This document shows positions 1 through 64,000 of a DNA stretch of 64,000 nucleotides, in pieces. Under the pieces are notes generated by a model. That model worked only from the letters and a program-made list of their open reading frames with translations, did not search any database and had not been told where the DNA came from. Both the position numbers and the translations under genes were made by a program. The first letter of the stretch is position 1. Each line of letters opens with the position of its first letter. The stretch is from positions 233,336 through 297,335 of the forward strand of contig RDXX01000011.1 in NCBI GenBank assembly GCA_004292955.1, read 5' to 3'. The DNA comes from Oscillatoriales cyanobacterium (lineage in GTDB: Bacteria > Cyanobacteriota > Cyanobacteriia > Cyanobacteriales > Microcoleaceae).

Positions 1-175
1 TCAATCATCATTATTTATTAGTCAGTGACAACTGGAAATGAGAAATTGCTGAAAGTTATAATGTTTTTGATATGGGCACAGACGAACTTGATATGTTGCC
101 AAAGTGTATCTAGGAACAAAAAAGCGTATAATCAACATCAAAGACCGGAGCCAGTCAACAGGTGCTGAAAAATAT

Positions 176-2677
176 ATGTGTCTAGAGCCAGGGTATATCC
201 TTCACGAAAGGTACCAAATTATCAAGAAATTGGGACAGGGAGGGTTTGCGATTACCTACAAGGCTAACGATCTAGCCAAACCCGGAAATCCCGAGTGCGT
301 TGTTAAGGAAATTCCTTTTCCTTCATCGAATGCTCCGCACGTCTTGGAGAAGGCAAGGACGCAATTTGAAAAGGAAGCTAGTGCTTTGCGCTGTCTCGGC
401 AATCACCCGTGCATTCCCCAATTATTCGCTTACTTTGAAGAAAACGACCATTTTTACTTAATTCAAGAATACATTGAAGGACATCAGCTCAAGGAAGAAC
501 TCACTCCAGGTACACAGTGGGAAGAGGATCGGGCGATCGCCTTGTTGCTGGAAATTCTGGAAATTTTAAAGTTCGTCCATAAACAAAATATTATTCATCG
601 CGATATTACACCTTCTAACTTAATTCGGCGCACAACAGATAACAAAATTGTTTTAATTGATTTTGGGGCTGTCAAAGAAATCAGCACTTTGACTGCTGAC
701 TCTACAGGTAGAATATTCACATCGCAGGCGATCGGCACCAGCGGTTATATGTCTCCGGAACAATCAAATGGGCGTACTGCCCATGCTGGTAATGATATTT
801 ACTCCGTAGGGATGATCGTGATTCAAGTTCTCACCGGGAAGCATCCCACAGAGCTCAAAAACTACGATGGTGCTGGTGAAATTATCTGGCATGACTCCAC
901 GTCCGATCGCACTCCGCTACCAGTGAGTGATAATCTAAAAAATATTCTCGATCGGATGGTTCGCTTCCACTATCGAATAAATCGATATCAATCTGTGACT
1001 GAGGTTTTGCGAGACTTGAACGCGATGCGATCGCCTCTATTACTCGAACCTGCGCCGAATTTGGGAGCGTCTGATTCTGATGAAGTTTCGCCAAACCAGG
1101 ATTCGCCACCGAGCAAAGAACCCGAGTCAGGCCAAACTCCGCCGCAGGGGCGATCGCGCTTTCGCTGGCTGCTGTTGGGTGTTGCGGTAATTGCCGCAGG
1201 GGCGATCGTAATTTCAATCCCCAAAATTTACCCGCTAATCCCCAGAATTTCCCAGCCACAAACGCTACCTACACCCTCCCCAGATGGTGTAAGTTCTGGC
1301 GAAAAACTTCTAGTGCAAACCTCCGCCCTTTGGTCAAAACAAAGGGGAATCAATGAGTTTGCCGAAGCCAATTATTCTGAAGCTTTAAAATTGCTCAAAC
1401 AGTCCTGGCGAGAAGACCGCAGAGACCCAGAAACTTTAATTTACATGAACAATGCCCTGCTCAAAGCAATCAATGCAGAGTATTATACCATCGCAATTGT
1501 TGTTCCCATCCGCAGAAATCAGGACGGTAGCATTGTCAACGCAGATTTAGCCGAAGAACTGCTGCGAGGTCTTGCTCAAGCTCAAACTGAAGTTAATTTA
1601 GGTCTCCTCGTTGCAAATAACAGCAATAAAGATTTTCCCGGTCAAGGCTTTCTCGAACCAAAAGCTATTAGGAAAAAAGGTCTCAGAATCATCATCGCGG
1701 ATGACGGCAATATCAAATCCTACGCAAAGCAAAGGGCAAATTACCTAGTCACTCAGCCCGATATTTTAGCCGTCATCGGACACTACACCAGCGACATGAC
1801 CGTGGAAACAGTAGATATTTACAATCAAAATAAACTAATCGCCATTTCTCCGGGAAGCACAACAGAAGAACTAACGCGCAAACCTCGGAAATTTTTCTTT
1901 CGGACAGCCCCAACAACTAGCAAAGAAGCTGAAGGCTTAGTAAATCAACTGATTAAAGTCGGTGCAAAAAAAGTAGCAGTTTTTTACAATCCCAACAGTC
2001 CGTTTAGCGCTTCTTTGTGGGAAGAATTCAAAAAGCAATTTGAAGCCCAAGGAGGTTCTACTTTTAGAACCAGTAATTACGACTTATCTAAAAATGATTT
2101 TAACGCCGAAGCAGCAATCAAAGAAGTTGAGAAAGCCGGAATAACAGCCCTAGCTGTCTTTCCAGACGGTCAAGTTACTAAGGCTGGAGAAAATGCGATC
2201 GAAATGATTAAAATCAACAACAATCGCAATTGGATGGTCGGCCCTTGGACTCTGTACGATCCGAGAACTTTAAAAGCAGTAAAACAGCTAAAATCTGTTG
2301 AAAAACTCGCCGTATCCGTGTTTTGGCATCCGTTAATCAGTTTTGATAAAAAGTTTCCAGTTAATGCTGAAAAATTGTGGGGAGGCCCAGTCAATACTCG
2401 ATCGGCTTTAACCTACGATGCCGCTAAAACGCTGATTAAATCCCTAGAATTACAGCCAGAACCCAGCCGTGAAGGAATGCAAAAAACCTTAGCATCTCCA
2501 GACTTTAAAGCTGACGGTGCCACGGGTATAATTGAGTTTGACTTGACAACTGGAAATCGGAAAAACCCTCCTAAAGCTTTAGCGCACGTTGTTCCGTGTG
2601 CTAGAGAAAAATTTGGTGTTACGTTTGTGCCGATCGAATTTCCGACAGCCGCCGCCGCAGGTTTAAAGTGCGACTAA
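176..2677 (+). CDS. Ser/Thr protein kinase with TM helix and C-terminal type-1 periplasmic-binding (branched-chain amino-acid receptor-like) domain
   Basis: Kinase motifs (LGQGGFAITYKA, IIHRDITPSNL, LIDFGAVKE), TM segment RWLLLGVAVIAAGAIVISI, then a receptor-like domain (AIVVPIRR...AVIGHYTSDMTVE...AISPGSTTEEL...FRTAPTT). ORF opens at 104; start at 176 is more likely. Confidence 0.88.
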   Translation: MCLEPGYILHERYQIIKKLGQGGFAITYKANDLAKPGNPECVVKEIPFPSSNAPHVLEKARTQFEKEASALRCLGNHPCIPQLFAYFEENDHFYLIQEYIEGHQLKEELTPGTQWEEDRAIALLLEILEILKFVHKQNIIHRDITPSNLIRRTTDNKIVLIDFGAVKEISTLTADSTGRIFTSQAIGTSGYMSPEQSNGRTAHAGNDIYSVGMIVIQVLTGKHPTELKNYDGAGEIIWHDSTSDRTPLPVSDNLKNILDRMVRFHYRINRYQSVTEVLRDLNAMRSPLLLEPAPNLGASDSDEVSPNQDSPPSKEPESGQTPPQGRSRFRWLLLGVAVIAAGAIVISIPKIYPLIPRISQPQTLPTPSPDGVSSGEKLLVQTSALWSKQRGINEFAEANYSEALKLLKQSWREDRRDPETLIYMNNALLKAINAEYYTIAIVVPIRRNQDGSIVNADLAEELLRGLAQAQTEVNLGLLVANNSNKDFPGQGFLEPKAIRKKGLRIIIADDGNIKSYAKQRANYLVTQPDILAVIGHYTSDMTVETVDIYNQNKLIAISPGSTTEELTRKPRKFFFRTAPTTSKEAEGLVNQLIKVGAKKVAVFYNPNSPFSASLWEEFKKQFEAQGGSTFRTSNYDLSKNDFNAEAAIKEVEKAGITALAVFPDGQVTKAGENAIEMIKINNNRNWMVGPWTLYDPRTLKAVKQLKSVEKLAVSVFWHPLISFDKKFPVNAEKLWGGPVNTRSALTYDAAKTLIKSLELQPEPSREGMQKTLASPDFKADGATGIIEFDLTTGNRKNPPKALAHVVPCAREKFGVTFVPIEFPTAAAAGLKCD

Positions 2678-2784
2678 CGCTTTGCCAGAAAGAATTGGTT
2701 GAAAGCCCGCCCGCCCGGGAGAAATTAAACTCAGACTATTCATTACTTCAATCCTCAGACTTAAGGGTAGAGGTTTCTCTCAAA

Positions 2785-2812
2785 CTGTCAACTGTCAACT
2801 GTCAACTGTCAA
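2785..2812 (-). repeat. Tandem heptamer (TTGACAG)x4, reverse orientation
   Basis: CTGTCAA repeated four times. Confidence 0.9.
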
Positions 2813-2897
2813 CTGTTGAAAGTACCTGTGGGTATCAGCCCCCAACATTTAAAGAAAAAATTAGATATAGTTAACAAAGCTAGTTTTTTTTATAATA

Positions 2898-3623
2898 ATG
2901 CTTATGACGGTCAATCTCGCTCCCTCAACAAGTTCTAGCCTCAAACCAGAATCCCAGAATATCTCGGCACTCAAACAAGTCTTGCAGACGATTGATGCCG
3001 ATAGCTGTCCGGGTTCCTATAACTTCCATATGCACACAGTCTACTCCGACGGGCGATTGAAGCCCGAGAAATTGATGGAACTTGCGATCGCAGGTGGCCT
3101 CAAAGGCTTCGCTATCACCGATCACCACAGCACCAAAGGCTACGTTCAAGCTCAAATTTGGCTGGATAACTGGAAATTAAAGCATCCCGACAGGACTACC
3201 GCAGCGCCGACTCTTTGGACTGGCGCTGAAATTAACGCTGAATTGCTCAAAAACGACGTACACATTCTCGCTTACGCCTTCGATCCTGAACATCCCAGTC
3301 TCACACCTTACTTGCGAGGTAAAGGCACTGAAGGCCACGCTTCTTATTCCGCAGCCAGGGTAATTGAAGCGATTCAGGAAGCAGGAGGTTTAGCGGTTCT
3401 AGCACATCCTTGCCGGTATCGATCGATCGCAGATCAACTAATCCCAGAAGCAGCCCGTCTTGGCATTGACGGCGTAGAAATTTACTATGCTTACGGTAAT
3501 CCTAATCCTTGGAAACCGAGTCCCAAACAAACTGCTTTAGTCAAAGATTTAGCTGAAACCTATGGTTTACTGGGAACTTGTGGAACTGATTCTCACGGCC
3601 TGAGTCTTCTTGTCCGAATCTAG
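2898..3623 (+). CDS. PHP-domain metal-dependent phosphoesterase
   Basis: FHMHTVYSDGRLKPEKLMELA, AITDHHSTKGY, LAHPCRYR, GTDSHG motifs. Confidence 0.85.
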   Translation: MLMTVNLAPSTSSSLKPESQNISALKQVLQTIDADSCPGSYNFHMHTVYSDGRLKPEKLMELAIAGGLKGFAITDHHSTKGYVQAQIWLDNWKLKHPDRTTAAPTLWTGAEINAELLKNDVHILAYAFDPEHPSLTPYLRGKGTEGHASYSAARVIEAIQEAGGLAVLAHPCRYRSIADQLIPEAARLGIDGVEIYYAYGNPNPWKPSPKQTALVKDLAETYGLLGTCGTDSHGLSLLVRI

Positions 3624-3860
3624 ATAGCATTAAGGTGCGTCATGGGATTTGGTATTTGAGCTTTTAGATTGGCGATCGGCGATCGAAATTATCATGCTGA
3701 CCGCATTTTCGTTTGCTGGTTCAAAAGAGTTTGGGAAACTATAGCCTTTCTCAGTAACATGAGGTACTCTCAGATCGAAAGCATCGGAGGAGCCAGCGTA
3801 CCTCACAGCGCTTGACAAACGTTATAGATAAACGAGCGAAGCGAGAAAACGAAACCTCAA

Positions 3861-4235
3861 TCATGTTTCTTTAAATACCAAATTAAAACCCAGCTCAATA
3901 CAGACAGCCTTCTCAATTTCTTCCCAATAAAAATCTTCTAAAACTCCCTGTTTGTTTTTAATTCTTTGAGCATCTACAGCTCTCATTTGACTTAAGTTTA
4001 TGTGCCGTTCTCCGTTTAGTCCATTTTGCGAAGTTGGAACAACATTCACAACGAATGGATAAGTTTTTTTCCAAGGCAATAAAGGGGCAACTATTGTAGT
4101 TGTCCCATTTTGATTGCCAACATCATTCTGCAAAATTAGACAAGGACGCTGCTTACCGGTTTCATGACCGGTCGTGGGTTCTAGATCGACCCACCATATT
4201 TCTCCTCGTTTGTAAGTTAATATCCCGTTAGGCAT
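3861..4235 (-). CDS. MazF/PemK-like toxin
   Basis: GEIWWVDLEPTTGHETGKQRPCLILQND typical of MazF/PemK; overlaps the upstream antitoxin ORF. Confidence 0.85.
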   Translation of the reverse strand: MPNGILTYKRGEIWWVDLEPTTGHETGKQRPCLILQNDVGNQNGTTTIVAPLLPWKKTYPFVVNVVPTSQNGLNGERHINLSQMRAVDAQRIKNKQGVLEDFYWEEIEKAVCIELGFNLVFKET

Positions 4236-4452
4236 TTAAACCATCGCCTACCGCAACATCCCAAACGGAAATCTCTTCTTGAAAATCAGGATCGCTAGCC
4301 TGCTCTTTATAAGCATTTTCCAGCTCTTGCATCATAATCCTCCTTTTTTCCTTCCAGAGAATTTCATTTATGAAACTACTACGATTACTTGCTAGCCGAT
4401 CGACAAAATCTAGAATTGTGTCATCCAAAGTAATACTGACTTTTTTGCTCAT
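4228..4452 (-). CDS. Antitoxin, ribbon-helix-helix/MazE-like
   Basis: Short ORF immediately upstream of and overlapping the MazF-like gene; KKVSITLDDTILDFVDRLASNRSSFINEIL. Confidence 0.75.
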   Translation of the reverse strand: MSKKVSITLDDTILDFVDRLASNRSSFINEILWKEKRRIMMQELENAYKEQASDPDFQEEISVWDVAVGDGLNA

Positions 4453-4647
4453 AAATTATTAATTTCATGCGACTGACGAGTATGACTGTACTATCATACT
4501 AACCAATGCTACAACCTTTGTCAAGGTTAATCTAGAGCTTCAAGAAGAGGTAGCAGCCCGGAGCCCAGCCTTTCATAGATGTGACGTGCTGGATTCCGAT
4601 CGAGATTGCTTCCGCTCCCGATCGTAGCAACAGACATCCAGCCTCTT

Positions 4648-5814
4648 TCATCTTTCCGGGAACAACTGACAAGCCCTGATAGTTGGCTGATTTGCCCAAT
4701 CCAAGCGAGAAGTGCCAAATCGATCCATCCAACCTTCTAAATAAGCCCGATTAGCCTTTTTTTCCTCAGGATCGGAGGTGTTCATCGGATGAGGTGCTAA
4801 ACCGAAAATAGTCGCTGTTGTCACGCAAAACATCGACTTCTGAAAACTTTGGCAAATTTGTACGCGCAAATCGTCTTCACCGCGACAGCTAGTTCGATAA
4901 ATTTCGTGCAAATAATCGGGCAGATAATGCCGCATATCTTGCATCAATTGAGTTGGTGGAATTCCTGCACCTCCGATGGGTAAAGGATCTGCAAACAAAG
5001 CCCCGTAGCTAAATTCTTTTTGTTCTTCTGGGATTTGATGTGCTTGGGCGTTGTAGGAAACTGTGCCAAAAAAAGCTGTTCCTCTAAAGAAAACTGCTTC
5101 TACATAAGGTACTGCTACATCTGCTAAAAATGTCAAGTTGGCCGATGCGGGCAGGATATCGTAGACTTCGCCGCGAATCTTGACGCTGTAGGTGATTGGT
5201 AGGGCTGCGGCGCTTACTAAACCGGCTAAGACGAAATCTACTATCTCTGCGATCGACTTAATTGTACCGGCTTCGTAGCGATCGGACAAATCGATAAATA
5301 AATCGCTCATTACCCGCCAAAACTGCCCCAAACCCGTGTAATAAGCCAACATCCGCACTTGTTCGGGTAAAAACTCTGGGAATGCTTTGTGGAGTCCCTG
5401 CATCAAAAAGTTGCCTTTTAACTTAGCTGCGATCGCCTTTTCGGCCAAATTGCTAAATTCTGGAGTATCCAAATAACTGTCCAAACCGCCGCCGCCGTGC
5501 CACATCATGGTTCTCATGCAATATTCGGCATACTCAAAATTTATGCGATCGTGCCACAAATAGCGCAGTAATTTCGGCGCTGTCACTTCTCCGTTGAAAT
5601 ATTTAAAAAACGGGAAAAGCACTAAAAATTGTTCTTCTGCGATGTAGTTAAGATTGCGAGAATACGCATCAAGAACTATGGCGTAACTTTTGAGAACTCC
5701 AACCACTTCTACTACATTTTCGGTAGATTCTGGAAGTAAAGCTTTGCCTGATTCCAAGATGTCAATGTAGGCGGATAGGGGATGGGAAGATGGTTTTAAT
5801 ACGGTACTTGTCAT
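4648..5814 (-). CDS. cupB: CO2 hydration protein of NDH-1 CO2-uptake complex (ChpX/CupB-like)
   Basis: Cyanobacterial CO2 hydration protein family (YLWHDRINFEYAEYCMRTMMWHGGGGLDSYLDTPEFSNLAEKAIAAKLKGN); 388 aa favours CupB over the longer CupA; linked to ndhD/ndhF. Confidence 0.75.
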   Translation of the reverse strand: MTSTVLKPSSHPLSAYIDILESGKALLPESTENVVEVVGVLKSYAIVLDAYSRNLNYIAEEQFLVLFPFFKYFNGEVTAPKLLRYLWHDRINFEYAEYCMRTMMWHGGGGLDSYLDTPEFSNLAEKAIAAKLKGNFLMQGLHKAFPEFLPEQVRMLAYYTGLGQFWRVMSDLFIDLSDRYEAGTIKSIAEIVDFVLAGLVSAAALPITYSVKIRGEVYDILPASANLTFLADVAVPYVEAVFFRGTAFFGTVSYNAQAHQIPEEQKEFSYGALFADPLPIGGAGIPPTQLMQDMRHYLPDYLHEIYRTSCRGEDDLRVQICQSFQKSMFCVTTATIFGLAPHPMNTSDPEEKKANRAYLEGWMDRFGTSRLDWANQPTIRACQLFPER

Positions 5815-5861
5815 TTGATTTCCTCAACCTTAATTGAATAACTATGTTTTAGCTTTGGTTC

Positions 5862-5972
5862 GTAGTTGCGCTTGAGGGTTCATGAGAGCGAGTCAACGCA
5901 CAACTACATTGAATAACTATGTTTTAGGTTTGTAGTTGCTCTCTTCGCCGGCCGGCGCTCAAGCGCAACTAC
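5862..5972. repeat. Inverted repeat (15-bp arms) plus a 20-bp direct repeat between cupB and ndhD
   Basis: GTAGTTGCGCTTGAG (5862-5876) / CTCAAGCGCAACTAC (5958-5972); ATTGAATAACTATGTTTTAG at 5833-5852 and 5908-5927. Confidence 0.75.
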
Positions 5973-5988
5973 ATACCTATGAAAGATT

Positions 5989-7506
5989 TCACTCCAAGTT
6001 TTGAGCAACTTGTTTAACTTGTGCGGGTACAGTCGATACTAAGCCGATCGCAGTTTTCTCACTCAAAGCCACTAAAACTCCCGGCTGCAATCCCATGATG
6101 GTGATGATTACGGCTAAAACTAGCGAAGGAATGCGATCGCCCCAGCGGACTTGCGGCAAATTCACCACCAAATCGGAAAGGCGCCCGAAAAAGGCGCGGT
6201 TGACCATAATTAAAAAGTAAACTGAAGTCAAACCAGTCCCGATCATGCAGAGCAAAGTTTGGATCGGAAACACTGGTAAACTGCCCCTAAATATCAAAAA
6301 TTCAGCAATAAATCCCGACAACCCGGGAATGCCGGCACTCGCCATTACACCGACAATCATTAAACTGCCAATTACCGGCAAACCGCGATCGGGATTGAAC
6401 AAACCTTTGAGCACATCTATGTTGCGACTGCCGGATTTTTTGTAAACAATCCCGACACTCAAAAATAGCAACCCGGAGATTAAACCGTGGCTAACCATTT
6501 GCAACACAGTTCCTATCATACTAATCTCAGTAGCTGCGGCGCTAGCTAGCAAAATGTAGCCCATGTGCGCGATCGAACTGTAAGCTACAATTTTTTTCAT
6601 GTCTTTTTGGGCGATCGCGCAACTAGCCCCGTAAATCACGCTTACCACCGCCCAACTCGCCAACCAAGGCGCAGCCACCGCCCACGCATCCGGGAACAAA
6701 CCCAAACCAAAGCGCAGCATCCCGTAGGTTCCCAGCTTCAACAGCACCCCCGCCAGCAGCACCGAAACCGGAGTCGAAGCTTCTACGTGAGCATCTGGCA
6801 GCCAAGTATGAAAAGGCACTAATGGAATCTTAATCCCAAAAGCGAGCAATATCCCTGCCAGCAACACAATTTGTCTGACCAAAGGCAACGGCGAGCCTCC
6901 TTCCAAATGCGATGCACCGGCTGCACCAACCATATCAAAACTAGAAGCACCGCTGAGCCAAGCTACACCCAAGAAAGCAGCCAGCAATACTATTCCCGAA
7001 AATGCCGTATAGATTAAAAACTTAGTAGCGGCATAGCCTCGGCGCTCGCCTCCCCAAATTGCAATTAACAGGTAAAGCGGAATTAGTTCTACCTCGAAAA
7101 ACAGGAAAAATAGCAACAAGTTTTGAGATAAAAAAGCTCCGGTGACGCCGCCACTAATTAACAGCATCAAAGAATAATAAAGTCGAGGTCTGCGGATCGC
7201 CTCATCCGTAGCGTAAATCGCTACACCTGTCAGTAGGGTATTTAAAATTACTAAGGGCAGAGACAAACCATCAACGCCGAGATTGTAATTAAATCCCAAA
7301 TCATCGATCCAAGGAATAAATTCCGAAAACTGTAATTGACTGCTGTTGGCATCAAACTGAGCTGCCACAAACACCGATAGAATAAAAGTTACACCCGCAA
7401 TGGCGATCGCGGCATTCCGAACTATTTTAGAGGCGATCGCACCGGGCCAAAACCCAATCAGGGCGGCCGCCAACATTGGTATCCAGATTAAAGCACTGAG
7501 CATCAA
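5989..7506 (-). CDS. ndhD: NAD(P)H-quinone oxidoreductase subunit 4 (NdhD, probably NdhD4)
   Basis: Proton-pumping subunit motifs (FHTWLPDAHVEASTPVSVLLAGVLLKLGTYGMLRF). Confidence 0.88.
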   Translation of the reverse strand: MMLSALIWIPMLAAALIGFWPGAIASKIVRNAAIAIAGVTFILSVFVAAQFDANSSQLQFSEFIPWIDDLGFNYNLGVDGLSLPLVILNTLLTGVAIYATDEAIRRPRLYYSLMLLISGGVTGAFLSQNLLLFFLFFEVELIPLYLLIAIWGGERRGYAATKFLIYTAFSGIVLLAAFLGVAWLSGASSFDMVGAAGASHLEGGSPLPLVRQIVLLAGILLAFGIKIPLVPFHTWLPDAHVEASTPVSVLLAGVLLKLGTYGMLRFGLGLFPDAWAVAAPWLASWAVVSVIYGASCAIAQKDMKKIVAYSSIAHMGYILLASAAATEISMIGTVLQMVSHGLISGLLFLSVGIVYKKSGSRNIDVLKGLFNPDRGLPVIGSLMIVGVMASAGIPGLSGFIAEFLIFRGSLPVFPIQTLLCMIGTGLTSVYFLIMVNRAFFGRLSDLVVNLPQVRWGDRIPSLVLAVIITIMGLQPGVLVALSEKTAIGLVSTVPAQVKQVAQNLE

Positions 7507-7920
7507 TTAAAACTTTCCTTTATTACACAATATTTAGAACTATATTTAAGATTAACCCAAAGCCACTGCATAAAATAGCGATCGGTTAATTTTCTTATTA
7601 CAATAGATGCAAATTTCTCGAAAATCCTCCTATGACTTCTAGTCTTACAGATCGAGAAGATTTGCAAGTTAAATGGGAGCATCTCATTTTTGCAAAAAAT
7701 ATCTTTTCTGGGAGTGCTGTCCCCCCCGAGCAAGGTGTACAATACTCGCTCGGGGGCGACAGCACTACGACATAATTTCACTGCCCGAACTTTTACCCGG
7801 TTGGGAAGTTCCGGTTATAGAATTGTGGCCGATCGACTTTGAATAAAACTAGGGACAAAGCAGACAAACCAAAAACAATTTATCTGCGTTTATCCCCGTT
7901 CATCCACCAAAATCTGCGGT

Positions 7921-9795
7921 TTAGAATTGCCAAATAATCAGCGCCAGTAACGCCGCAACTCCCCCCGCAATAGTCAACACATAAAACTGCGATTGACCGG
8001 TGCCGCTGTATTTCAAACCTTCACCGCTGAAAATTGTGGCAAAACCGAACAAATTCACCGCCCCATCTACTACATACTTGTCAGTCCAAGCGCTGACTTT
8101 CGCAATAGAAGCTACGGCCCAAACCACAGTCAAGCGGTAAACTCGATCGATATAAAAGTCGTAAGCAAACAAATCCTGCACCGCTGGAATCGGCAGTCGT
8201 ACCGGTCGAGGTAAAACGTTGTACCAATAAATCGCCACGCCAGCCCCAACCCCAATCAAGCCAGATAACACCAACAGTGGAGTATCCAGAGTCTTCAACA
8301 GCAAATTTAAACTATCAAAATCCCCAGTTTCCGCCCAAGGCCCAGTCCAACTAATTAAAAGTTGCCACTGCTGCAACATCCAAGGCACTAACAGCCCAAT
8401 CACCGTCAAAATTACCATCGGCAAAGCCATCGGCCAACCGACTTCGGGTGCTCTGCGAGTTTTGGGTTGCGGTTTTCCGACAAATACTAAGGCGAATACG
8501 CGAGTTAAATTGAGCGCAGTTAAACCGTTAACTAACAGCAGCACAACTACCAACCACAATGGCACTGTCCAAAAACCGTTCAGCCACCGTCGCATTACCC
8601 AAAAGTTGCCCATCGGCAATAGGGCTACCATCCCCGCAGCGCCAACTAAATAAGCCATTGTCGTGGCGGGCATCTTTGACCACAACCCACCCATTTCTGT
8701 TAAATCTTGAGTGTTGGTTGTGACAATTACTGACCCTATGCTCATGAATAATAGTGCTTTGGCGATCGAGTGCGCGAACAGCAGCAGCAATGCAATGTCA
8801 ACGTGATTCTGCCCGACCGCGATAAACACTAAACCCATAGAAGCGCTGGTAGAATGCGATAGTGTTCTTTTGATATCGATTTGGGCGATCGCCACTAAGG
8901 AAGCCCCAACAGCCGTCACCGCACCCAAAACCACCAGCACCAAACCAGTTATCGGGGACAGCGCTAAAACAGGCTGAAGTTTAATCAAAACATAAGCCCC
9001 ACCACCCACAACTACCGTATTCCGCATAATCGAAGCCGGGTTCGGCCCTTCCATCGCCTCGTCGAGCCACAGGTGAAACGGAAATTGAGCGCACTTGGCT
9101 GTAGGTGCGGCAATTAAAGCCAAGCCTAAAAGAGTCGCAACTAAAGGAGATAAAGTTGCAGTTTCCGCCCATTCTTCTAAATCAGAAAAATTCAAACTTC
9201 CGGCTAAAGTTGAAAGCGTCACTACTCCCATCAGCAGCGGTACATCTCCTACACGCTTGGTTAAAAACGCATCTCTAGCCGCCGTCACTACCAGCGGTTG
9301 AGCGTACCAAAACCCGACTAGCAAATAAGTTGAGAGTGTCAGCACTTCCAGCAAACCGTAGGTTAGCAGCAGCGAATCGCTAATCGCAATCCCGCTAATT
9401 GCCGCTTCAAAAAAACCTAGCAGCCCAAAAAATCGAGCTAGCGCCCAGTCTTTTTCCATGTAGCCGAGAGCGTAAATTTGTGCTAGCAAACTCAAAACTG
9501 TCACTAGCTCCATTGCTCCGACGCTGGTCGTGGAGATTTCTATGGCAAAAGACAAATCTAAATCTGCTGCTTGCACCCAGTGGAGGAGCAAATGTTGGGG
9601 CGCTCGATCCCAAGTTGCTGTAAAAATCACTGACCCGTGGATGAAAGCCAACACACTCATCAGTAAATTGAAGTAAGCCGCAGGTCTTGGCCCTGTTGTG
9701 CGAACGGTTCCCGTAGACCACGGCAAAGTTAGAATCGCGCCTATTAAGCCATATAAAGGTATCCACCAACAGGTTTGGAGGAGAAATTCTGTCAT
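7921..9795 (-). CDS. ndhF: NAD(P)H-quinone oxidoreductase subunit 5 (NdhF, probably NdhF4)
   Basis: CAQFPFHLWLDEAMEGPNPASIMRNTVVVGGGAYVLIK; next to ndhD and cupB. Confidence 0.88.
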   Translation of the reverse strand: MTEFLLQTCWWIPLYGLIGAILTLPWSTGTVRTTGPRPAAYFNLLMSVLAFIHGSVIFTATWDRAPQHLLLHWVQAADLDLSFAIEISTTSVGAMELVTVLSLLAQIYALGYMEKDWALARFFGLLGFFEAAISGIAISDSLLLTYGLLEVLTLSTYLLVGFWYAQPLVVTAARDAFLTKRVGDVPLLMGVVTLSTLAGSLNFSDLEEWAETATLSPLVATLLGLALIAAPTAKCAQFPFHLWLDEAMEGPNPASIMRNTVVVGGGAYVLIKLQPVLALSPITGLVLVVLGAVTAVGASLVAIAQIDIKRTLSHSTSASMGLVFIAVGQNHVDIALLLLFAHSIAKALLFMSIGSVIVTTNTQDLTEMGGLWSKMPATTMAYLVGAAGMVALLPMGNFWVMRRWLNGFWTVPLWLVVVLLLVNGLTALNLTRVFALVFVGKPQPKTRRAPEVGWPMALPMVILTVIGLLVPWMLQQWQLLISWTGPWAETGDFDSLNLLLKTLDTPLLVLSGLIGVGAGVAIYWYNVLPRPVRLPIPAVQDLFAYDFYIDRVYRLTVVWAVASIAKVSAWTDKYVVDGAVNLFGFATIFSGEGLKYSGTGQSQFYVLTIAGGVAALLALIIWQF

Positions 9796-10421
9796 TTAAT
9801 TTATTCCTTAAACTTCAAATTACCGGCTACCTTTATACAAAGGCAGTTCCGGGCGATCGCGCCACAACGTAAAACTTTGACTAAACCCGATCGTATAGCT
9901 TTAGCAAAATAATTTGCACCCAAAATTAACTATACATTAAAACATCAAAACTGAGAATTATGTCAAGACAAAATTATAGTTTTCTCAGCATCGGCACTCA
10001 CAGAAAAAAAATGCCCGCAGATGAGTCAAGACAGCTTTTTTTGCCAGTTTATCCGCGATCCCCCTTTGGAAATCCCCAAATTTCCTAAAACCGATCGCCC
10101 CAGCTTTTACCCACCGAACTCTAGTTTACAGGTATTTATGCTCACTTGACTGCCTGCTCGCCGCCCGCATCTACTCCTCTATATATTAAGATTATTAAAT
10201 AAATATTAAAATATTTGAAGTAACATAAAAAAATTTAATTTTTGTTATTAAACATTATGATGTTAGTTTATATTGTCAAGGTGGACAGCTTCCCCTATTC
10301 TATAAGGATAGGAAGCTTTACACTGCATTCCTAAATAATGTGGGCCTCCCCGTCCAAATTTTTAGATTTCTCAAAGATTTGTTACGGTAATTCCGCTAAT
10401 CCTCAACTTGGAGATTCAAAA
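9796..10421. promoter_or_regulatory. Divergent intergenic region between ndhF4-ndhD4-cupB and the ccm operon
   Basis: About 0.63 kb between divergent starts; contains an imperfect hairpin AGCTTCCCCTAT...ATAGGAAGCT at 10287-10317. Confidence 0.5.
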
Positions 10422-10733
10422 ATGTCAATTGCCGTGGGAATGATTGAGACAAAAGGTTTTCCCGCTGTTGTGGAAGCTGCCGACGCTATGGTTAAAGCTG
10501 CTCGCGTTACCCTCGTGGGCTATGAAAAAATCGGCAGCGCTCGCGTCACCGTAATTGTGCGCGGCAACGTGTCGGAAGTCCAAGCCTCAGTTGCAGCAGG
10601 AGTGGAATCCGTCAAGCGGGTGAACGGCGGAGAAGTCGTCTCTACCCACATCATCGCTCGCCCCCACGAAAACCTAGAATACGTTCTACCAATTCGTTAT
10701 ACAGAAGCAGTAGAGCAGTTCCGAGGCTACTAA
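10422..10733 (+). CDS. ccmK: Carboxysome shell hexamer protein CcmK
   Basis: BMC domain [48 protein letters not shown]; start at internal Met. Confidence 0.95.
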
Positions 10734-10841
10734 GTTCTTAGCGCGCTAAAAATTCGTTTGACGAAACGTTTGACGAAAAGCAGCGCGATCGTCAAAAATT
10801 TACAGTTTAGTTCCCAAAATATTCAATCAGGAGTAAAACCA

Positions 10842-11183
10842 ATGGCAATTGCAGTTGGCATGATCGAAACCTTAGGCTTCCCCGCAGTTGTAGAAGCCGC
10901 TGACGCGATGGTCAAAGCAGCCCGCGTCACCTTGGTAGGATACGAAAAAATCGGTAGCGCTCGCGTTACTGTCATTGTAAGAGGAGATGTCTCGGAAGTG
11001 CAAGCTTCCGTAGCCGCCGGAGTAGAGTCAGTGAAGCGCGTTAACGGCGGACAAGTGATGTCCACCCACATTATCGCCCGCCCTCACGAAAACTTGGAAT
11101 ACGTGCTACCCATTCGCTACACCGAAGCTGTAGAACAGTTCCGCGAAGGCGTGAGCGGCATTCGTCCTCTCAACAGATCTTAA
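10842..11183 (+). CDS. ccmK: Carboxysome shell hexamer protein CcmK (second copy)
   Basis: BMC domain nearly identical to the preceding CcmK; SD-like AGGAG upstream of ATG 10842. Confidence 0.95.
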
Positions 11184-11213
11184 TACAAGCCCGAGGCTGT
11201 TAGGGGCGTTTGG

Positions 11214-11246
11214 TAATTAAAAATTAAAAATTAAAAATTAAAAATC
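11214..11246. repeat. Tandem heptamer repeat (AAATTAA)n
   Basis: Direct reading. Confidence 0.8.
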
Positions 11247-11604
11247 GCGATGTTTTTGATTTAATATTTTTAATTTTTAATTGAGGTAGTCATGGGATAT
11301 TGGTTATTAGTCAGTCGATTTTAGATTTTAGATTTTAGATTTTAGATTTTAAAATTGACTCCACAGATTAATCTGGGAGATTTAAGTTTAAATCTAAGAT
11401 TTTGGAATCGACAGTCAAAATCGTCTAGAGCTTGTATCCGTTTGTTTTACGGGTCATGAGTTATGAGTTATGAGTCATTAGTCATTAGTTAGTAGAAGAA
11501 ACTACTATTTTATGCAGAAATTAGACTAAAAAAAACTCATAAAAAAAAGACAAGTGACGGTGTAAAAATGACAATTACCAATTACCTATTACCTATTACC
11601 TAAA

Positions 11605-11910
11605 ATGCAAATGGCCAAAGTTCTCGGCACAGTTGTCAGTACCCAAAAAGAGCCGACGCTGAGAGGATCGAAATTTCTACTGCTGCAATTCATCGATGAA
11701 GAAGGTTCGCCAGTTCCCGGCTATGAAGTAGCCGCTGACTGTGTGGGCGCTGGTATAGATGAATGGGTTTTAGTCACCCGCGGCAGCGGGGCCCGGATCG
11801 CGCCAGGGAGCGAAAACCGTCCGATCGATGCTCTGGTAGTAGGCATTATAGATACTGTCAATGTAGAAAATCGCCTCATTTACAGTAAAAAAGACGACCC
11901 GTACCGCTAG
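11605..11910 (+). CDS. ccmL: Carboxysome vertex pentamer protein CcmL
   Basis: MAKVLGTVVSTQKEPTLRGSKFLLLQ...DEWVLVTRGSGAR; EutN/CcmL family; start 11605 or 11611. Confidence 0.95.
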   Translation: MQMAKVLGTVVSTQKEPTLRGSKFLLLQFIDEEGSPVPGYEVAADCVGAGIDEWVLVTRGSGARIAPGSENRPIDALVVGIIDTVNVENRLIYSKKDDPYR

Positions 11911-12057
11911 TTGACAGTTGACAGTTGACAGTTGACAGTTGACAGTTGGCAGTTGGCAGTTGGCAGTTGGCAGTTGGCAGTTGACAGTTGACAGTTGACA
12001 GTTGGCAGTTGACAGTTGACAGTTGGCAGTTGACAGTTGACAGTTGACAGTTGACAG
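11911..12057 (+). repeat. 21-unit heptamer array TTG[A/G]CAG between ccmL and ccmM
   Basis: Unit order A5 G5 A3 G1 A2 G1 A4; begins one base after the ccmL TAG. Confidence 0.95.
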
Positions 12058-12114
12058 TGAACAACTAACAACTAACAACTAAAAAAAATTTTCAGTTTTA
12101 GGAGAACTTAATTT

Positions 12115-13743
12115 ATGGCAGTCCGCAACGTTGCGGCTCCCCCGACGCCTTGGTCGAAAAACTTGGCTGAGCCCAAAATTCATGACACCGCCTACGTACA
12201 TTCCTTTTCTAACATTATTGGGGATGTGCATATCGGTTCTAATGTGATGATTGCCCCCGGGACATCTATCCGCGCCGATGAAGGCACTCCTTTTTATATC
12301 GGAGGAGGAAGCAACATTCAAGACGGAGTAGTGATTCACGGTTTAGAACAAGGCCGAGTCACAGGAGACGACGACAAATCCTATTCTGTGTGGGTGGGGA
12401 AAAATACTTCCCTCACCCACATGAGTTTAATTCACGGCCCGGCATACGTGGGCGACGAGTGCTTTATCGGCTTTCGCTCTACGGTGTTCAATGCCAGAGT
12501 GGGCAACGGCTGCATTGTCATGATGCACGTATTAATTCAAGATGTGGAGATTCCTCCCGGTAAGTACATACCTTCGGGAGCCATCATCACTAATCAGCAG
12601 CAAGCCGATCGCCTGCCTGACGTTCAAGATTCAGATGTTAAATTTGCGACCCACGTCATCGGCATCAATGACGCTCTGAGAACGGGTTATCGCTGCGCTG
12701 ACAACATCGCTTGTCTAGCACCAATTCGCAACGAGCAAGCTAAAAACTCAAATATCACTCAAATGAATTATTCTACCTATGCCGGCACCCAATTGAGTTC
12801 CTCTCTAGCCGATAGCATCCGCAATTTGCTAGCCCAAGGATACAGCGTGGGAGCGGAATATGCCGACGCCCGTCGGTTCCGTACCGGTTCTTGGCGCACT
12901 TGCGGCCCAATTTCCTCAACTCGCGACTCTGAAGTAATCGCAGCTTTGTCGGCTTGTATGGCCGATCACCAAGGAGAATACGTCCGCTTGATCGGGATTG
13001 ACACCAAAGCCAAGCGTCGCGTACTCGAAGAAATCGTCCAAAGACCGGGAGAAAACGGCTCTAACGGTAACGGCGCCACAACTCACAAATCTAACGGTAA
13101 AGTTGCACAAACTGCCTATCAAAATGGCGGTTCCGCATCCAGCAAATTGAGCGCGGAAACAGTGGCTCAAGTTCGCGGCTTGCTAGCTCAAGGCTTCAAG
13201 GTTGGCACAGAACACGCCGACGCGCGCCGCTTCCGCACCAGTTCTTGGCAAAGCGGGGCTTCGCTGCAAGTCAGAAACGAATCTGAGGCGATCGCCGCTT
13301 TAGAATCTGTGATGAACCAATATCCGGGCGAATACGTGCGCTTGATCGGGATTGACCCGAAAGCTAAGCGCCGCGTAGTTGAAGAACTGATTCAGCGTCC
13401 CGATGGCCCTGTGGCTCAATCGGCTAAACCGGGTGCAACATCAGCATTCAAAGCCACGACGACTGGTTCGGCTGGAAGTGGAAAGTTGACCGGCAAGACG
13501 ATCGACCAAATCCGCAACCTGCTTTCCCAAGGCTACAAAATTGGCACGGAACACGCCGACGCGCGCCGTTTCCGCACAGGTTCTTGGAGCAGTTGCGCGC
13601 CGATCGCCACCAACCGCGAATCCGAAGTAATTTCGGCTCTCGAAAGCTGTATGACAGAACACAGTGGCGATTACGTCCGCTTGCTCGGTATCGACTCCAA
13701 GGCCAAGCGCCGGGTACTCGAAGAAATTATCCAACGACCATAA
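12115..13743 (+). CDS. ccmM: Carboxysome assembly protein CcmM: gamma-carbonic anhydrase-like domain plus three RbcS-like (SSUL) modules
   Basis: Left-handed beta-helix N-terminus and three copies of [A/G][14 protein letters not shown]...[19 protein letters not shown]. Confidence 0.97.
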
Positions 13744-13806
13744 TTTGTCAGGTAATTAGCTGCTTTCTCCCGTTAAGTGCTCGCGTTGGGCTAGCGGGAG
13801 AATCAG

Positions 13807-13897
13807 TTGACAGTTGACAGTTGACAGTTGACAGTTGACAGTTGACAGTTGACAGTTGACAGTTGACAGTTGACAGTTGACAGTTGACAGTTGACAG
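13807..13897 (+). repeat. 13-unit heptamer array (TTGACAG)13 between ccmM and ccmN
   Basis: Uninterrupted TTGACAG units. Confidence 0.95.
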
Positions 13898-14114
13898 TTG
13901 AGATTGGAGTAATGAATCGTCTGATTTTAATTTCTCCTTAAAAGGCTTCCGGCTTTCAAGCAATTATTTCGGGTAATTTGTAAGTCCAAATCGAGCTTTT
14001 CATTATTAGTAAATAATCGTTTATTAGATTGATAGAGTTAAAGAAATCATTCTAAAAAGCGATAAATTAAAGTCGTTTTATCTAAAATCATAGCTCATTT
14101 CAAGGTGAAGTTGA

Positions 14115-14810
14115 ATGTATTTATCGCCACTGCAATTAAGTAGCAACTCTCAGATTTTCCTGAGTGGCGATGTAGTTGTGAATGAAGGTGTGGCGATCGC
14201 CCCAGGAGTCATCCTGCAAGCAGATCCGGGTAGCCGGATCTCGATCGCCCCCGGTGCCTGTATCGGTATGGGAGTCATCCTTCACGCCCGCGAAGGTACT
14301 CTCGAAATCCAGGCGGGCGCAATGCTGGGTGCAGGAGTGTTGGTGGTAGGTGCGGGGAAGATTGGCGCAAATGCCTGTATTGGCGCGGGAACAACGCTGA
14401 TTAATCCTGCGATCGACCAAATGCAAATTTTGCCCGCAGGTTCTCTGATTGGAGATACCAGTCGCCGAGTCGCAGCAGAACCAACCGCAGAAACCGCAGA
14501 AACCGCAGAAGCCCAAACCGCTGCACCGGAAACCCCCACAGGCACTACGCCACCAGTTGAACCAACCGTCGATCGCCCGATCGACGACCCGCCCGAACCC
14601 GCCCAAACACAGCCTCAAACACCGCCAGAGACAGCCCCAGATCCATCACCAGAAACCGCCGCCAATCCGCCTCCCCAACCAGGAGAAGTCCCAACTATTC
14701 TGTACGGTCAAGCTCACATCAATCAGTTGCTGGGGACGCTGTTTCCGCACCGACAAGCTTTTAATCGATCGCAGGACAACGGTCAAACTCTCTCGGGCGG
14801 TACCGGATAG
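14115..14810 (+). CDS. ccmN: Carboxysome assembly protein CcmN
   Basis: Hexapeptide-repeat N-terminus, Pro/Thr-rich linker, C-terminal encapsulation peptide ILYGQAHINQLLGTLFPHRQAF. Confidence 0.93.
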   Translation: MYLSPLQLSSNSQIFLSGDVVVNEGVAIAPGVILQADPGSRISIAPGACIGMGVILHAREGTLEIQAGAMLGAGVLVVGAGKIGANACIGAGTTLINPAIDQMQILPAGSLIGDTSRRVAAEPTAETAETAEAQTAAPETPTGTTPPVEPTVDRPIDDPPEPAQTQPQTPPETAPDPSPETAANPPPQPGEVPTILYGQAHINQLLGTLFPHRQAFNRSQDNGQTLSGGTG

Positions 14811-15150
14811 AGGTCATTGGATTTGAGATTTTCCATTTTTCGATTTGAGATTTATTCCACAGATGAATCTGAGACGTTAAAATATTGTCTAAATTTTCGA
14901 TCTCGACCCTCATGAGTGTCTGGTGCTGGTATCCATTTTGGGGCATGGTAATTTCTACAAAAGGCAGTTATGCTTAAGGAAGAATCAAAAAAATATAAAT
15001 AGGTAATCTCATATTATTTGTAGCTCAGCAATTTTTAAGGTCTTGCAGCATAAATATGTATCTTGCAGCTCGTGCAGTTTGTCTTCTCATCTGAGACACT
15101 AAAACTATCAACAAATTTTTATTTTTGGAAGTTTCTAAGGGTAATCGAAG

Positions 15151-15927
15151 ATGGACGGACAAATAGATCGTAACAGCAGTGACTCCGGGCGATCGCAGCG
15201 CCAGGAATATTTCAAAGACACCGCTTTGGGCTTGGTATCTACCAAGAGTTTTCCGGCAATTGTCGGGACTGCTGACATGATGCTGAAGTCCGCAGGGGTC
15301 ATTTTAGTAGGATACGAGAAAATTGGTTCCGGTCACTGTACGGCGATCGTCCGCGGGCGCATTTCCGACGTGCGTTTGGCTGTGGAAGCAGGAGCTCAGA
15401 CAGCCGAACAATTCGGACAGTTTGTTTCTAAGCTGGTGATTGCTAGGCCTTTGGCTAATTTGGAAGTGGTTTTGCCGATCGGCTTTCGCCTAACTCAACT
15501 GTCGGAAAGCGGTAGTTATTCTCGACTGAGCAATCAGGCGATCGGTTTGCTCGAAACGCGGGGATTTCCCGCAATGGTCGGCGCTTGCGATGCTATGCTC
15601 AAATCCGCCGACGTACACTTAGCCGCCTACGAGAAAATTGGCGCCGGTTTGTGCACGGCAATTATTCGCGGTGCAGTCGCAGATGTCGCAGTCGCCGTAG
15701 AAGCCGGGATGTACGAAGCTGAGCGCATTGGCGAGTTGAACGCCGTGATGGTAATTCCCAGGCCTTTGGAAGATTTGGAACAAACTTTGCCGCTGGCGAG
15801 TTGCTGGATAGAACAGCGCACACCTGTGAGGGTGCCTATCTCTGTTCAGGAAAAGGAAAAAGAATTGGTCGAACTTCCCGATTTGGAGAAATTGAGAGTT
15901 TATGTGGAAGAGGAAATCAATCGCTAA
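15151..15927 (+). CDS. ccmO: Tandem-BMC carboxysome shell protein CcmO
   Basis: Two BMC domains (ALGLVSTKSFPAIVGTADMMLKSAGV... and AIGLLETRGFPAMVGACDAMLKSADV...). Confidence 0.93.
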   Translation: MDGQIDRNSSDSGRSQRQEYFKDTALGLVSTKSFPAIVGTADMMLKSAGVILVGYEKIGSGHCTAIVRGRISDVRLAVEAGAQTAEQFGQFVSKLVIARPLANLEVVLPIGFRLTQLSESGSYSRLSNQAIGLLETRGFPAMVGACDAMLKSADVHLAAYEKIGAGLCTAIIRGAVADVAVAVEAGMYEAERIGELNAVMVIPRPLEDLEQTLPLASCWIEQRTPVRVPISVQEKEKELVELPDLEKLRVYVEEEINR

Positions 15928-16394
15928 TTGGTAATGGGTAATCGGGAATTGGTAATTACCCAACAAAAGTTTGTAGAGACTAGGTGCGGAAAATACTGAG
16001 ACCAATTTGAGAATCGAGATATAAATCTTACCAGAACAGAGTACGTGTAGTGATTTGTAGCCTCGCAGCCGCGAGAGCAAAATTTGGTGATTAGCCGATC
16101 GCCTCGGCATCTAGAGACAGATAACGCCAACGAAAACTCGATTTTTGCTCAAAAGTCGATCGGGTAAAAAATCGAACTCACGAAGTAAATGCAGCCGAGC
16201 TACAGGCTCTTTTAACAGGATTTAACTGCTGTTAAGATAAACCTAAAATCCTGTTTCGGGTAGATTTCCTGGAATCAGTTAAGAGTTAATCGGGGTGCTG
16301 TGTGGATGCTCTTTCAACAGATTAACCTCTGTCGAACTCAACACTGAGTGCAAAGGAATCAATCCAGAATCCAGCAAGGAATGAAAGTTGACCT

Positions 16395-17450
16395 ATGAAC
16401 ATCAAAGAATCGAACCTCAACCATTTTTATAAGCGCGGGTTGCACAGCGCCAAGCAAGGCAACTACGAAGCGGCACTTGAGGACTTCGATCAGATACTGC
16501 AAGTCAATCCCGCCGATGCCAAAGCTTACAACAATCGCGGCTTGGTTTACTATTATATGAAAGACTACCAAAAGGCGATCGCAGACCTCAGCCAAGCACT
16601 AGATATCAATCCTAATTTGTTCGAGGCATACTTGAATCGAGGCAATGCTTGGCGCCATCTCGGAGAAAACGAAAAAGCCATTGACGATCTCAACTGTGCT
16701 TTAGTAAATAAGCCTGACAGCCACGCTATCTACAACAACAGGGGACTCGTACTTGCTAATTTAGGACATTACGAAGAAGCAATAGAAGACTACGATCGAG
16801 CTCTCTCGATCAATTCGCAAAATTATAAAACCTATTACAACCGAGGCCGCGCTTACTACCTTTTGGGAGAAAAACAAGCAGCAACGGAGAACTTTAACGA
16901 AACGCTACGGTTGAATCCAAGATATATCAAAGCTTACATAAATCGCGGACTCTGTTATCACCAATTAGGAGACAACACCCAGGCGATCGCCGATTATAAC
17001 ACAGCACTCGGCATCGACCACAACAATGTTTATGCCTATTATAACAGAGGATGCGTTCGCTATAAATTAAAACAAATGGAGCTGGCGATTGAAGACTTTA
17101 ACAAAGCAGTGGAACTCGAACCCAACTACGTTAAAGCTTATCTCAACCGGGGTTTAGCGCTGTACAAATTGGGAGATATTGCAACAGCAAATAGGGATTT
17201 TTACCACGTAATGTGTATTAATGCTGAAGCTTATTTGTACTATCAAGCCCAGCGCTGCACGCCTGATATTAATTCCTATTTCAAAGAAGCCCCACAGATG
17301 GAACTTAATAATGCTGTAGAATACTACAACACCACATTAAATACGATCTCAAGTTCCTTAAGTTCGGCAGCATTAAATGCGATTTGGAATCAAGAGGATT
17401 TGGAGAACAGAGACTCGATAATCTGTGAAGGTGAATTTCTCAATGAGTGA
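16395..17450 (+). CDS. TPR-repeat protein
   Basis: Successive TPR units (AYNNRGLVYYYMKDYQKAIADLSQALDINPN etc.). Confidence 0.9.
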   Translation: MNIKESNLNHFYKRGLHSAKQGNYEAALEDFDQILQVNPADAKAYNNRGLVYYYMKDYQKAIADLSQALDINPNLFEAYLNRGNAWRHLGENEKAIDDLNCALVNKPDSHAIYNNRGLVLANLGHYEEAIEDYDRALSINSQNYKTYYNRGRAYYLLGEKQAATENFNETLRLNPRYIKAYINRGLCYHQLGDNTQAIADYNTALGIDHNNVYAYYNRGCVRYKLKQMELAIEDFNKAVELEPNYVKAYLNRGLALYKLGDIATANRDFYHVMCINAEAYLYYQAQRCTPDINSYFKEAPQMELNNAVEYYNTTLNTISSSLSSAALNAIWNQEDLENRDSIICEGEFLNE

Positions 17451-17459
17451 ATTAGTCAG

Positions 17460-17508
17460 TTGACAGTTGACAGTTGACAGTTGACAGTTGACAGTTGACA
17501 GTTGACAG
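17460..17508 (+). repeat. (TTGACAG)x7
   Basis: Direct reading; followed by a duplicated block AGTCATAGTGCTGTCCCCGCGATCGAATAGCAGTCATTAG (copies from about 17510 and 17572). Confidence 0.9.
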
Positions 17509-17760
17509 TAGTCATAGTGCTGTCCCCGCGATCGAATAGCAGTCATTAGTCATTAGTCATTAGTCATAGTGCTGTCCCCGCGATCGAATAGCAGTCATTA
17601 GTCATTAGTTATTAAATAGGTTGTCGAAAAAATAAAAAATTCTCAGAAACCTGGTTTCTTCATAGATTTCTCATTACTAAACACAAAATTTTGTAGAAAC
17701 CGGGTTTCTCGCCTTTTGCTACAGCCCCGAGAGGTTTTTAACGCGGATTGGCTATTTGTT

Positions 17761-17807
17761 AAAAATTAAAGTCCTGACTGCAAAAAACAGTCAGGACTTT
17801 AATTTTT
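17761..17807. terminator. Perfect 20-bp stem hairpin, A/T-flanked, between the convergent TPR gene and hemL
   Basis: AAAAATTAAAGTCCTGACTG / CAGTCAGGACTTTAATTTTT with 7-nt loop. Confidence 0.8.
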
Positions 17808-17849
17808 TATCTCTGAGTTTTAAGAACTTGCATTCCTGACTGCAAAGCC

Positions 17850-19148
17850 TTAAATACTAGCCATCACTTCGCGGGCGGCTGCTAAAGTTCGATCGACATC
17901 TTCGTCAGTATGGGCCAAAGAAGTAAATCCAGCTTCAAACTGCGAAGGAGCGAGATAAATTCCGTGCTCCAACATTCCCCGGTGAAAGCGGCCGAACTTT
18001 GCTACATCAGACTTTTTCGCATCATCGTAATTGTGAACCGGGCCCGCCGCAAAAAACAAGCCAAACATCCCGCTAATTTGTCCGCCGCAAACAGCGTGTC
18101 CCGCTTCCTTACCAATTTTCAGCAATCCCTCGGACAGTTTTTTCGTAATCCTGTCCAACTGTTCGTAAGTGCCGGGTTTTTGCAGCAATTCCAAAGTTTT
18201 AATCCCAGCAGTCATCGCCAAAGGATTTCCCGAAAGCGTACCAGCTTGATACATCGGGCCTGCGGGAGCCACCATCCCCATAATATCGCGCCGTCCGCCG
18301 TAAGCTCCCACGGGCAAGCCGCCGCCGATAACCTTACCCAAAGTTGTCAAATCTGGGGTGACACCGAATTTTTCCTGAGCTCCGCCGTAGGCGATGCGGA
18401 AACCAGTCATTACTTCATCAAACACCAACAAAGCACCGTTATCTTTGGTAATTTCCCGCAAACCTTCGAGAAAACCTGCATCCGGTACAATAAAACCGGC
18501 ATTTCCTACAACAGGTTCTAGCATCACGCCTGCGATTTCGCCCGGATGTTCGGCAAATAAAGCTTTGACTGCTTCCAAATCATTGTAAGGAGCGTTGAGG
18601 GTGTTGGCGGTAACGGATTTCGGCACGCCGGGAGAGTCTGGAAGGCCGAGAGTTGCCACGCCGGAACCTGCTTTTACCAGGAACATATCGGCGTGTCCGT
18701 GATAGCAGCCTTCAAATTTAATCAGTTTGTCGCGCCCGGTGAAGGCTCGCATCAGCCGCAAAACGGCCATACAAGCTTCGGTACCGGAATTGACAAATCG
18801 TACCATTTCAATGCTGGGAACGGCATCGATGACCATTTCGGCGAGGACGTTTTCCAAGAGGGAGGGTGCGCCGAAACTCGTACCTTTTTCTAAGGATTCG
18901 TGGAGGGCTTTGATGACTTCGGGGTGGGCGTGGCCGCAGATGGCGGGGCCCCAAGTACCTACGTAGTCAATGTATTGGTTGCTGTCAACATCCCAAATGT
19001 AGGCTCCGTTTACCCTGTCAAAGACGATGGGCTGTCCGCCTACGGATTTGAAGGCGCGGACGGGGGAACTAACGCCACCGGGCATCAATTTCTGGGCGGC
19101 GGCGAATATTTCTTCTGATTTGGTGGTTTTCAAGGTTGTAGAAACCAA
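17850..19148 (-). CDS. hemL: Glutamate-1-semialdehyde 2,1-aminomutase
   Basis: [64 protein letters not shown]. Confidence 0.96.
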
Positions 19149-19453
19149 TGTTTTCTCCTTAGTGAAGGTCTGTTGTTGGTAGGATACTTAATATAGCGAC
19201 TTCTGGTTAAAGGCTAAGCCGATTCAAGGAAACTATAGTAGTAGATTTTAGGATACAAACCAATCAGTAGCAATACTAGCTCGGGTTTTTTAGGATTTGT
19301 CGCACTAGCACTCCTAGGTCTCAATTGTAATAATTTGTAAAATAGTTCTTGACAATTGGCCAATCACTTGCCTAATCTCCTCTCTTCTCTCTGTGTCCTC
19401 TGCGCTCTCTGCGGTTAATAAAAAAAATATCCGACACGAAAGCGTTAATTTAT

Positions 19454-20125
19454 ATGAAAAGCTGCAATAAAATTATGTCTGGTACTGATTTATCTAGTTT
19501 GAGCCGATCGATCCCAATTGAAAAGATCCGTTATGACGATCGCGGTTTAGTGCCTGCGATCGTCCAAGATTACTTAGACGGCACAGTGTTGATGATGGCG
19601 TGGATGAATCGGGAGTCGCTCGAAAAAACCATGGAAACCGGTCAAACTTGGTTCTGGAGCCGTTCTCGCGCCGAATTTTGGAACAAAGGGGCGACTTCGG
19701 GACACGTTCAAAATGTCAAAGGGCTGCGTTACGACTGCGATAGCGATGCTTTGCTGGTGACTGTCGAACAAGTGGGAGATATTGCTTGTCACACGGGTGA
19801 AAGAAGTTGTTTTCACCAAGTTGACGGGGAAATTGTGGCGCCGCCGGGGGATATGTTATCTCAATTGTTTGACGTAATTTGCGATCGGCGTGACAATCCT
19901 AACGAAACTTCTTATACTTGCAAGTTGTTCGAGGGCGGGGATAACAAGATTCTCAAGAAGATTGGCGAAGAGTCGGCGGAAGTTGTGATGGCTTGCAAAG
20001 ATGATGATAAAGACGGAATCGCCGGGGAAGTTGCGGACTTATTTTATCACGCTTTGGTTGCTTTGGCTCACCATCAGGTTGATTTGAGGGCGGTTTATCG
20101 CAAATTGGGCGATCGGCGAAAATAA
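19454..20125 (+). CDS. hisIE: Bifunctional phosphoribosyl-AMP cyclohydrolase / phosphoribosyl-ATP pyrophosphatase
   Basis: HisI ([40 protein letters not shown]) followed by HisE ([31 protein letters not shown]). Confidence 0.95.
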
Positions 20126-20288
20126 GTTAATCGGAATGATTAAACCGCGAAGACACAAAGAGCGCGAAGGAAGAACCGGATCATCTTCTTTCTCTTCCTT
20201 CGCGTCCTTAGCGCCTTCGCGGTTCGTTTAATCTTACTCCATTGCCAACGGATTTGACATCAATCGCCATTTATTCTATTTGATATGA

Positions 20289-21548
20289 TTAGATTCTACT
20301 TTTTAACATTCGATCGACCTTTTGCAAAATTGCGATCGCCAGTATCACACTAATAGCCAAGCCCAACCAGAAATTATCCGCCGCCCATTTACCTCGATCC
20401 AAAGCGAAACCGCCCAGCGGTGGGCCGATTAAATAGCCGATCGCCCAACACTGAGAATTAACCGCTAAATACACGCCGCGTAAAGACTCCGGTGCTAAAT
20501 CCACCACCAAAGCCGAAGCAAAAGGCGTATAAGCAACCGTTGCCACCGACAAAAAAGTCAAGCCAACAACTGCTAAAAATAGATTGCCAGTTGCAGCCAT
20601 TCCCGTCAAGCCGATCGCAATAAACCCCATTCCCCACAGCAGCGCCGAAATCATCAAAGCTTGGGGATGAGAAAACCGCCTCAAAGCCTTAACAATCGGC
20701 ATCTGCAAAGCCACAGTTAAAAATGTGCTAAAAGCAAACAAAACCGTAATTGTACCCGTAGAAAAGCCTGTTCCCGATGTCCCCGCCTGCACAAACTTGC
20801 TAAAATACAACGGCATCGTGGTTTGAATTTGGGAAATGTAGAGAGTAAACAGAGTATTGACTAAAGCATAGACTAGCAAAGTGCGATCGCCCAACGCCAC
20901 CATCCAGCCATTTTTGAGACTTTTTTTGCCTGTATCCGTTGAATTAGCTGGTTTGTAGGTTTCTGCGATCGCACTTGCAACCACCGCAAACAGCACTAAA
21001 AACGAGATACCATCGATCATAAAGAGCGATCGATAATTCCCCGTTACCGCAATCAAAACACCGCCCAAAATAATCCCAACTTGCAAACCCAAATTATCAG
21101 CAAGCCGCGTCACAGCAAAAGCCTCCTGTCGCTGTGCGCCCTCAGTTAAATCCGCAACCATACTTTCCGTTGGAGGCCAATACAAACCCACACCAAAACC
21201 CATCAATAAATTAGCAGCAACTAAACCTGGAAAATCATGAGTCGCCGCCAACAGAAAAGAAGCGACAGCCGAAATCATTGCCGCCAGCAATAAAGTTCGC
21301 CGCCTTCCCCAAAATTGGGAATCGCAAAAAGAACCGCCCAAAATGCGGCCGAATATTCCCGAGATTGAACCGCTACCCAAACCAATCCCAACAGCAGTTG
21401 CAGACAAGCCGACGCGATCGACAAAAAAGATCGGCGCGTAAAATAAAGTAAAGCCGCTACCGCTTTGCGAGAGGAATCTGCCGGCGGCGAGAATCCAGAC
21501 TTGAGTGGGGAGACGGGGAAGCCAAGATGAGAATTGAAATTTAGGCAT
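20289..21548 (-). CDS. MFS transporter
   Basis: 12-TM-like hydrophobicity with MFS loop FGRILGGSFCDSQFWGRRRTLLL. Confidence 0.85.
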   Translation of the reverse strand: MPKFQFSSWLPRLPTQVWILAAGRFLSQSGSGFTLFYAPIFFVDRVGLSATAVGIGLGSGSISGIFGRILGGSFCDSQFWGRRRTLLLAAMISAVASFLLAATHDFPGLVAANLLMGFGVGLYWPPTESMVADLTEGAQRQEAFAVTRLADNLGLQVGIILGGVLIAVTGNYRSLFMIDGISFLVLFAVVASAIAETYKPANSTDTGKKSLKNGWMVALGDRTLLVYALVNTLFTLYISQIQTTMPLYFSKFVQAGTSGTGFSTGTITVLFAFSTFLTVALQMPIVKALRRFSHPQALMISALLWGMGFIAIGLTGMAATGNLFLAVVGLTFLSVATVAYTPFASALVVDLAPESLRGVYLAVNSQCWAIGYLIGPPLGGFALDRGKWAADNFWLGLAISVILAIAILQKVDRMLKSRI

Positions 21549-21552
21549 ATAT

Positions 21553-21680
21553 TATAGCCTTTCTCAGAAAGATGAGGTACTCATGGGGATAGGGGATAGG
21601 GGATAGGGCATAGGGCATAGGGCATAGGGCATAGGGCATAGGACTAGCGGGCATACATCACTTTTTTGAGAAAGGCTATA
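21553..21680. mobile_element. Putative MITE-like element with 14-bp TIRs enclosing a heptamer array
   Basis: TATAGCCTTTCTCA (21553-21566) / TGAGAAAGGCTATA (21667-21680); internal (GGATAGG)3(GCATAGG)5 at 21587-21642; a related left end at 3740-3769. Confidence 0.55.
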
Positions 21681-21829
21681 TTTATAAGAGTCTGCGGTTG
21701 AAACCAGGTATGTATAAACGATGTCTGCCTCCGCAGACTGAAGAATTAAAATAAAATTAAAGCATAATTTAGGTATTGTCGAGTCAAACCAAACCTCAAC
21801 CGTATTTGTTTGCAAGCTTTTCGATGAAT

Positions 21830-22150
21830 TCAAGTGTCAGCGGATTCATAAATCACCTTTCCTTTTTCGATAATTTCCCTGAGAAATAAATCATTCCAAG
21901 CTAGCCGTTGTTCAATTTCAGCAGGAGTTCGCACTAATAAATCTAGAGCAAATTTCGGTTGAATTTTACTTAGTATTTCCCAAGTTTTGCGAAAATTATT
22001 ACCTTCTGAAGATAAAATTACCAACATATCAACATCCGAATCGCTCGTGGGATTCCCATAGGCGTAAGAGCCGAACAAAATTATTTTTTCTGGTTTAAAT
22101 TGATTGGCTATTGCCGCACTTAATTCCAGAATTTTGTTTATTTCAATCAT
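21830..22150 (-). CDS. MNT-type nucleotidyltransferase (minimal nucleotidyltransferase)
   Basis: IILFGSYAYGNPTSDSDVDMLVI matches the GSxxxGxxxxxSDxD motif. Confidence 0.88.
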   Translation of the reverse strand: MIEINKILELSAAIANQFKPEKIILFGSYAYGNPTSDSDVDMLVILSSEGNNFRKTWEILSKIQPKFALDLLVRTPAEIEQRLAWNDLFLREIIEKGKVIYESADT

Positions 22151-22415
22151 TGGCTAATATCTTTGATATTTGGCAATTTAACTGTAATAATAACACATAA
22201 ATTTGATCGGTATATTGCTGGAATGAGTAATTATCAATCGTTTTTGGCGATCGCCACAATTTTTCAACTGTTACTTTTCGCCGACAAGCTTAACAATTCT
22301 TCTAATTCAGTTACACAAAAGTTACCATTAATTTAAAAATACTTAACACGATTTTAGGAAAAAGTTCGTTAAGCTCTAGAAAAGGCAGAAGAAAATTTTA
22401 GAGGGTCTAATTTTT

Positions 22416-22922
22416 ATGACAGCTATTACATCGTCGAGAGTAGAATCAATCAGACCCCGCTGGCAAGCAATTGTCATGGTAGCCTTAATTTTCTGGCTCA
22501 GCGGTAGCCTGATTATCGATCTAGTTATTATGCCGAGTCTCTACGTATCTGGCATGATGGTATCTTCTGATTTTGCAACAGCCGGAAATTTAATGTTCTG
22601 GGGATTTAACCGCGTTGAGTTAATCTGTTCGGGATTCGTAGCAACGGGTTTGATGGTTTTGAGCAATTTAATGGGTGACTCCGGCAAGCGTACTCGCACA
22701 GCAATCGTATTATCATTGGTACTTCTGGCGATCGCCCTGATTGACACCTACGGGCTCACACCTCAAATGAGCGCCTTGGGAATGCAGCTAAATCTGTTCG
22801 ACTCCGCAGCAGAAGTGCCCGCCGGCATGAATACACTGCACCAAGGATATTTTGTTTTGGAAGCGCTAAAGTTGGCTGTCGGCGGTACGCTGCTTGGCTG
22901 GTGCTACCAAAACGAAGTTTAA
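22416..22922 (+). CDS. Conserved integral membrane protein of unknown function
   Basis: About four hydrophobic segments; DLVIMPSLYVSGMM. Confidence 0.6.
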   Translation: MTAITSSRVESIRPRWQAIVMVALIFWLSGSLIIDLVIMPSLYVSGMMVSSDFATAGNLMFWGFNRVELICSGFVATGLMVLSNLMGDSGKRTRTAIVLSLVLLAIALIDTYGLTPQMSALGMQLNLFDSAAEVPAGMNTLHQGYFVLEALKLAVGGTLLGWCYQNEV

Positions 22923-22938
22923 TCAACCATAAAAATTA

Positions 22939-22999
22939 GGACACGGCAGTGCCGTTTCCCTACAATGAATTGGGGTAGGGAAACGGCACTGCCGTGTCC
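22939..22999. terminator. Perfect 24-bp stem hairpin between convergent genes
   Basis: GGACACGGCAGTGCCGTTTCCCTA / TAGGGAAACGGCACTGCCGTGTCC, 13-nt loop; 16 bp after one stop, 2 bp from the other. Confidence 0.6.
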
Positions 23000-23001
23000 T
23001 C

Positions 23002-23304
23002 TTATTCGGATTCTTCTGACACATCAGATAATTCAGATTTCGGCCACAACAAACGCAAGCCCATCACCGCAAATCCGATCGCAGCGATCGTCTTTACCAA
23101 CCTCTCCGGTAACACCTCCGCCGTACCTTGTCCAACCAAAACACCAAGGAAACTCGCCAGCAGCAGCGCCGACGCCGTACCAAAAAATACAGCCCGCGGC
23201 GAGTTGCAACTGCTACCAAGGGCGATCGCAGCTAATTGACTTTTGTCACCCAATTCTGACAAAAACACCGTAATAAAAGTTATGCCTAAAAGTTGCCAAT
23301 CCAT
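23002..23304 (-). CDS. Single-domain TMEM165/GDT1 (UPF0016) cation exporter half, probable Mn2+ exporter subunit
   Basis: ELGDKSQLAAIALGS matches the E-x-G-D-K/R-S/T motif; one domain only. Confidence 0.85.
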   Translation of the reverse strand: MDWQLLGITFITVFLSELGDKSQLAAIALGSSCNSPRAVFFGTASALLLASFLGVLVGQGTAEVLPERLVKTIAAIGFAVMGLRLLWPKSELSDVSEESE

Positions 23305-23493
23305 ATTTTTTTTAGTTATCAGTTAGCTTTTTAGAAATCTACAACTTACCCACAGGCTCCCAGAAAACGGGTTTCTGTCCAAAATCCTCGGTTTAATCGC
23401 TAAATTTAGCCAGAAACCCGGTTTCTTTGGACTTACCCAAACATAATCAGTAATTCCCAAATCTAAAATCCAAAATCCAAAATCTAAAATCGT

Positions 23494-23970
23494 TTAACTC
23501 AGCACTTCCCAAAGTAAAACCGCCGAAATCGCCAGCAAAATCACTCCCGCAGCCTTCTCCAAAGTTTTCGGATCGATTCGAGTCGCCAGCCACCTTCCCA
23601 GCAAAACTCCCAACAAACTCGTTGCAATCAAAGCCGAACCCGCACCCGCAAACACAATCCAAGGATTCCGAGATTCAGCCGTCATCAACAAAATCGCAAC
23701 TTGAGTTTTATCTCCAACTTCAGCTAAAAAGATAGTTACAAAAGTCGAAGCAAAAATTGCCCAGTGCTTCGGCTTCAGTTGCTTTTCTTCCTGACAGATA
23801 TCGGGGTTTGCACTCACTGAAACTTCTGCCTGCTCCGGGGTTAAAGCAGCACAAATCTCAGAAGTCTCTTTAAGTTTTTGTAGTTGTACTTGTGGTTGCA
23901 AATCAGAATTGGGGGTTTCTGAGTCAGAAGCAGACGAGTTTGGCGGTACAGAATCAAGTTTCACGGGCAA
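23494..23970 (-). CDS. Single-domain TMEM165/GDT1 (UPF0016) cation exporter half with cytosolic N-terminal extension
   Basis: EVGDKTQVAILLMTA motif; adjacent to the other half. Confidence 0.85.
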   Translation of the reverse strand: MPVKLDSVPPNSSASDSETPNSDLQPQVQLQKLKETSEICAALTPEQAEVSVSANPDICQEEKQLKPKHWAIFASTFVTIFLAEVGDKTQVAILLMTAESRNPWIVFAGAGSALIATSLLGVLLGRWLATRIDPKTLEKAAGVILLAISAVLLWEVLS

Positions 23971-24181
23971 TGAGTGCTAAACGCTATTTATTTTTGACTT
24001 CTACTTTGGATTTTAACTTTATCTGTGCCTGCTTTTACCTGCGCCAGGCCCATCTTTTTTTGCCGGAGATTCCGCAACCAATTCCAGAAACTGCTCGCCT
24101 CACCCAAACACGGATATAAGCCCCACAGTTATCTGTCGAGTCAATCCAAAATCCAAAATCCAAAATCCAAAATTCCCTGGT

Positions 24182-24832
24182 TTATGTGCCGTAAGTTCGA
24201 TCGCCCGCATCACCCAAACCAGGTACAATAAACCCCTGTTCGTTGACTATTTCGTCGATCGTTGCCGTATAAAGAACCAAACTCGGGTACTCCGTACTCA
24301 GCCGCTTCAAAGCCGGAGGAGCAGCCACCACAGAAATAATCCGAATCAAACTCGGATCAATTCCCCGTGAAATCAATTCCTGCATCGTCGCCACAATCGT
24401 CCCGCCAGTCGCCAGCATCGGCTCGCTAATTATCACCCGCGTTTGGGGGTTAAACTGCGCCGGCAATTTATTCAAATAACAAGTCGGCTCCAGCGTCTCC
24501 TCATTCCTCGCCATACCTAGATGGTAAATCGAAGCCAGCGGCACAACCGTCTGAATTCCTTCCAGCAGTGACAAACCAGCCCGCAAAATCGGTACCACAA
24601 CCAACGGAGCTTCCGGGTTAATAAACGTCGCCGCACATGGGCTCAAAGGCGTCTGCACCGTTGCTTCCACTGTCGGTAGCCAATCTCGAATTGCCTCGTA
24701 GGCCAGCCAGCGTCCCAATTCTGTCATCGCAGAACGAAAAAGTACCGATGGGGTGGCGGCGTCGCGGGCGACAGCCAGCCAATGTTTAATTAACGGGTGG
24801 GGCGGAACGTAAACGCGCAGTTGCAGGGGCAT
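24182..24832 (-). CDS. upp: Uracil phosphoribosyltransferase
   Basis: VVPILRAGLSLLEG, ISEPMLATGGTIVATMQ, GLGDAGDRTYGT; start placed at internal Met MPLQLRVYVPPHPLIKHWL. Confidence 0.93.
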   Translation of the reverse strand: MPLQLRVYVPPHPLIKHWLAVARDAATPSVLFRSAMTELGRWLAYEAIRDWLPTVEATVQTPLSPCAATFINPEAPLVVVPILRAGLSLLEGIQTVVPLASIYHLGMARNEETLEPTCYLNKLPAQFNPQTRVIISEPMLATGGTIVATMQELISRGIDPSLIRIISVVAAPPALKRLSTEYPSLVLYTATIDEIVNEQGFIVPGLGDAGDRTYGT

Positions 24833-25333
24833 GAGGAAATTGGGGAAATTGCTAGATTTGAAGGATTTGATGCGGTGCGATCGTTTTCGTTGGCGTAGCC
24901 CCCCGTAGGGGCGGACTTCGCTAACGATCGCTCTGTGCAACTTATCACAATCTTCCATTCTTTGAATCTAAAATCTAAAATCCTATAAGTCTCTTTGTTT
25001 GTAGACCTTCGTCACTTTATTGAAATATATTTTCAATAGTATTGACATAAATTAGCAACAAGGCTATAGTAATTTTTAGTGTTCTCCTCTCAAAGGATAG
25101 GCAGACGGGGGCAGTCGGCAATGGTAGACTGTTCCCGCATTTTTTTTGAAGCAGGGGCACGGGGAATTGGTAATTGGGCATTGGCCAAACAGGGCATTGG
25201 GCCTTATAGCATCGGGAATTGGTAGCCACTAACAAATAACTAATGACTGCTGACTAATGACTAAGGACTAAGGACTTCTTCCTTCTGGAGCGATCGACTG
25301 TAAAATTGTAAAAATATTAAGATTTTTAACCTA

Positions 25334-26878
25334 ATGTCAGCCCCTACCCAATCCCAGTTATTCTCCGCCAACTCCCGCCCGACAGAGCAAGAGTTTGATG
25401 TGATAGTCATCGGTTCCGGCATTGGCGGACTCGTGACTGCAACCCAGCTAGCAGCCAAGAAAGCCAAAGTTTTGGTGCTCGAAAGCTACACAATTCCGGG
25501 GGGTAGTGCTGGATATTTCGATCGAGAAGGCTACAGATTTGATGTCGGAGCCTCCATGATATTTGGGTTCGGACAGCGCGGCACCACCAACCTCCTCACC
25601 CGCGCCCTCAAAGCCGTCAACGTCACCCTAGAAACAATCCCCGACCCGGTACAGCTTCACTATCACCTACCCTCAGGTCTCGATCTGGAAGTTCCCCAGC
25701 CTTATGACAAATACTTGCAAGAATTAATTGACAGGTTTCCTCACGAGCGCGAAGGCATCCAGAAATTTTACGGCGAATGCTGGAACGTATTCAACTGCCT
25801 CAACGGCATGGAATTGCTATCCCTAGAAGAACCTGGATATCTAGTTCGAGTCTTTTTTCAGAATCCTTTAGCCTGTTTGGGATTAGTAAAATATCTCCCT
25901 CAAAATACTGGCGACATAGCGCGGCGCTACATAAAAGACCCGACTTTGCTGAAATTTATCGACATGGAATGCTACTACTGGTCTGTAGTACCCGCAGACT
26001 TAACGCCGATGATTAACGCCGGAATGGTATTTTCTGACAGACATTACGGCGGTATCAATTATCCCAAAGGCGGAGTCGGTCAAATTGCCCAAAAATTAGT
26101 AGAAGGATTAGAAAAATGCGGCGGGACAATTCAGTACAAAGCTAAAGCCAAAAAAATTATCACAGAAAACGGCCGCGCTGTCGGAGTCGAGCTAGTAACC
26201 GGCGAAGTTTACCGGGCAAAGCGGATAGTTTCTAACGCCACCCGCTGGGATACTTTCGAGAAACTGCTACCTGCTGAAGAGATGCCAGCTAGCGAGAAGA
26301 AATGGCAGCAGCGCTATCAAAAAGCCCCCAGTTTCTTGAGCTTGCATTTAGGAGTAGAAGCCAGCGTCATCCCTGCTGGCACTGCCTGCCACCACATTTT
26401 GTTAGAAGATTGGGACAAAATGGAAGCGCCAGAAGGAACTATTTTAGTATCAATTCCGACGGTACTCGACCCAGATTTAGCTCCGGCAGGATATCACATT
26501 GTTCATGCTTTTACTTCGAGTTGGATGGAAGAGTGGGAAGGACTTTCGCCACAGGAATACGAGGATAAAAAAGAAGAGGCTGGCGGCAGAATTATTGACA
26601 GATTAGAAAAGATTTTTCCGGGTTTAGATGCTGGTTTGGATTATATGGAAGTTGGGACGGCGCGTTCTCACCGCCGCTTTTTGGGCCGGGAAGATGGAAC
26701 TTACGGGCCGATTCCCCGCCAGAAGTTAATGGGTTTGTTGGGAATGCCGTTTAATCGAACTTCTATGCCAGGTTTGTATTGTGTCGGCGATAGTACGTTT
26801 CCCGGACAGGGTTTAAATGCGGTGGCATTTTCTGGGTTTGCTTGCGCCCATCGAATTGCTGTGGATTTGGGTTTTTAG
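25334..26878 (+). CDS. crtH: Carotenoid (prolycopene) isomerase CrtH
   Basis: [42 protein letters not shown] ... [22 protein letters not shown]. Confidence 0.9.
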
Positions 26879-26914
26879 TGGTAGGGTTCGTCACATTTAA
26901 AATAACCCCAATCA

Positions 26915-26977
26915 GGTTTGTAGTGAGGACTTCAGTCCTTATCCAACAAGATAGGACTGAAGTCCTCACTACAAACC
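26915..26977. repeat. Palindromic intergenic repeat, copy 1 (25-bp perfect arms)
   Basis: GGTTTGTAGTGAGGACTTCAGTCCT / AGGACTGAAGTCCTCACTACAAACC. Confidence 0.85.
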
Positions 26978-27056
26978 TAAAGACTAAAAACCCGGTTTCT
27001 GGAGAGAAACCGGGTTTTTTAACTTAAAATTGGCACTTCGCATTATTTAAAAGAGT

Positions 27057-27497
27057 TTACTGCTCGTAGCTGCCGCCTACGCCGATTTGGGTATTGTAGA
27101 TTTTGGCATCAGTAATAGTCATGTTTTCCATTGATGCGCCTGATACGTCAGTGGTGTTGATGATGGCGGCTGTCAGATTTGCCCGATCGAGATCTGCGCC
27201 ATTTAAACTGGCGTTAGTCAGGAAAACTGCGGTTAAGTTGGCACCCGTCAAGTTAGCGCCGGTCAAGTCAGCGCCTTCGAGGTTAGCATTGGAGAGGTTT
27301 GCGCCTTGCAAATTCGCTTCTCTCAAATCTGCACCAATCAAATGAGCCTCCGCCAAATTTGCTCCTGACAAGTCACACCCAAAGCATTGCCCAGTGGAGA
27401 GTAGCTGCTTGACGTGAGCGGGATTTGCAGCGCTAGCGGGCCCGGCCAACAGTAGGGGAGTAATTAAAAAAGTTGCGGCTAATAGATGGCGTTTCAT
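27057..27497 (-). CDS. Secreted pentapeptide-repeat protein
   Basis: Signal peptide MKRHLLAATFLITPLLLAGPASA and A(D/N)LxxA repeats. Confidence 0.9.
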   Translation of the reverse strand: MKRHLLAATFLITPLLLAGPASAANPAHVKQLLSTGQCFGCDLSGANLAEAHLIGADLREANLQGANLSNANLEGADLTGANLTGANLTAVFLTNASLNGADLDRANLTAAIINTTDVSGASMENMTITDAKIYNTQIGVGGSYEQ

Positions 27498-28068
27498 AAT
27501 CCCTTTTCCTCGCCAGACTTGGTGTTTAAGTTCTTCTGTTTATATCTACAAGCTTACCACGGTCGTTTTCGCAAATTTGCGATCGAATTCACAGACCTGC
27601 TGTGATATTCATTGTCCTCCGCAACTGGCAGGTGGTCTAGAAAAGCTCGCAAAACTTAATATCGTAAAACTTAACACTGCCGAACTTAATACGGTCTGTT
27701 TTTGTAGTTACCTTTTCTAGGTTAGCCCGGACAGCAAACAGACGTTTGCTTCTAAAGATGGATATGATTAGTGATGAATGATGTTATAGGTTGATTCTAT
27801 CGAAAAAAGTTCCCCCAATACATATTTGTTAATAAAACTGTCATTGGACAGAATTTGCACACTTAAAATCCATATACGGTTATAACTTTAGAGGTAGAGG
27901 CAGAGCTGTCACCGGCCAGTTCGCCAACCACAGATCGGGTGGATTTTTAACAAAAAAATTTAATTATGTCTCAGCAGCGCTGTAAAAATCCACGCACTGC
28001 ATGGAAAGCAGGGCTTTTTATGACTGTGGTAGAGTCTGTGCGACGATCGCCAAAATGAATTAAATCCT

Positions 28069-31000
28069 ATGATAAAAAATGATTCCTCCAAGCATCTGCC
28101 GACTTTAGATCAAGTAATTGACCGCTACCCCTTGACAGTTGCGCCCGATACCCCATTAGCAGAAGTCATTACCCTGATGGGCCAACGGCGCGGAAGTTGC
28201 TCTCTAAACGCAGACATTCCACCCACCGATATCTACCCGCAACTCACAGAAATCCCAAATCCCCTCACCTCAAGCGCCCTCAGAGACGCCAGAGGTATCT
28301 GCGTCTTTGTCGTCGAACAATCCCTCGAAAAATCCGACTCCCAATCTGCTCAAAATTCCCAATTGCAAGGAATCTTCACCGAGAGGGATCTCGTCGATTT
28401 GATTGCATCGGGCAAAAACTTAAAAAATGTTACGATCGCAGAAGTTATGCAGCAGCCTGCTGCAACTCTGACGAAAGGTGAAGATAGAGACATTTTTAGC
28501 GCCTTAATTCTGTTGGGGCAACAACGAATTCACCATTTGCCAATATTAGACAGTGACGGTCAACTTTTAGGAGTAATTACGCCAGAAAGCATTCGCCAAG
28601 GCATGGTGGAACCGGCAAATATCTTAAAAATGCGCCTGGTGAAAGAAGTAATGACTGCACAAGTTATTCAAGCGCCTGTTACCTCGTCAGTTATCAGTTT
28701 AGCCGAGTTGATGGCGCAGCACCGCGTTAGCTGCGTGGTAATTACAGCGCCAACAGAATTATCGATGAATTTGTCGTTCCCAATTCCTCTAGGTATAGTC
28801 ACGGAACGGGATATTGTCGAATTTCAAGCTTTAGATATAGATTTGTCGCAGACGATCGCCGAAACTGTAATGAGTAGCCCTTTATTTAGTCTCAAGCCAG
28901 AAGACTCGCTTTGGGTGGCTCATCAGGAAATGCAGCAGCGTTTAGTCCGCAGGTTAGTAGTCACTGCCGAAGGCGGAGAACTGCTGGGAATAGTTACTCA
29001 AAGCACTTTACTGAGCGTACTTGACCCGATGGAAATGTCCGGGGCGATCGATATTTTGCACGCCAGCGTCCAAGAACAGACTAGCGAATTGCAAAAAGCG
29101 ATCGCATCTTTGAGCTTGACTAACAGCCGACTGGAACAGGAAATCGTTACCCGCAAGCAGGCAGAGGTGCGGCTGCAACTGTTAGAATCTGCCGTAGTTA
29201 ACGCTAACGATGCGATCGTAATTATGGATGCGGGATACAGCGATATCTCCGATCCCACCATCATCTATGTCAACGAAGCTTTTACCCAAATGACCGGTTA
29301 TCGGCCCGCAGAAATTATCGGCCAAACACCGAGTTGTCTGCGCGGGCCCGACAGCGATGGCGCTCAAGTTGCCAAAATTCGCCGCGCTTTCTCTCGCCGA
29401 GAACCCCTGCGCTTGGAATTGATCAACTACCGCAAAGACGGTTCAACTTATTGGGTGGAACTCAACAGCGTACCCGTTGCTGACGAGTCGGGAAACCTGA
29501 CTCACTGGGTATCCGTGCAGCGGGATATTAGCGATCGCAAGCGCATGGAACAAGCTTTTTTTAAGGAAAAAGAACTAGCTCAAGTTACTCTGCAATCGAT
29601 CGGCGATGCAGTAATTGCTACTGACAGCCACGGCTACATTTCTACCCTCAATCCAGTTGCCGAAAAACTCACGGGTTGGTCAACCTCAGAAGCTAAAGGT
29701 TTGCCCCTCGCGGGCGTGTTGAGAATAGTTGACGAAACTACTCGGATGCCGATCGAAAATATCGCCCAAATTGCTTTGTACGAAGGTCGGATTGTTGACC
29801 AAGGACACAACAGCTTGCTGATTGCCCGCCACAACCGCGAATTTGCGATCGACCATTGCGTCGCCCCCATCCACGCCAGCAACGGCACAATTGTCGGGGC
29901 CGTCGTTGTATTTCGAGATGTCACCCAAGTGCGAACTCAAGCGCGACAACTCACCTGGCAGGCAACTCACGACCCCCTGACGCAATTGGTTAACCGTCAC
30001 GAATTTGAGTACCAGCTAGAACACGCCCTGCACAGTTCTCAAGGTTACGGTCAAGAACACGTGATGCTTTACCTGGATCTCGATCGCTTCAAAATAGTTA
30101 ACGATACTTCTGGTCACGTTGCAGGCGACGAACTGCTGCGCCAAGTCAGCCAGCTACTTAAAAGCAATATCCGCAAAACCGATATTTTGGCGCGCCTGGG
30201 CGGCGATGAGTTTGCTGTACTCCTGTACAATTGTCCGCCAGAACAGGGCTTAGATGTTGCAAAATTGCTACTGCAAAACATTCAGGAATTTCGGTTTGCG
30301 TGGCAGGACAAAACTTTTGCGATCGGCGTCAGTATCGGTTTGGTGGCAATTAATCGCAAAACAGTATCGACTTCTGCGGTGTTGAGCGCGGCCGATCTAG
30401 CCTGCTATGCTGCTAAAAATAAAGGCCGCAATCGGGTGCAGGTTTATCAACCGGGCGATCGCGAATTAATCAAACAGCACGGCGAAACCCAGTGGGTGGT
30501 CGAAATCAATCAAGCTTTAGAAGATAATCGGTTTCGCTTGTACTCTCAGCCGATCGTACATTTGCGAGAGCTCCCCACCACCGGCACCCACTGCGAAATC
30601 CTCCTCCGCCTTCAACTTCAGACTGGTCAGTTAGTCTCACCAATGGCATTTATTCCGGCAGCCGAACGCTATAACTTGATGCACGCGATCGATCGCTGGG
30701 TAATTCGCACTTTATTTAGCAATTTATCTCAAATTTTCACGGCAAATCTCTTAGTCCAAAACCACGGGGCAGACGATAATATAGTTACCTTACCTGCTTG
30801 CTGCCCCTTGTCTAATTCACAAGCTTCATTTGACAAATATTCTAGCCTTTATGCGATCAACCTTTCTGGGGACAGCATTAACGAAGAAAAATTCATCGAC
30901 TTTATTCAAGAGCAGTTTTCTCTCTATCAAATACCGCCGGAAATAATTTGTTTTGAAATTACCGAAACCGTGGCGATCGCGAATCTCAGCAAAGCAGCCT

Positions 31001-31392
31001 GCTTAATTTGGAAACTCAAGGAACTCGGCTGCCAGTTTGCCTTGGACGACTTCGGTAGCGGGATGTCTTCTTTTGCTTACCTGAAAAATTTGCCTGTTGA
31101 CTATATCAAAATAGATGGCAATTTTATTAAGAATCTTGCCGAGAATCCTATTGATATTGTCATGGTTGAAGCTATTACCAAAATTGCCCACGCCATGGGA
31201 ATTAAAACTATTGCCGAGTATGTGGAAAGTCAAGCAGTTATGGATAAACTCAAGGAACTTGGGGTAGATTACGGTCAAGGTTATTATTTGGGAAAGCCTC
31301 AAACTTTTACTTTTGGCTCTCCTATTGTAGAGGAAGTTTTGGGAGAATTTTCGGTTGATTCTTTGGGTTTTGAGACCAAGTTGGCTTGTTGA
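28069..31392 (+). CDS. CBS-PAS-GGDEF-EAL signalling protein (cyclic di-GMP turnover)
   Basis: CBS domains, PAS/PAC, ARLGGDEFAVLL, EAL-domain motifs (CFEITETVAI, LDDFGSGMSSFAYLKNLPVDYIKIDG). Confidence 0.92.
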   Translation: MIKNDSSKHLPTLDQVIDRYPLTVAPDTPLAEVITLMGQRRGSCSLNADIPPTDIYPQLTEIPNPLTSSALRDARGICVFVVEQSLEKSDSQSAQNSQLQGIFTERDLVDLIASGKNLKNVTIAEVMQQPAATLTKGEDRDIFSALILLGQQRIHHLPILDSDGQLLGVITPESIRQGMVEPANILKMRLVKEVMTAQVIQAPVTSSVISLAELMAQHRVSCVVITAPTELSMNLSFPIPLGIVTERDIVEFQALDIDLSQTIAETVMSSPLFSLKPEDSLWVAHQEMQQRLVRRLVVTAEGGELLGIVTQSTLLSVLDPMEMSGAIDILHASVQEQTSELQKAIASLSLTNSRLEQEIVTRKQAEVRLQLLESAVVNANDAIVIMDAGYSDISDPTIIYVNEAFTQMTGYRPAEIIGQTPSCLRGPDSDGAQVAKIRRAFSRREPLRLELINYRKDGSTYWVELNSVPVADESGNLTHWVSVQRDISDRKRMEQAFFKEKELAQVTLQSIGDAVIATDSHGYISTLNPVAEKLTGWSTSEAKGLPLAGVLRIVDETTRMPIENIAQIALYEGRIVDQGHNSLLIARHNREFAIDHCVAPIHASNGTIVGAVVVFRDVTQVRTQARQLTWQATHDPLTQLVNRHEFEYQLEHALHSSQGYGQEHVMLYLDLDRFKIVNDTSGHVAGDELLRQVSQLLKSNIRKTDILARLGGDEFAVLLYNCPPEQGLDVAKLLLQNIQEFRFAWQDKTFAIGVSIGLVAINRKTVSTSAVLSAADLACYAAKNKGRNRVQVYQPGDRELIKQHGETQWVVEINQALEDNRFRLYSQPIVHLRELPTTGTHCEILLRLQLQTGQLVSPMAFIPAAERYNLMHAIDRWVIRTLFSNLSQIFTANLLVQNHGADDNIVTLPACCPLSNSQASFDKYSSLYAINLSGDSINEEKFIDFIQEQFSLYQIPPEIICFEITETVAIANLSKAACLIWKLKELGCQFALDDFGSGMSSFAYLKNLPVDYIKIDGNFIKNLAENPIDIVMVEAITKIAHAMGIKTIAEYVESQAVMDKLKELGVDYGQGYYLGKPQTFTFGSPIVEEVLGEFSVDSLGFETKLAC

Positions 31393-31396
31393 ATAG

Positions 31397-31424
31397 TTGA
31401 CAGTTGACAGTTGACAGTTGACAG
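31397..31424 (+). repeat. (TTGACAG)x4
   Basis: Direct reading. Confidence 0.9.
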
Positions 31425-31431
31425 TTGAGAG

Positions 31432-31547
31432 GGGAGCATCTCAGTTTTGCTATAGTGCGAGCGTCCCCGCTCGCGTGCTTGTACACACGCGAGCGGGGAC
31501 GCTCGCACTGTAAGAAAAAATGCTTCTTGCAAAACTGAGATGCTCCC
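31432..31547. mobile_element. 116-bp MITE-like element: 19-bp perfect TIRs, inner 24-bp perfect palindrome, 8-bp target duplication
   Basis: TIRs GGGAGCATCTCAGTTTTGC (31432-31450) / GCAAAACTGAGATGCTCCC (31529-31547); flanks GTTGAGAG at 31424-31431 and 31548-31555. Confidence 0.85.
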
Positions 31548-31660
31548 GTTGAGAGAAGGAAGAGGGAGAATTTCCCAATTACCAATTCCCAATTACCAAT
31601 GACAACTATTCAACAAGCCAACCGCCAACTGCTTTCCTGTCAACTGCCAACTGCCAACAG

Positions 31661-31882
31661 TCAACTGATAGCAGCTTCAATGTACTGACTGTCTAAGAGA
31701 AAAGCACCTTTTTCAAATCGAATGCCCCAATAATTGCCGGGACGCCGATCGATCACAACACCCTGGGCCCCGATCGCAATTACATTCGCAGGCCGCAGCA
31801 TCGGCATCGGTTCGGCAGTTTTCACGAAAGGTGGCATCGCCACAACTCGGACTTTTTGACCAATGGTAAATTCTTTATCCAT
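31661..31882 (-). CDS. sipA: SipA-like NblS-interacting regulator (DUF3148)
   Basis: FTIGQKVRVVAMPPFVKTAEPMPMLRPANVI...DRRPGNYWGIRFEKGAFLLDSQYIE. Confidence 0.82.
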   Translation of the reverse strand: MDKEFTIGQKVRVVAMPPFVKTAEPMPMLRPANVIAIGAQGVVIDRRPGNYWGIRFEKGAFLLDSQYIEAAIS

Positions 31883-32030
31883 AGTTTTTATGTTTTTATT
31901 GGCGATCGGGACACGGCTAGGTTAGCCAAAATTCATTGTGGCGTACTTTTGGCAGAACTCCCGCCTACGGCTTTGTGTCAAACTAAGAATTGATAGAAAA
32001 TGGCTGATATAAAAGTAGGGGATAATTGGT

Positions 32031-32483
32031 ATGGCTACAAGTCGTCGCATAGAGCGCGTAGCTTCAATGATTAAGCGGGAAGTCAGCCTGATGTTGATCA
32101 ACGGCATTAAGGACGATCGAGTCGGTGCAGGTATGGTTAGCGTTACCGATGTCATTGTTTCGGGAGACCTTCAGCATACAAAAATCTTTGTCAGCATTTA
32201 CGGTACTGATGAGGCCAAGGCCGAGACTATGGAAGGTTTGAAATCGGCAACTAGCTATGTCCGCAACCAGTTAGGCCAGCGGGTACAACTGCGTCGGACG
32301 CCGGAAGTGATATTTCTCGAAGACCGTTCCCTGGAACGGGGTGATAAAATGGTGATACTGCTGAATCAGCTTTCTGCCGATCGCAAACCAGGTATGTTTG
32401 ACAACGAAGAATTGACGGATGATGGCGAAAAATTGGCAAATGATGATGATGATGATGATGATTTAGAAGAAGACGAGGATTAA
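32031..32483 (+). CDS. rbfA: Ribosome-binding factor A
   Basis: [54 protein letters not shown]; acidic C-terminal tail. Confidence 0.95.
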
Positions 32484-32595
32484 TCTCAAGTCCGGTGGCA
32501 TTGGAATTATGTAATGCGAGTGTCCAAATCTATGATTCCAATGCCCAATTCCCAATTCCCAATTCCCAATTCCCAATTCCCAAATCTAAAATCGA

Positions 32596-34242
32596 ATGAT
32601 TGACAATCTTTCCTTACCCGAACTTGTAGCCCAGATGTTCGTGGTGCGCGCTTCAGGCTACTTGTTTGACCACCAAATTCGCTATCGAGCCTGGGAACCA
32701 ACGGCCGACAAACTCCGCTATTATCTGGAAAATTTGGGCGTGGGTGGGGTAATTTTGGTGGGGGGAAGTGCTGCGGAATTGGCTGTTCGATCGCACCAAT
32801 TGCAGTCTTGGGCAAAATTTCCGCTGCTGCTGGCTGCTGATATTGAGGAAGGTGTCGGCCAGCGGTTCGCCGGAGCGACTTGGTTTGGGCCGCCGATGGC
32901 TATTGCTGAAATTGCGCGGCACGATGCAGGTAAAGCCGATCGCTATGCGGAACAAATGGGGGCTGTGACTGCGATCGAAGCTAGGGCGATCGGTCTCAAT
33001 TGGATTCTCGCACCGGTGGTCGATGTTAACAACAATCCCGACAATCCTGTGATTAACGTCCGCGCTTTTGGCGAGACATCGGAAATTGTCGGAAAATTGG
33101 CAAGTGCTTTTATTCGCGGTGCAGGTGAACACCCGATTTTAACTACGGCTAAGCATTTTCCCGGCCACGGAGATACGGCGGTTGATTCTCACTTGGAATT
33201 GCCGGTTTTGTCGCATTCGCCCGATCGATTGGCTGAGATCGAGTTGCCTCCTTTTGTAGGGGCGATCGCCGCCGGGGTCGATGCTGTGATGAGTGCTCAC
33301 TTGCTGATTCCGGCTTGGGATGACCAGTTTCCGGCTACTCTTTCTCGCAAAATTTTGATCGGGAAGCTGCGGGAAGAGTTGGGATTTGATGGTTTGATTG
33401 TGACTGATGCTTTGGTGATGGGTGCGATCGCCAATAAGTACGGCGCTAATGAAGCTGCTGTTTTGGCCGCTGAGGCTGGTGCTGATGTTTTGCTGATGCC
33501 GCTTGACCCAGAAGGGGCGATTCTGGCTGTCTGCGAAGCTGTCACTCTAGGGCGACTCGACATAGCACAAATCAAGGAATCTGTCAATCGAATCTGGAAG
33601 GCGAAAATTAAAGTGGGTTTGTCGATCGACCAAACAGCGACAAATCCCAAATTCGACCCCCCTCAACCGCCTCTGAGCAAGGGTGGGAGTTCCAGCGACT
33701 TAATTTTGCTGGCAACAGCAGAGGCAAGGGCGACGGCTGCCGATATTTTGCGAGATTCTTTAAAATTTGGTGGCGCTTTGCCTTTAGTGGCTAAAAAACC
33801 CTCGGAAAAGCAAATTTTGCGGAATTTGATTGTGGTAGATGATGTTTTGGGTTGCGAGTTTTTGGGAAAACACACTCCGGCGATCGCTATTCCCGAACAG
33901 TTTGGTTACGAATTGCAACTAATTGACGATCGGACAGGCGATTTGAGTCATAATTCAAGCGCAGAGCATTTTTCTCCGACACTGCTGCAAATTTTCATTC
34001 GCGGCAATTGCTTCCGAGGTAGTGCCGGATTGACCCAAGCGGCTCAAGATTGGTTTAAGAATTTATTAAAGACGGGAGAACTGCAAGCTGTGGTAGTTTA
34101 CGGAAGTCCCTACGTTTTAGAACAATTTTTGCCGCACTTGCCTCCGACTATTCCTTATATATTTTGTTTCGGACAAATGCCCGCAGCGCAATCTCTCACT
34201 CTAGAGTTGCTGTTCGGCATTAACAAAACGGGGAATGCTTGA
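32596..34242 (+). CDS. Glycoside hydrolase family 3 (NagZ-like beta-N-acetylhexosaminidase)
   Basis: NWILAPVVDVNNNPDNPVINVRAFGE, TAKHFPGHGDTAVDSHLELP, DGLIVTDALVMGAI. Confidence 0.92.
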   Translation: MIDNLSLPELVAQMFVVRASGYLFDHQIRYRAWEPTADKLRYYLENLGVGGVILVGGSAAELAVRSHQLQSWAKFPLLLAADIEEGVGQRFAGATWFGPPMAIAEIARHDAGKADRYAEQMGAVTAIEARAIGLNWILAPVVDVNNNPDNPVINVRAFGETSEIVGKLASAFIRGAGEHPILTTAKHFPGHGDTAVDSHLELPVLSHSPDRLAEIELPPFVGAIAAGVDAVMSAHLLIPAWDDQFPATLSRKILIGKLREELGFDGLIVTDALVMGAIANKYGANEAAVLAAEAGADVLLMPLDPEGAILAVCEAVTLGRLDIAQIKESVNRIWKAKIKVGLSIDQTATNPKFDPPQPPLSKGGSSSDLILLATAEARATAADILRDSLKFGGALPLVAKKPSEKQILRNLIVVDDVLGCEFLGKHTPAIAIPEQFGYELQLIDDRTGDLSHNSSAEHFSPTLLQIFIRGNCFRGSAGLTQAAQDWFKNLLKTGELQAVVVYGSPYVLEQFLPHLPPTIPYIFCFGQMPAAQSLTLELLFGINKTGNA

Positions 34243-34598
34243 TCTGCCAGACTGCTGAGTCTTTCCTTGGCTTCATCAGCACTTAAATCGATCCACCCGG
34301 TTTCTGTCAAAAATTTTGCTTTTGCGGCGCAGCATCCAGAAACCGGGAATCTGTCGCAACTTTCTAAGTCCTGAATGAAGCTTTGCCGTATATTCGCGTG
34401 TTAGCCTGGAATATCTGCCACGTCTCAAAATCCCCAAGCAGATCCCATTGCTCGCTCATCATCTCTATAAGTTTTTCAAATTAATCTGCAAACAGTATCT
34501 CAGTATACAGAAAAAAAATTAACTTCCATAATCCTAAGTTTGGATTATATTATTAACAGGGCCATAATTTTTTAGTAGTAAAACCTTGAGGGCGCATT

Positions 34599-34829
34599 AT
34601 GATTCAGTCAACTATCAGAATCCAATACTCTTTAGATGTTATCCAAGACGAAGCACGCCACCTCGTCCATGAAGGCGTACTCAGCAGGCAACAGCCTATT
34701 TACACACTGTGTCAGTTCATTCCGCCCCGAGAATGGGCTTGCGTAGAAGGAGAATTGGAAAAATGCGATTTCTTGTTGCGCGATCGCATCGCCGACTTAA
34801 TCGGTACTGAAAACTGGGACAACGACTAA
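34599..34829 (+). CDS. Small conserved cyanobacterial protein (DUF4327-like)
   Basis: YSLDVIQDEARHLVHEGVLSRQQPIYTLCQFIPPREWACVEGELE. Confidence 0.75.
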   Translation: MIQSTIRIQYSLDVIQDEARHLVHEGVLSRQQPIYTLCQFIPPREWACVEGELEKCDFLLRDRIADLIGTENWDND

Positions 34830-34915
34830 ATTGTGGTTCTGTTTAATAAGTTTGCAAGTGGGTTTGCAAGTGGGTTTCCAACTAAATTCGGGCTGTGTTA
34901 AAGATGCTTGATCCT

Positions 34916-35326
34916 TTAATCAGGGTAATTTTCAGCGCGCAAATTTTCCAACTCTATTCTGAGCGCTGCCATCTGTGCAGTTAATTCTTGAATCTCTAGT
35001 TTTACATCAGGCTGTACAACCAACTCGGGAGGAGTGTCAGTTGCTGTATCCGATTGCTGATGCGATCCGGATTCCTCGCTGCGTGCATTCTCCCGATCGC
35101 CTGGTTGAGAGAAAATAGTATCGACAAAATTACGGGCTTCTCGATCGGTCATTTCTCCTTTTTCAACCAACTCCGAAGCTAGTGGACTTAAATCCGACTG
35201 ACGAAGTTTGTCCAGATTTTCTTCTCGCTTCTGGGGATCTTGCAGTGTCTCAAGTAAAAAGGAAGTTGCACCTAAAGTTAGGTGAAATCCAGTTTGCAGC
35301 ATTTGAGGCAGGTTATCGGGATTCAT
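34916..35326 (-). CDS. Conserved hypothetical protein, phasin-like/coiled coil
   Basis: Helical N-terminus (LGATSFLLETLQDPQKREENLDKL) and C-terminal coiled coil. Confidence 0.6.
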   Translation of the reverse strand: MNPDNLPQMLQTGFHLTLGATSFLLETLQDPQKREENLDKLRQSDLSPLASELVEKGEMTDREARNFVDTIFSQPGDRENARSEESGSHQQSDTATDTPPELVVQPDVKLEIQELTAQMAALRIELENLRAENYPD

Positions 35327-35768
35327 CTAAGAAATGCCGCTAGAAAGTTTTTCGGAGTTTTTGGTTCGCCAGTTAATCCCTATGCGGCGGGATTGCCGCT
35401 TTTCGAGCGCAGATGCGAAGTTTTTGGTCGCGATGCCCGTTCACAAAAGTACGCCTTTAGAGGGATGATTTTTTTTCGCAATACAATCATTCTATCATTA
35501 CTGCGTAAATTCCGAAACGTCAAGTGTAAAGTTTTGTGAAGAAGACTGAGACCTAGCCTGTGGATGGAACAGTCGAGCGATTTGAGATTTGAGATTTGAG
35601 ATTTGAGATGGAACAGGAGTTACCGACTGCGATCGCAGAAAGCCGGGGCTAGAAACCCAGTTTCTGAGAAAAATTTGCAACGAGAAACGAGAAATATTCG
35701 TAGAAACCGGGTTTCTGAGGTTGCAAGTGCATAAATCAAATCTATTTGACCTTTGAGATTTAATGCGG

Positions 35769-36902
35769 TTAGGGATACAGCGCCTCGCCGGTGGATGGGT
35801 CAAAAATAAATAGTCGATCGAAGTCAAGCTGTACCGTCAGCCGATCGCCCGGACGCAAGCGAACACCCGCCGGTACTTGTAACTGTACAGTAGTTTCAGC
35901 ACCCAACGCAGGTAAACTCGCCCGGATTAAAATTTCTCGCCCCAGAGGTTCAACTACTTTTACCTCTACATCGAGAGGGACTTTTTCTAAAGCCCAAATA
36001 TCCCTATTGAAATCATCCTCTTCTGCTGTTTGTGGCGTAAAGATTTCTATATTTTCTGGACGAATTCCCAAATCAAATGCTTGTCCTTCTTTCGCCTGCA
36101 ATCTTTTATGAATCGAGGGCGGACAGGCTAAAGATTGACTTCCTACCTGAAAAGATTCGTTTGCATAAATTGCAGGTAAAATGTTCATAGCAGGATTGCC
36201 TAAAAATGTGGCAACCATCCGATTAGCTGGTTTAGCGTAAATGCTTTGCGGGTCTCCGATTTGCTGAATTTTGCCTCCATTTAAAACTACAATTTTATCA
36301 GCTAAAGTCATCGCTTCCACTTGGTCGTGGGTGACATAAACTGTGGTAATTCCCAGCCTTTGATGGAGTTGTTTGAGTTCGGCCCTAGTGTCGTCTCGCA
36401 GTTGGGCGTCGAGGTTGGAAAGCGGTTCGTCTAAAAGAAATACTTTGGGTTCGCGGGCGATCGCCCTTCCGAGTGCTACCCGCTGCTGCTGTCCGCCTGA
36501 TAGCTGTTTCGGCTTGCGGTTGAGGAGGTGATCGATCGAGAGCGATCGGGCTACAATTTCGACTCTTTCTTTAATTTTTGCAGCATCAACATTCCGCATC
36601 CGCAATCCAAAAGCCAAATTTTCGGCGACAGTCATGTGCGGGTAAAGCGCGTAATTTTGAAATACCATTGCGACATCGCGCTGTCTCGCCGGAATGTTAT
36701 TAACTAAATTATCTCCAATATAAAGATTGCCAGAAGTTGCAGTTTCCAAACCTGCAATTGTCCGCATAATTGTAGACTTTCCGCAGCCGGAGGGCCCGAC
36801 TAATACCCAAAATTCTCCATCCGGGATTTTGAAACTGATGTTTTCAATCGCGGTGACATTTTGGTAGCGTCTAGTAATATTTTCTAAGCGAACATTTGCC
36901 AT
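35769..36902 (-). CDS. ABC transporter ATPase of the MalK/UgpC (sugar or glycerol-phosphate) family
   Basis: Walker A GPSGCGKST, signature LSGGQQQRVALGRAI, Walker B VFLLDEPLSNLD, C-terminal TOBE-like domain. Confidence 0.92.
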   Translation of the reverse strand: MANVRLENITRRYQNVTAIENISFKIPDGEFWVLVGPSGCGKSTIMRTIAGLETATSGNLYIGDNLVNNIPARQRDVAMVFQNYALYPHMTVAENLAFGLRMRNVDAAKIKERVEIVARSLSIDHLLNRKPKQLSGGQQQRVALGRAIAREPKVFLLDEPLSNLDAQLRDDTRAELKQLHQRLGITTVYVTHDQVEAMTLADKIVVLNGGKIQQIGDPQSIYAKPANRMVATFLGNPAMNILPAIYANESFQVGSQSLACPPSIHKRLQAKEGQAFDLGIRPENIEIFTPQTAEEDDFNRDIWALEKVPLDVEVKVVEPLGREILIRASLPALGAETTVQLQVPAGVRLRPGDRLTVQLDFDRLFIFDPSTGEALYP

Positions 36903-37049
36903 TGTTATTTGTTAGTAGTTATTGGTTACTGGTTATTAGTTATCTGCTAGACCTGTAGGGTGCGTCAGACGAAGTTATACAACGATTATCTAGGGTTCCA
37001 GATTTGACGCACCTACGATATGTGCCAGTTGGCATTAGTCCTATGGCTT

Positions 37050-37655
37050 TTACCTTTTATCTTCGGAAAGCTTGTTCAATTCTAAAACTGTGCGGGCTAA
37101 TTCTTCAACGATTGGTGTAGATTCAGCTTGGCGTAATGCTTCTACTAAAGAATTGTAATACCAGAGAGTACCATCTTTTTTGCCTTTGAAGCGTTCCCAA
37201 ACGCGATCGCCTAATTCACGGTAATCTTTCAGGATCGATCGCGCATTATAAAGTTTATCAGCCGCCGAGACCAATCTGACGGAGTGGGAAGCTTGAGAAA
37301 TGCGATCGATATAAGCTTGTTTGCGATCGCGCCAAGGGGGTTTCGCCGTCGCATCGCTGTCGGTACAGCCGTCTACAATCGCTGTGACGATATCCCCAAA
37401 GTGGTTGCGGATGGCTTCGCGGGTGGTGGGGCCGCCTCGATCTTCGATCGCATCATGAAGCAAAGCTGCGATCGCCTCATCTTCATTGGCGCCATATTCC
37501 AAAGCTATACTAGCAGTACCCAACAAATGAGCGATATACGGAACACCAGAACCTTTGCGGACTTGAGTTGCGTGCAATTCGGCGGCATAGGTGAGGGCTT
37601 CAGAAAATCGGTTTGATAGTATCATAGAAGTTACCTTATTTAATCCAGTCATCAA
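37050..37655 (-). CDS. HD-domain phosphohydrolase of the (p)ppGpp hydrolase-like (SpoT/Mesh1-like) type
   Basis: HATQVRKGSGVPYIAHLLGTASIALEYGANEDEAIAALLHDAIEDRGG ... LVSAADKLYNARSIL. Confidence 0.82.
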   Translation of the reverse strand: MMTGLNKVTSMILSNRFSEALTYAAELHATQVRKGSGVPYIAHLLGTASIALEYGANEDEAIAALLHDAIEDRGGPTTREAIRNHFGDIVTAIVDGCTDSDATAKPPWRDRKQAYIDRISQASHSVRLVSAADKLYNARSILKDYRELGDRVWERFKGKKDGTLWYYNSLVEALRQAESTPIVEELARTVLELNKLSEDKR

Positions 37656-37702
37656 AGGCTAATCTCCTGTAAACTTAAAATATTCAAAGAGAGGTTGCGA
37701 TC

Positions 37703-38326
37703 GTGACAGCTACTATAATCATACCAAAAAATGCCGACAAAAAATTAGATCCAGAATCACAGTCAAAATTAGTAAACATAGCAGAAACTCAGCCAAAATC
37801 TGCTTCCCAGAAAGTCATATCTCTAGAAAAAATTTTAGTCAGACCTCGTGATAAAATGGAGTGGGTTGACGGCAACTTAGTAGAGAAAACAGGAATGACA
37901 TTCAAACACGGTCTCGCTCAAGTTAATCTAGCTACTGACTGGAGAAATTACAAAAATTCCAGCGGACAGGGAAGAGAAGTTATTACCGAAATACTTTGCT
38001 ACACTGGCAAAAATGGCCTCCGTCCCGATGTCGCTTACATCACTCCTGAACTTTTGCCACAATCGGGGAATTTTACATGATTTTCCCAAAGCTTCCCACT
38101 CATTGCAGAAATTGCTTCTCCTGAAGATAGCGGCGAAGAGTTATTTGCAAAAGCTCAAGAATATTTGGAATCGGGATGTTTAGAAGTTTGGTTGCTCTTT
38201 CCTGAAGCTAGATTAATATTTGTGAATGCCGGGGAACGCTGGCTGTTGTTTAATGCAGATGAAGTTGTTAACACTCAAAGGGTACTTACAGGTTTTAGGG
38301 TAGCTGTCAACGAACTACTCATTTAA
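37703..38326 (+). pseudogene. Uma2/DUF820-family putative nuclease interrupted by one in-frame TGA
   Basis: ORF 37703-38080, then the same frame continues FSQSFPLIAEIASPEDSGEELFAKAQEYLESGCLEVWLLFPEARLIFVNAGERW... to TAA at 38324-38326; TGA at 38078-38080. Confidence 0.82.
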
Positions 38327-38530
38327 GAAACTTAAATTGTTTTGCTAAATATTCAGATTTTATTGAAATTAATGATTGCTTAATCTCTCTCTTCTCCTCC
38401 ACTGCACCCTCTGCCCCCTCTACCATGCGGTTCATTCATAAAAATCTTGGTAAAATTTTAGCAAAAATGTCCTCAAAGTTTGTTAAGCTGTTCTAGCAGT
38501 TTTTTTTGACTTGTAGTCACCATCACAGTA

Positions 38531-40051
38531 ATGAGTCAGCAGGCAACCCTATTCCAGTACAAACCACTACACAAGCCAAACCAACTGATTTGCGGAACTG
38601 GTCAAACCGCTGTAGTGACTGGATGGACTGTAAAGCAAGCGATCGCCAAACACCTTCACCCCCATGAGTTTGCTGTGATTGGACAGTTGTACAGTTCAAC
38701 TCGTGGAATTAGCTTTCTGATTCGGAATCTTTTATTCAATCCCCATGTTCGCTTTTTAGTAATCATGAACGCTACAAAAGAAGACCTCAATGCTGGTGGA
38801 TGTAAGTGCCTGCTGGACTTCTTCCGTAATGGGTTTACAGAAGGAACCAGTGATACCGGACGCAAATGTTGGGTGATTAAATCTCCCATTACTGGGTATA
38901 TTGATATTGAAATTCCAGCTAGTGCTTTGGAACAATTACGACAATCGATAGAGGAACCTGTAGAAGCAAAATCCATTTCTGAAGCTGTAGCCTCTGTCAA
39001 GTCTTACTCACAACAGAACATACTTGAACCCTGGGGTAATTACTTAGAATTTCCTATCTCTGAAATCGTTCCTACTATTCAACCTGGACCGCGTTACGGC
39101 CATCGGATAGAAGGAACAACTATTGCAGAAACTTGGGTTAAAATTATTCATCGCATCAAAACAACAGGTACAATTCGACCGACTGGCTACGATGGCAAAT
39201 GGCAAGAATTAATTGATTTAATAGCTGTGGTGAAAAATGAGCCACCAGGCTTTTATTTCCCCGAACCAAATTATCTGCCCATTGACCGTCCTTTTGTTCA
39301 AGAATACACTTCACAAATATTAGATGATTCAGTGAAACGAGAAGGTGTTAAATACACTTATGGGCAGCGTCTTCGTTCTTGGTTTAATGGACGCGACCAG
39401 ATTGAACAAGTTATTAATAAATTAATAGGTGAGATTGACGCTGCTAGTGCAGTTATGTCGCTGTGGGATGTAGCCGATCACGATTCAGGTGGCAGTCCAT
39501 GCCTTAACCATATCTGGCTAAGAGTTGTGGATAACGAACTGTCAATGACTGCTACTTTCCGCAGTAACGATATGTTTAGCGCCTGGCCTGCTAACGCTAT
39601 AGGATTGCGAAAATTGCAAGAACACATTCGAGACGCGATCGCCGATCGATCGGAGTACGATCTCAAGATGGGTCCACTGATTACCATTAGTCAGAGTGCT
39701 CATATCTACGATGATACTTTCGATTCAGTTGACCGGATTATCAACCAGCACTATCAAAAAATAGTTGATGCAGAACGTAGACGTTATTTCGATCCAAGTT
39801 ATTCTGATTGCGATTCAGTGGGAAACTTCATCATCAAATTGGAGGATAAAACAATAGTTGTTTCCCAAACAACTCCTGGTAGTGGTGAAATTACCAAGCA
39901 TTATAGTGGCAGAGATCCTCTCAAGCTATTACGAGAAATTTGTGCTAATTCTCCGGCAATACAGCCTGAACATTCAGGTTACTTAGGGCTAGAAATCCAG
40001 AAGGCTTTTGGCTGCATTGCAACTGGCAAAAAATATATTCAGGATCAATAA
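38531..40051 (+). CDS. Thymidylate-synthase-like protein with N-terminal DUF4346-like region
   Basis: SLWDVADHDSGGSPCLNHIWLRVVDNELSMTATFRSNDMFSAWPANAIGLRKLQEHI resembles the ThyA catalytic Cys and RSxD...N region; N-terminus WVIKSPITGYIDIEIPASALEQL. Confidence 0.72.
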   Translation: MSQQATLFQYKPLHKPNQLICGTGQTAVVTGWTVKQAIAKHLHPHEFAVIGQLYSSTRGISFLIRNLLFNPHVRFLVIMNATKEDLNAGGCKCLLDFFRNGFTEGTSDTGRKCWVIKSPITGYIDIEIPASALEQLRQSIEEPVEAKSISEAVASVKSYSQQNILEPWGNYLEFPISEIVPTIQPGPRYGHRIEGTTIAETWVKIIHRIKTTGTIRPTGYDGKWQELIDLIAVVKNEPPGFYFPEPNYLPIDRPFVQEYTSQILDDSVKREGVKYTYGQRLRSWFNGRDQIEQVINKLIGEIDAASAVMSLWDVADHDSGGSPCLNHIWLRVVDNELSMTATFRSNDMFSAWPANAIGLRKLQEHIRDAIADRSEYDLKMGPLITISQSAHIYDDTFDSVDRIINQHYQKIVDAERRRYFDPSYSDCDSVGNFIIKLEDKTIVVSQTTPGSGEITKHYSGRDPLKLLREICANSPAIQPEHSGYLGLEIQKAFGCIATGKKYIQDQ

Positions 40052-40089
40052 ATCTAAGCGTCGTAAAGTTAAAGCATAGGAAATAGTTT

Positions 40090-40959
40090 ATGTCGGTTCT
40101 AAGCGAGTGGGATATTATCAATGAGCTAGGTAGAGGGATATTTATTTATCCTTTTAAAGGGAGAGAACATAGCATCAGAGGTTGCTGTTTACGCCTAACG
40201 GCAAGTGAATATGCTTATACATTTAACATAGATCAACAGACTCAACAGAAACAAACATTGCTTTTAAAAGATCGACAGGATAATAAACTTATTAAAATTC
40301 CAAGCCGAAAAACAGCTATAATATGGACTAATGAGTCAGTATTTGTTAACAATTATTTATGTGGAGTAATTCATTCACAAGTAAAATTAGTGTCACAGGG
40401 AATAGGACATCTTGGAACAAGAGTTAATCCTAATTATGGAGGTGTGATGGCTATAGCTCTTCATAATTTATCAGACAACGATATACAGATTAAAGTAGGT
40501 GATACTATTGCATATTTAAGAATTCATAGGTTGAGTTCAAAATCTTCTTTTTCTTCGGCATATAGAGACGATCCTGGTAAGCTTCATGATGCTATTCCTG
40601 AAGACTATCCAACACCGCCGGAACTTAGAAGCTGGTTAAACGATTCACAAAATCTGTGGAGAAAAGGAGATAAAAATGATATTTTAAAAGCGTTAGAGCA
40701 ATCGTCTGAATATAAAAAAGCCAAGGATGAGCTTAAACAGAAATCTATTCGCTACCGTTTAGTTTTTAAGTATTTGCCACAGTGGGAACCGATGGTTTGG
40801 GCTACGATTGTCGCGGCATTAGCAGCAATTGGGGGAGCAATTGGGACATGGGTAGCAGTTTTGAAACCTTCTTCACCACCTTCTTTTGATCCAAAACCAA
40901 TCATCACACCAAAGACACAAATAGCACCCACCCCTAAAGCAACCTCTGTTCCAAAATAA
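40090..40959 (+). CDS. dCTP-deaminase/dUTPase-fold protein with C-terminal TM helix, predicted catalytically degenerate
   Basis: N-terminal LSEWDIINELGRGIFIYPF and VNPNYGGVMAIALHNLSDNDIQIKVGDTIAYLRI follow the DCD pattern; canonical catalytic residues not seen; TM MVWATIVAALAAIGGAIGTWVAVL and Pro-rich tail. Confidence 0.65.
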   Translation: MSVLSEWDIINELGRGIFIYPFKGREHSIRGCCLRLTASEYAYTFNIDQQTQQKQTLLLKDRQDNKLIKIPSRKTAIIWTNESVFVNNYLCGVIHSQVKLVSQGIGHLGTRVNPNYGGVMAIALHNLSDNDIQIKVGDTIAYLRIHRLSSKSSFSSAYRDDPGKLHDAIPEDYPTPPELRSWLNDSQNLWRKGDKNDILKALEQSSEYKKAKDELKQKSIRYRLVFKYLPQWEPMVWATIVAALAAIGGAIGTWVAVLKPSSPPSFDPKPIITPKTQIAPTPKATSVPK

Positions 40960-40984
40960 TACTGTTGAGAAAGCGTAAAAATCA

Positions 40985-41968
40985 ATGAACAAAGTATATA
41001 TATCTGGTGCTTTAACAGGAATTGAGAAACCAGCAGAAGTCAAGAGTTTCTATGAAGCCATTGGTCTGCTTTGCCAAGAAATAGGTTTTCAAGCGTATGT
41101 TCCACATATGTATACCGATCCCATCAATAACCCTGACATTAGTCCTAGCCAAGTATTTGAGAGAGACAAACATCAAGTTAGTACATCAGATTTAGTCATT
41201 GCTTACCTTGGCTCCTTCTCTTTTGGTGTGGGAATGGAGCTAGCTTATGCTGAAATGAATAATATTCCTATTGTGATTATTTATGAAAAAGATAAAGTTA
41301 TATCAAGATTTCCACTGGGTATCCCTACAGTAATTGCTGAAGTTCAGTTTCAGACTTATGAAGATGCTTTGAACCAACTTAAAAACGTTTTGGAACAGAA
41401 AAAAATACAGCAGCTTATGAATAAAACCTATCAAAGACCAAATTGGGATGAATACTTTTTGATGTTGGCAAAATTGGCCGCAACGCGATCGACTTGTCTG
41501 GCATTTCCCGTCGGCGCGGTAATCGCTAAAAACAGGCAAGTTTTAGCTACGGGTTACAACGGTTCCCCCTCAGGTTCGGTACACTGCACGGCTCAAGGCT
41601 TCTGCTATCCGGGTTTGAGCAGTTGCGATGCTAGCAAAACTTTGCCGTCGCGGGCGGTTCACGCTGAAGCAAATGCGATCGCCACTGCTGCCAAACACGG
41701 CATATCTACGGCTGGAGCTAGCATTTATGTGACTTTAGAACCCTGCATTTATTGTTTGAAATTAATTATTTCCGCCGGCATTCGCGAAGTATTTTACGAA
41801 ACTGTTTTTAACAGCGGAGAAAAGGCGGCCTTGAGAGATTCTTTTATAGCCGATGGTATTGTTGAATTCAAACAAATTAAGCTATCTGAAAGTACAGCAA
41901 AAAGATCGGCTTCATTTCTGCTGAATCCTACATCTGTTCCAAAAGACGATCGACCATTCGGTTCGTAG
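40985..41968 (+). CDS. Nucleoside 2-deoxyribosyltransferase-like domain fused to dCMP deaminase
   Basis: N-domain VYISGALTG...SDLVIAYLGSFSFGVGMELAYAEMNNIPI; C-domain with intact HAEANA and PCIYC deaminase motifs. Confidence 0.82.
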   Translation: MNKVYISGALTGIEKPAEVKSFYEAIGLLCQEIGFQAYVPHMYTDPINNPDISPSQVFERDKHQVSTSDLVIAYLGSFSFGVGMELAYAEMNNIPIVIIYEKDKVISRFPLGIPTVIAEVQFQTYEDALNQLKNVLEQKKIQQLMNKTYQRPNWDEYFLMLAKLAATRSTCLAFPVGAVIAKNRQVLATGYNGSPSGSVHCTAQGFCYPGLSSCDASKTLPSRAVHAEANAIATAAKHGISTAGASIYVTLEPCIYCLKLIISAGIREVFYETVFNSGEKAALRDSFIADGIVEFKQIKLSESTAKRSASFLLNPTSVPKDDRPFGS

Positions 41969-42018
41969 TCAGGACTTTAGTCCGCATTCAAGAAGGACTA
42001 AAGTCCTCACTACAAACC
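41960..42018. repeat. Palindromic intergenic repeat, copy 2
   Basis: GGTTCGTAGTCAGGACTTTAGTCC...GGACTAAAGTCCTCACTACAAACC. Confidence 0.85.
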
Positions 42019-42028
42019 TTCTCTCTTG

Positions 42029-42087
42029 GGTTGGTAGTGAGGACTTCAGTCCGCATTAAAGAAGGACTAAAGTCCTCACTACAAACC
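42029..42087. repeat. Palindromic intergenic repeat, copy 3 (tandem with copy 2)
   Basis: GGTTGGTAGTGAGGACTTCAGTCC...GGACTAAAGTCCTCACTACAAACC. Confidence 0.85.
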
Positions 42088-42090
42088 TTT

Positions 42091-42594
42091 TCAATCAAAC
42101 TCATTCACAGCTTGCAAATAGTCGATCGCCGCATCTATCCTCGAACTATACTTAAAAGCAAACTGATCGAACCAATATCTCTCATCGGAATTTTTATCCA
42201 AATTCTTCAGCCAAACCTGAGCTTGCCTAACTTTCTGCCTGTGCGTTTGTACGTCTAACTCTGACTGCACAATCTTTTCTGCTGGCTTCGGTGCTAGTGC
42301 CGTCACTTCCTGAGGTTTATTTTCTGCTTCGTGCAGAGGCTGAAGCGGTTGTTGTGCAGCCACTTCCTGAGCTTTATTTTGTGCTTCGTATTCAGCCTTG
42401 ATTTCAGCTAAATCCTTGTCAAAAGTACCAGAATACTTGATATCTGCTGTTTTAAAAGTTTGATTTGACGGCACTGCTGCTGGTTGGGAAAGCGGTTGTG
42501 CTTCCACTGGCGGCTGACTTGGCGCGTCGCGATTTTTTTGAGATGCTTGATATTCTGCCCTAAGTTCAGCTAACAGGCGATCGATCGATTCCAT
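42091..42594 (-). CDS. Conserved hypothetical protein with charged N-terminal repeats
   Basis: LLAELRAEYQASQKN / DLAEIKAEYEAQNKA; C-terminal QVWLKNLDKNSDERYWFDQFAFKYSSRIDAAIDYL. Confidence 0.6.
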   Translation of the reverse strand: MESIDRLLAELRAEYQASQKNRDAPSQPPVEAQPLSQPAAVPSNQTFKTADIKYSGTFDKDLAEIKAEYEAQNKAQEVAAQQPLQPLHEAENKPQEVTALAPKPAEKIVQSELDVQTHRQKVRQAQVWLKNLDKNSDERYWFDQFAFKYSSRIDAAIDYLQAVNEFD

Positions 42595-42670
42595 GACTTA
42601 AAACCCCCTTTAAAAAATCCTGCCCAGCAACCAGGCACAAATATAGTCCCGCAAACAACCCGCAGCCTCC

Positions 42671-43276
42671 TCAATCAGTTATTGCATTCAGCAATACTTC
42701 CGTCAGGGTCATTCCTTCGATATCATCCATCGTCACTGTATCAACGATATCGAATTTAGCTCCGGCGCTTTGCAGTTCGTCATCCAATATCTTGAGAAAC
42801 TTAGTCGCTTCCGGGGCATTCCCTACTTGAATGAAGGAAATCGCCAGCTCTTCATCTCGATCGAGCTTCCGCGATGCCTCTATAATTGTTTTCATTACTT
42901 CCTTGCGATCGTCCGGTTCGCCGTCCGTCACCACTAATATGGTTTCGCCATTTGGCTTGGTCTTACCGGATGCTTTGCGCTGAAAATAATTGTTGAGAGA
43001 ATCTAGCAGCACCGCAGCCAAATTTGTAGTCCCGGAAGGTTCGTTTTCTTGGAAGATTTGCACTACTTTAGCTGATGTTACATTTTCGTAGCGTTTGAAG
43101 CGACCAGAAAAAACGTAAACTGTGATGCCGTCTGGGTCAAGTTCTTCGCATTTATTCGCCAGTGCGACAGTCGATTCTTGCATCAGCGCCCAGCGACTTT
43201 TTCCTCCCATCTGGTCTTTGGTGTACATACTGCCGCTTTTGTCAATGATGATTGTATAATCGCGGTTCTGAAGCAT
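42671..43276 (-). CDS. VWA-domain protein
   Basis: YTIIIDKSGSMYTKDQ (MIDAS DxSxS) ... TTNLAAVL ... LVVTDGEPDD; start at internal Met. Confidence 0.88.
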   Translation of the reverse strand: MLQNRDYTIIIDKSGSMYTKDQMGGKSRWALMQESTVALANKCEELDPDGITVYVFSGRFKRYENVTSAKVVQIFQENEPSGTTNLAAVLLDSLNNYFQRKASGKTKPNGETILVVTDGEPDDRKEVMKTIIEASRKLDRDEELAISFIQVGNAPEATKFLKILDDELQSAGAKFDIVDTVTMDDIEGMTLTEVLLNAITD

Positions 43277-43399
43277 AAGATTTTTCCTGTTAATTAAGAA
43301 GTTTTTCCCAAAAAGAGCAAAACCAGCGAGCATAAGCGGTTGAGCTTGATTTTGCTCGCTGCGTTTTTTTAGTTGATTTGCGATCGCAAATACCCGAAT

Positions 43400-43876
43400 T
43401 TAAGCTGCAACTAAAGCGTTTTTAAGCGGCTTCCAGCTAAAAGCTCGATCGCCCCCCATCTCTACTGCTATTTTAACTCGCGGCTCTAGCGTCGGCAAAA
43501 CAGTCAAATACTCAACTTCCTGACTCGACAAAACCTGCCCTTCAATAATCCAAAGCACCAGTCCTTTAGATTTCGGCGGCAAATTATCTAATTGAGTTTG
43601 CAACATTGGAGGTACGTAGTAGGTGTAACCCACAGCCCCTTCATTGCCAGTAGTTTTCTTGCCCAAATGCGGCGGTCGCACCCCGTGAACTCCGGTCAAA
43701 TACATCGCCAAATCGCCCAAACCCCGCGCCGTAATCGTGTACGCACCGTAGCCGGCAGCCCGCAGCCGTCGCAGGTAACGGCCCTCAAATCCTCCCTCTA
43801 AAGGAACGTACAGGGCTAGCGACCCCGACTTTTCCAAATCCCGAATCATATCCGCACCAGTTGTAATCAGTCCCAT
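43400..43876 (-). CDS. ndhN: NAD(P)H-quinone oxidoreductase subunit N
   Basis: MGLITTGADMIRDLEKSGSLALYVPLEGGFEGRYLRRLRAAGY. Confidence 0.9.
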   Translation of the reverse strand: MGLITTGADMIRDLEKSGSLALYVPLEGGFEGRYLRRLRAAGYGAYTITARGLGDLAMYLTGVHGVRPPHLGKKTTGNEGAVGYTYYVPPMLQTQLDNLPPKSKGLVLWIIEGQVLSSQEVEYLTVLPTLEPRVKIAVEMGGDRAFSWKPLKNALVAA

Positions 43877-44308
43877 AAATTTGTCTAGCCTGCTGTTTAA
43901 AATTTGGTCGATCGCCCATTGCGAGCTTAAAGTATTATAAATGCTAAAGCTGAGGCGAAAAGTTATCAAAAAAGGCCTTGACAAATAACAAACACTTCAT
44001 GTAATATTGTTAACTGGCGCTGTGAAAGGATACTGAGTAGCTTGCTATTCAAGTCCTAGCCCAAATAAGCAAGACCGACATTAAACTCGGAGATCGAATA
44101 GGTAAAAAACCTAGAATCTCAACCCTTGCAAGACTTCCACAAGCTCGCTCCCAAATTTAAAACTCAAATTTTAAACACCGAGGAAAGCTGTTGGTTGATA
44201 ACAGTTAATTGCAGGAACACTGAAATAGATGTTTCTGCACAAGAGCAAGCGGATTGACGTAAACTTCGCAATCCGAAACCTCTTGCGTAAATAAAAGGAA
44301 AAAAATCC

Positions 44309-44944
44309 GTGTCTGTAGGCATTCTTGGCACTAAACTAGGCATGACTCAAGTGTTTGACGCTGAAGGGAGAGCAATCCCCGTCACCGTCATACAAGCAGG
44401 GCCTTGTACAGTAACTCAAATCAAAACTAAACAAACTGATGGCTACACTGCCATTCAGATTGGATACGAAGAAGTAAAACCAAAGGCTCTCAACAAGCCA
44501 GAATTGGGACACCTTGCCAAGTCGGGGGCGAATCCATTGCGCCACTTGCACGAATACCGCTTGGAAGATACCAGTTCCTTTGAATTAGGCCAACAAGTAA
44601 AAGCAGACGCTTTTACACCGGGACAAATCGTAGATGTCATCGGTACCAGCATCGGTAAAGGTTTTGCAGGCTTTCAAAAGCGCCACAACTTCAAACGCGG
44701 CCCCATGTCTCACGGTTCTAAGAATCACCGCGAACCTGGATCGATCGGACCTGGAACCACTCCCGGACGCGTCTATCCCGGTAAAAGAATGGCAGGACGC
44801 ATGGGCAACGTTCAAGTTACCGTCCGCAAACTGACAATTGTCCGGGTGGATGCAGAGCAGAATTTGTTGCTGATCAAGGGAGCAGTTCCCGGAAAAGCTG
44901 GCGCCTTAGTCAATGTTGTTCCTGAGAAAAAAGTTGGGTGGTAG
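44309..44944 (+). CDS. rplC: Ribosomal protein L3 (uL3)
   Basis: [32 protein letters not shown]. Confidence 0.98.
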
Positions 44945-45060
44945 TTATTGGTTATTGGTTATTTGTTATTGGTTATTGGTTATTAGCAACAACTAACAAC
45001 TAACAATCAACAAATAACAACCAACAACTGACAACTAACAACTAACAACCAACAACTGAC
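44945..45060. repeat. Mixed-orientation heptamer-type repeats (TTGGTTA / AACAACTA) forming an imperfect inverted repeat
   Basis: GGTTATTGGTTATT...AACAACTAACAAC between rplC and rplD. Confidence 0.75.
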
Positions 45061-45081
45061 AAAGGAAAAAGGACAAAAGAT

Positions 45082-45714
45082 ATGGTTAACTGTGTAGTGC
45101 GAAATTGGCAAGGCGAAGAAGTTGGAGAAACAACTTTAGAGCTTCGCGTAGCCAAAGAAGAAAATGCGTCTCACATCGTTCACAGAGCCTTGAGACGGCA
45201 AATGGTCAACGCCCGTCAAGGGAATGCTTGCACCAAAACTCGATCGGAAGTTAGAGGCGGCGGCCGCAAACCCTGGCGTCAAAAAGGCACAGGTCGAGCC
45301 AGAGCAGGTTCGATCCGTTCTCCGTTGTGGCGGGGCGGCGGTGTCATCTTCGGACCGAAACCCAGAGACTTTGAAGTCAAAATGAACAAAAAAGAACGCC
45401 GTCTCGCTTTGCGGACAGCATTCTTTAGCCGTACCGAAGACATCATTGTGGTTGAAGAATTTGCAGAGCAATTTCCGAGACCGAAAAGCAAAGAATTGCT
45501 AAGTGCGATCGCCCGTTGGGGTATCGAAGCCCATAAAAAAGTTCTGTTAATCTTGCCAGAACCGCAACTCAACGTTTACCTGTCAGGACGCAACATCGAA
45601 TTAGTCAACGTCATCTTGGCAACTTCTCTGAATGTTTACGACGTTCTCGCGGCTGACAAAATAATCGTCACCTCTACAGCCATAGCAAAAATTCAGGAGA
45701 TTTACGGTGAGTAA
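45082..45714 (+). CDS. rplD: Ribosomal protein L4 (uL4)
   Basis: [29 protein letters not shown]. Confidence 0.98.
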
Positions 45715-46015
45715 AATCGACCCCCGCGACTACGCAGATTTGATCCAGCGTCCGATTCTCACCGAGAAAGCTACCCGAATGATGGAATTAAATCAATTCA
45801 CATTTGACGTAGCGCCAAAAGCGACCAAGCCTCAAATCAAAGCTGCAATCGAAGAACTATTTAAGGTCAAAGTCATTGGCGTCAACACCCAAAACCCGCC
45901 GCGAAAAAAGCGCCGAGTAGGTAAATTCGTCGGCTTTAAACCTTGCTACAAGCGAGCAACAGTAACTCTGCTAGACGGAGACTCGATCCGCAAACTCCTA
46001 TTCCCAGAAGTTTAG
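45707..46015 (+). CDS. rplW: Ribosomal protein L23 (uL23)
   Basis: [42 protein letters not shown]; overlaps rplD. Confidence 0.97.
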
Positions 46016-46170
46016 CCAATTTTGGATTTTAGATTTTAGATTTTAGATTCCAGTTAACTGATGCAAACTTCCCATCCAGGAAACTCGCAAGTTAACTTAA
46101 TCCCAAATCTAAAATCCAAAACTGTCAAGTCCAAAATCCCAAGTCTAAAATCTAAAATCTAAAAGCGATT

Positions 46171-47034
46171 ATGGGCATTCGTTCTTACCGACCTTATACC
46201 TCCAGCACCCGGGAACATACCGTCTCGGACTTCGCTGAGATTACCAAGTCAGAGCCTGAAAAGTCTCTAACTAGCAACAAGCACACCAAACAAGGCCGCA
46301 ACAACCGAGGCGTCATTACCTGTCGCCACCGGGGAGGCGGTCACAAACGGCTTTATAGAACGATCGACTTCCGCCGCGACAAACACAGCATTCCTGCTAC
46401 CGTCAAGGCGATCGAATATGACCCCAACCGCAACGCCCGCATCGCCCTTTTGTTCTACAAAGACGGCGAAAAACGGTACATCCTGCACCCGCTCAACTTA
46501 AACGTCGGTACAGTAATTGTCTCAGGCCCAGACGCGCCGATCGAAATTGGCAACGCCCTACCCCTGAAGAACATTCCCCTCGGTACCAGCGTCCACAACG
46601 TCGAGCTAGTACCAGGAAAAGGCGGACAAATCGTCCGTTCCGCAGGCTCCAGCGCTCAGCTAATGGCAAAAGAAGGTAGCTACGTCACCCTCAAACTGCC
46701 ATCCGGCGAACAACGGAAAGTCCGCGCCGACTGCTACGCTACGATCGGTCAAGTTGGCAACACAGACGCCAGAAACATCAGCCTTGGTAAAGCAGGCCGT
46801 ACCCGCTGGAAAGGTCGCAGACCAACCGTTCGCGGTAGTGTAATGAACCCGGTGGATCACCCGCACGGTGGTGGCGAAGGCAGAGCGCCCATCGGGCGTC
46901 CGGGGCCTATGACTCCTTGGGGCAAACCAGCATTGGGTGCCAAAACTCGAAGCAAAAACAAGCGCAGCGACGCTTTAATCGTCCGGCGCCGTCGCAAATC
47001 TTCCAAGCGTGGGAAGGGCGGCAGACAAAGTTAA
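46171..47034 (+). CDS. rplB: Ribosomal protein L2 (uL2)
   Basis: [22 protein letters not shown]...[22 protein letters not shown]. Confidence 0.98.
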
Positions 47035-47079
47035 GGAAGAAGGAAGAAGGAAGAAGGAAGAAGGAAGAAGGAAGAAGGA
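47033..47079 (+). repeat. Tandem heptamer (GAAGAAG/AGGAAGA)n between rplB and rpsS
   Basis: Direct reading. Confidence 0.85.
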
Positions 47080-47165
47080 ACAACGAAAAAGTTGTCCGTA
47101 CTCTTTTATTCCTGCAACTTTCTTCCCTATTCAATTCCAACTACTAATTACTAATTACCAAAACC

Positions 47166-47447
47166 ATGTCTCGATCGTTAAAAAAAGGCCCATTTGTCGC
47201 AGATCATCTGATGACAAAGATTGAAAAACTCAACGCCGCAGGCCAAAAACAAGTAATTAAAACTTGGTCGCGATCTTCCACAATCCTGCCTCAAATGGTA
47301 GGTCACACGATCGCAGTTCACAACGGCAGACAGCACGTCCCAGTCTACCTGACAGACCAAATGGTAGGTCACAAACTCGGAGAATTCTCCCCCACTCGCA
47401 CCTTTAGAGGTCACGCGAAAAGTGGTGATAAAAAGGCGAAAAGATAG
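47166..47447 (+). CDS. rpsS: Ribosomal protein S19 (uS19)
   Basis: [54 protein letters not shown]. Confidence 0.98.
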
Positions 47448-47544
47448 CCAAATTAGGTGACAGGTAATAGGTAATCGAAATTTTTTCATTCAATTACCAA
47501 TTACCTTTTTCCCAATTGCCAATTACCTACTTACCCAAATCGAA

Positions 47545-47904
47545 ATGGTTATAGATACCACATCCGAAATTAAGGCGATCGCCCGTTACATCCGGACATC
47601 GCCCTTCAAAGTGCGCCGAGTCCTCGACCAAATTCGCGGCAAAAGCTACCAAGAAGCGCTGATTTTACTCGAATTCATGCCCTACCGCGCCTGCGAACCA
47701 ATCGTTAAAGTTTTGCGATCGGCAGTAGCCAACGCCGAACACAACGCAGGATTGGACAAAACCAAGCTCGTAGTCTCTCAAGCTTACGCAGACCAAGGCC
47801 CAGTCCTCAAACGCTTTAGACCCCGCGCTCAAGGTCGCGCCTACCAAATCCGCAAGCCAACTTGCCACATTACGGTAATAGTTGCTCCGCTTTTAGAAGA
47901 CTAA
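47545..47904 (+). CDS. rplV: Ribosomal protein L22 (uL22)
   Basis: [37 protein letters not shown]. Confidence 0.97.
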
Positions 47905-48019
47905 ACCACGGAAAAACGTAATAGGTAATAAACAGCTTAAAGTTGACCAAAAATCGGTAATCATCAATTACCAATTACCAGTTACCAATTACGAATTACC
48001 AATTAACTCATCAAATATT

Positions 48020-48748
48020 ATGGGCCAAAAAATACATCCAATTGGTTTTCGTCTCGGCATTACCCAAGAGCACCGCTCTCGCTGGTTTGCTGACCCGAAA
48101 AACTATCCAGAACTCTTGCAAGAAGACTTCAAAATTCGCAAGTACGTCCGCAAAACCCTCAGTAATGCTGGTATTTCCTCGGTCAGAATTGAGCGCAAAG
48201 CCGATCAAATCGACCTAGAAGTCTTCACCGCCAGACCAGGCGTAGTCGTAGGCCGTGGCGGAGCAGGTATCGAAACTTTGCGCGTCGGTTTGCAGCAGCA
48301 ACTCGGCAACAACCGCCAAATTCGCATCAACGTCGTTGAAGTTCAGCGCGTAGACGCCGATGCCACACTGATCGCAGAATATATCGCCCAGCAACTAGAA
48401 CGGCGCGTATCCTTCCGCCGAGTAGTCCGCCAAGCAATCACCCGCGCTCAAAAAGTCGGCATTCAAGGCATCAAAATTCAAGTTAGCGGACGCCTCAACG
48501 GCGCAGAAATCGCCCGTACAGAATGGACGCGCGAAGGCCGAGTCCCCTTGCACACCCTGCGGGCCGACATCGACTATTCCTACTGCACCGCTCAAACCAT
48601 CTACGGTATTCTCGGGATTAAAGTTTGGGTTTTCAAAGGCGAAATTATTCCCGGACAGGAACAAGAAGCCGCACCAAATGCAGCCGTGCCCCGCACCAAA
48701 CAAAAGCGCCGCCGTCAGAACTTTGAAGATCGATCGAACGAAGGCTAA
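48020..48748 (+). CDS. rpsC: Ribosomal protein S3 (uS3)
   Basis: [43 protein letters not shown]. Confidence 0.98.
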
Positions 48749-48762
48749 CAGTCAATTGACAA

Positions 48763-48790
48763 TTGACAGTTGACAGTTGACAGTTGACAG
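48763..48790 (+). repeat. (TTGACAG)x4 between rpsC and rplP
   Basis: Direct reading. Confidence 0.9.
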
Positions 48791-48853
48791 ATCCCGGGCG
48801 AGTAAGTTCGTGCTGTCCGCTATACCGATTACCAATTACTGAATTCCCCAGTC

Positions 48854-49273
48854 ATGTTAAGCCCTAAAAGAACAAAATTCCGCAAACAACAGCGCGGGCG
48901 AATGAGCGGTATTTCCACCCGCGGCAGCTCAGTTAGCTTTGGCGACTTTGCCCTCCAAGCCGTCGAACCAGCCTGGATCACTTCCCGCCAAATAGAAGCC
49001 GGACGGCGTGCCATGACCCGCTATATCCGCCGGGGTGGCAAAATCTGGATTCGCATTTTCCCCGACAAACCAGTCACCCAGCGCGCAGCAGAAACCCGGA
49101 TGGGTTCTGGTAAAGGCGCACCGGAATTTTGGGTGGCCGTCGTCAAACCCGGTCGGATTATGTTTGAAATTGGTGGCGTCACTGAAGAAATTGCCCGCGA
49201 AGCAATGCGTTTGGCATCTTTCAAATTACCGATTAAAACCAAGTTCATCACCCGCGAAGAAAGCCCGTCATAG
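48854..49273 (+). CDS. rplP: Ribosomal protein L16 (uL16)
   Basis: [36 protein letters not shown]. Confidence 0.98.
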
Positions 49274-49409
49274 TGGCGATCGAAGGTAGAATTAGGTCTG
49301 CATTCGTCAGAAATTTAAAATCTGGCACGTACAACTTTTTTTCCCTTCGGTCTTCAGCATCAGAAAGAATTCTGTCTTCACTAGACCGCTAACGATAAAG
49401 CACACAACT

Positions 49410-49652
49410 ATGTCTTTGACCAAGATTAAAGAAGCTAGAGAATTAAGCGATGCAGCAGTAGCAGAGCAAATTTTAGCCGTCAAGCGCCAACTAATGGACT
49501 TGCGGCTTCAGCAAGCTACCGGCCGCATGGAAAAGCCTCACCTGTTCAAGCACGCCAAACACCGGCTGGCTCAATTAATGACAGTTGAACGCGAACGCCA
49601 AATCGCTGCTGAGGCAGCTCTCAAGTCTGCTCCCACCGCAGTCAGCGAGTAG
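49410..49652 (+). CDS. rpmC: Ribosomal protein L29 (uL29)
   Basis: EILAVKRQLMDLRLQQATGRMEKPHLFKHAKHRLAQLMTVERER analog. Confidence 0.95.
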   Translation: MSLTKIKEARELSDAAVAEQILAVKRQLMDLRLQQATGRMEKPHLFKHAKHRLAQLMTVERERQIAAEAALKSAPTAVSE

Positions 49653-49723
49653 TTAGCAGCAGCCGAGCCGAGGTTCGCACAGTAGTTCAAAAAAACTCAA
49701 TTGCACAACAACAATAGGTAGGT

Positions 49724-49972
49724 ATGGCAGTTAAAGAACGAGTTGGCGTAGTAGTCAGCGACAAAATGAACAAAACCGTCGTGGTAGCGATCGAAAACCG
49801 CTCCTCCCACACCAAATACGGCAAAATCGTAGTCCGCACCAAGCGCTACAAAGCTCACGACGAAGAAAATAAGTGCAAATCGGGCGATCGTGTCCGCATC
49901 ACTGAAACTCGCCCTCTGAGCAAAACCAAACGCTGGACGGTTGCTGAGATTTTCGGTGCAACAAAGGGTTAA
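49724..49972 (+). CDS. rpsQ: Ribosomal protein S17 (uS17)
   Basis: [44 protein letters not shown]. Confidence 0.97.
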
Positions 49973-50102
49973 CAGTTAATTTCTAATTGCTCGCGTAGTG
50001 CGATCGGCTTTCTCGATCGATCGACCCTGTGATTAACCATCAATTAGCAGCAATTAGCACTTAGCAGTTAGCAAGCATCAAATTACCTTTTCCCCAATCA
50101 CC

Positions 50103-50471
50103 ATGATTCAACCCCAGACATACCTCAATGTCGCCGACAATAGCGGAGCCCGCAAGCTCATGTGCATCCGCGTATTGGGAGGCGGCAACCGTCGCTACGG
50201 CGGAGTCGGCGATGTCATCATTGCCGTCGTCAAAGACGCCATCCCCAATATGGCAGTCAAAAAATCCGATGTCGTCAGAGCCGTCATTGTCAGAACCCGC
50301 AAAGCCTTGCGTCGCGACAGCGGCATGAGCATTCGTTTTGACGACAATGCAGCCGTGATTATCAATCCCGAAGGCAACCCCAAAGGCACTCGCGTTTTCG
50401 GCCCAGTAGCCCGCGAACTGCGCGACAAAAACTTTACTAAAATCGTTTCCTTAGCCCCAGAGGTACTTTAA
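50103..50471 (+). CDS. rplN: Ribosomal protein L14 (uL14)
   Basis: [27 protein letters not shown]. Confidence 0.98.
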
Positions 50472-50472
50472 A

Positions 50473-50835
50473 ATGTACGGAAAAAAGGGTAAACCAACTA
50501 GCGAACCGCAGCGCTACAGAATGCACGTCAAAGCAGGCGACACCGTGCAAATAATTACTGGCAAAGAGAAAGGAAAAGTCGGACAAATCTTAAAGACATA
50601 TCCTAAAGTCAGCAAAGTAATTGTTAAAGGCGTAAATATCCGAACCAAGCACGTCAAACCCCAACAAGAAGGGGAATCGGGAAAAATCGTCACCTTTGAG
50701 GCTCCCATTCACAGCTCAAATGTGATGCACTATTCCGAAAAAGAGAAAGTCGCCAGCCGCGTCTGCTATACATTTAGTGAAGACGGCCGCAAACTGCGAC
50801 AACTCAAAAAAACCGGAGAAATCCTCGATAATTAG
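50473..50835 (+). CDS. rplX: Ribosomal protein L24 (uL24)
   Basis: [29 protein letters not shown]. Confidence 0.97.
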
Positions 50836-50962
50836 TCATTAGTCCTCAGTCATTAGTCATTAGTCCTTAATTGGCAACTAACAACTGACAACTATCAACT
50901 GACAACTGACAAAGAACAATTCCCTGACCAAGCCCAGGGACAGTTAACGAAACACCAAAACT

Positions 50963-51508
50963 ATGCCGGACAAACTCAAAGTTCTTTATCAAGGTAAAAT
51001 CGTTCCCACACTGATGGATCAGTTTAAATATACTAATATCCATCAGGTTCCCAAACTTATCAAAGTTACCGTTAACCGCGGTTTGGGAGAAGCTTCTCAA
51101 AATGCTAAGGCACTGGATTCGTCGCTGAATGAAATTGCCATCATCACCGGACAAAAACCAGTGGTGACTCGCGCGAAAAAAGCGATCGCAGGCTTCAAAA
51201 TCCGCAAAGGAGTACCAGTCGGCGTGATGGTGACACTGCGGGGCGATCGGATGTACGATTTTCTCGATCGGCTCATCAACCTCGCACTCCCACGCATCCG
51301 CGACTTCCGCGGCATCAGTCCCAAAAGCTTTGACGGGCGCGGCAACTACAGCTTGGGTCTGAGAGAACAGCTAATCTTTCCAGAAATAGAATATGACCGC
51401 ATCGATCAAATTCGAGGCATGGACATTTCAATTATCACCACAGCAAACACCGACGAAGAAGGACGCGCCTTGCTCAAAGAAATGGGAATGCCCTTCCGGG
51501 ACAACTAA
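50963..51508 (+). CDS. rplE: Ribosomal protein L5 (uL5)
   Basis: [59 protein letters not shown]. Confidence 0.98.
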
Positions 51509-51531
51509 GCAGTAGAGTAAGGATCTTTCAC

Positions 51532-51936
51532 ATGGCAGCTAACGATACCATAGCAGATATGTTGACGCGCATTCGCAATTCTTGCATGGCGCGCCACCAA
51601 ACAACACAAATTCCAGCTACAAAAATGACCCGTAGCATCGCCCAAGTTCTCAAAAACGAAGGCTTTATCAGCGAATTTGAAGAAGCAGAACCAGAAGGCG
51701 TAAAGCGAACTATAGTGCTTTCTCTAAAGTACAAAGGTAAAACTCGCAAGCCCATTATCACGGCACTTAAGCGAGTCAGCAAACCAGGACTGCGCGTTTA
51801 CTCGAACCGCAAAGAACTGCCCAGAGTATTAGGCGGAATTGGCATTGCCATTATCTCCACCTCCAGCGGCATTATGACCGATCGAGAAGCTCGACGCCAA
51901 GGTTTAGGCGGTGAAGTGCTTTGTTATGTTTGGTAG
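51532..51936 (+). CDS. rpsH: Ribosomal protein S8 (uS8)
   Basis: [46 protein letters not shown]. Confidence 0.98.
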
Positions 51937-52185
51937 TCATTAGTCATTAGTCATTAGTCAGTCGATTTTAGATTTTAGATTAACTTGCAGCATTCAATCT
52001 GCAAGCTTAAACAAAAGTCTAAGATTTGGGGATTATCCACTCATGAGTGTCGGCGAATTGTACTTGTTTATTACGAGTCATTAATCACGCATACCATGGA
52101 AAAACACTCAAAAGTCGATCGCTAAAGACTAATAACTAGATACTAATAATCAAACACTAAAAACTAAAAACAAAGGACAAAAACT

Positions 52186-52734
52186 ATGTCGCGAATTGGC
52201 AAGCGTCCGATTAGCATCCCCACAAAAGTCACCATCACCCTAGACGGTCAAAAAGTAGCCGTCAAAGGCCCTAAAGGTGAACTTTCCCGAGTAATCCCCG
52301 CCGAAATCCTCCTAGGAATGGAAGGCGAGACTTTACTCGTTACCCGCCGGGACGAATCTCGCGTCGCCAGACAATTGCACGGCCTCTGTCGCACCCTTGT
52401 CGCCAACATGGTCGAAGGTGTATCCCAAGGCTTTCAGCGTCGTCTGGAAATTATCGGCACAGGTTATCGGGCACAGGTTCAAGGACGGAACCTGATTTTA
52501 AACGTCGGTTACAGCAAGCCCGTTGAAATGCCTCCTCCAGAAGGCATCACCATGGCAGTTGAAGGCAACACCAACGTCATTGTCTCCGGTATTGACAAAG
52601 AACTCGTAGGCAACACAGCAGCCCGCATCCGCGCGGTGCGTCCGCCCGAAGTTTACAAGGGCAAAGGCATTCGCTACAGCGGCGAAGTCGTCCGGCGCAA
52701 AGCTGGTAAAACAGGCAAAACAGGTAAGAAGTAA
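52186..52734 (+). CDS. rplF: Ribosomal protein L6 (uL6)
   Basis: [35 protein letters not shown]. Confidence 0.98.
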
Positions 52735-52736
52735 CA

Positions 52737-53099
52737 ATGAAGCTTACTCGCAAAGAATCAGTCCACCGCAGACACCGCCGCGTGCGGCGCAAGGTATTCG
52801 GCACCGCCGAACGTCCCAGATTAGCGGTATTTCGATCGTCCAATCACATCTACGTCCAGGTAATCGACGACACGGCACAGCACACTTTGGCTGCTGCGTC
52901 AACCCTCGATCCAGAATTGAAAGCCGAACTCAGTTCGGGAGCCAACTGCAACGCCAGCACCCAAGTCGGTCAGTTGATTGCCAAACGGTGTTCCAGCGCT
53001 GGCATAGTCAAAGTCGTATTCGATCGCGGAGGCAACCTCTATCACGGTCGCGTTAAAGCCCTCGCCGACGCAGCTCGCGAAGCCGGGTTAGACTTTTAG
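52737..53099 (+). CDS. rplR: Ribosomal protein L18 (uL18)
   Basis: [35 protein letters not shown]. Confidence 0.98.
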
Positions 53100-53150
53100 G
53101 AAGAAGCAAGAAGGAAGAAGGAAGAAGGAAGAAGGAAGAAGGAAGAAGGA
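53098..53150 (+). repeat. Tandem heptamer (GGAAGAA)n between rplR and rpsE
   Basis: Direct reading. Confidence 0.85.
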
Positions 53151-53243
53151 AAAGAGAATCTATAACAAAATTCTTAATTCCTAATTGTTAATTTCTCTAT
53201 ACCAACTACCAATTACTAATCCTCAATTCCCCAAGGACAAAAC

Positions 53244-53789
53244 ATGGCAGAACAAAAAGAACAGCGCAACAAGAAAAAAAGCAATAACAACAAAGGGCGC
53301 GAAAAAGAATCCGAATGGCAAGAACGGGTTGTTCAGATTCGTCGCGTTACCAAAGTAGTTAAAGGCGGTAAAAAACTCAGCTTCCGCGCCATAGTCATTA
53401 TCGGCAACGAACGCGGTCAAGTTGGAGTGGGAGTCGGCAAAGCTAGCGACGTAATCGGTGCCGTTAAAAAAGGCGTCGCTGACGGCAAAAAGCACCTAAT
53501 TGAAGTTCCCCTCACCAAATCAAACTCCATCCCTCACCCGATCAACGGTGCAGGTGGCGGAGCCAAAGTTATGATGCGTCCAGCAGCACCCGGAACCGGG
53601 GTAATTGCAGGGGGAGCAGTGCGAACTGTTCTCGAACTAGCAGGAGTCCGCAACATCTTAGCCAAACAGCTAGGTTCAGGAAATCCTTTAAACAACGCTA
53701 GAGCCGCAGTCAACGCCCTTTCCACTCTTCGCACCTTATCCGAAGTTGCTCAAGAGCGCGGAATTCCAGTAGAAAACCTCTACGGTTAA
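53244..53789 (+). CDS. rpsE: Ribosomal protein S5 (uS5)
   Basis: [47 protein letters not shown]. Confidence 0.98.
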
Positions 53790-53925
53790 GGACTAGGGAA
53801 CTGGAAATTGTCAGTTTTGAGTATTAAGTATTGAGTTTTGAATAAAAATCTTTCATTCCTCAAAACTCAAAACTCAAAACTACCAATTACCAATTACCAA
53901 TTACCAATTACCAACTATCAAAACT

Positions 53926-54372
53926 ATGAGATTGCAAGACGCCCGACCAAAAGCGGGTTCCACAAAACGCCCGCGTCGCTTGGGTAGAGGTATTTCTGCC
54001 GGTCAAGGCGCGAGTTCCGGTAAAGGGATGCGCGGTCAAAAAGCTAGAGCCGGTAGCGGCACTAGACCCGGTTTTGAAGGTGGTCAAAATCCTCTTTACC
54101 GCCGCCTGCCCAAGCTGAAGAGCTTCCCTTTAGTGAACCGGAAAGAGTACACTACCATTAATGTAAGTAAATTAGCATCACTGCCAGCAAACACAGAAGT
54201 TACTCTCACCTCTTTGATCGAAGCAAAAATTGTCACTACTGACGACGGGCCGCTGAAAATCTTAGGAGATGGCGAACTGAATGTGGCTCTGCAAGTGCGC
54301 GCGGCGGCCTTTACCGCAGGTGCTCGCACCAAAATTGAAGCCGCCGGCGGAAGTTGCGAAGTAGTTGCGTGA
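53926..54372 (+). CDS. rplO: Ribosomal protein L15 (uL15)
   Basis: [29 protein letters not shown]. Confidence 0.97.
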
Positions 54373-54475
54373 AGATTTGAGGTTTGAGAGTTTGTCCAAA
54401 TCTCAAATCCTCTCTTCTTGCTATCAGAAAATGATTTAGTCGAAAATCCCAAATCTAAAATCCAAAATCGTAACT

Positions 54476-55780
54476 ATGGACGTTAGTAAAGAGAAAGCGC
54501 CAACTGCACAAGAGACGTTCATGCAGATGGCTCAAGCTGCTGGTTTGCGGGGCCGCATCCTCGTCACCATTGGCTTATTGATTTTAGTGCGCCTGGGTGT
54601 TCACTTGCCAGTCCCCGGCATCGATCGCGCCGCCTTTGCCCAAAACGTCCAAAATAGCCCTTTAATTGGCTTTTTGGACTTGTTTTCAGGAGGCGGGCTG
54701 TCAGCTTTGGGGATTTTCGCGCTGGGGATTTTGCCCTACATCAATGCTTCAATTATTGTGCAACTCCTAACTGCGGCTCTGCCAAGTTTAGAAGATATGC
54801 AGAAAAATGACGGCGAAGCAGGGCGGCGCAAGATTTCTCAAATTACTCGCTACGTTTCTTTGGGCTGGGCTATTCTGCAAAGCATTGGCATTGCGATTTG
54901 GGTCAGCCCTTTTGCTCAGACTCCATCGGCTTTTTTCATCCCCCAGACTGCTTTGGCTCTGACAGCAGGGTCGATGTTTGTGATGTGGATATCGGAAGTG
55001 GTGACGGAGCGAGGTATTGGAAACGGAGCATCACTGTTGATTTTTATCAACATTGTGTCGGTTTTACCGCGCTCTTTGGGACAAACTTTTGAATTGGCTC
55101 AAAGTGGCGACACGCAAGTTGTCGGCCGCGTAGTTGTTCTGCTGCTGGTCTTTTTGGTGACGATTGTCGGGATTGTTTTTGTTCAGGAAGGTACTCGCCG
55201 CATTCCGATTATTTCTGCCCGCCGCCAAGTCGGTCGCAAAGTTTATCGGGAGAGTCGCAGTTATCTACCCCTGCGCTTGAATCAAGGCGGAGTGATGCCG
55301 ATTATTTTTGCATCTTCGGTGTTGATTGTGCCTTCTTTCCTTGCTCAGTCTCTCAATCAGCCGTTTTTGGTTCAAGTTGCTAATGTGTTGAGTCCGAACG
55401 GCCCTGCGCCTTGGGCTTACGCGCTGTTTTATCTGACTTTGATTCTGTTCTTCAGCTATTTCTACGCTTCGTTGATTGTCAACCCCGTAGATATGTCTCA
55501 GAACTTGAAGAAAATGGGTGCCAGTATTCCTGGGATTCGTCCCGGTCAGAAAACCAGCGATTATGTGGAGAAGGTTTTGAACCGTTTGACTTTCTTGGGA
55601 GCGATTTTTCTCGGTCTGGTAGCTATTGTACCAACGGCTGTAGAAAGCGCGATCGGCGTCCAAACTTTTAGAGGGTTTGGTGCAACTTCCCTACTGATTC
55701 TAGTGGGTGTGGCGATCGAAACTGCCAAGCAAATTCAAACTTACGTCATCTCCCAGCGATATGAAGGAATGGTGAAGTAA
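54476..55780 (+). CDS. secY: Preprotein translocase subunit SecY
   Basis: 10-TM protein, LGVHLPVPGIDRAAFA, GVMPIIFASSVLIVPSFLAQ. Confidence 0.97.
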   Translation: MDVSKEKAPTAQETFMQMAQAAGLRGRILVTIGLLILVRLGVHLPVPGIDRAAFAQNVQNSPLIGFLDLFSGGGLSALGIFALGILPYINASIIVQLLTAALPSLEDMQKNDGEAGRRKISQITRYVSLGWAILQSIGIAIWVSPFAQTPSAFFIPQTALALTAGSMFVMWISEVVTERGIGNGASLLIFINIVSVLPRSLGQTFELAQSGDTQVVGRVVVLLLVFLVTIVGIVFVQEGTRRIPIISARRQVGRKVYRESRSYLPLRLNQGGVMPIIFASSVLIVPSFLAQSLNQPFLVQVANVLSPNGPAPWAYALFYLTLILFFSYFYASLIVNPVDMSQNLKKMGASIPGIRPGQKTSDYVEKVLNRLTFLGAIFLGLVAIVPTAVESAIGVQTFRGFGATSLLILVGVAIETAKQIQTYVISQRYEGMVK

Positions 55781-55785
55781 TCGCA

Positions 55786-56367
55786 ATGCAATTGATTTTT
55801 ATGGGGCCTCCAGGGGCGGGAAAGGGAACTCAGGCTCAGGTTTTAGCCGCTCTCTGGAAAATACCCCACATTTCTACGGGTGACATCCTTCGCGCCTGCG
55901 TGGTGGCGAAAACTCCCTTGGGTGTAAAAGCTAAATCCTACATGGATGCTGGTGAGTTGGTTCCCGACGAGTTATTGATGGATATCGTCCAAGAACGCAT
56001 GAATGAACCAGATGCTGGTGCGGGCTGGATTCTCGACGGATTTCCCCGTACTGTGGCGCAGGCAGCGTTTTTTGACAAACTGCTGTGTGATGTTGGTACT
56101 GAGGGAAGTAAGTCTGGAAAGGATTGCGATCTGCGAGCTGTCAATTTGGACGTACCTGACAATGTTTTGGTGACTCGCCTACTGTCGCGGGGCCGCCAGG
56201 ATGACAATGAGGAGACGATCCGGCGCCGGTTGCAAGTTTATCGCGAGCAAACTGAGCCTTTGATTGAGTTTTATAGCGCTCGCGAACAGTTAGTTGCGGT
56301 TGATGGCGATCGCGATATGGAAGTAGTCACCGCAGAACTGCAACAAGCGCTCTCTGGCGACTCTTGA
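55786..56367 (+). CDS. adk: Adenylate kinase
   Basis: LIFMGPPGAGKGTQAQVLA, GWILDGFPRTVAQA. Confidence 0.97.
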   Translation: MQLIFMGPPGAGKGTQAQVLAALWKIPHISTGDILRACVVAKTPLGVKAKSYMDAGELVPDELLMDIVQERMNEPDAGAGWILDGFPRTVAQAAFFDKLLCDVGTEGSKSGKDCDLRAVNLDVPDNVLVTRLLSRGRQDDNEETIRRRLQVYREQTEPLIEFYSAREQLVAVDGDRDMEVVTAELQQALSGDS

Positions 56368-56780
56368 ACCCTCGCAATACAGCTTGTTACTCACCAGCTT
56401 TTGCTAAGATATGTTAACTAGGAGCTTTTTGTGCTATCAGGTTTTGTGAGGGTTGCTAGAAACAGGATTGAACTCGATTTTACTTGCTACAACTTTACTC
56501 AAGTAAAGCTGAAGCAAGGGGTTAATTGAGTCAAGCAGTCGATCGAGTTACCCGAATTATTGCCCCGTTCGCCTTCAACCCGCCCAAAACGGATACAAGC
56601 CACCGACAATCGTCGAGATCCCAAATTTTAGACCGAAGTTCCTGCTCCTTTGATGCATCTGTGGAGTAAATCTAAAATCTAAAATCTAAAATCGGCCGCT
56701 CCTTACTTGGTAAATAGGTTTTGAAGCAAACGCTGGGACACTCCTAGTTAATCAAATGTAGAGTTGAGGTAAATACCAAA

Positions 56781-57005
56781 TTGTCTAAGCAAGATTTAAT
56801 TGAAATGGAAGGGACAGTGACGGAATCACTGCCGAATGCGATGTTTCGCGTTGACCTAGATAATGGGTTTAACGTGCTAGCTCACATTTCCGGCAAGATC
56901 CGCCGCAACTACATCAAAATTCTGCCTGGCGATCGCGTCAAAGTTGAATTAACTCCCTACGACTTGACCAAAGGCAGGATTACTTATCGCCTTCGGAAAA
57001 AATAG
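56781..57005 (+). CDS. infA: Translation initiation factor IF-1 (TTG start)
   Basis: [73 protein letters not shown]. Confidence 0.96.
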
Positions 57006-57367
57006 GCTTAGATAAAACTTTCTAAAAACTAATTCTAAGTTTAATTAGAGAGAATTTGGTAAAAAGCTTCAAATTTATGCTATAATGCTACGTTTGTAGT
57101 GTTGCCGAGAAGGGCGTCAACAACCCAGCGGCGTACCGGGTTAAGTCATTGCTACGCCGTTTAAGTATCGATCGCCAACATTCTGGCGCAAGCGAACTTT
57201 ACCCAGCAATGGGAGTGGGTGCAAGCGATCTCCTTCAAAAAACAACCCGCACTTTATACAATTTAATCGAGGAGAGGCCTACACCTTGCCCAGCCTCTCC
57301 TCCCACCGCTCTACGGGCCAGCGTGCGTGCTCTCCGGTAGAGCGGGGTTCTCCAGGCAGGAAGAAAG

Positions 57368-57481
57368 ATGAAAGTTCGAGCATCTGTCAAAAAAATTTGT
57401 GAAAAATGTCGCGTCATCCGCCGTCGCGGTCGAGTGATGGTGATATGTACTAACCCGAAACACAAACAGCGCCAAGGTTAG
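57368..57481 (+). CDS. rpmJ: Ribosomal protein L36 (bL36); below the ORF-track length cutoff
   Basis: [37 protein letters not shown] read from sequence. Confidence 0.96.
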
Positions 57482-57569
57482 AAAACGGGAAAATTGGGCT
57501 GGGCAATGCACGCAGGTGCTGCCTAATTCAATATTGTAGCCAAATAGGAAAACTAGGGAGACAAAAAGT

Positions 57570-57953
57570 GTGGCACGGATTGCCGGTGTAGACCTTCCAC
57601 GCGATAAGCGCGTCGAAATAGGTCTGACATACATTTACGGAATAGGTCTGTCGCGGGCCCAAAAAATTATCGCTGCAACAGGCGTAAATCCTGACACTCG
57701 CGTCAAGGATTTAACAGAGGCCGACGTGACTACTCTACGGGCTCATGTAGAAAGCACCTACCAAATCGAAGGAGACCTCCGGCGCTGGGAGTCAATGAAC
57801 ATCAAGCGCCTGATGGATATCGGGACTTACCGCGGTCGGCGTCACCGTTTGGGTCTGCCGGTGCGGGGTCAACGAACCCGTACCAACGCCAGAACCCGTC
57901 GCGGCGTCCGCCGTACAGTGGCGGGCAAGAAAAAAGCACCGTCCAAGAAATAA
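57570..57953 (+). CDS. rpsM: Ribosomal protein S13 (uS13), GTG start
   Basis: [34 protein letters not shown]. Confidence 0.98.
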
Positions 57954-58040
57954 CAGCAGTTTGCAGGAAATTTATGTTCCTGCTGACTGTTTCCCCGCCT
58001 TTGGGGAGACTAATTCAATGAAAACGATAAAGAGACTAAT

Positions 58041-58442
58041 ATGCCGCCACGACAACAAACAGGCAAGAAATCTGGTGCAAAAAAGCAGAAGCGTAACGTA
58101 CCGAATGGGGTAGGCTACATCCAGTCTACCTTTAACAATACGATTGTGACTATTACCGACCTAAATGGCGAAGTAATATCCTGGGCATCAGCAGGTTCCA
58201 GCGGTTTCAAAGGAGCTAAAAAGGGTACTCCCTTTGCAGCTCAAACAGCAGCAGAAAGTGCAGCCCGCAGAGCCAATGACCAGGGAATGCGCCAAATAGA
58301 AGTAATGGTAAGCGGGCCGGGAGCAGGTCGAGAAACTGCAATTCGGGCCTTGCAAGGGGCGGGACTGGAAATTACCCTGATTAGAGATGTTACCCCAATT
58401 CCTCACAACGGCTGTCGCCCTCCCAAGCGGCGTAGAGTCTAA
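58041..58442 (+). CDS. rpsK: Ribosomal protein S11 (uS11)
   Basis: [47 protein letters not shown]. Confidence 0.98.
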
Positions 58443-58616
58443 AACGATTTGAGATTTTAGATTTTAGATTTTGGATATTGGCTAACTGCTTAAAGTCAAA
58501 AACTAATGGTTCTAACTGTTGCCCCGTCCATCCAAAATCCGAAATCCGTTCAGGGGTATGCTCTGCAATCTAAAATCCAAAATCAAAAATCCAAAGTGGA
58601 AAAGGGAGGTCACTCC

Positions 58617-59561
58617 GTGGCGCAGTTTCAAATTGAATGTATAGAGTCTAACACTGACAAAGACCGCAGTCAGTACGGAAAATTTGTTCTAGAACCGCTC
58701 GATCGCGGTCAGGGAACAACTGTTGGGAATGCGCTCCGGCGAGTTCTGCTGTCAAATTTGGAAGGAACAGCAGTAACTTCAGTCCGCATCGCGGGCGTCA
58801 ATCACGAATTTGCCACGATCGAAGGGGTACGTGAGGACGTTCTGGAAATTCTCCTGAACATGAAAGAGGTTGTCCTCAAAACTCATTCCCAGCAGCCACA
58901 AATCGGTAGGTTGCGGATTGAGGGGCCAGTCACAGTTACTGCCGATCGATTCGATTTGCCCTCTGAGGTGGAATTGATCGATAAATCGCAGTACATTGCG
59001 ACTCTCTCACCGGGATCTGTTCTGGAAATGGAATTCAGAATTGAAAAAGGCATCGGATATCGAGCAGTAGACCGCAGTCGCGATGATGGGTCGGCTTTGG
59101 ATTTTCTCCAAATTGACGCCATCTTTATGCCGATTCGCAGAGTCAACTACAGCGTGGAAGATGCTCGGCTCGGTGGCAGTTCTGAGAAAGACCGGCTGGT
59201 TATGGAAATCTGGACTGATGGCAGCGTGACTCCTCAAGAAGCTCTGAGTCAATCTGCACACATCCTGGTAGATTTATTTGCACCTCTCAAAGACATCACC
59301 CAAGATTCTCTCAAACCCGAGTATCCAGGTGAGGCCGATCCTACGAGCCAAATTCCGATCGAAGAATTGCAGTTGTCAGTCCGGGCTTACAACTGTCTCA
59401 AGCGGGCTCAGATCAACTCAGTTGCAGACTTATTGGATTATACCCAAGAAGACTTGCTCGAGATTAAGAACTTCGGGCAGAAGTCCGCAGAAGAAGTGAT
59501 TGAAGCTTTACAAAAACGCTTGGGCATTACTTTGCCACAGGAAAAATCAGCTAAAAGTTAA
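58617..59561 (+). CDS. rpoA: RNA polymerase alpha subunit (GTG start favoured)
   Basis: MAQFQIECIESNTDKDRSQYGKFVLEPLDRGQGTTVGNALRRVLLS; GTG at 58617 preceded by GGGAGGT; ORF track opens at 58506. Confidence 0.95.
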   Translation: MAQFQIECIESNTDKDRSQYGKFVLEPLDRGQGTTVGNALRRVLLSNLEGTAVTSVRIAGVNHEFATIEGVREDVLEILLNMKEVVLKTHSQQPQIGRLRIEGPVTVTADRFDLPSEVELIDKSQYIATLSPGSVLEMEFRIEKGIGYRAVDRSRDDGSALDFLQIDAIFMPIRRVNYSVEDARLGGSSEKDRLVMEIWTDGSVTPQEALSQSAHILVDLFAPLKDITQDSLKPEYPGEADPTSQIPIEELQLSVRAYNCLKRAQINSVADLLDYTQEDLLEIKNFGQKSAEEVIEALQKRLGITLPQEKSAKS

Positions 59562-59692
59562 TCAACGGGTAACGGGTAAAAAAGTTCTGCATTTTCAGTG
59601 CGTGAGTTCTTCAGAACCAAGAAGAATTCACCCCCGAGTTCGCAGACTGTCTATCCCCGCGCCCAATTACCAATTACCAATTACCAACTGCT

Positions 59693-60043
59693 ATGCGTCA
59701 CCGCTGTCGCGTCCCCCAACTAAACAAACCGGCTGACCAGCGCCGCGCCATGTTGCGCTCGCTGACCACCGAATTAATCCGCCACGGTAAAATCACTACC
59801 ACTCTCGCCCGCGCCAAAGCGCTGCGTCCAGAAGCGGACAGAATGATTACCTTGGCCAAAGATGGCTCCTTGGCCGCTCGCCGGCAAGCTATGGGCTATA
59901 TCTATGACAAACAGTTAGTACACGCCTTGTTTGAGGCTGCCCAAGAACGGTACGGCTCGCGCAACGGGGGCTACACCCGCGTAGTGCGAACTGTCCCCCG
60001 CCAAGGAGACAATTCCGAAATGGCGATCGTTGAACTGGTTTAA
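59693..60043 (+). CDS. rplQ: Ribosomal protein L17 (bL17)
   Basis: [45 protein letters not shown]. Confidence 0.98.
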
Positions 60044-60072
60044 TGCAATTTTGGGTGGGAGATTTTTGATTT

Positions 60073-60915
60073 ATGACTGACAATCCAAAATCCCCAATCG
60101 AAAATGCCCGATCGACACAACGCATTGCTTTGGTAATCCAATACCTCGGCACTGACTTTCACGGTTGGCAGCGACAGCCGAACCAGCGTACAGTACAAGA
60201 AGAAATTGAAACAACAATATCGAATGTGCTGGAACGCCCGGTAACGCTGTACGCGGCCGGGAGAACTGATGCGGGAGTTCACGCCGCTGCTCAAGTAGCC
60301 CATTTTGATGCTGATGGCCCAATTCCGGCTCACCGCTGGGCAAGCGTTCTCAACTCTCGACTGGCAAAAGATATTTTAATTCGAGCTTCGGCAAAGGTGG
60401 AACCTACCTGGCACGCTCGGTTCTCAGCCAGTTGGCGGCGCTATCGCTACACCCTTTATACAGACCCGATTCCTAATCTGTTTGTGCGTCCTTATGCTTG
60501 GCACTGCTATCACGCACCTGTGGACGAATCTTTGATTCAGGCAGCTTTGACACCGCTAATCGGGCGCCATCACTTGGCTGCTTTCCACCGGGCAGGGTCT
60601 GCTCGCCCCCATTCTTGGGTGGACGTACAAGCGGCAGAGTGTCACCGTTCTGGGCCTCTTATCTATATTGAGGTTCAGGCGAGCGGGTTTCTGTACGGGA
60701 TGATGCGGCTGCTGGTGGGGTTGCTGGTGCAGGTGGGTCGGGGGGAAAGGGCGATCGACAATTTCACTGATATCTGGGTCAACGAACGCCGAGAAATGGT
60801 AAAATACGCCGCTCCCGCTCAAGGTTTATGCCTGTTGCGGGTTGGCTATCAGGACTTTCCCTTTCCCACCGATGTTTGGTACGACACTCAGCCCAAATTA
60901 GTTATTGGTTATTAG
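60073..60915 (+). CDS. truA: tRNA pseudouridine38-40 synthase
   Basis: LVIQYLGTDFHGWQRQPNQRTVQEEIE, AAGRTDAGVHAAAQVAHFD. Confidence 0.97.
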   Translation: MTDNPKSPIENARSTQRIALVIQYLGTDFHGWQRQPNQRTVQEEIETTISNVLERPVTLYAAGRTDAGVHAAAQVAHFDADGPIPAHRWASVLNSRLAKDILIRASAKVEPTWHARFSASWRRYRYTLYTDPIPNLFVRPYAWHCYHAPVDESLIQAALTPLIGRHHLAAFHRAGSARPHSWVDVQAAECHRSGPLIYIEVQASGFLYGMMRLLVGLLVQVGRGERAIDNFTDIWVNERREMVKYAAPAQGLCLLRVGYQDFPFPTDVWYDTQPKLVIGY

Positions 60916-61032
60916 TTATTAGTTATTAGTTATTGGTTATTAGTTATTGGCAACAACTAACAAATAACAACTAACAAATAACAACTGACAACTAACAAAT
61001 AACAATTAACAAATAACAACTGACAACTAACA

Positions 61033-61488
61033 ATGAACAAAACTTACGTCCCTACTAAAGACTCCCTAGAGCACAAGTGGTACGTGGTCGATGCCGCCGA
61101 CCAGCGGCTGGGCCGTCTCGCAACTGAAGTTGCCATGTACCTCCGGGGTAAACACAAACCCACTTACACTCCTTCAATGGATACCGGCGATTTCGTAATT
61201 GTCATCAATGCTGACAAAATCGCTGTTACTGGCAAAAAACGCACCCAAAAAATCTACCGCCGCCACTCTGGCAGACCGGGCGGCATGAAAACAGAAACTT
61301 TTGCCAAATTGCAAGCACGTTTGCCCGAAAGAATTGTCGAAGAAGCGATTCGGGGAATGCTGCCTCACACATCTCTGGGCAGACAACTGTTTACTAAGTT
61401 GAAAGTGTACGCTGGCCCTAACCACCCGCACGCAGCTCAACAACCAGAAGAATTAATTGTTCACACGATTCCGGGAGGAAATGAGTAA
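61033..61488 (+). CDS. rplM: Ribosomal protein L13 (uL13)
   Basis: [48 protein letters not shown]. Confidence 0.98.
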
Positions 61489-61898
61489 TGCAAGCAACAG
61501 ATACCGGCCGCGCTGTGTACTGGGGTACAGGCCGCCGCAAGTGTTCCGTAGCGCGGGTACGTTTGGTTCCCGGCACAGGCGTACTGACTGTCAATGGTAA
61601 AGAGGGAGATTTGTACCTGCAATTCAACCCCACTTATTTGGCACTCGCTAAGGCTCCTTTGGAAACTTTGGGTCTAGAAAATGAGTACGACATTTTGGTG
61701 AAAGTCGAAGGCGGCGGCCTGACAGGTCAAGCTGACTCGATTCGTTTGGGTGTCGCTAGAGCACTTTGTCAGTTAGACCCGGACAACCGGAAACCTCTGA
61801 AGATTGAGGGCTATTTGACTCGCGACCCGCGGGCTAAAGAACGTAAAAAGTACGGTTTGCGGAAAGCTCGCAAGGCTCCTCAATACTCGAAACGTTAA
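61488..61898 (+). CDS. rpsI: Ribosomal protein S9 (uS9)
   Basis: [21 protein letters not shown]...[24 protein letters not shown]; 1-nt overlap TAATG with rplM. Confidence 0.98.
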
Positions 61899-61902
61899 AC
61901 AG

Positions 61903-61937
61903 TTGACAGTTGACAGTTGACAGTTGACAGTTGACAG
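61903..61937 (+). repeat. (TTGACAG)x5
   Basis: Direct reading. Confidence 0.9.
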
Positions 61938-62230
61938 TTGAGCTTTTTAATACTGGGATTTAACTCTCCGCTAAGCCCTAGCGTAGTTCTCAAAACAATT
62001 CGGCTTCCTGGAGTGGAGGTTTTAAACCCTGAATATTTGCTAAGAGCAAGGAAGAGGGAAGAGGGAAGAAAGAAAAATTTTCTAGATTCCATCCTCCTTT
62101 TTTCAAGGTTTTTTTCAGATTCCTGATTCTGGTTTTCAAAGCAGATAGGGCAAAATTACGGCTGTTGTTGGCGTACAAGTCCGATGACGGCTAAAATGGT
62201 TGTAAAGTCAAAAATTAGAGAGTAAAAAAA

Positions 62231-62539
62231 ATGGCGAAAGAAGGCATTCACCCTGAGTGGTATCCCGAAGCTCAGGTTTATTGCAACGGCGAACTTGTGA
62301 TGACTGTTGGTTCGACTAGACCAAAGCTTCAAGTTGATGTCTGGTCGGGAAATCATCCTTTTTATACTGGCACTCAGAAGATTATTGATACTGAAGGTCG
62401 TGTGGAACGCTTTATGCGGAAATACGGCATGACGGAAGTAGAAATGCCGAAGGCAGATGCTATGTCGGGGCCGCTGAAAATGGAAGACCCGAAAGCAGAT
62501 GCTGCTAAGGCTGCTGCTAAAGGCAAAAAGAAGAAGTAG
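62231..62539 (+). CDS. rpmE: Ribosomal protein L31 (bL31)
   Basis: KEGIHPEWYPEAQVYCNGELVMTVGSTRPKLQVDVWSGNHPFYTGTQKIIDTEGRVERFMRKYG. Confidence 0.96.
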   Translation: MAKEGIHPEWYPEAQVYCNGELVMTVGSTRPKLQVDVWSGNHPFYTGTQKIIDTEGRVERFMRKYGMTEVEMPKADAMSGPLKMEDPKADAAKAAAKGKKKK

Positions 62540-62628
62540 CCGGATTGTCATTTGTCCGCAGTCGGTTGGAAGTAGTTTTTTTCTACTGGTAACTGACTGC
62601 TCTCGGATTTTGGATTTGAGATTTGAGA

Positions 62629-62801
62629 TTGCTACGGCCCTTCCGCTGAGGAAAGATCGCGATTCTATCCCAACTTCTCTTCAATTCTAAAATCTAAAAT
62701 CTAAAATCTATCCGCCCTCGGATTGGAGAGCTTAGACTGAAGAGTTGCTACGGCCCTTCCGCTGAGGAAAGATCGCGATTCTATCCCAACTTCTCTTCAA
62801 T
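62629..62801. repeat. Perfect 57-bp direct repeat, two copies 116 bp apart, separated by (CTAAAAT)n
   Basis: TTGCTACGGCCCTTCCGCTGAGGAAAGATCGCGATTCTATCCCAACTTCTCTTCAAT at 62629-62685 and 62745-62801. Confidence 0.9.
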
Positions 62802-62853
62802 ATCTAAAATCTAAAATCTAAAATCTAAAATCGATTGACGGAGGACATTTGAC

Positions 62854-63951
62854 ATGGCTGAATCTTATTTGCTGGATAAATTGAAGTCGGTGGAGCAAAC
62901 TTTTCATGAGTTGACTCGCCGCATGGCTGACCCGGATGTCGCCAGGGATAATTATGAGTTCCAACGGGTGGCAAAAGCTCGATCGTCCTTGGAGGAAGTG
63001 GTCGATACTTTTGACCTGTGGAAAACTACTCAGGAAGATTTGGTGGGCGCGCGGCAAGTTCTTAAGGAAGCTGCGAGCGATCGAGAAATGCAGCTTATGG
63101 CCGGGATGGAAGTTGAGGAACTTGAGTCGAAGCTGGAGAGTTTGGAAAGTCGTTTGAAGGTGTTGCTGCTACCGCGCGATCCGAACGATGACAAGAATAT
63201 TATGCTGGAAATTCGGGCGGGTACTGGCGGAGATGAGGCTAGTATTTGGGCGGGTGATTTGCTGCGGCTGTATTCGCGCTACGCTCAAACTGAAGGCTGG
63301 CAGGTGAAGTTGGTGAGCGAGTCACTGGCGGACATGGGTGGTTTTAAAGAGGTGATTCTGGAAATCACGGGGGATAGCGTTTATAGCAAGCTGAAGTTTG
63401 AGGCTGGAGTTCACCGGGTGCAGCGAGTGCCGGTGACTGAAGCTGGTGGCCGGGTGCATACTTCGACGGCGACGGTGGCGGTGATGCCGGAGGTGGATGA
63501 GGTGGAGATTCATATCGATCCGAAGGATATTGAGATGAGTACGGCTCGATCGGGCGGTGCTGGCGGCCAAAACGTGAACAAGGTTGAAACTGCTGCGGAT
63601 TTGTTTCACAAGCCGACGGGGATTCGGATTTTCTGTACTGAGGAGCGCAGTCAGTTGCAGAATAAGGAGCGGGCGATGCAGATTTTGCGGGCTAAGCTCT
63701 ATGATATGAAGTTGCGGGAGCAGCAGGATGAGGTGAAGTCGCGGCGTTTGGCTCAGGTTGGTACTGGTTCGCGATCGGAGAAGATTCGCACGTACAACTA
63801 TAAGGATAACCGGGCTACCGACCACCGTTTGGGGGAAAATTTTTCGCTCAATAGTGTTTTGGAAGGGGATATTGAGGAGATTATTCAGACTTGCATTTCT
63901 CAGGATCAGCAGGAACGTTTGGTCGAGTTGGCTGCTTCTACTTCTAATTGA
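62854..63951 (+). CDS. prfA: Peptide chain release factor 1
   Basis: [42 protein letters not shown] (GGQ), class-I RF. Confidence 0.98.
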
Positions 63952-64000
63952 TTGGTTGATGGGGAACTTAGGCGCATTGTTTGCTGAGCCTTTGTTCCCT

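What the first reader, a model, noticed from the sequence alone, without database searches (positions are those of the whole stretch)
38531..41968. Candidate new nucleotide-metabolism / defense-like operon: ThyA-like + membrane DCD-like + deoxyribosyltransferase-dCMP deaminase fusion
Three same-strand genes with short gaps (38 and 25 bp) all map to deoxypyrimidine nucleotide chemistry. Gene 1 resembles thymidylate synthase (PC...RSNDMF...N). Gene 2 has a dCTP-deaminase/dUTPase-like fold with a C-terminal TM helix. Gene 3 fuses a nucleoside-deoxyribosyltransferase-like domain to a dCMP deaminase. Established knowledge: dCTP deaminases and dCMP/dC deaminases act in anti-phage nucleotide-depletion systems, and deoxyribosyltransferase-like domains recur in nucleotide-centred conflict systems. 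Inference: the set could sense or deplete dC/dU nucleotides during infection, with the membrane DCD-like protein as sensor or effector. A housekeeping dTMP-supply role is the main alternative.
Basis: partly seen in the sequence, partly recalled or inferred. Interest (0 to 1): 0.85.

Follow-up and report, generated by a model that had tools for sequence, protein, structure and literature searches.

The report
Cyanobacterial thymidylate-supply operon, not defence
These three genes are a conserved cyanobacterial operon for making the DNA letter T: its first gene is an unusual three-domain thymidylate synthase that stands in for the usual cyanobacterial enzyme ThyX, so the operon is most likely ordinary DNA-precursor metabolism, but built from unusual and repeatedly swapped parts.

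Summary
The three genes are there, at the stated coordinates and gaps.

Gene 1 is an MtrA-like domain, an archaeal-type thymidylate synthase and DUF4346. Among 248 cyanobacterial genomes it occurs in 35 and ThyX in 210; only one has both (about 30 expected). The host genome has no ThyX and no other ThyA. At one locus of the same genus, with the same downstream flanks, the first slot holds this synthase, a phage-related version of it, or ThyX; the slot before dCMP deaminase holds dUTPase, the deoxyribosyltransferase-like domain, or nothing. Gene 1 homologues also sit in many viral contigs and have moved repeatedly between phages and cyanobacteria.

Gene 2 has a dUTPase/dCTP-deaminase fold without the catalytic residues, plus a membrane helix: most likely a pseudoenzyme regulator or anchor. 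The N-terminal domain of gene 3 resembles DNPH1/Rcl nucleotide N-hydrolases.

The surprise: 28 of 35 carriers, this genome included, have no recognisable FolA, although ThyA-type enzymes normally need one. How they regenerate tetrahydrofolate is open and testable. The roles of gene 2 and of the N-hydrolase domain are inferred, not shown.

The parts
38531..40051 (+). Gene 1: thymidylate synthase of 506 aa with three domains (MtrA-like, TS, DUF4346); inferred to be the only thymidylate synthase of this genome
38531..39106 (+). MtrA-like N-terminal domain (residues 1-192; the profile match covers about 40-141)
   Evidence: 17 of 18 domain sequences match an MtrA NCBIfam model (best E 2e-9), below the curated cut-off in the window protein; weak PDB hit to MtrA 5laa, E 0.06, with no His at the aligned position
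39107..39727 (+). Thymidylate synthase catalytic domain (residues 193-399); catalytic Cys324 codon at 39500-39502
   Evidence: TIGR03283 9e-40; C324, R344, S345, D347, N355, H391, Y393 invariant in 32 homologues; TS fold by Foldseek
39812..40045 (+). PterinBD-DUF4346 domain (residues 428-505)
   Evidence: PF14251 1e-17, above cut-off
40090..40959 (+). Gene 2: membrane-anchored dUTPase/dCTP-deaminase-fold protein, probable pseudoenzyme (Asn113 at the dUTPase Asp position, codon 40426-40428)
40789..40860 (+). C-terminal hydrophobic helix of gene 2 (residues 234-257), predicted membrane anchor
   Evidence: helix 234-257 in the (there low-confidence) model; Kyte-Doolittle peak 2.19 at residue 240, such a peak in 19 of 19 family members
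40985..41968 (+). Gene 3: DNPH1/NDT-superfamily domain fused to dCMP deaminase
40985..41404 (+). NDT-superfamily domain of DNPH1/Rcl/MilB type (residues 1-140); presumed catalytic Glu85, codon 41237-41239
   Evidence: profile matches Rcl/DNPH1 8e-4, BlsM 2e-3, MilB-type CMP N-glycosidase 1e-2; E85, S79, S107 invariant
41432..41905 (+). dCMP deaminase domain (residues 150-307), expected to make dUMP
   Evidence: PF00383 3e-25; TIGR02571 ComEB 1e-34 (below cut-off)

Best explanation
A core dTMP-supply operon. The dCMP deaminase domain of gene 3 makes dUMP from dCMP, and gene 1 methylates dUMP to dTMP as the cell's thymidylate synthase in place of ThyX (strongly supported by genomics, not shown biochemically). 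The DNPH1-like domain of gene 3 probably cleaves the N-glycosidic bond of an excess or aberrant deoxypyrimidine monophosphate (dUMP, or a 5-substituted dUMP or dCMP). It sits in the slot where sister operons carry dUTPase, so it is probably a pool-cleaning valve for deoxyuridine nucleotides (inferred). Gene 2 is probably a catalytically dead dUTPase/dCTP-deaminase-fold protein anchored in the membrane, which binds a pyrimidine nucleotide and regulates or localises its operon partner (inferred).
For: Mutual exclusion: gene 1 in 35 of 248 genomes, ThyX in 210, one genome (G131) with both; expected overlap 29.6, hypergeometric P 3e-36 before allowing for relatedness. The host has neither ThyX nor another ThyA. 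Genomes of the same genus share the same downstream flanks (VWA, NdhN-like): TS-gene2-NDT:dCMPd (window, L006), TS-dCMPd (G043, G103), ThyX-gene2-dUTPase-dCMPd (G201), ThyX-dUTPase-dCMPd (G209). TS-gene2-NDT-dCMPd as separate adjacent genes in G077, G081, G107, G129, G147, G237 and L008. TS catalytic residues invariant. Viral contigs carry the same TS, some beside RNR genes or dCMP deaminase. The NDT domain is under strong constraint (dN/dS 0.04-0.19) and keeps Glu85, Ser79 and Ser107. Gene 2 lacks the dCTP deaminase Ser/Ala-Arg and Glu and the dUTPase RSG motif in all 19 family members, and evolves fastest in the operon (dN/dS 0.22-0.63).
Against: No FolA in this genome or in 28 of 35 carriers, although a ThyA-type reaction should need one. 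The window clade has lost both Arg of the dUMP-phosphate loop (DSRR replaced by DAAS). NDT versus dUTPase exclusion is statistically weak outside the locus comparison (0/9 against 8/22, Fisher P 0.04, not corrected for relatedness), and some carriers have neither (G043, G103, G109). No expression, enzyme or growth data.
Confidence: 0.8

Rival explanations
1. Anti-phage system: gene 2 senses a deoxypyrimidine nucleotide at the membrane during infection and the NDT-like/deaminase protein destroys dC/dU nucleotides.
For: Gene 2 evolves unusually fast (dN/dS 0.22-0.63 against 0.04-0.24 for its neighbours). The NDT domain was never found without gene 2 or its short form. A CMP/hydroxymethyl-CMP hydrolase type is among the matches, which would fit attack on modified phage nucleotides.
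Against: Far below the curated cut-off of the anti-phage dCTP deaminase. Core-gene flanks, not a defence island. Operon slots are exchanged with ThyX and dUTPase. The first gene is the sole thymidylate synthase. No NDT relative found in viral contigs and no separate mobile cassette seen.
Confidence: 0.07
2. Gene 2 is not a pseudoenzyme but an active membrane-bound dUTPase like the archaeal Thermococcales enzyme, and supplies the dUTPase activity that the host otherwise lacks.
For: Closest solved relatives are Thermococcus dUTPase 8y1w and dUTPase P45 9ln0. No trimeric or all-alpha dUTPase found in this genome. Archaeal proteins annotated dCTP deaminase can be efficient dUTPases (PMC5122711).
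Against: The RSS/RSG motif is absent in all 19 and the Asp is Asn or Ser in all long family members except G065. Gene 2 also occurs beside a true dUTPase in G201, G065 and two viral contigs. Relatively high dN/dS.
Confidence: 0.18
3. Gene 1 is a TS-like protein with another substrate (for example nucleotide hypermodification), and dTMP comes from thymidine salvage.
For: Extra domains; phosphate-loop Arg lost in the window clade; also found in viral contigs.
Against: Near-perfect exclusion with ThyX; Asn355 at the dUMP-selective position and the catalytic residues invariant; same-locus exchange with ThyX within the genus.
Confidence: 0.05

Closest known systems
Archaeal thymidylate synthase (TIGR03283) / ThyA family PF00303
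   Same: TS fold and catalytic residues; the archaeal model is the best match
   Different: Scores below the TIGR03283 cut-off; fused to MtrA-like and DUF4346 domains; altered phosphate loop; usually no FolA in the genome
ThyX (flavin-dependent thymidylate synthase, PF02511)
   Same: Same pathway role; occupies the same operon slot in G201, G209, G133, G203
   Different: Unrelated protein; ThyX leaves tetrahydrofolate reduced and does not need FolA (PMC9931769)
Thermococcales dUTPase (8y1w, P45) and bifunctional dCTP deaminase/dUTPase
   Same: Fold of gene 2 residues 1-160
   Different: Gene 2 lacks the motif residues and adds a C-terminal membrane helix
DNPH1/Rcl, MilB, BlsM nucleotide N-hydrolases
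   Same: NDT-superfamily signature SxGVGxE with the presumed catalytic Glu; serines aligned with two phosphate-binding serines of Rcl (residue roles from memory; alignment)
   Different: Weak sequence similarity (E 8e-4 to 1e-2); fused or adjacent to dCMP deaminase
ComEB-type dCMP deaminase
   Same: C-terminal domain of gene 3 (TIGR02571 1e-34)
   Different: Below the model's cut-off; fused to the NDT-like domain in this genus and a few neighbours
Anti-phage dCTP deaminase (NF041025, PADLOC dCTPase)
   Same: Shares the deaminase fold
   Different: 88.6 against 400 bits; no matching architecture

Membership tests
ThyA-family thymidylate synthase | PF00303 above cut-off | tested here: met
   55.5 bits against 24.3
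ThyA-family thymidylate synthase | Catalytic Cys, Arg/Ser/Asp, dUMP-selective Asn, His/Tyr | tested here: met
   C324, R344, S345, D347, N355, H391, Y393 invariant in 32 sequences
ThyA-family thymidylate synthase | Arg pair of the phosphate loop (E. coli R126/R127) | tested here: not met
   DAAS in the window clade, DSAR in the other clade. A partial deviation: the family call rests on the profile match and the other residues, so gene 1 is filed as a divergent ThyA-family protein
ThyA-family thymidylate synthase | dUMP to dTMP activity | not testable with these tools
   Needs complementation or an enzyme assay
TIGR03283 archaeal thymidylate synthase equivalog | Score above curated cut-off | tested here: not met
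   136.3 against 174.55 bits
MtrA (corrinoid methyltransferase subunit) | Cobalt-coordinating His | tested here: inconclusive
   The aligned column is not His, but the alignment is weak (E 0.06); ligand role of the His from memory
dCTP deaminase | Ser/Ala-Arg motif and catalytic Glu (E. coli Glu138) | tested here: not met
   Absent in 19 of 19 gene 2 family members
dUTPase | Motif II RSG/RSS and motif III Asp | tested here: not met
   RSG absent in all; Asp is Asn in the window protein
Nucleoside 2-deoxyribosyltransferase (PF05014) | Score above gathering cut-off | tested here: not met
   24.6 against 28.8 bits
DNPH1/Rcl-type nucleotide N-hydrolase | Catalytic Glu in SxGVGxE and phosphate-binding serines | tested here: inconclusive
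   E85, S79, S107 invariant in 13 and aligned with Rcl; residue roles from memory, a third serine is Ala here
DNPH1/Rcl-type nucleotide N-hydrolase | Hydrolysis of a dNMP | not testable with these tools
   No assay
dCMP deaminase | PF00383 with HAE and PCxxC zinc motifs | tested here: met
   88.4 bits; HAEANA and EPCIYC in the translation
Anti-phage dCTP deaminase system | NF041025 above cut-off | tested here: not met
   88.6 against 400 bits
Anti-phage system in general | Protection against phage | not testable with these tools
   No plaque assay

The most novel reading that the evidence does not exclude
The MtrA-like/DUF4346-fused thymidylate synthase makes dTMP without the usual dihydrofolate burden: the extra domains either hold and re-reduce dihydrofolate or let the enzyme take its reducing power from elsewhere. 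That would explain why most carriers have neither ThyX nor FolA, and would make it a third working solution for thymidylate synthesis, shared with phages.
Probability: 0.15. Interest if true: 0.9.

Novelty: new variant of a known kind. Interest (0 to 1): 0.58.

Why it matters
ThyA and FolA are regarded as a coupled unit, and genomes without FolA mostly use ThyX (PMC9931769, PMC1971073). Here is a cyanobacterial group, with related viral sequences, that appears to break this rule, so the missing source of dihydrofolate reduction becomes directly testable. One chromosomal locus in one genus also shows three alternative thymidylate synthases, a compact natural record of the replacement of an essential enzyme. 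It further offers candidate partners or substitutes for dUTPase in genomes where none of the known dUTPase families was detected.

Tried and rejected
Defence reading: rejected on model cut-offs, genomic context and slot exchange. Gene 1 as a dispensable accessory gene: rejected because it is the only TS found in the host. MtrA-like domain as a cobamide binder: not supported, no His at the aligned position (weak alignment). NDT domain as a plain nucleoside deoxyribosyltransferase: below the Pfam cut-off, nearer to DNPH1/Rcl. DUF4346 as specific to this TS: rejected, free-standing copies exist in this genome, G201 and G133.

Full report
What is there. Three + strand genes at 38531-40051, 40090-40959 and 40985-41968, with gaps of 38 and 25 bp, as reported. 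The host genome is G000 (7.29 Mb, 99.9% complete); named relatives of the locus are Microcoleus, Kamptonema, Crocosphaera and other Oscillatoriales records. Upstream lie a short Uma2-like ORF and an HD-type ORF; downstream, on the opposite strand, VWA- and NdhN-like ORFs, and then ribosomal protein genes (names of flanking genes come from reading the sequence, not from profile scans).

Gene 1. Its architecture is an MtrA-like domain, an archaeal-type thymidylate synthase and PterinBD-DUF4346. The catalytic Cys324 and R344, S345, D347, N355, H391 and Y393 are invariant in 32 homologues. The phosphate loop that reads DSRR in E. coli reads DSAR in one clade and DAAS in the window's clade. The AlphaFold model is of moderate confidence (pLDDT 77.5, pTM 0.53) and Foldseek returns thymidylate synthases. 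The MtrA-like domain lacks a His at the position aligned with the cobalt ligand, but that alignment is weak.

Role of gene 1. In 248 cyanobacterial genomes the gene occurs in 35 and ThyX in 210; only G131 has both, against about 30 expected (hypergeometric P 3e-36, not corrected for shared ancestry). The host has no ThyX and no other PF00303 gene. One genome (G036) has a classical ThyA; three genomes showed none of the three, which may be gaps in assembly or detection. This pattern indicates that gene 1 replaces ThyX as the thymidylate synthase.

One locus, several solutions. Forty further stretches were read. In genomes assigned to the host's genus, and in the named Microcoleus L006, the same VWA and NdhN-like flanks enclose TS-gene2-NDT:dCMPd (window, L006), TS-dCMPd (G043, G103), ThyX-gene2-dUTPase-dCMPd (G201) and ThyX-dUTPase-dCMPd (G209). 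Elsewhere: TS-gene2-NDT-dCMPd as four genes (G129, G147, G077, G237, G107, G081, L008), TS-dCMPd-short gene 2-NDT (G171, G075), TS-dUTPase-dCMPd (G151, G189), TS-gene2-dUTPase (G065), and a short gene 2 relative beside a canonical dCTP deaminase (G034, G153, G157, G005). The NDT domain was never seen without gene 2 or its short form. No NDT carrier in the sample has a dUTPase or a dCTP deaminase above cut-off, and none of those carriers has an all-alpha dUTPase. Outside the locus comparison the NDT/dUTPase exclusion is weak (0/9 against 8/22, P 0.04), and G043, G103 and G109 have neither.

Phages. 81 viral-contig stretches encode gene 1 relatives, 80 of which were kept. Sampled neighbours include ribonucleotide reductase large and small subunits, a RecJ-like exonuclease, an endolysin-like protein and, in four contigs, dCMP deaminase. 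Some of these contigs may be cellular; only a few were examined. In a tree of 58 sequences, cyanobacterial and viral rows interleave (7 changes, at least 4 forced by well-supported branches); the G043-type TS groups with viral sequences (93/99), apart from the window's TS (bootstrap not fully settled). No named phage record matched.

FolA. PF00186 is not found in the host; among the 35 carriers only G034, G052, G055, G075, G107, G131 and G239 have a strong match. ThyA and FolA are described as a coupled unit, and FolA-less organisms mostly use ThyX (PMC9931769; PMC1971073). Every folate maker needs some dihydrofolate reductase, and ThyX users without FolA also have an unknown one (PMC1971073), so the absence does not by itself prove a new TS mechanism; it makes the question pointed, because a ThyA-type reaction would raise the demand.

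Gene 2. The profile of 19 family members matches Thermococcus dUTPase 8y1w (1e-21) and P45 9ln0 before dCTP deaminases, and Foldseek agrees (pLDDT 78.6, low confidence after about residue 228). The dCTP deaminase Ser/Ala-Arg and Glu and the dUTPase RSG motif are absent in all 19; the dUTPase Asp is Asn113 here. All 19 have a C-terminal TM-like segment. In the pairs compared, dN/dS is 0.22-0.63 for gene 2, against 0.10-0.24 for TS and 0.04-0.19 for the NDT and dCMP deaminase parts. I read it as a nucleotide-binding, membrane-anchored pseudoenzyme; relaxed constraint and an arms race would both give this signal.

Gene 3. The C-terminal half is dCMP deaminase. The N-terminal half is under strong constraint and keeps SxGVGxE with Glu85, and Ser107; its best solved relatives are Rcl/DNPH1, BlsM and a MilB-type CMP N-glycosidase, at weak E-values. 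This suggests an N-hydrolase of a nucleoside monophosphate rather than a deoxyribosyltransferase. The substrate is inferred from operon position only.

Verdict. Observation confirmed; defence interpretation not supported; housekeeping dTMP supply strongly favoured. Shown by computation: domain content, exclusion with ThyX, slot exchange, interleaving with viral sequences, loss of gene 2 motif residues, lack of detectable FolA. Inferred: activity of gene 1, substrate of the NDT domain, role of gene 2, co-transcription.

Noticed in passing
window 41957-42092: Two 67-nt copies (91% identical), each an imperfect palindrome, directly after (and touching the end of) gene 3; looks like a small interspersed repeat.
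   Followed up: partly
window 37703-38080: Uma2-like ORF of 125 aa where relatives have about 207 aa, so probably truncated or frameshifted.
   Followed up: no
L259 (G000:C30:31213-31530), L258, L260: Free-standing DUF4346 genes in the host, G133 and G201; function unknown.
   Followed up: no
G131: The only genome of 248 with both ThyX and this TS; it also has a strong FolA match.
   Followed up: no
G133:C7:1786450-1786755: PF00303 match in a 383-aa open frame in a ThyX genome; not listed among gene 1 matches at the cut-off used.
   Followed up: no
L256 4926-6469, L257 4980-6237: Gene 2 relatives directly followed by dUTPase in two contigs classed as viral; the L256 contig also has an amidase.
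   Followed up: partly
L128, L136, L137, L151: Short gene 2 relatives beside canonical dCTP deaminase in genomes where no dUTPase above cut-off was found.
   Followed up: partly

Follow-up and report, generated by a model that had tools for sequence, protein, structure and literature searches.

DCD and dUTPase rank among the classic enzymes of housekeeping metabolism, and the protein described here, which we designate DCD-TM, is a relative that departs from both. It shares with Dcd and DCD-DUT (TIGR02274, PF22769), which are also its best structural neighbours, the fold, the length of the core and the order of the motifs, but in contrast to Dcd it has lost Ser111, Arg115, Glu138, the Asp of motif I and the GKYQxQ motif at the C-terminus, and it carries an additional transmembrane (TM) anchor. 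Dcd itself is a homotrimer in which the active site is formed between subunits. Trimeric Dut (PF00692) belongs to the same superfamily, and a DCD-TM clade linked to dut genes retains the Asp of the base-recognition hairpin within LDP, whereas the protein analyzed here has Asn at that position, lacks the dUTPase motif V GFGSTG and is membrane-anchored; moreover, where DCD-TM adjoins Dut, it does so as a separate gene. The anti-phage dCTP deaminase (PADLOC dCTPase, NF041025) is a Zn-dependent deaminase of another fold, although such a protein precedes DCD-TM and dut at one locus (L176), and the operon considered below likewise includes a deaminase, fused to a domain of the nucleoside 2-deoxyribosyltransferase (NDT) type. 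CBASS TM effectors and Thoeris similarly place a nucleotide-binding-fold domain with a short C-terminal TM module beside an NDT/TIR-type or nucleotide-handling enzyme, but have no homology to DCD-TM, and to our knowledge a DCD barrel has not been described as a sensing domain in these systems.

Two further lines of published work are pertinent. The machine-learning survey DefensePredictor predicted, without validation, a dUTPase domain as defensive and found it sometimes in defence islands (PMC13092281); the text of that article is silent on whether a DCD-TM partner is present. Human DNPH1, a relative of NDT, takes dUMP as a slow substrate (PMC10483697) and resembles the NDT-like domain of the DCD-TM partner; Dut and an NDT-like enzyme could thus both lower a deoxyuridine (dU) nucleotide. 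A literature search yielded no description of a DCD-TM-like protein, an earlier mention in Burroughs 2015 being possible.

Fold, membrane anchor and recoded pocket

The gene lies in a 64,000-nucleotide stretch (the window) of contig RDXX01000011.1 of an Oscillatoriales cyanobacterium, and its coordinates and translation were reproduced exactly (Table 1). Sequence profiles place residues 3-160, weakly, in the DCD/dUTPase superfamily. The TIGR02274 match (E 5e-10, 39.3 bits) falls far below the curated cut-off of 92.8, and that to PF00692 (E 0.007, 16.5 bits) remains under the gathering score of 22 for trimeric dUTPases, while PF22769 (DCD) matches with an E-value of 1.7e-5 and 25.4 bits in hmmscan, or 27.3 bits in a second search, against a gathering score of 27. 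A single-chain AlphaFold model, built with 31 family sequences, has a core pLDDT of 85-95, and the top Foldseek matches include the T. pacificus dUTPase 8y1w, M. tuberculosis DCD-DUT 4a6a and E. coli Dcd (E 1e-9 to 4e-11, 150-175 columns aligned). The DCD/dUTPase fold proposed in the initial annotation is borne out by the HMM matches, the model and the structural search alike, and the modelled β-barrel can be regarded as secure. The C-terminal TM helix and Pro-rich tail of that annotation are also recovered, the former as a model helix of high hydropathy and the latter as a segment of low pLDDT. Hydropathy points to such an anchor in essentially every family member, bacterial and archaeal, and the suggestion of a membrane-tethered protein is well supported.

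Table 1. Features of the thymidylate operon and of the DCD-TM protein, in window coordinates
Feature	Coordinates	Strand	Evidence
thyA-type thymidylate synthase	38531..40051	+	active-site PC and RSxD aligned
DCD-TM ORF, 289 aa	40090..40959	+	ORF call/translation, homologs
DCD/dUTPase-fold domain, residues 1-160	40090..40569	+	AlphaFold/Foldseek, HMM matches
Motif II V98-S102, corresponding to DCD Ser111...Arg115; Ser to Val, Arg to Ser	40381..40395	+	alignment with canonical Dcd
G106-H-L-G-T110, family signature, base-recognition hairpin (motif III)	40405..40419	+	family alignments
Ala123 in place of Glu138, the general base of DCD	40456..40458	+	alignment; E138 also in PDB mutant titles
Predicted transmembrane helix, residues 234-258	40789..40863	+	model helix; hydropathy 2.19
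Pro-rich disordered tail, residues 259-289	40864..40956	+	pLDDT about 40 (AlphaFold)
NDT-like (nucleoside 2-deoxyribosyltransferase/DNPH1-type) domain, downstream gene	40985..41404	+	PF05014 E 3e-5, below cut-off
dCMP/cytidine deaminase domain, HAE and PCxxC zinc motifs	41429..41965	+	PF00383 E 3e-25; ComEB-like

Catalytic residues were mapped by alignment with canonical Dcd proteins from neighbouring loci, with Dcd positions given in E. coli numbering. The Dcd segment GKSTYAR...LEF reads SQVKLVS...IAL in DCD-TM, which places Val98 at Ser111, Ser102 at Arg115 and Ala123 at Glu138, a catalytic position that is also the subject of mutants named in the titles of matched PDB entries; LEFxN has become IALHN, the hairpin Asp that is the base of dUTPases is Asn113, and motif I, SYGYDIR in Dcd, reads RGCCLRLT, without its Asp and Arg. 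The absence of the motif I Asp and the replacement of the catalytic Glu by Ala had been recognized at the outset, but that list was incomplete, as Ser111, Arg115, GKYQxQ and the hairpin Asp are lost too. An ordinary Dcd misread as something else is ruled out by both scores and residues.

These substitutions are conserved: the replaced catalytic positions are common to all aligned family members, His107, Thr110 and Pro114 are invariant in both family alignments (A1 and A3), and pocket motifs I-III are maintained in their recoded form, centred on GHI[GS]T, in archaea and bacteria. In the dut-linked clade, the sequences GHI[GS]TTLDP and [YF]HS[KR]V are nearly invariant across both domains of life; in the clade of the window protein motif II is further eroded (HSQV, YSVV, NSRV) and the motif III Asp is replaced by Asn. 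With its DCD fold, substituted catalytic residues, GH[IL][GS]T signature, TM helix at the C-terminus and NDT or Dut gene next downstream, DCD-TM is a coherent new family-level variant of the superfamily. The family-wide replacement of catalytic positions lends good support to the earlier view that the protein is not a DCD/dUTPase enzyme.

Operon, downstream partner and optional insertion

The initial annotation, though partly upheld, had missed the setting of the gene, in which most of the information lies: a thymidylate operon, an NDT or dUTPase partner, and a cassette that is mobile and sometimes defence-associated. In the window DCD-TM is separated by 38 bp from the preceding thyA-type gene and by 25 bp from a gene encoding an NDT-like/dCMP-deaminase fusion, the deaminase of which scores 88.6 against the 400-bit cut-off of NF041025 and resembles the ComEB dCMP deaminase. 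In cyanobacteria the operon that holds DCD-TM is presumably essential. The synthase is itself unusual, combining an MtrA-like N-terminus, a methanogen-type ThyA core and a DUF4346 (PterinBD) C-terminus. Scanning the operon for promoters and terminators returned no more than expected by chance. Upstream, a Uma2-type endonuclease ORF (37703-38080) encodes 125 aa, compared with 207 aa at the same place in genome G017 (L030), and is probably truncated.

About 50 non-redundant loci make up the family, spread over cyanobacteria, Clostridia, Bacilli, methanogens, plasmids and one prophage. Among 51 non-redundant loci of the GHxxT type, the gene directly downstream encodes NDT in 27 and Dut in 21, 48 in all, never both, with neither in three (L126, L177 and L200). 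The commonest cyanobacterial order is thy/DCD-TM/NDT/deaminase, with thyX/DCD-TM/dut/deaminase, thyX/DCD-TM/dut/dcd and thy/DCD-TM/dut/dcd as variants. In the tree the cyanobacterial NDT-type clade forms a single group (support 100/99) that includes one dut-linked pair, and the partners must therefore have been exchanged. The pocket change from TT..DP to TR..NP tracks the clade; a partner swap as its cause does not hold as a strict rule, since two loci (L031 and L032) combine TR..NP with Dut. One further match, L045, was rejected as a family member, its similarity being limited to the TM tail of a protein kinase.

ThyX, DCD, dUTPase, the Thy protein and the NDT-deaminase were searched for in a panel of 46 genomes enriched for DCD-TM, 24 of which belong to the source genus (Microcoleus-like, as judged by named relatives). 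Within the genus four genotypes occur: A, thy, DCD-TM and NDT-deaminase (4 of 24); B, thyX, DCD-TM, dut and deaminase (2 of 24); C, thy and deaminase only (7 of 24); and D, thyX, dut and deaminase (11 of 24). Genotypes C and D correspond to A and B with an empty site, mapped directly in all seven thy-deaminase genomes and in 7 of the 11 thyX-dut-deaminase genomes, and DCD-TM is an optional insert. Across the panel NDT is present in 13 of 20 DCD-TM genomes and in none of the 26 others (Fisher 8e-7, a guide only, given the enrichment of the panel). Neither a dUTPase of the PF00692 or PF08761 type nor a second DCD gene is present in the source genome, which is 99.9% complete; this would be compatible with DCD-TM serving as a replacement dUTPase; that candidate was rejected, as the seven genotype C genomes lack Dut, Dcd, NDT and DCD-TM alike, from which it follows that DCD-TM is not simply such a replacement and that NDT belongs to the cassette. 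For those genomes (G001, G002, G008, G013, G014, G019 and G021) the absence extends to PF00692 and PF08761 dUTPases and canonical Dcd.

The DCD-TM protein also changes faster than its neighbours. Between genomes G000 and G017 it is 73% identical, against 98% for both Thy and the NDT-deaminase, with a dN of 0.169 (Thy 0.012, NDT-deaminase 0.010), a dS of 0.27 (0.09 and 0.18) and a dN/dS ratio (omega) of 0.63 (0.14 and 0.06). The raised dS makes allele exchange likely in addition to rapid protein change, and the high omega could reflect relaxed constraint instead of an arms race. An omega below 1, together with the conservation of motifs across domains, speaks against a dead gene. Two broken copies, L041 (in G423) and the frameshifted L119, in operons that are otherwise largely intact, are in line with DCD-TM being dispensable.

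Other observations concern the synthase and Dcd genes of these loci. Short remnants of a thyA-like N-terminus adjoin the thyX or thy operon (L197:614-706, L029:11018-11119) and may be traces of one synthase having been replaced by or exchanged for another at the same locus. Matches to ThyX break near positions 85/89 of the Pfam profile in L197 (G012) and in G007, G018, G026, G031, G035, G036 and G047, mostly within longer open frames of 440-707 aa, a pattern that suggests an intein in ThyX. At L044:4180-5925 a canonical Dcd, matched at 4180-4563 and 5710-5925, is interrupted inside a single open frame of some 582-613 aa, which similarly suggests an intein in Dcd.

Mobile forms beyond the cyanobacteria

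Among archaea the dut-linked form is found in Methanosarcinaceae and one other genome, among bacteria in Lachnospiraceae, Clostridium and further Clostridia, as well as on plasmids of Priestia and Peribacillus. It is rare, at about 1% of genomes: 3 of 391 in Clostridia, 5 of 400 in Bacilli and 6 of 394 in the methanogen's phylum, counts that include some more distant DCD-TM forms. Two IMG/VR contigs contain DCD-TM, and in one of them (L201) the DCD-TM/dut pair closely follows an amidase endolysin gene, in a prophage lysis region; annotated phages gave only ordinary DCD/dUTPase of archaeal viruses, and the idea of a phage-encoded family was dropped.

Several loci have defence genes nearby, as plain associations in uncontrolled counts: type I restriction genes (PADLOC type I RM) lie upstream of DCD-TM/dut in L128, a SIR2 protein of the defence candidate PDC-S25 in L151, and the preceding gene in L176 matches the PADLOC/NCBIfam anti-phage dCTP deaminase, below the NCBI full-length cut-off. 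Four other non-cyanobacterial loci (L123, L125, L181 and L177) have no clear defence genes, and a search of the DCD-TM protein itself with the PADLOC HMMs gave no known anti-phage system, only TmtA at E 0.009.

More distant relatives occur in other gene sets. On rhizobial plasmids (L152:1289-8088, L153:5998-8088) a distant DCD plus two-TM protein forms a three-gene set with an annotated MazG pyrophosphohydrolase and an FMN oxidoreductase, a type of set once immediately preceded by an AAA ATPase/UvrD helicase pair resembling Gabija. At L184:2767-4400, in the methanogen's phylum, a deoxynucleoside kinase gene (PF01712) comes directly after a distant DCD-TM.

Possible functions

The conservation of the pocket motifs in altered form and the nucleotide enzymes encoded alongside make a nucleotide binder or sensor plausible. 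We put at about even chances a reading in which the catalytically dead, membrane-anchored DCD-TM senses a ligand within a two-gene cassette that it forms with a deoxynucleotide-clearing enzyme. DCD-TM, probably a trimer, would have its barrel facing the cytoplasm and its TM helix in the membrane, and its partner, an NDT/DNPH1-like hydrolase in the source genome and a dUTPase in other members, would hold the ligand low, a deoxyuridine or thymidine nucleotide being the likeliest candidate. A disturbance of the pool, for instance by phage, might then fill the recoded pocket and bring the membrane segment, or proteins attached to it, into another state. The cyanobacterial cassette lies in the dTMP-making operon, and elsewhere the DCD-TM/dut pair is a mobile accessory unit. 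The conserved, recoded pocket, the lost catalysis, the anchor and the constant pairing with an enzyme that can clear dU nucleotides are in keeping with a sensor of a partner-cleared ligand. A fold kept in bacteria and archaea while the pocket was recoded, catalysis dropped and an anchor added would represent a new nucleotide-sensing module, and the constant pairing provides a directly testable, guard-type hypothesis linking core cyanobacterial dTMP synthesis with possible phage defence.

An antiphage role, to which the mobility and the neighbours of DCD-TM/dut lend support, can be advanced only tentatively; against it, the cyanobacterial gene lies in the thymidylate operon, with no defence island. 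Somewhat doubtful is the more specific proposal that DCD-TM and a Dut or NDT-like hydrolase represent a new class of two-gene nucleotide-surveillance immunity, silent while the partner clears deoxyuridine nucleotides, triggered by a phage-disturbed pool, and built in cyanobacteria into the host thymidylate operon. A metabolic regulator or scaffold would agree about equally well with the cyanobacterial setting, namely a pseudo-DCD that tethers or allosterically tunes Thy, dCMP deaminase, NDT or Dut at the membrane according to dTTP/dCTP, with no role in immunity. dTTP is a known feedback inhibitor of canonical DCD, dTTP-bound DCDs are among the structural matches, and the gene occurs in thymidylate operons with either a ThyA-like or a ThyX synthase; we nevertheless consider such a regulator unlikely, as 18 same-genus genomes (genotypes C and D) have the core enzymes without DCD-TM, the protein accompanies dut alone on plasmids and a prophage outside the cyanobacteria, and its fast evolution is atypical of a core regulator.

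The sensor reading must also be weighed against an enzymatic one, in which a pocket rebuilt around conserved Glu82, His107 and Thr110 (plus Ser96/Asn126) would perform a different chemistry on a deoxynucleotide. Conservation of the pocket motifs in the dut-linked clade does exceed what mere loss of function would lead one to expect, but the eroded motif II and the Asp to Asn change in the clade of the window protein are odd for an enzyme, and we know of no superfamily member with a residue set of this type; we regard this as quite improbable. A far smaller likelihood attaches to DCD-TM being the dead subunit of an active Dut or Dcd hetero-oligomer that it recruits to the membrane: Dut belongs to the same superfamily, has composite active sites and is encoded next to DCD-TM in 21 loci, yet the source genome, like other NDT-type genomes of the panel, has no other DCD or trimeric dUTPase, which makes the mechanism impossible there. 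A decaying gene without function, to which the loss of catalytic residues and the two broken copies might point, is barely credible, given omega values of 0.22-0.63 and a gene that is intact at nearly all loci; conservation of its motifs and TM helix throughout the family, across domains of life, largely refutes decay.

Follow-up and report, generated by a model that had tools for sequence, protein, structure and literature searches.

Organization of the locus

The window, meaning the whole stretch of 64,000 nucleotides analyzed here, comes from an Oscillatoriales cyanobacterium and carries a gene that starts with ATG, encodes 327 residues and has zero internal stops (Table 1). A complete dCMP deaminase core, at approximately residues 151-320, lies in frame with an N-terminal domain of residues 1-140, referred to below as the N-domain. 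Pfam gave the window protein a PF00383 dCMP/cytidine deaminase match at residues 153-272 (E 3e-25) and a PF05014 Nuc_deoxyrib_tr match at residues 18-105 (E 3e-05), the latter at 24.6 bits and under the 28.8-bit cutoff; PF05014 was also matched by 33 of the 34 aligned N-domain homologs, with a best E of 1e-10. The in-frame two-domain fusion proposed in an earlier note on this DNA is borne out by the intact reading frame, the PF00383 match and the homologs matching PF05014, and the motifs it had named, GVGMELAYA with Glu85, HAE and PCxxC, are all present. The bifunctional architecture, in which a single chain has two domains predicted to be catalytic, is certain. Both halves showed purifying selection in the one usable close pair, the window gene and L073 (dN 0.009 and dS 0.24 for the N-domain; dN 0.007 and dS 0.13 for the deaminase half). 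The full-length model was poor (pLDDT 73.9, pTM 0.49) and too weak for interdomain geometry. Neither the fusion nor DUF4346 was the subject of any paper found in a literature search.

Table 1 Features of the fusion gene and its operon in the window
Feature	Coordinates	Strand	Evidence or remark
Segment replaced relative to sister genome G017	38299..41432	+	Flanks mostly 81-94% identical; segment about 67% identical or unmatched
ThyA-like thymidylate synthase, MtrA-like N-part, C-terminal PterinBD-DUF4346	38531..40051	+	
dCTP-deaminase-fold protein, one C-terminal transmembrane helix	40090..40959	+	Ala123 at catalytic Glu position
Fusion gene, DNPH1/MilB-like domain + dCMP deaminase, 327 aa	40985..41968	+	ORF analysis, Pfam, homolog search
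N-domain (1-140), predicted 2'-deoxynucleoside 5'-monophosphate N-hydrolase	40985..41404	+	Conservation, profile match to DNPH1/MilB/BcmB, pLDDT 91.9, Foldseek
N-domain residues	Y5 40997, T11 41015, H41 41105, D61 41165, S79 41219, E85 41237, S107 41303		
Linker/junction	41405..41434	+	Holds right edge of swapped cassette (identity to related alleles from 41433)
In-frame internal ATG (Met144)	41417..41419	+	Not conserved across fusions
dCMP deaminase domain, from RPNWDEYF on	41435..41968	+	HAE 226-228 (41660), PCxxC 253-257

Two genes precede the fusion in the operon. The ThyA-like thymidylate synthase (TS) is the sole thymidylate synthase found in the window genome, and by eye it keeps the Asn of dUMP-type enzymes. 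The second encodes a protein of the dCTP deaminase fold (DCD-like). The catalytic residue of dCTP deaminase is Glu138, and the DCD-like proteins lack it, with Ala at position 123 in at least 90% of class A and Ser in class B (by eye). A C-terminal transmembrane helix was present in 28 of 28 copies scanned. Because most loci have the DCD-like gene immediately before the N-domain gene, the two proteins may work together. At the left edge of the cassette, a Uma2-like gene (37703-38326) is apparently broken into several frames; its copy in G006 is a 203-aa open reading frame. Directly downstream of the fusion gene, at 41968-42090, a repeat unit (GGACTTTAGTCC/AGGACTAAAGTCC) occurs twice.

Predicted activities of the two domains

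The zinc motifs HAE and PCxxC within a PF00383 fold mark the C-domain as a dCMP deaminase, and its best Foldseek matches were the dCMP deaminases of S. mutans, T4, human and cyanophage (S-TIM5). It shares about 35% identity with the S. mutans enzyme, and the fusion differs from all of these in its extra N-terminal hydrolase domain. On the basis of sequence and operon context, the C-domain is predicted to deaminate dCMP.

The AlphaFold model of the N-domain was confident, and its top Foldseek matches were DNPH1, MilB and BcmB (E 1.7e-07 and TM 0.76-0.84 for the leading ones). An N-domain profile retrieved RCL/DNPH1, MilB/BcmB and BlsM in the PDB; single-sequence matches were weak, and identity to characterized enzymes was 16-19% over structural alignments. 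The earlier note had described the domain as deoxyribosyltransferase-like. Nucleoside 2'-deoxyribosyltransferases (PF05014, such as the Chroococcidiopsis enzyme 8pqs) do share the superfamily fold and the catalytic Glu, but with lower fold similarity (TM about 0.6), and they carry an Asp at the 5'-OH site, six residues ahead of the catalytic Glu, where the N-domain has Ser79. The description thus stands for fold and catalytic Glu, while the domain itself is nearer to the 5'-monophosphate N-hydrolases.

Human DNPH1 relies on the triad Y24/D80/E104 and on phosphate serines S98/S128' (PMC10603095, PMC10483697). By motif and HMM alignment, with no superposed coordinates, the triad corresponds to Y5/D61/E85, invariant in 34 of 34 homologs, and the serines to S79 (at least 90% of homologs) and S107 (34 of 34). 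Agreement at the triad and at both phosphate serines points to a 5'-monophosphate as substrate, and the N-domain is likely a catalytically active DNPH1-type 5'-monophosphate N-hydrolase rather than a deoxyribosyltransferase. Besides the fold, it shares with DNPH1/RCL the Tyr for 2'-deoxy substrates and differs in sequence (about 19% identity over the structural alignment), in its fusion to a dCMP deaminase, in its bacterial operon and in the lid and hydroxymethyl-contact residue Arg30, which the motif alignment replaces with Thr11. From the CMP N-glycosidases MilB, BcmB and BlsM, which have the same fold and phosphate-site Ser and whose MilB relatives also adjoin ThyA-type genes, it is set apart by genomic setting and by two positions diagnostic of the hydroxymethyl-CMP N-glycosidase, Phe17 and Arg/Lys23, occupied here by Tyr5 and Thr11. 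The change F17Y is reported to switch MilB from CMP to dCMP (PMC4081090), and a 2'-deoxy substrate is therefore predicted from Tyr5. Since the Arg/Lys that would contact a 5-hydroxymethyl group is Thr11, kept as Thr in at least 90% of homologs, plain pyrimidine deoxynucleoside monophosphates, dUMP or dCMP, would be preferred over hmdUMP. Given a DNPH1/MilB-like fold with every catalytic residue, the suggested sequence of dCMP deamination and glycosidic bond cleavage by one polypeptide is plausible as chemistry, and catalysis remains a prediction.

An alternative role in nucleotide sanitation deserves mention, in which one chain would run the human DCTD-then-DNPH1 route, from 5-hydroxymethyl-dCMP to hmdUMP and on to hydroxymethyluracil and deoxyribose 5-phosphate. 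Human DCTD acts on 5hmdCMP as a deaminase in vitro, and DNPH1 disposes of 5hmdUMP (PMC10305735). Those MilB homologs that are linked to ThyA/CH homologs are moreover hydroxymethyl-specific, and the N-domain has a ThyA-like TS linked to it. Against this stand Thr11 in place of the hydroxymethyl-recognizing residue (MilB R23, DNPH1 R30) and the dUMP-type Asn of the TS; in addition, we know of no source of hmdC in these cells. We regard this route as unlikely.

The N-domain could also be a noncatalytic, nucleotide-binding regulator of the deaminase. Bacterial dCMP deaminases are commonly allosteric, the S. mutans enzyme structure was solved with dTTP, and fusions to regulatory domains are common in proteins. 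However, the full catalytic triad and the phosphate serines are kept, stand-alone genes included, and a purely regulatory function seems very unlikely to us.

Recurrence of the fusion

Among 62 genomes searched within the family, the same fusion occurs in the same frame in G021, G022 (L073), G007 (L077) and G008 (L075), and split over two contigs in G011 (L074/L113), and a GTDB-wide scan added one from an Aphanothece MAG (L088). The architecture search that the earlier note had called for was thus productive in six further cyanobacterial genomes, and a frameshift or assembly artifact is ruled out by the same frame in seven genomes. In all other cyanobacterial homologs the N-domain has a gene to itself (about 140-170 aa). 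This gene usually clusters with those for the ThyA-like TS, the DCD-like membrane protein and dCMP deaminase, and the order varies among TS-DCD-N-deaminase, TS-deaminase-DCD-N and TS-DCD-deaminase-N. Adjacency by chance was rejected, as TS, deaminase and N-domain genes are neighbors in most of 41 N-domain loci. Domain-wise alignments were used because MAFFT of mixed fused and unfused rows misplaced the C-end of the N-domain. In Nostoc sp. CHAB 5836 (L105 5587-6381), an in-frame deletion joins the DCD-like protein directly to the DNPH1-like domain, and a Chloroflexi homolog (L112 6001-7038) has a different C-terminal extension, helix-turn-helix-like by eye, with no TS nearby.

A phage origin of the fusion was rejected: no phage record covered at least 80% of the fusion protein, no phage or plasmid record matched the N-domain, and viral contigs gave two distant matches. 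The module might nevertheless act against phages, with the pseudo-DCD membrane protein sensing a nucleotide change upon infection, the DNPH1-like enzyme depleting dNMPs and the deaminase fusion being a by-product of the site. Its patchy distribution (12 of 386 genomes phylum-wide), variable gene order and horizontal exchange would fit, as would two divergent DCD-like classes that both bear C-terminal transmembrane helices and a PADLOC dCTPase match on the deaminase part. The site, however, is the housekeeping thymidylate locus without recognized defense neighbors, and the defense matches reflect generic deaminase similarity. The anti-phage dCTP deaminase NF041025 likewise has two domains, the C-terminal one a deaminase of the same superfamily; its N-domain is unrelated in sequence, and the match scored 88.6 bits against a cutoff of 400, on the deaminase part only. 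A defense role is in our view very unlikely.

The internal ATG

The earlier note had placed an in-frame ATG at 41417 and considered it a possible functional start. The codon is indeed in frame, as Met144, and its position is native-like, since the unfused deaminase allele of G017 starts MNLEEERPTWDEYF. Met144 is restricted to Microcoleus-group fusions; the Kamptonema, USR001 and Aphanothece fusions have Glu or Val there (junctions QIENKPHHRP in the first two and LPVNKHSPRP in Aphanothece), and inspection by eye showed nothing resembling a Shine-Dalgarno motif ahead of 41417. Three of the seven fusions lack the codon, which leaves a conserved two-product design without support, and we rejected it. 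The ATG is probably a relic of a native start that came in at the recombination edge.

Two exchangeable alleles of the thymidylate locus

Two exchangeable alleles lie upstream of dCMP deaminase, either thyX-dut, found in most relatives, or a ThyA-like TS with or without the membrane pseudo-dCTP-deaminase and the DNPH1-like gene. ThyX genomes have the order thyX-dut-dCMP deaminase, with all three genes within 2.1 kb in G006. ThyX occurs in 44 of the 62 family genomes and PF00303 TS in 17, mostly where ThyX is missing; across the phylum the two are nearly complementary (TS 50/386, ThyX 332/386). All 12 N-domain genomes carry TS (hypergeometric 6e-12 among 386, phylogeny ignored). TS-allele genomes of the family have no ThyX and, by a search for the DUT family (PF00692), no full-length dUTPase, and in G000 the sole PF00692 and PF22769 matches are the DCD-like neighbor. 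Because TS-only relatives such as G017, G024 and G038 are without both dut and the N-domain, the latter is not an obligatory dUTPase substitute. Within thyX-dut alleles, G030 and G035 (L019, L011) hold the DCD-like membrane protein with the DNPH1-like gene absent. Additionally, thyX at this locus frequently consists of two separate PF02511 pieces within long open frames of about 480-710 aa (G012, G013, G016, G018, G029, G046-G049 and others), suggesting inteins in ThyX.

Comparison of neighboring genomes located the exchange. Between G008 (fused) and G006 (thyX-dut), both flanks are mostly 92-97% identical. The replaced segment measures approximately 3.0 kb in the former and 1.5 kb in the latter, and on the right it ends no more than four codons from the conserved deaminase RPxWDEYF; between the window and G017 the right edge is the same, at 41433. 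On the right, the swapped segment ends at the point where the two domains are joined. The earlier note had not remarked that the fused gene marks one border of an operon allele that was replaced. The deaminase halves of fused genes cluster with unfused deaminases of their neighbors (L075 with G006, L074 with G013, the window with G017), while in the tree the N-domains of the Microcoleus-group fusions cluster together. The deaminase and hydrolase trees thus disagree, as exchange would predict; both are weak around the Aphanothece fusion. G053 (L104) has the unfused order between the same flanking ABC and HD genes, and a 3' remnant of dut with motif V, MKIAQMVIAPVLRVEIQEVQQLSDTKRSDNGFGSTG (L031 8355-8503), sits between its DNPH1-like N-domain gene and dCMP deaminase. 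This remnant is a fossil of cassette entry into thyX-dut.

Proposed function

We modestly favor a bifunctional dCMP deaminase/pyrimidine dNMP N-hydrolase that controls the dCMP/dUMP pool and was born of cassette replacement. In this reading the fusion arose as a TS-pseudoDCD-hydrolase cassette took the place of thyX and dut in an operon of thyX, dut and dCMP deaminase, with recombination ending where the deaminase core begins. The C-domain would convert dCMP to dUMP, and the N-domain would cut the N-glycosidic bond of a pyrimidine 2'-deoxynucleoside 5'-monophosphate, most likely dUMP and/or dCMP, releasing the free base and 2-deoxyribose 5-phosphate. Tethering would place a dUMP drain beside the dUMP supply, in a setting where the TS of the same operon is the only recognized thymidylate synthase and a full-length DUT-family dUTPase is not recognizable. 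As a counterpoint, a dUMP hydrolase beside the only TS would compete with that enzyme for dUMP. A more elaborate scenario, which we consider quite unlikely, has the dUTPase given up along with ThyX, surplus dUMP hydrolyzed at source by the deaminase-tied DNPH1-like domain so that DNA stays free of uracil, the dead membrane dCTP-deaminase acting as sensor and the allele moving as a cassette.

On a single chain the fusion would naturally join two steps for which human cells use DCTD and DNPH1; DNPH1 is a target for PARP-inhibitor sensitization. The in-place swap exposed two complete routes to dTMP, thyX-dut and a ThyA-like TS with new partners, and raises the question of how dUTP is kept in check in cyanobacteria that have the TS allele and no DUT-family dUTPase. 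As the swappable cassette takes the place of the customary genes for thymidylate synthase and dUTPase, uracil in DNA building blocks appears to be managed differently in these few filamentous cyanobacteria.
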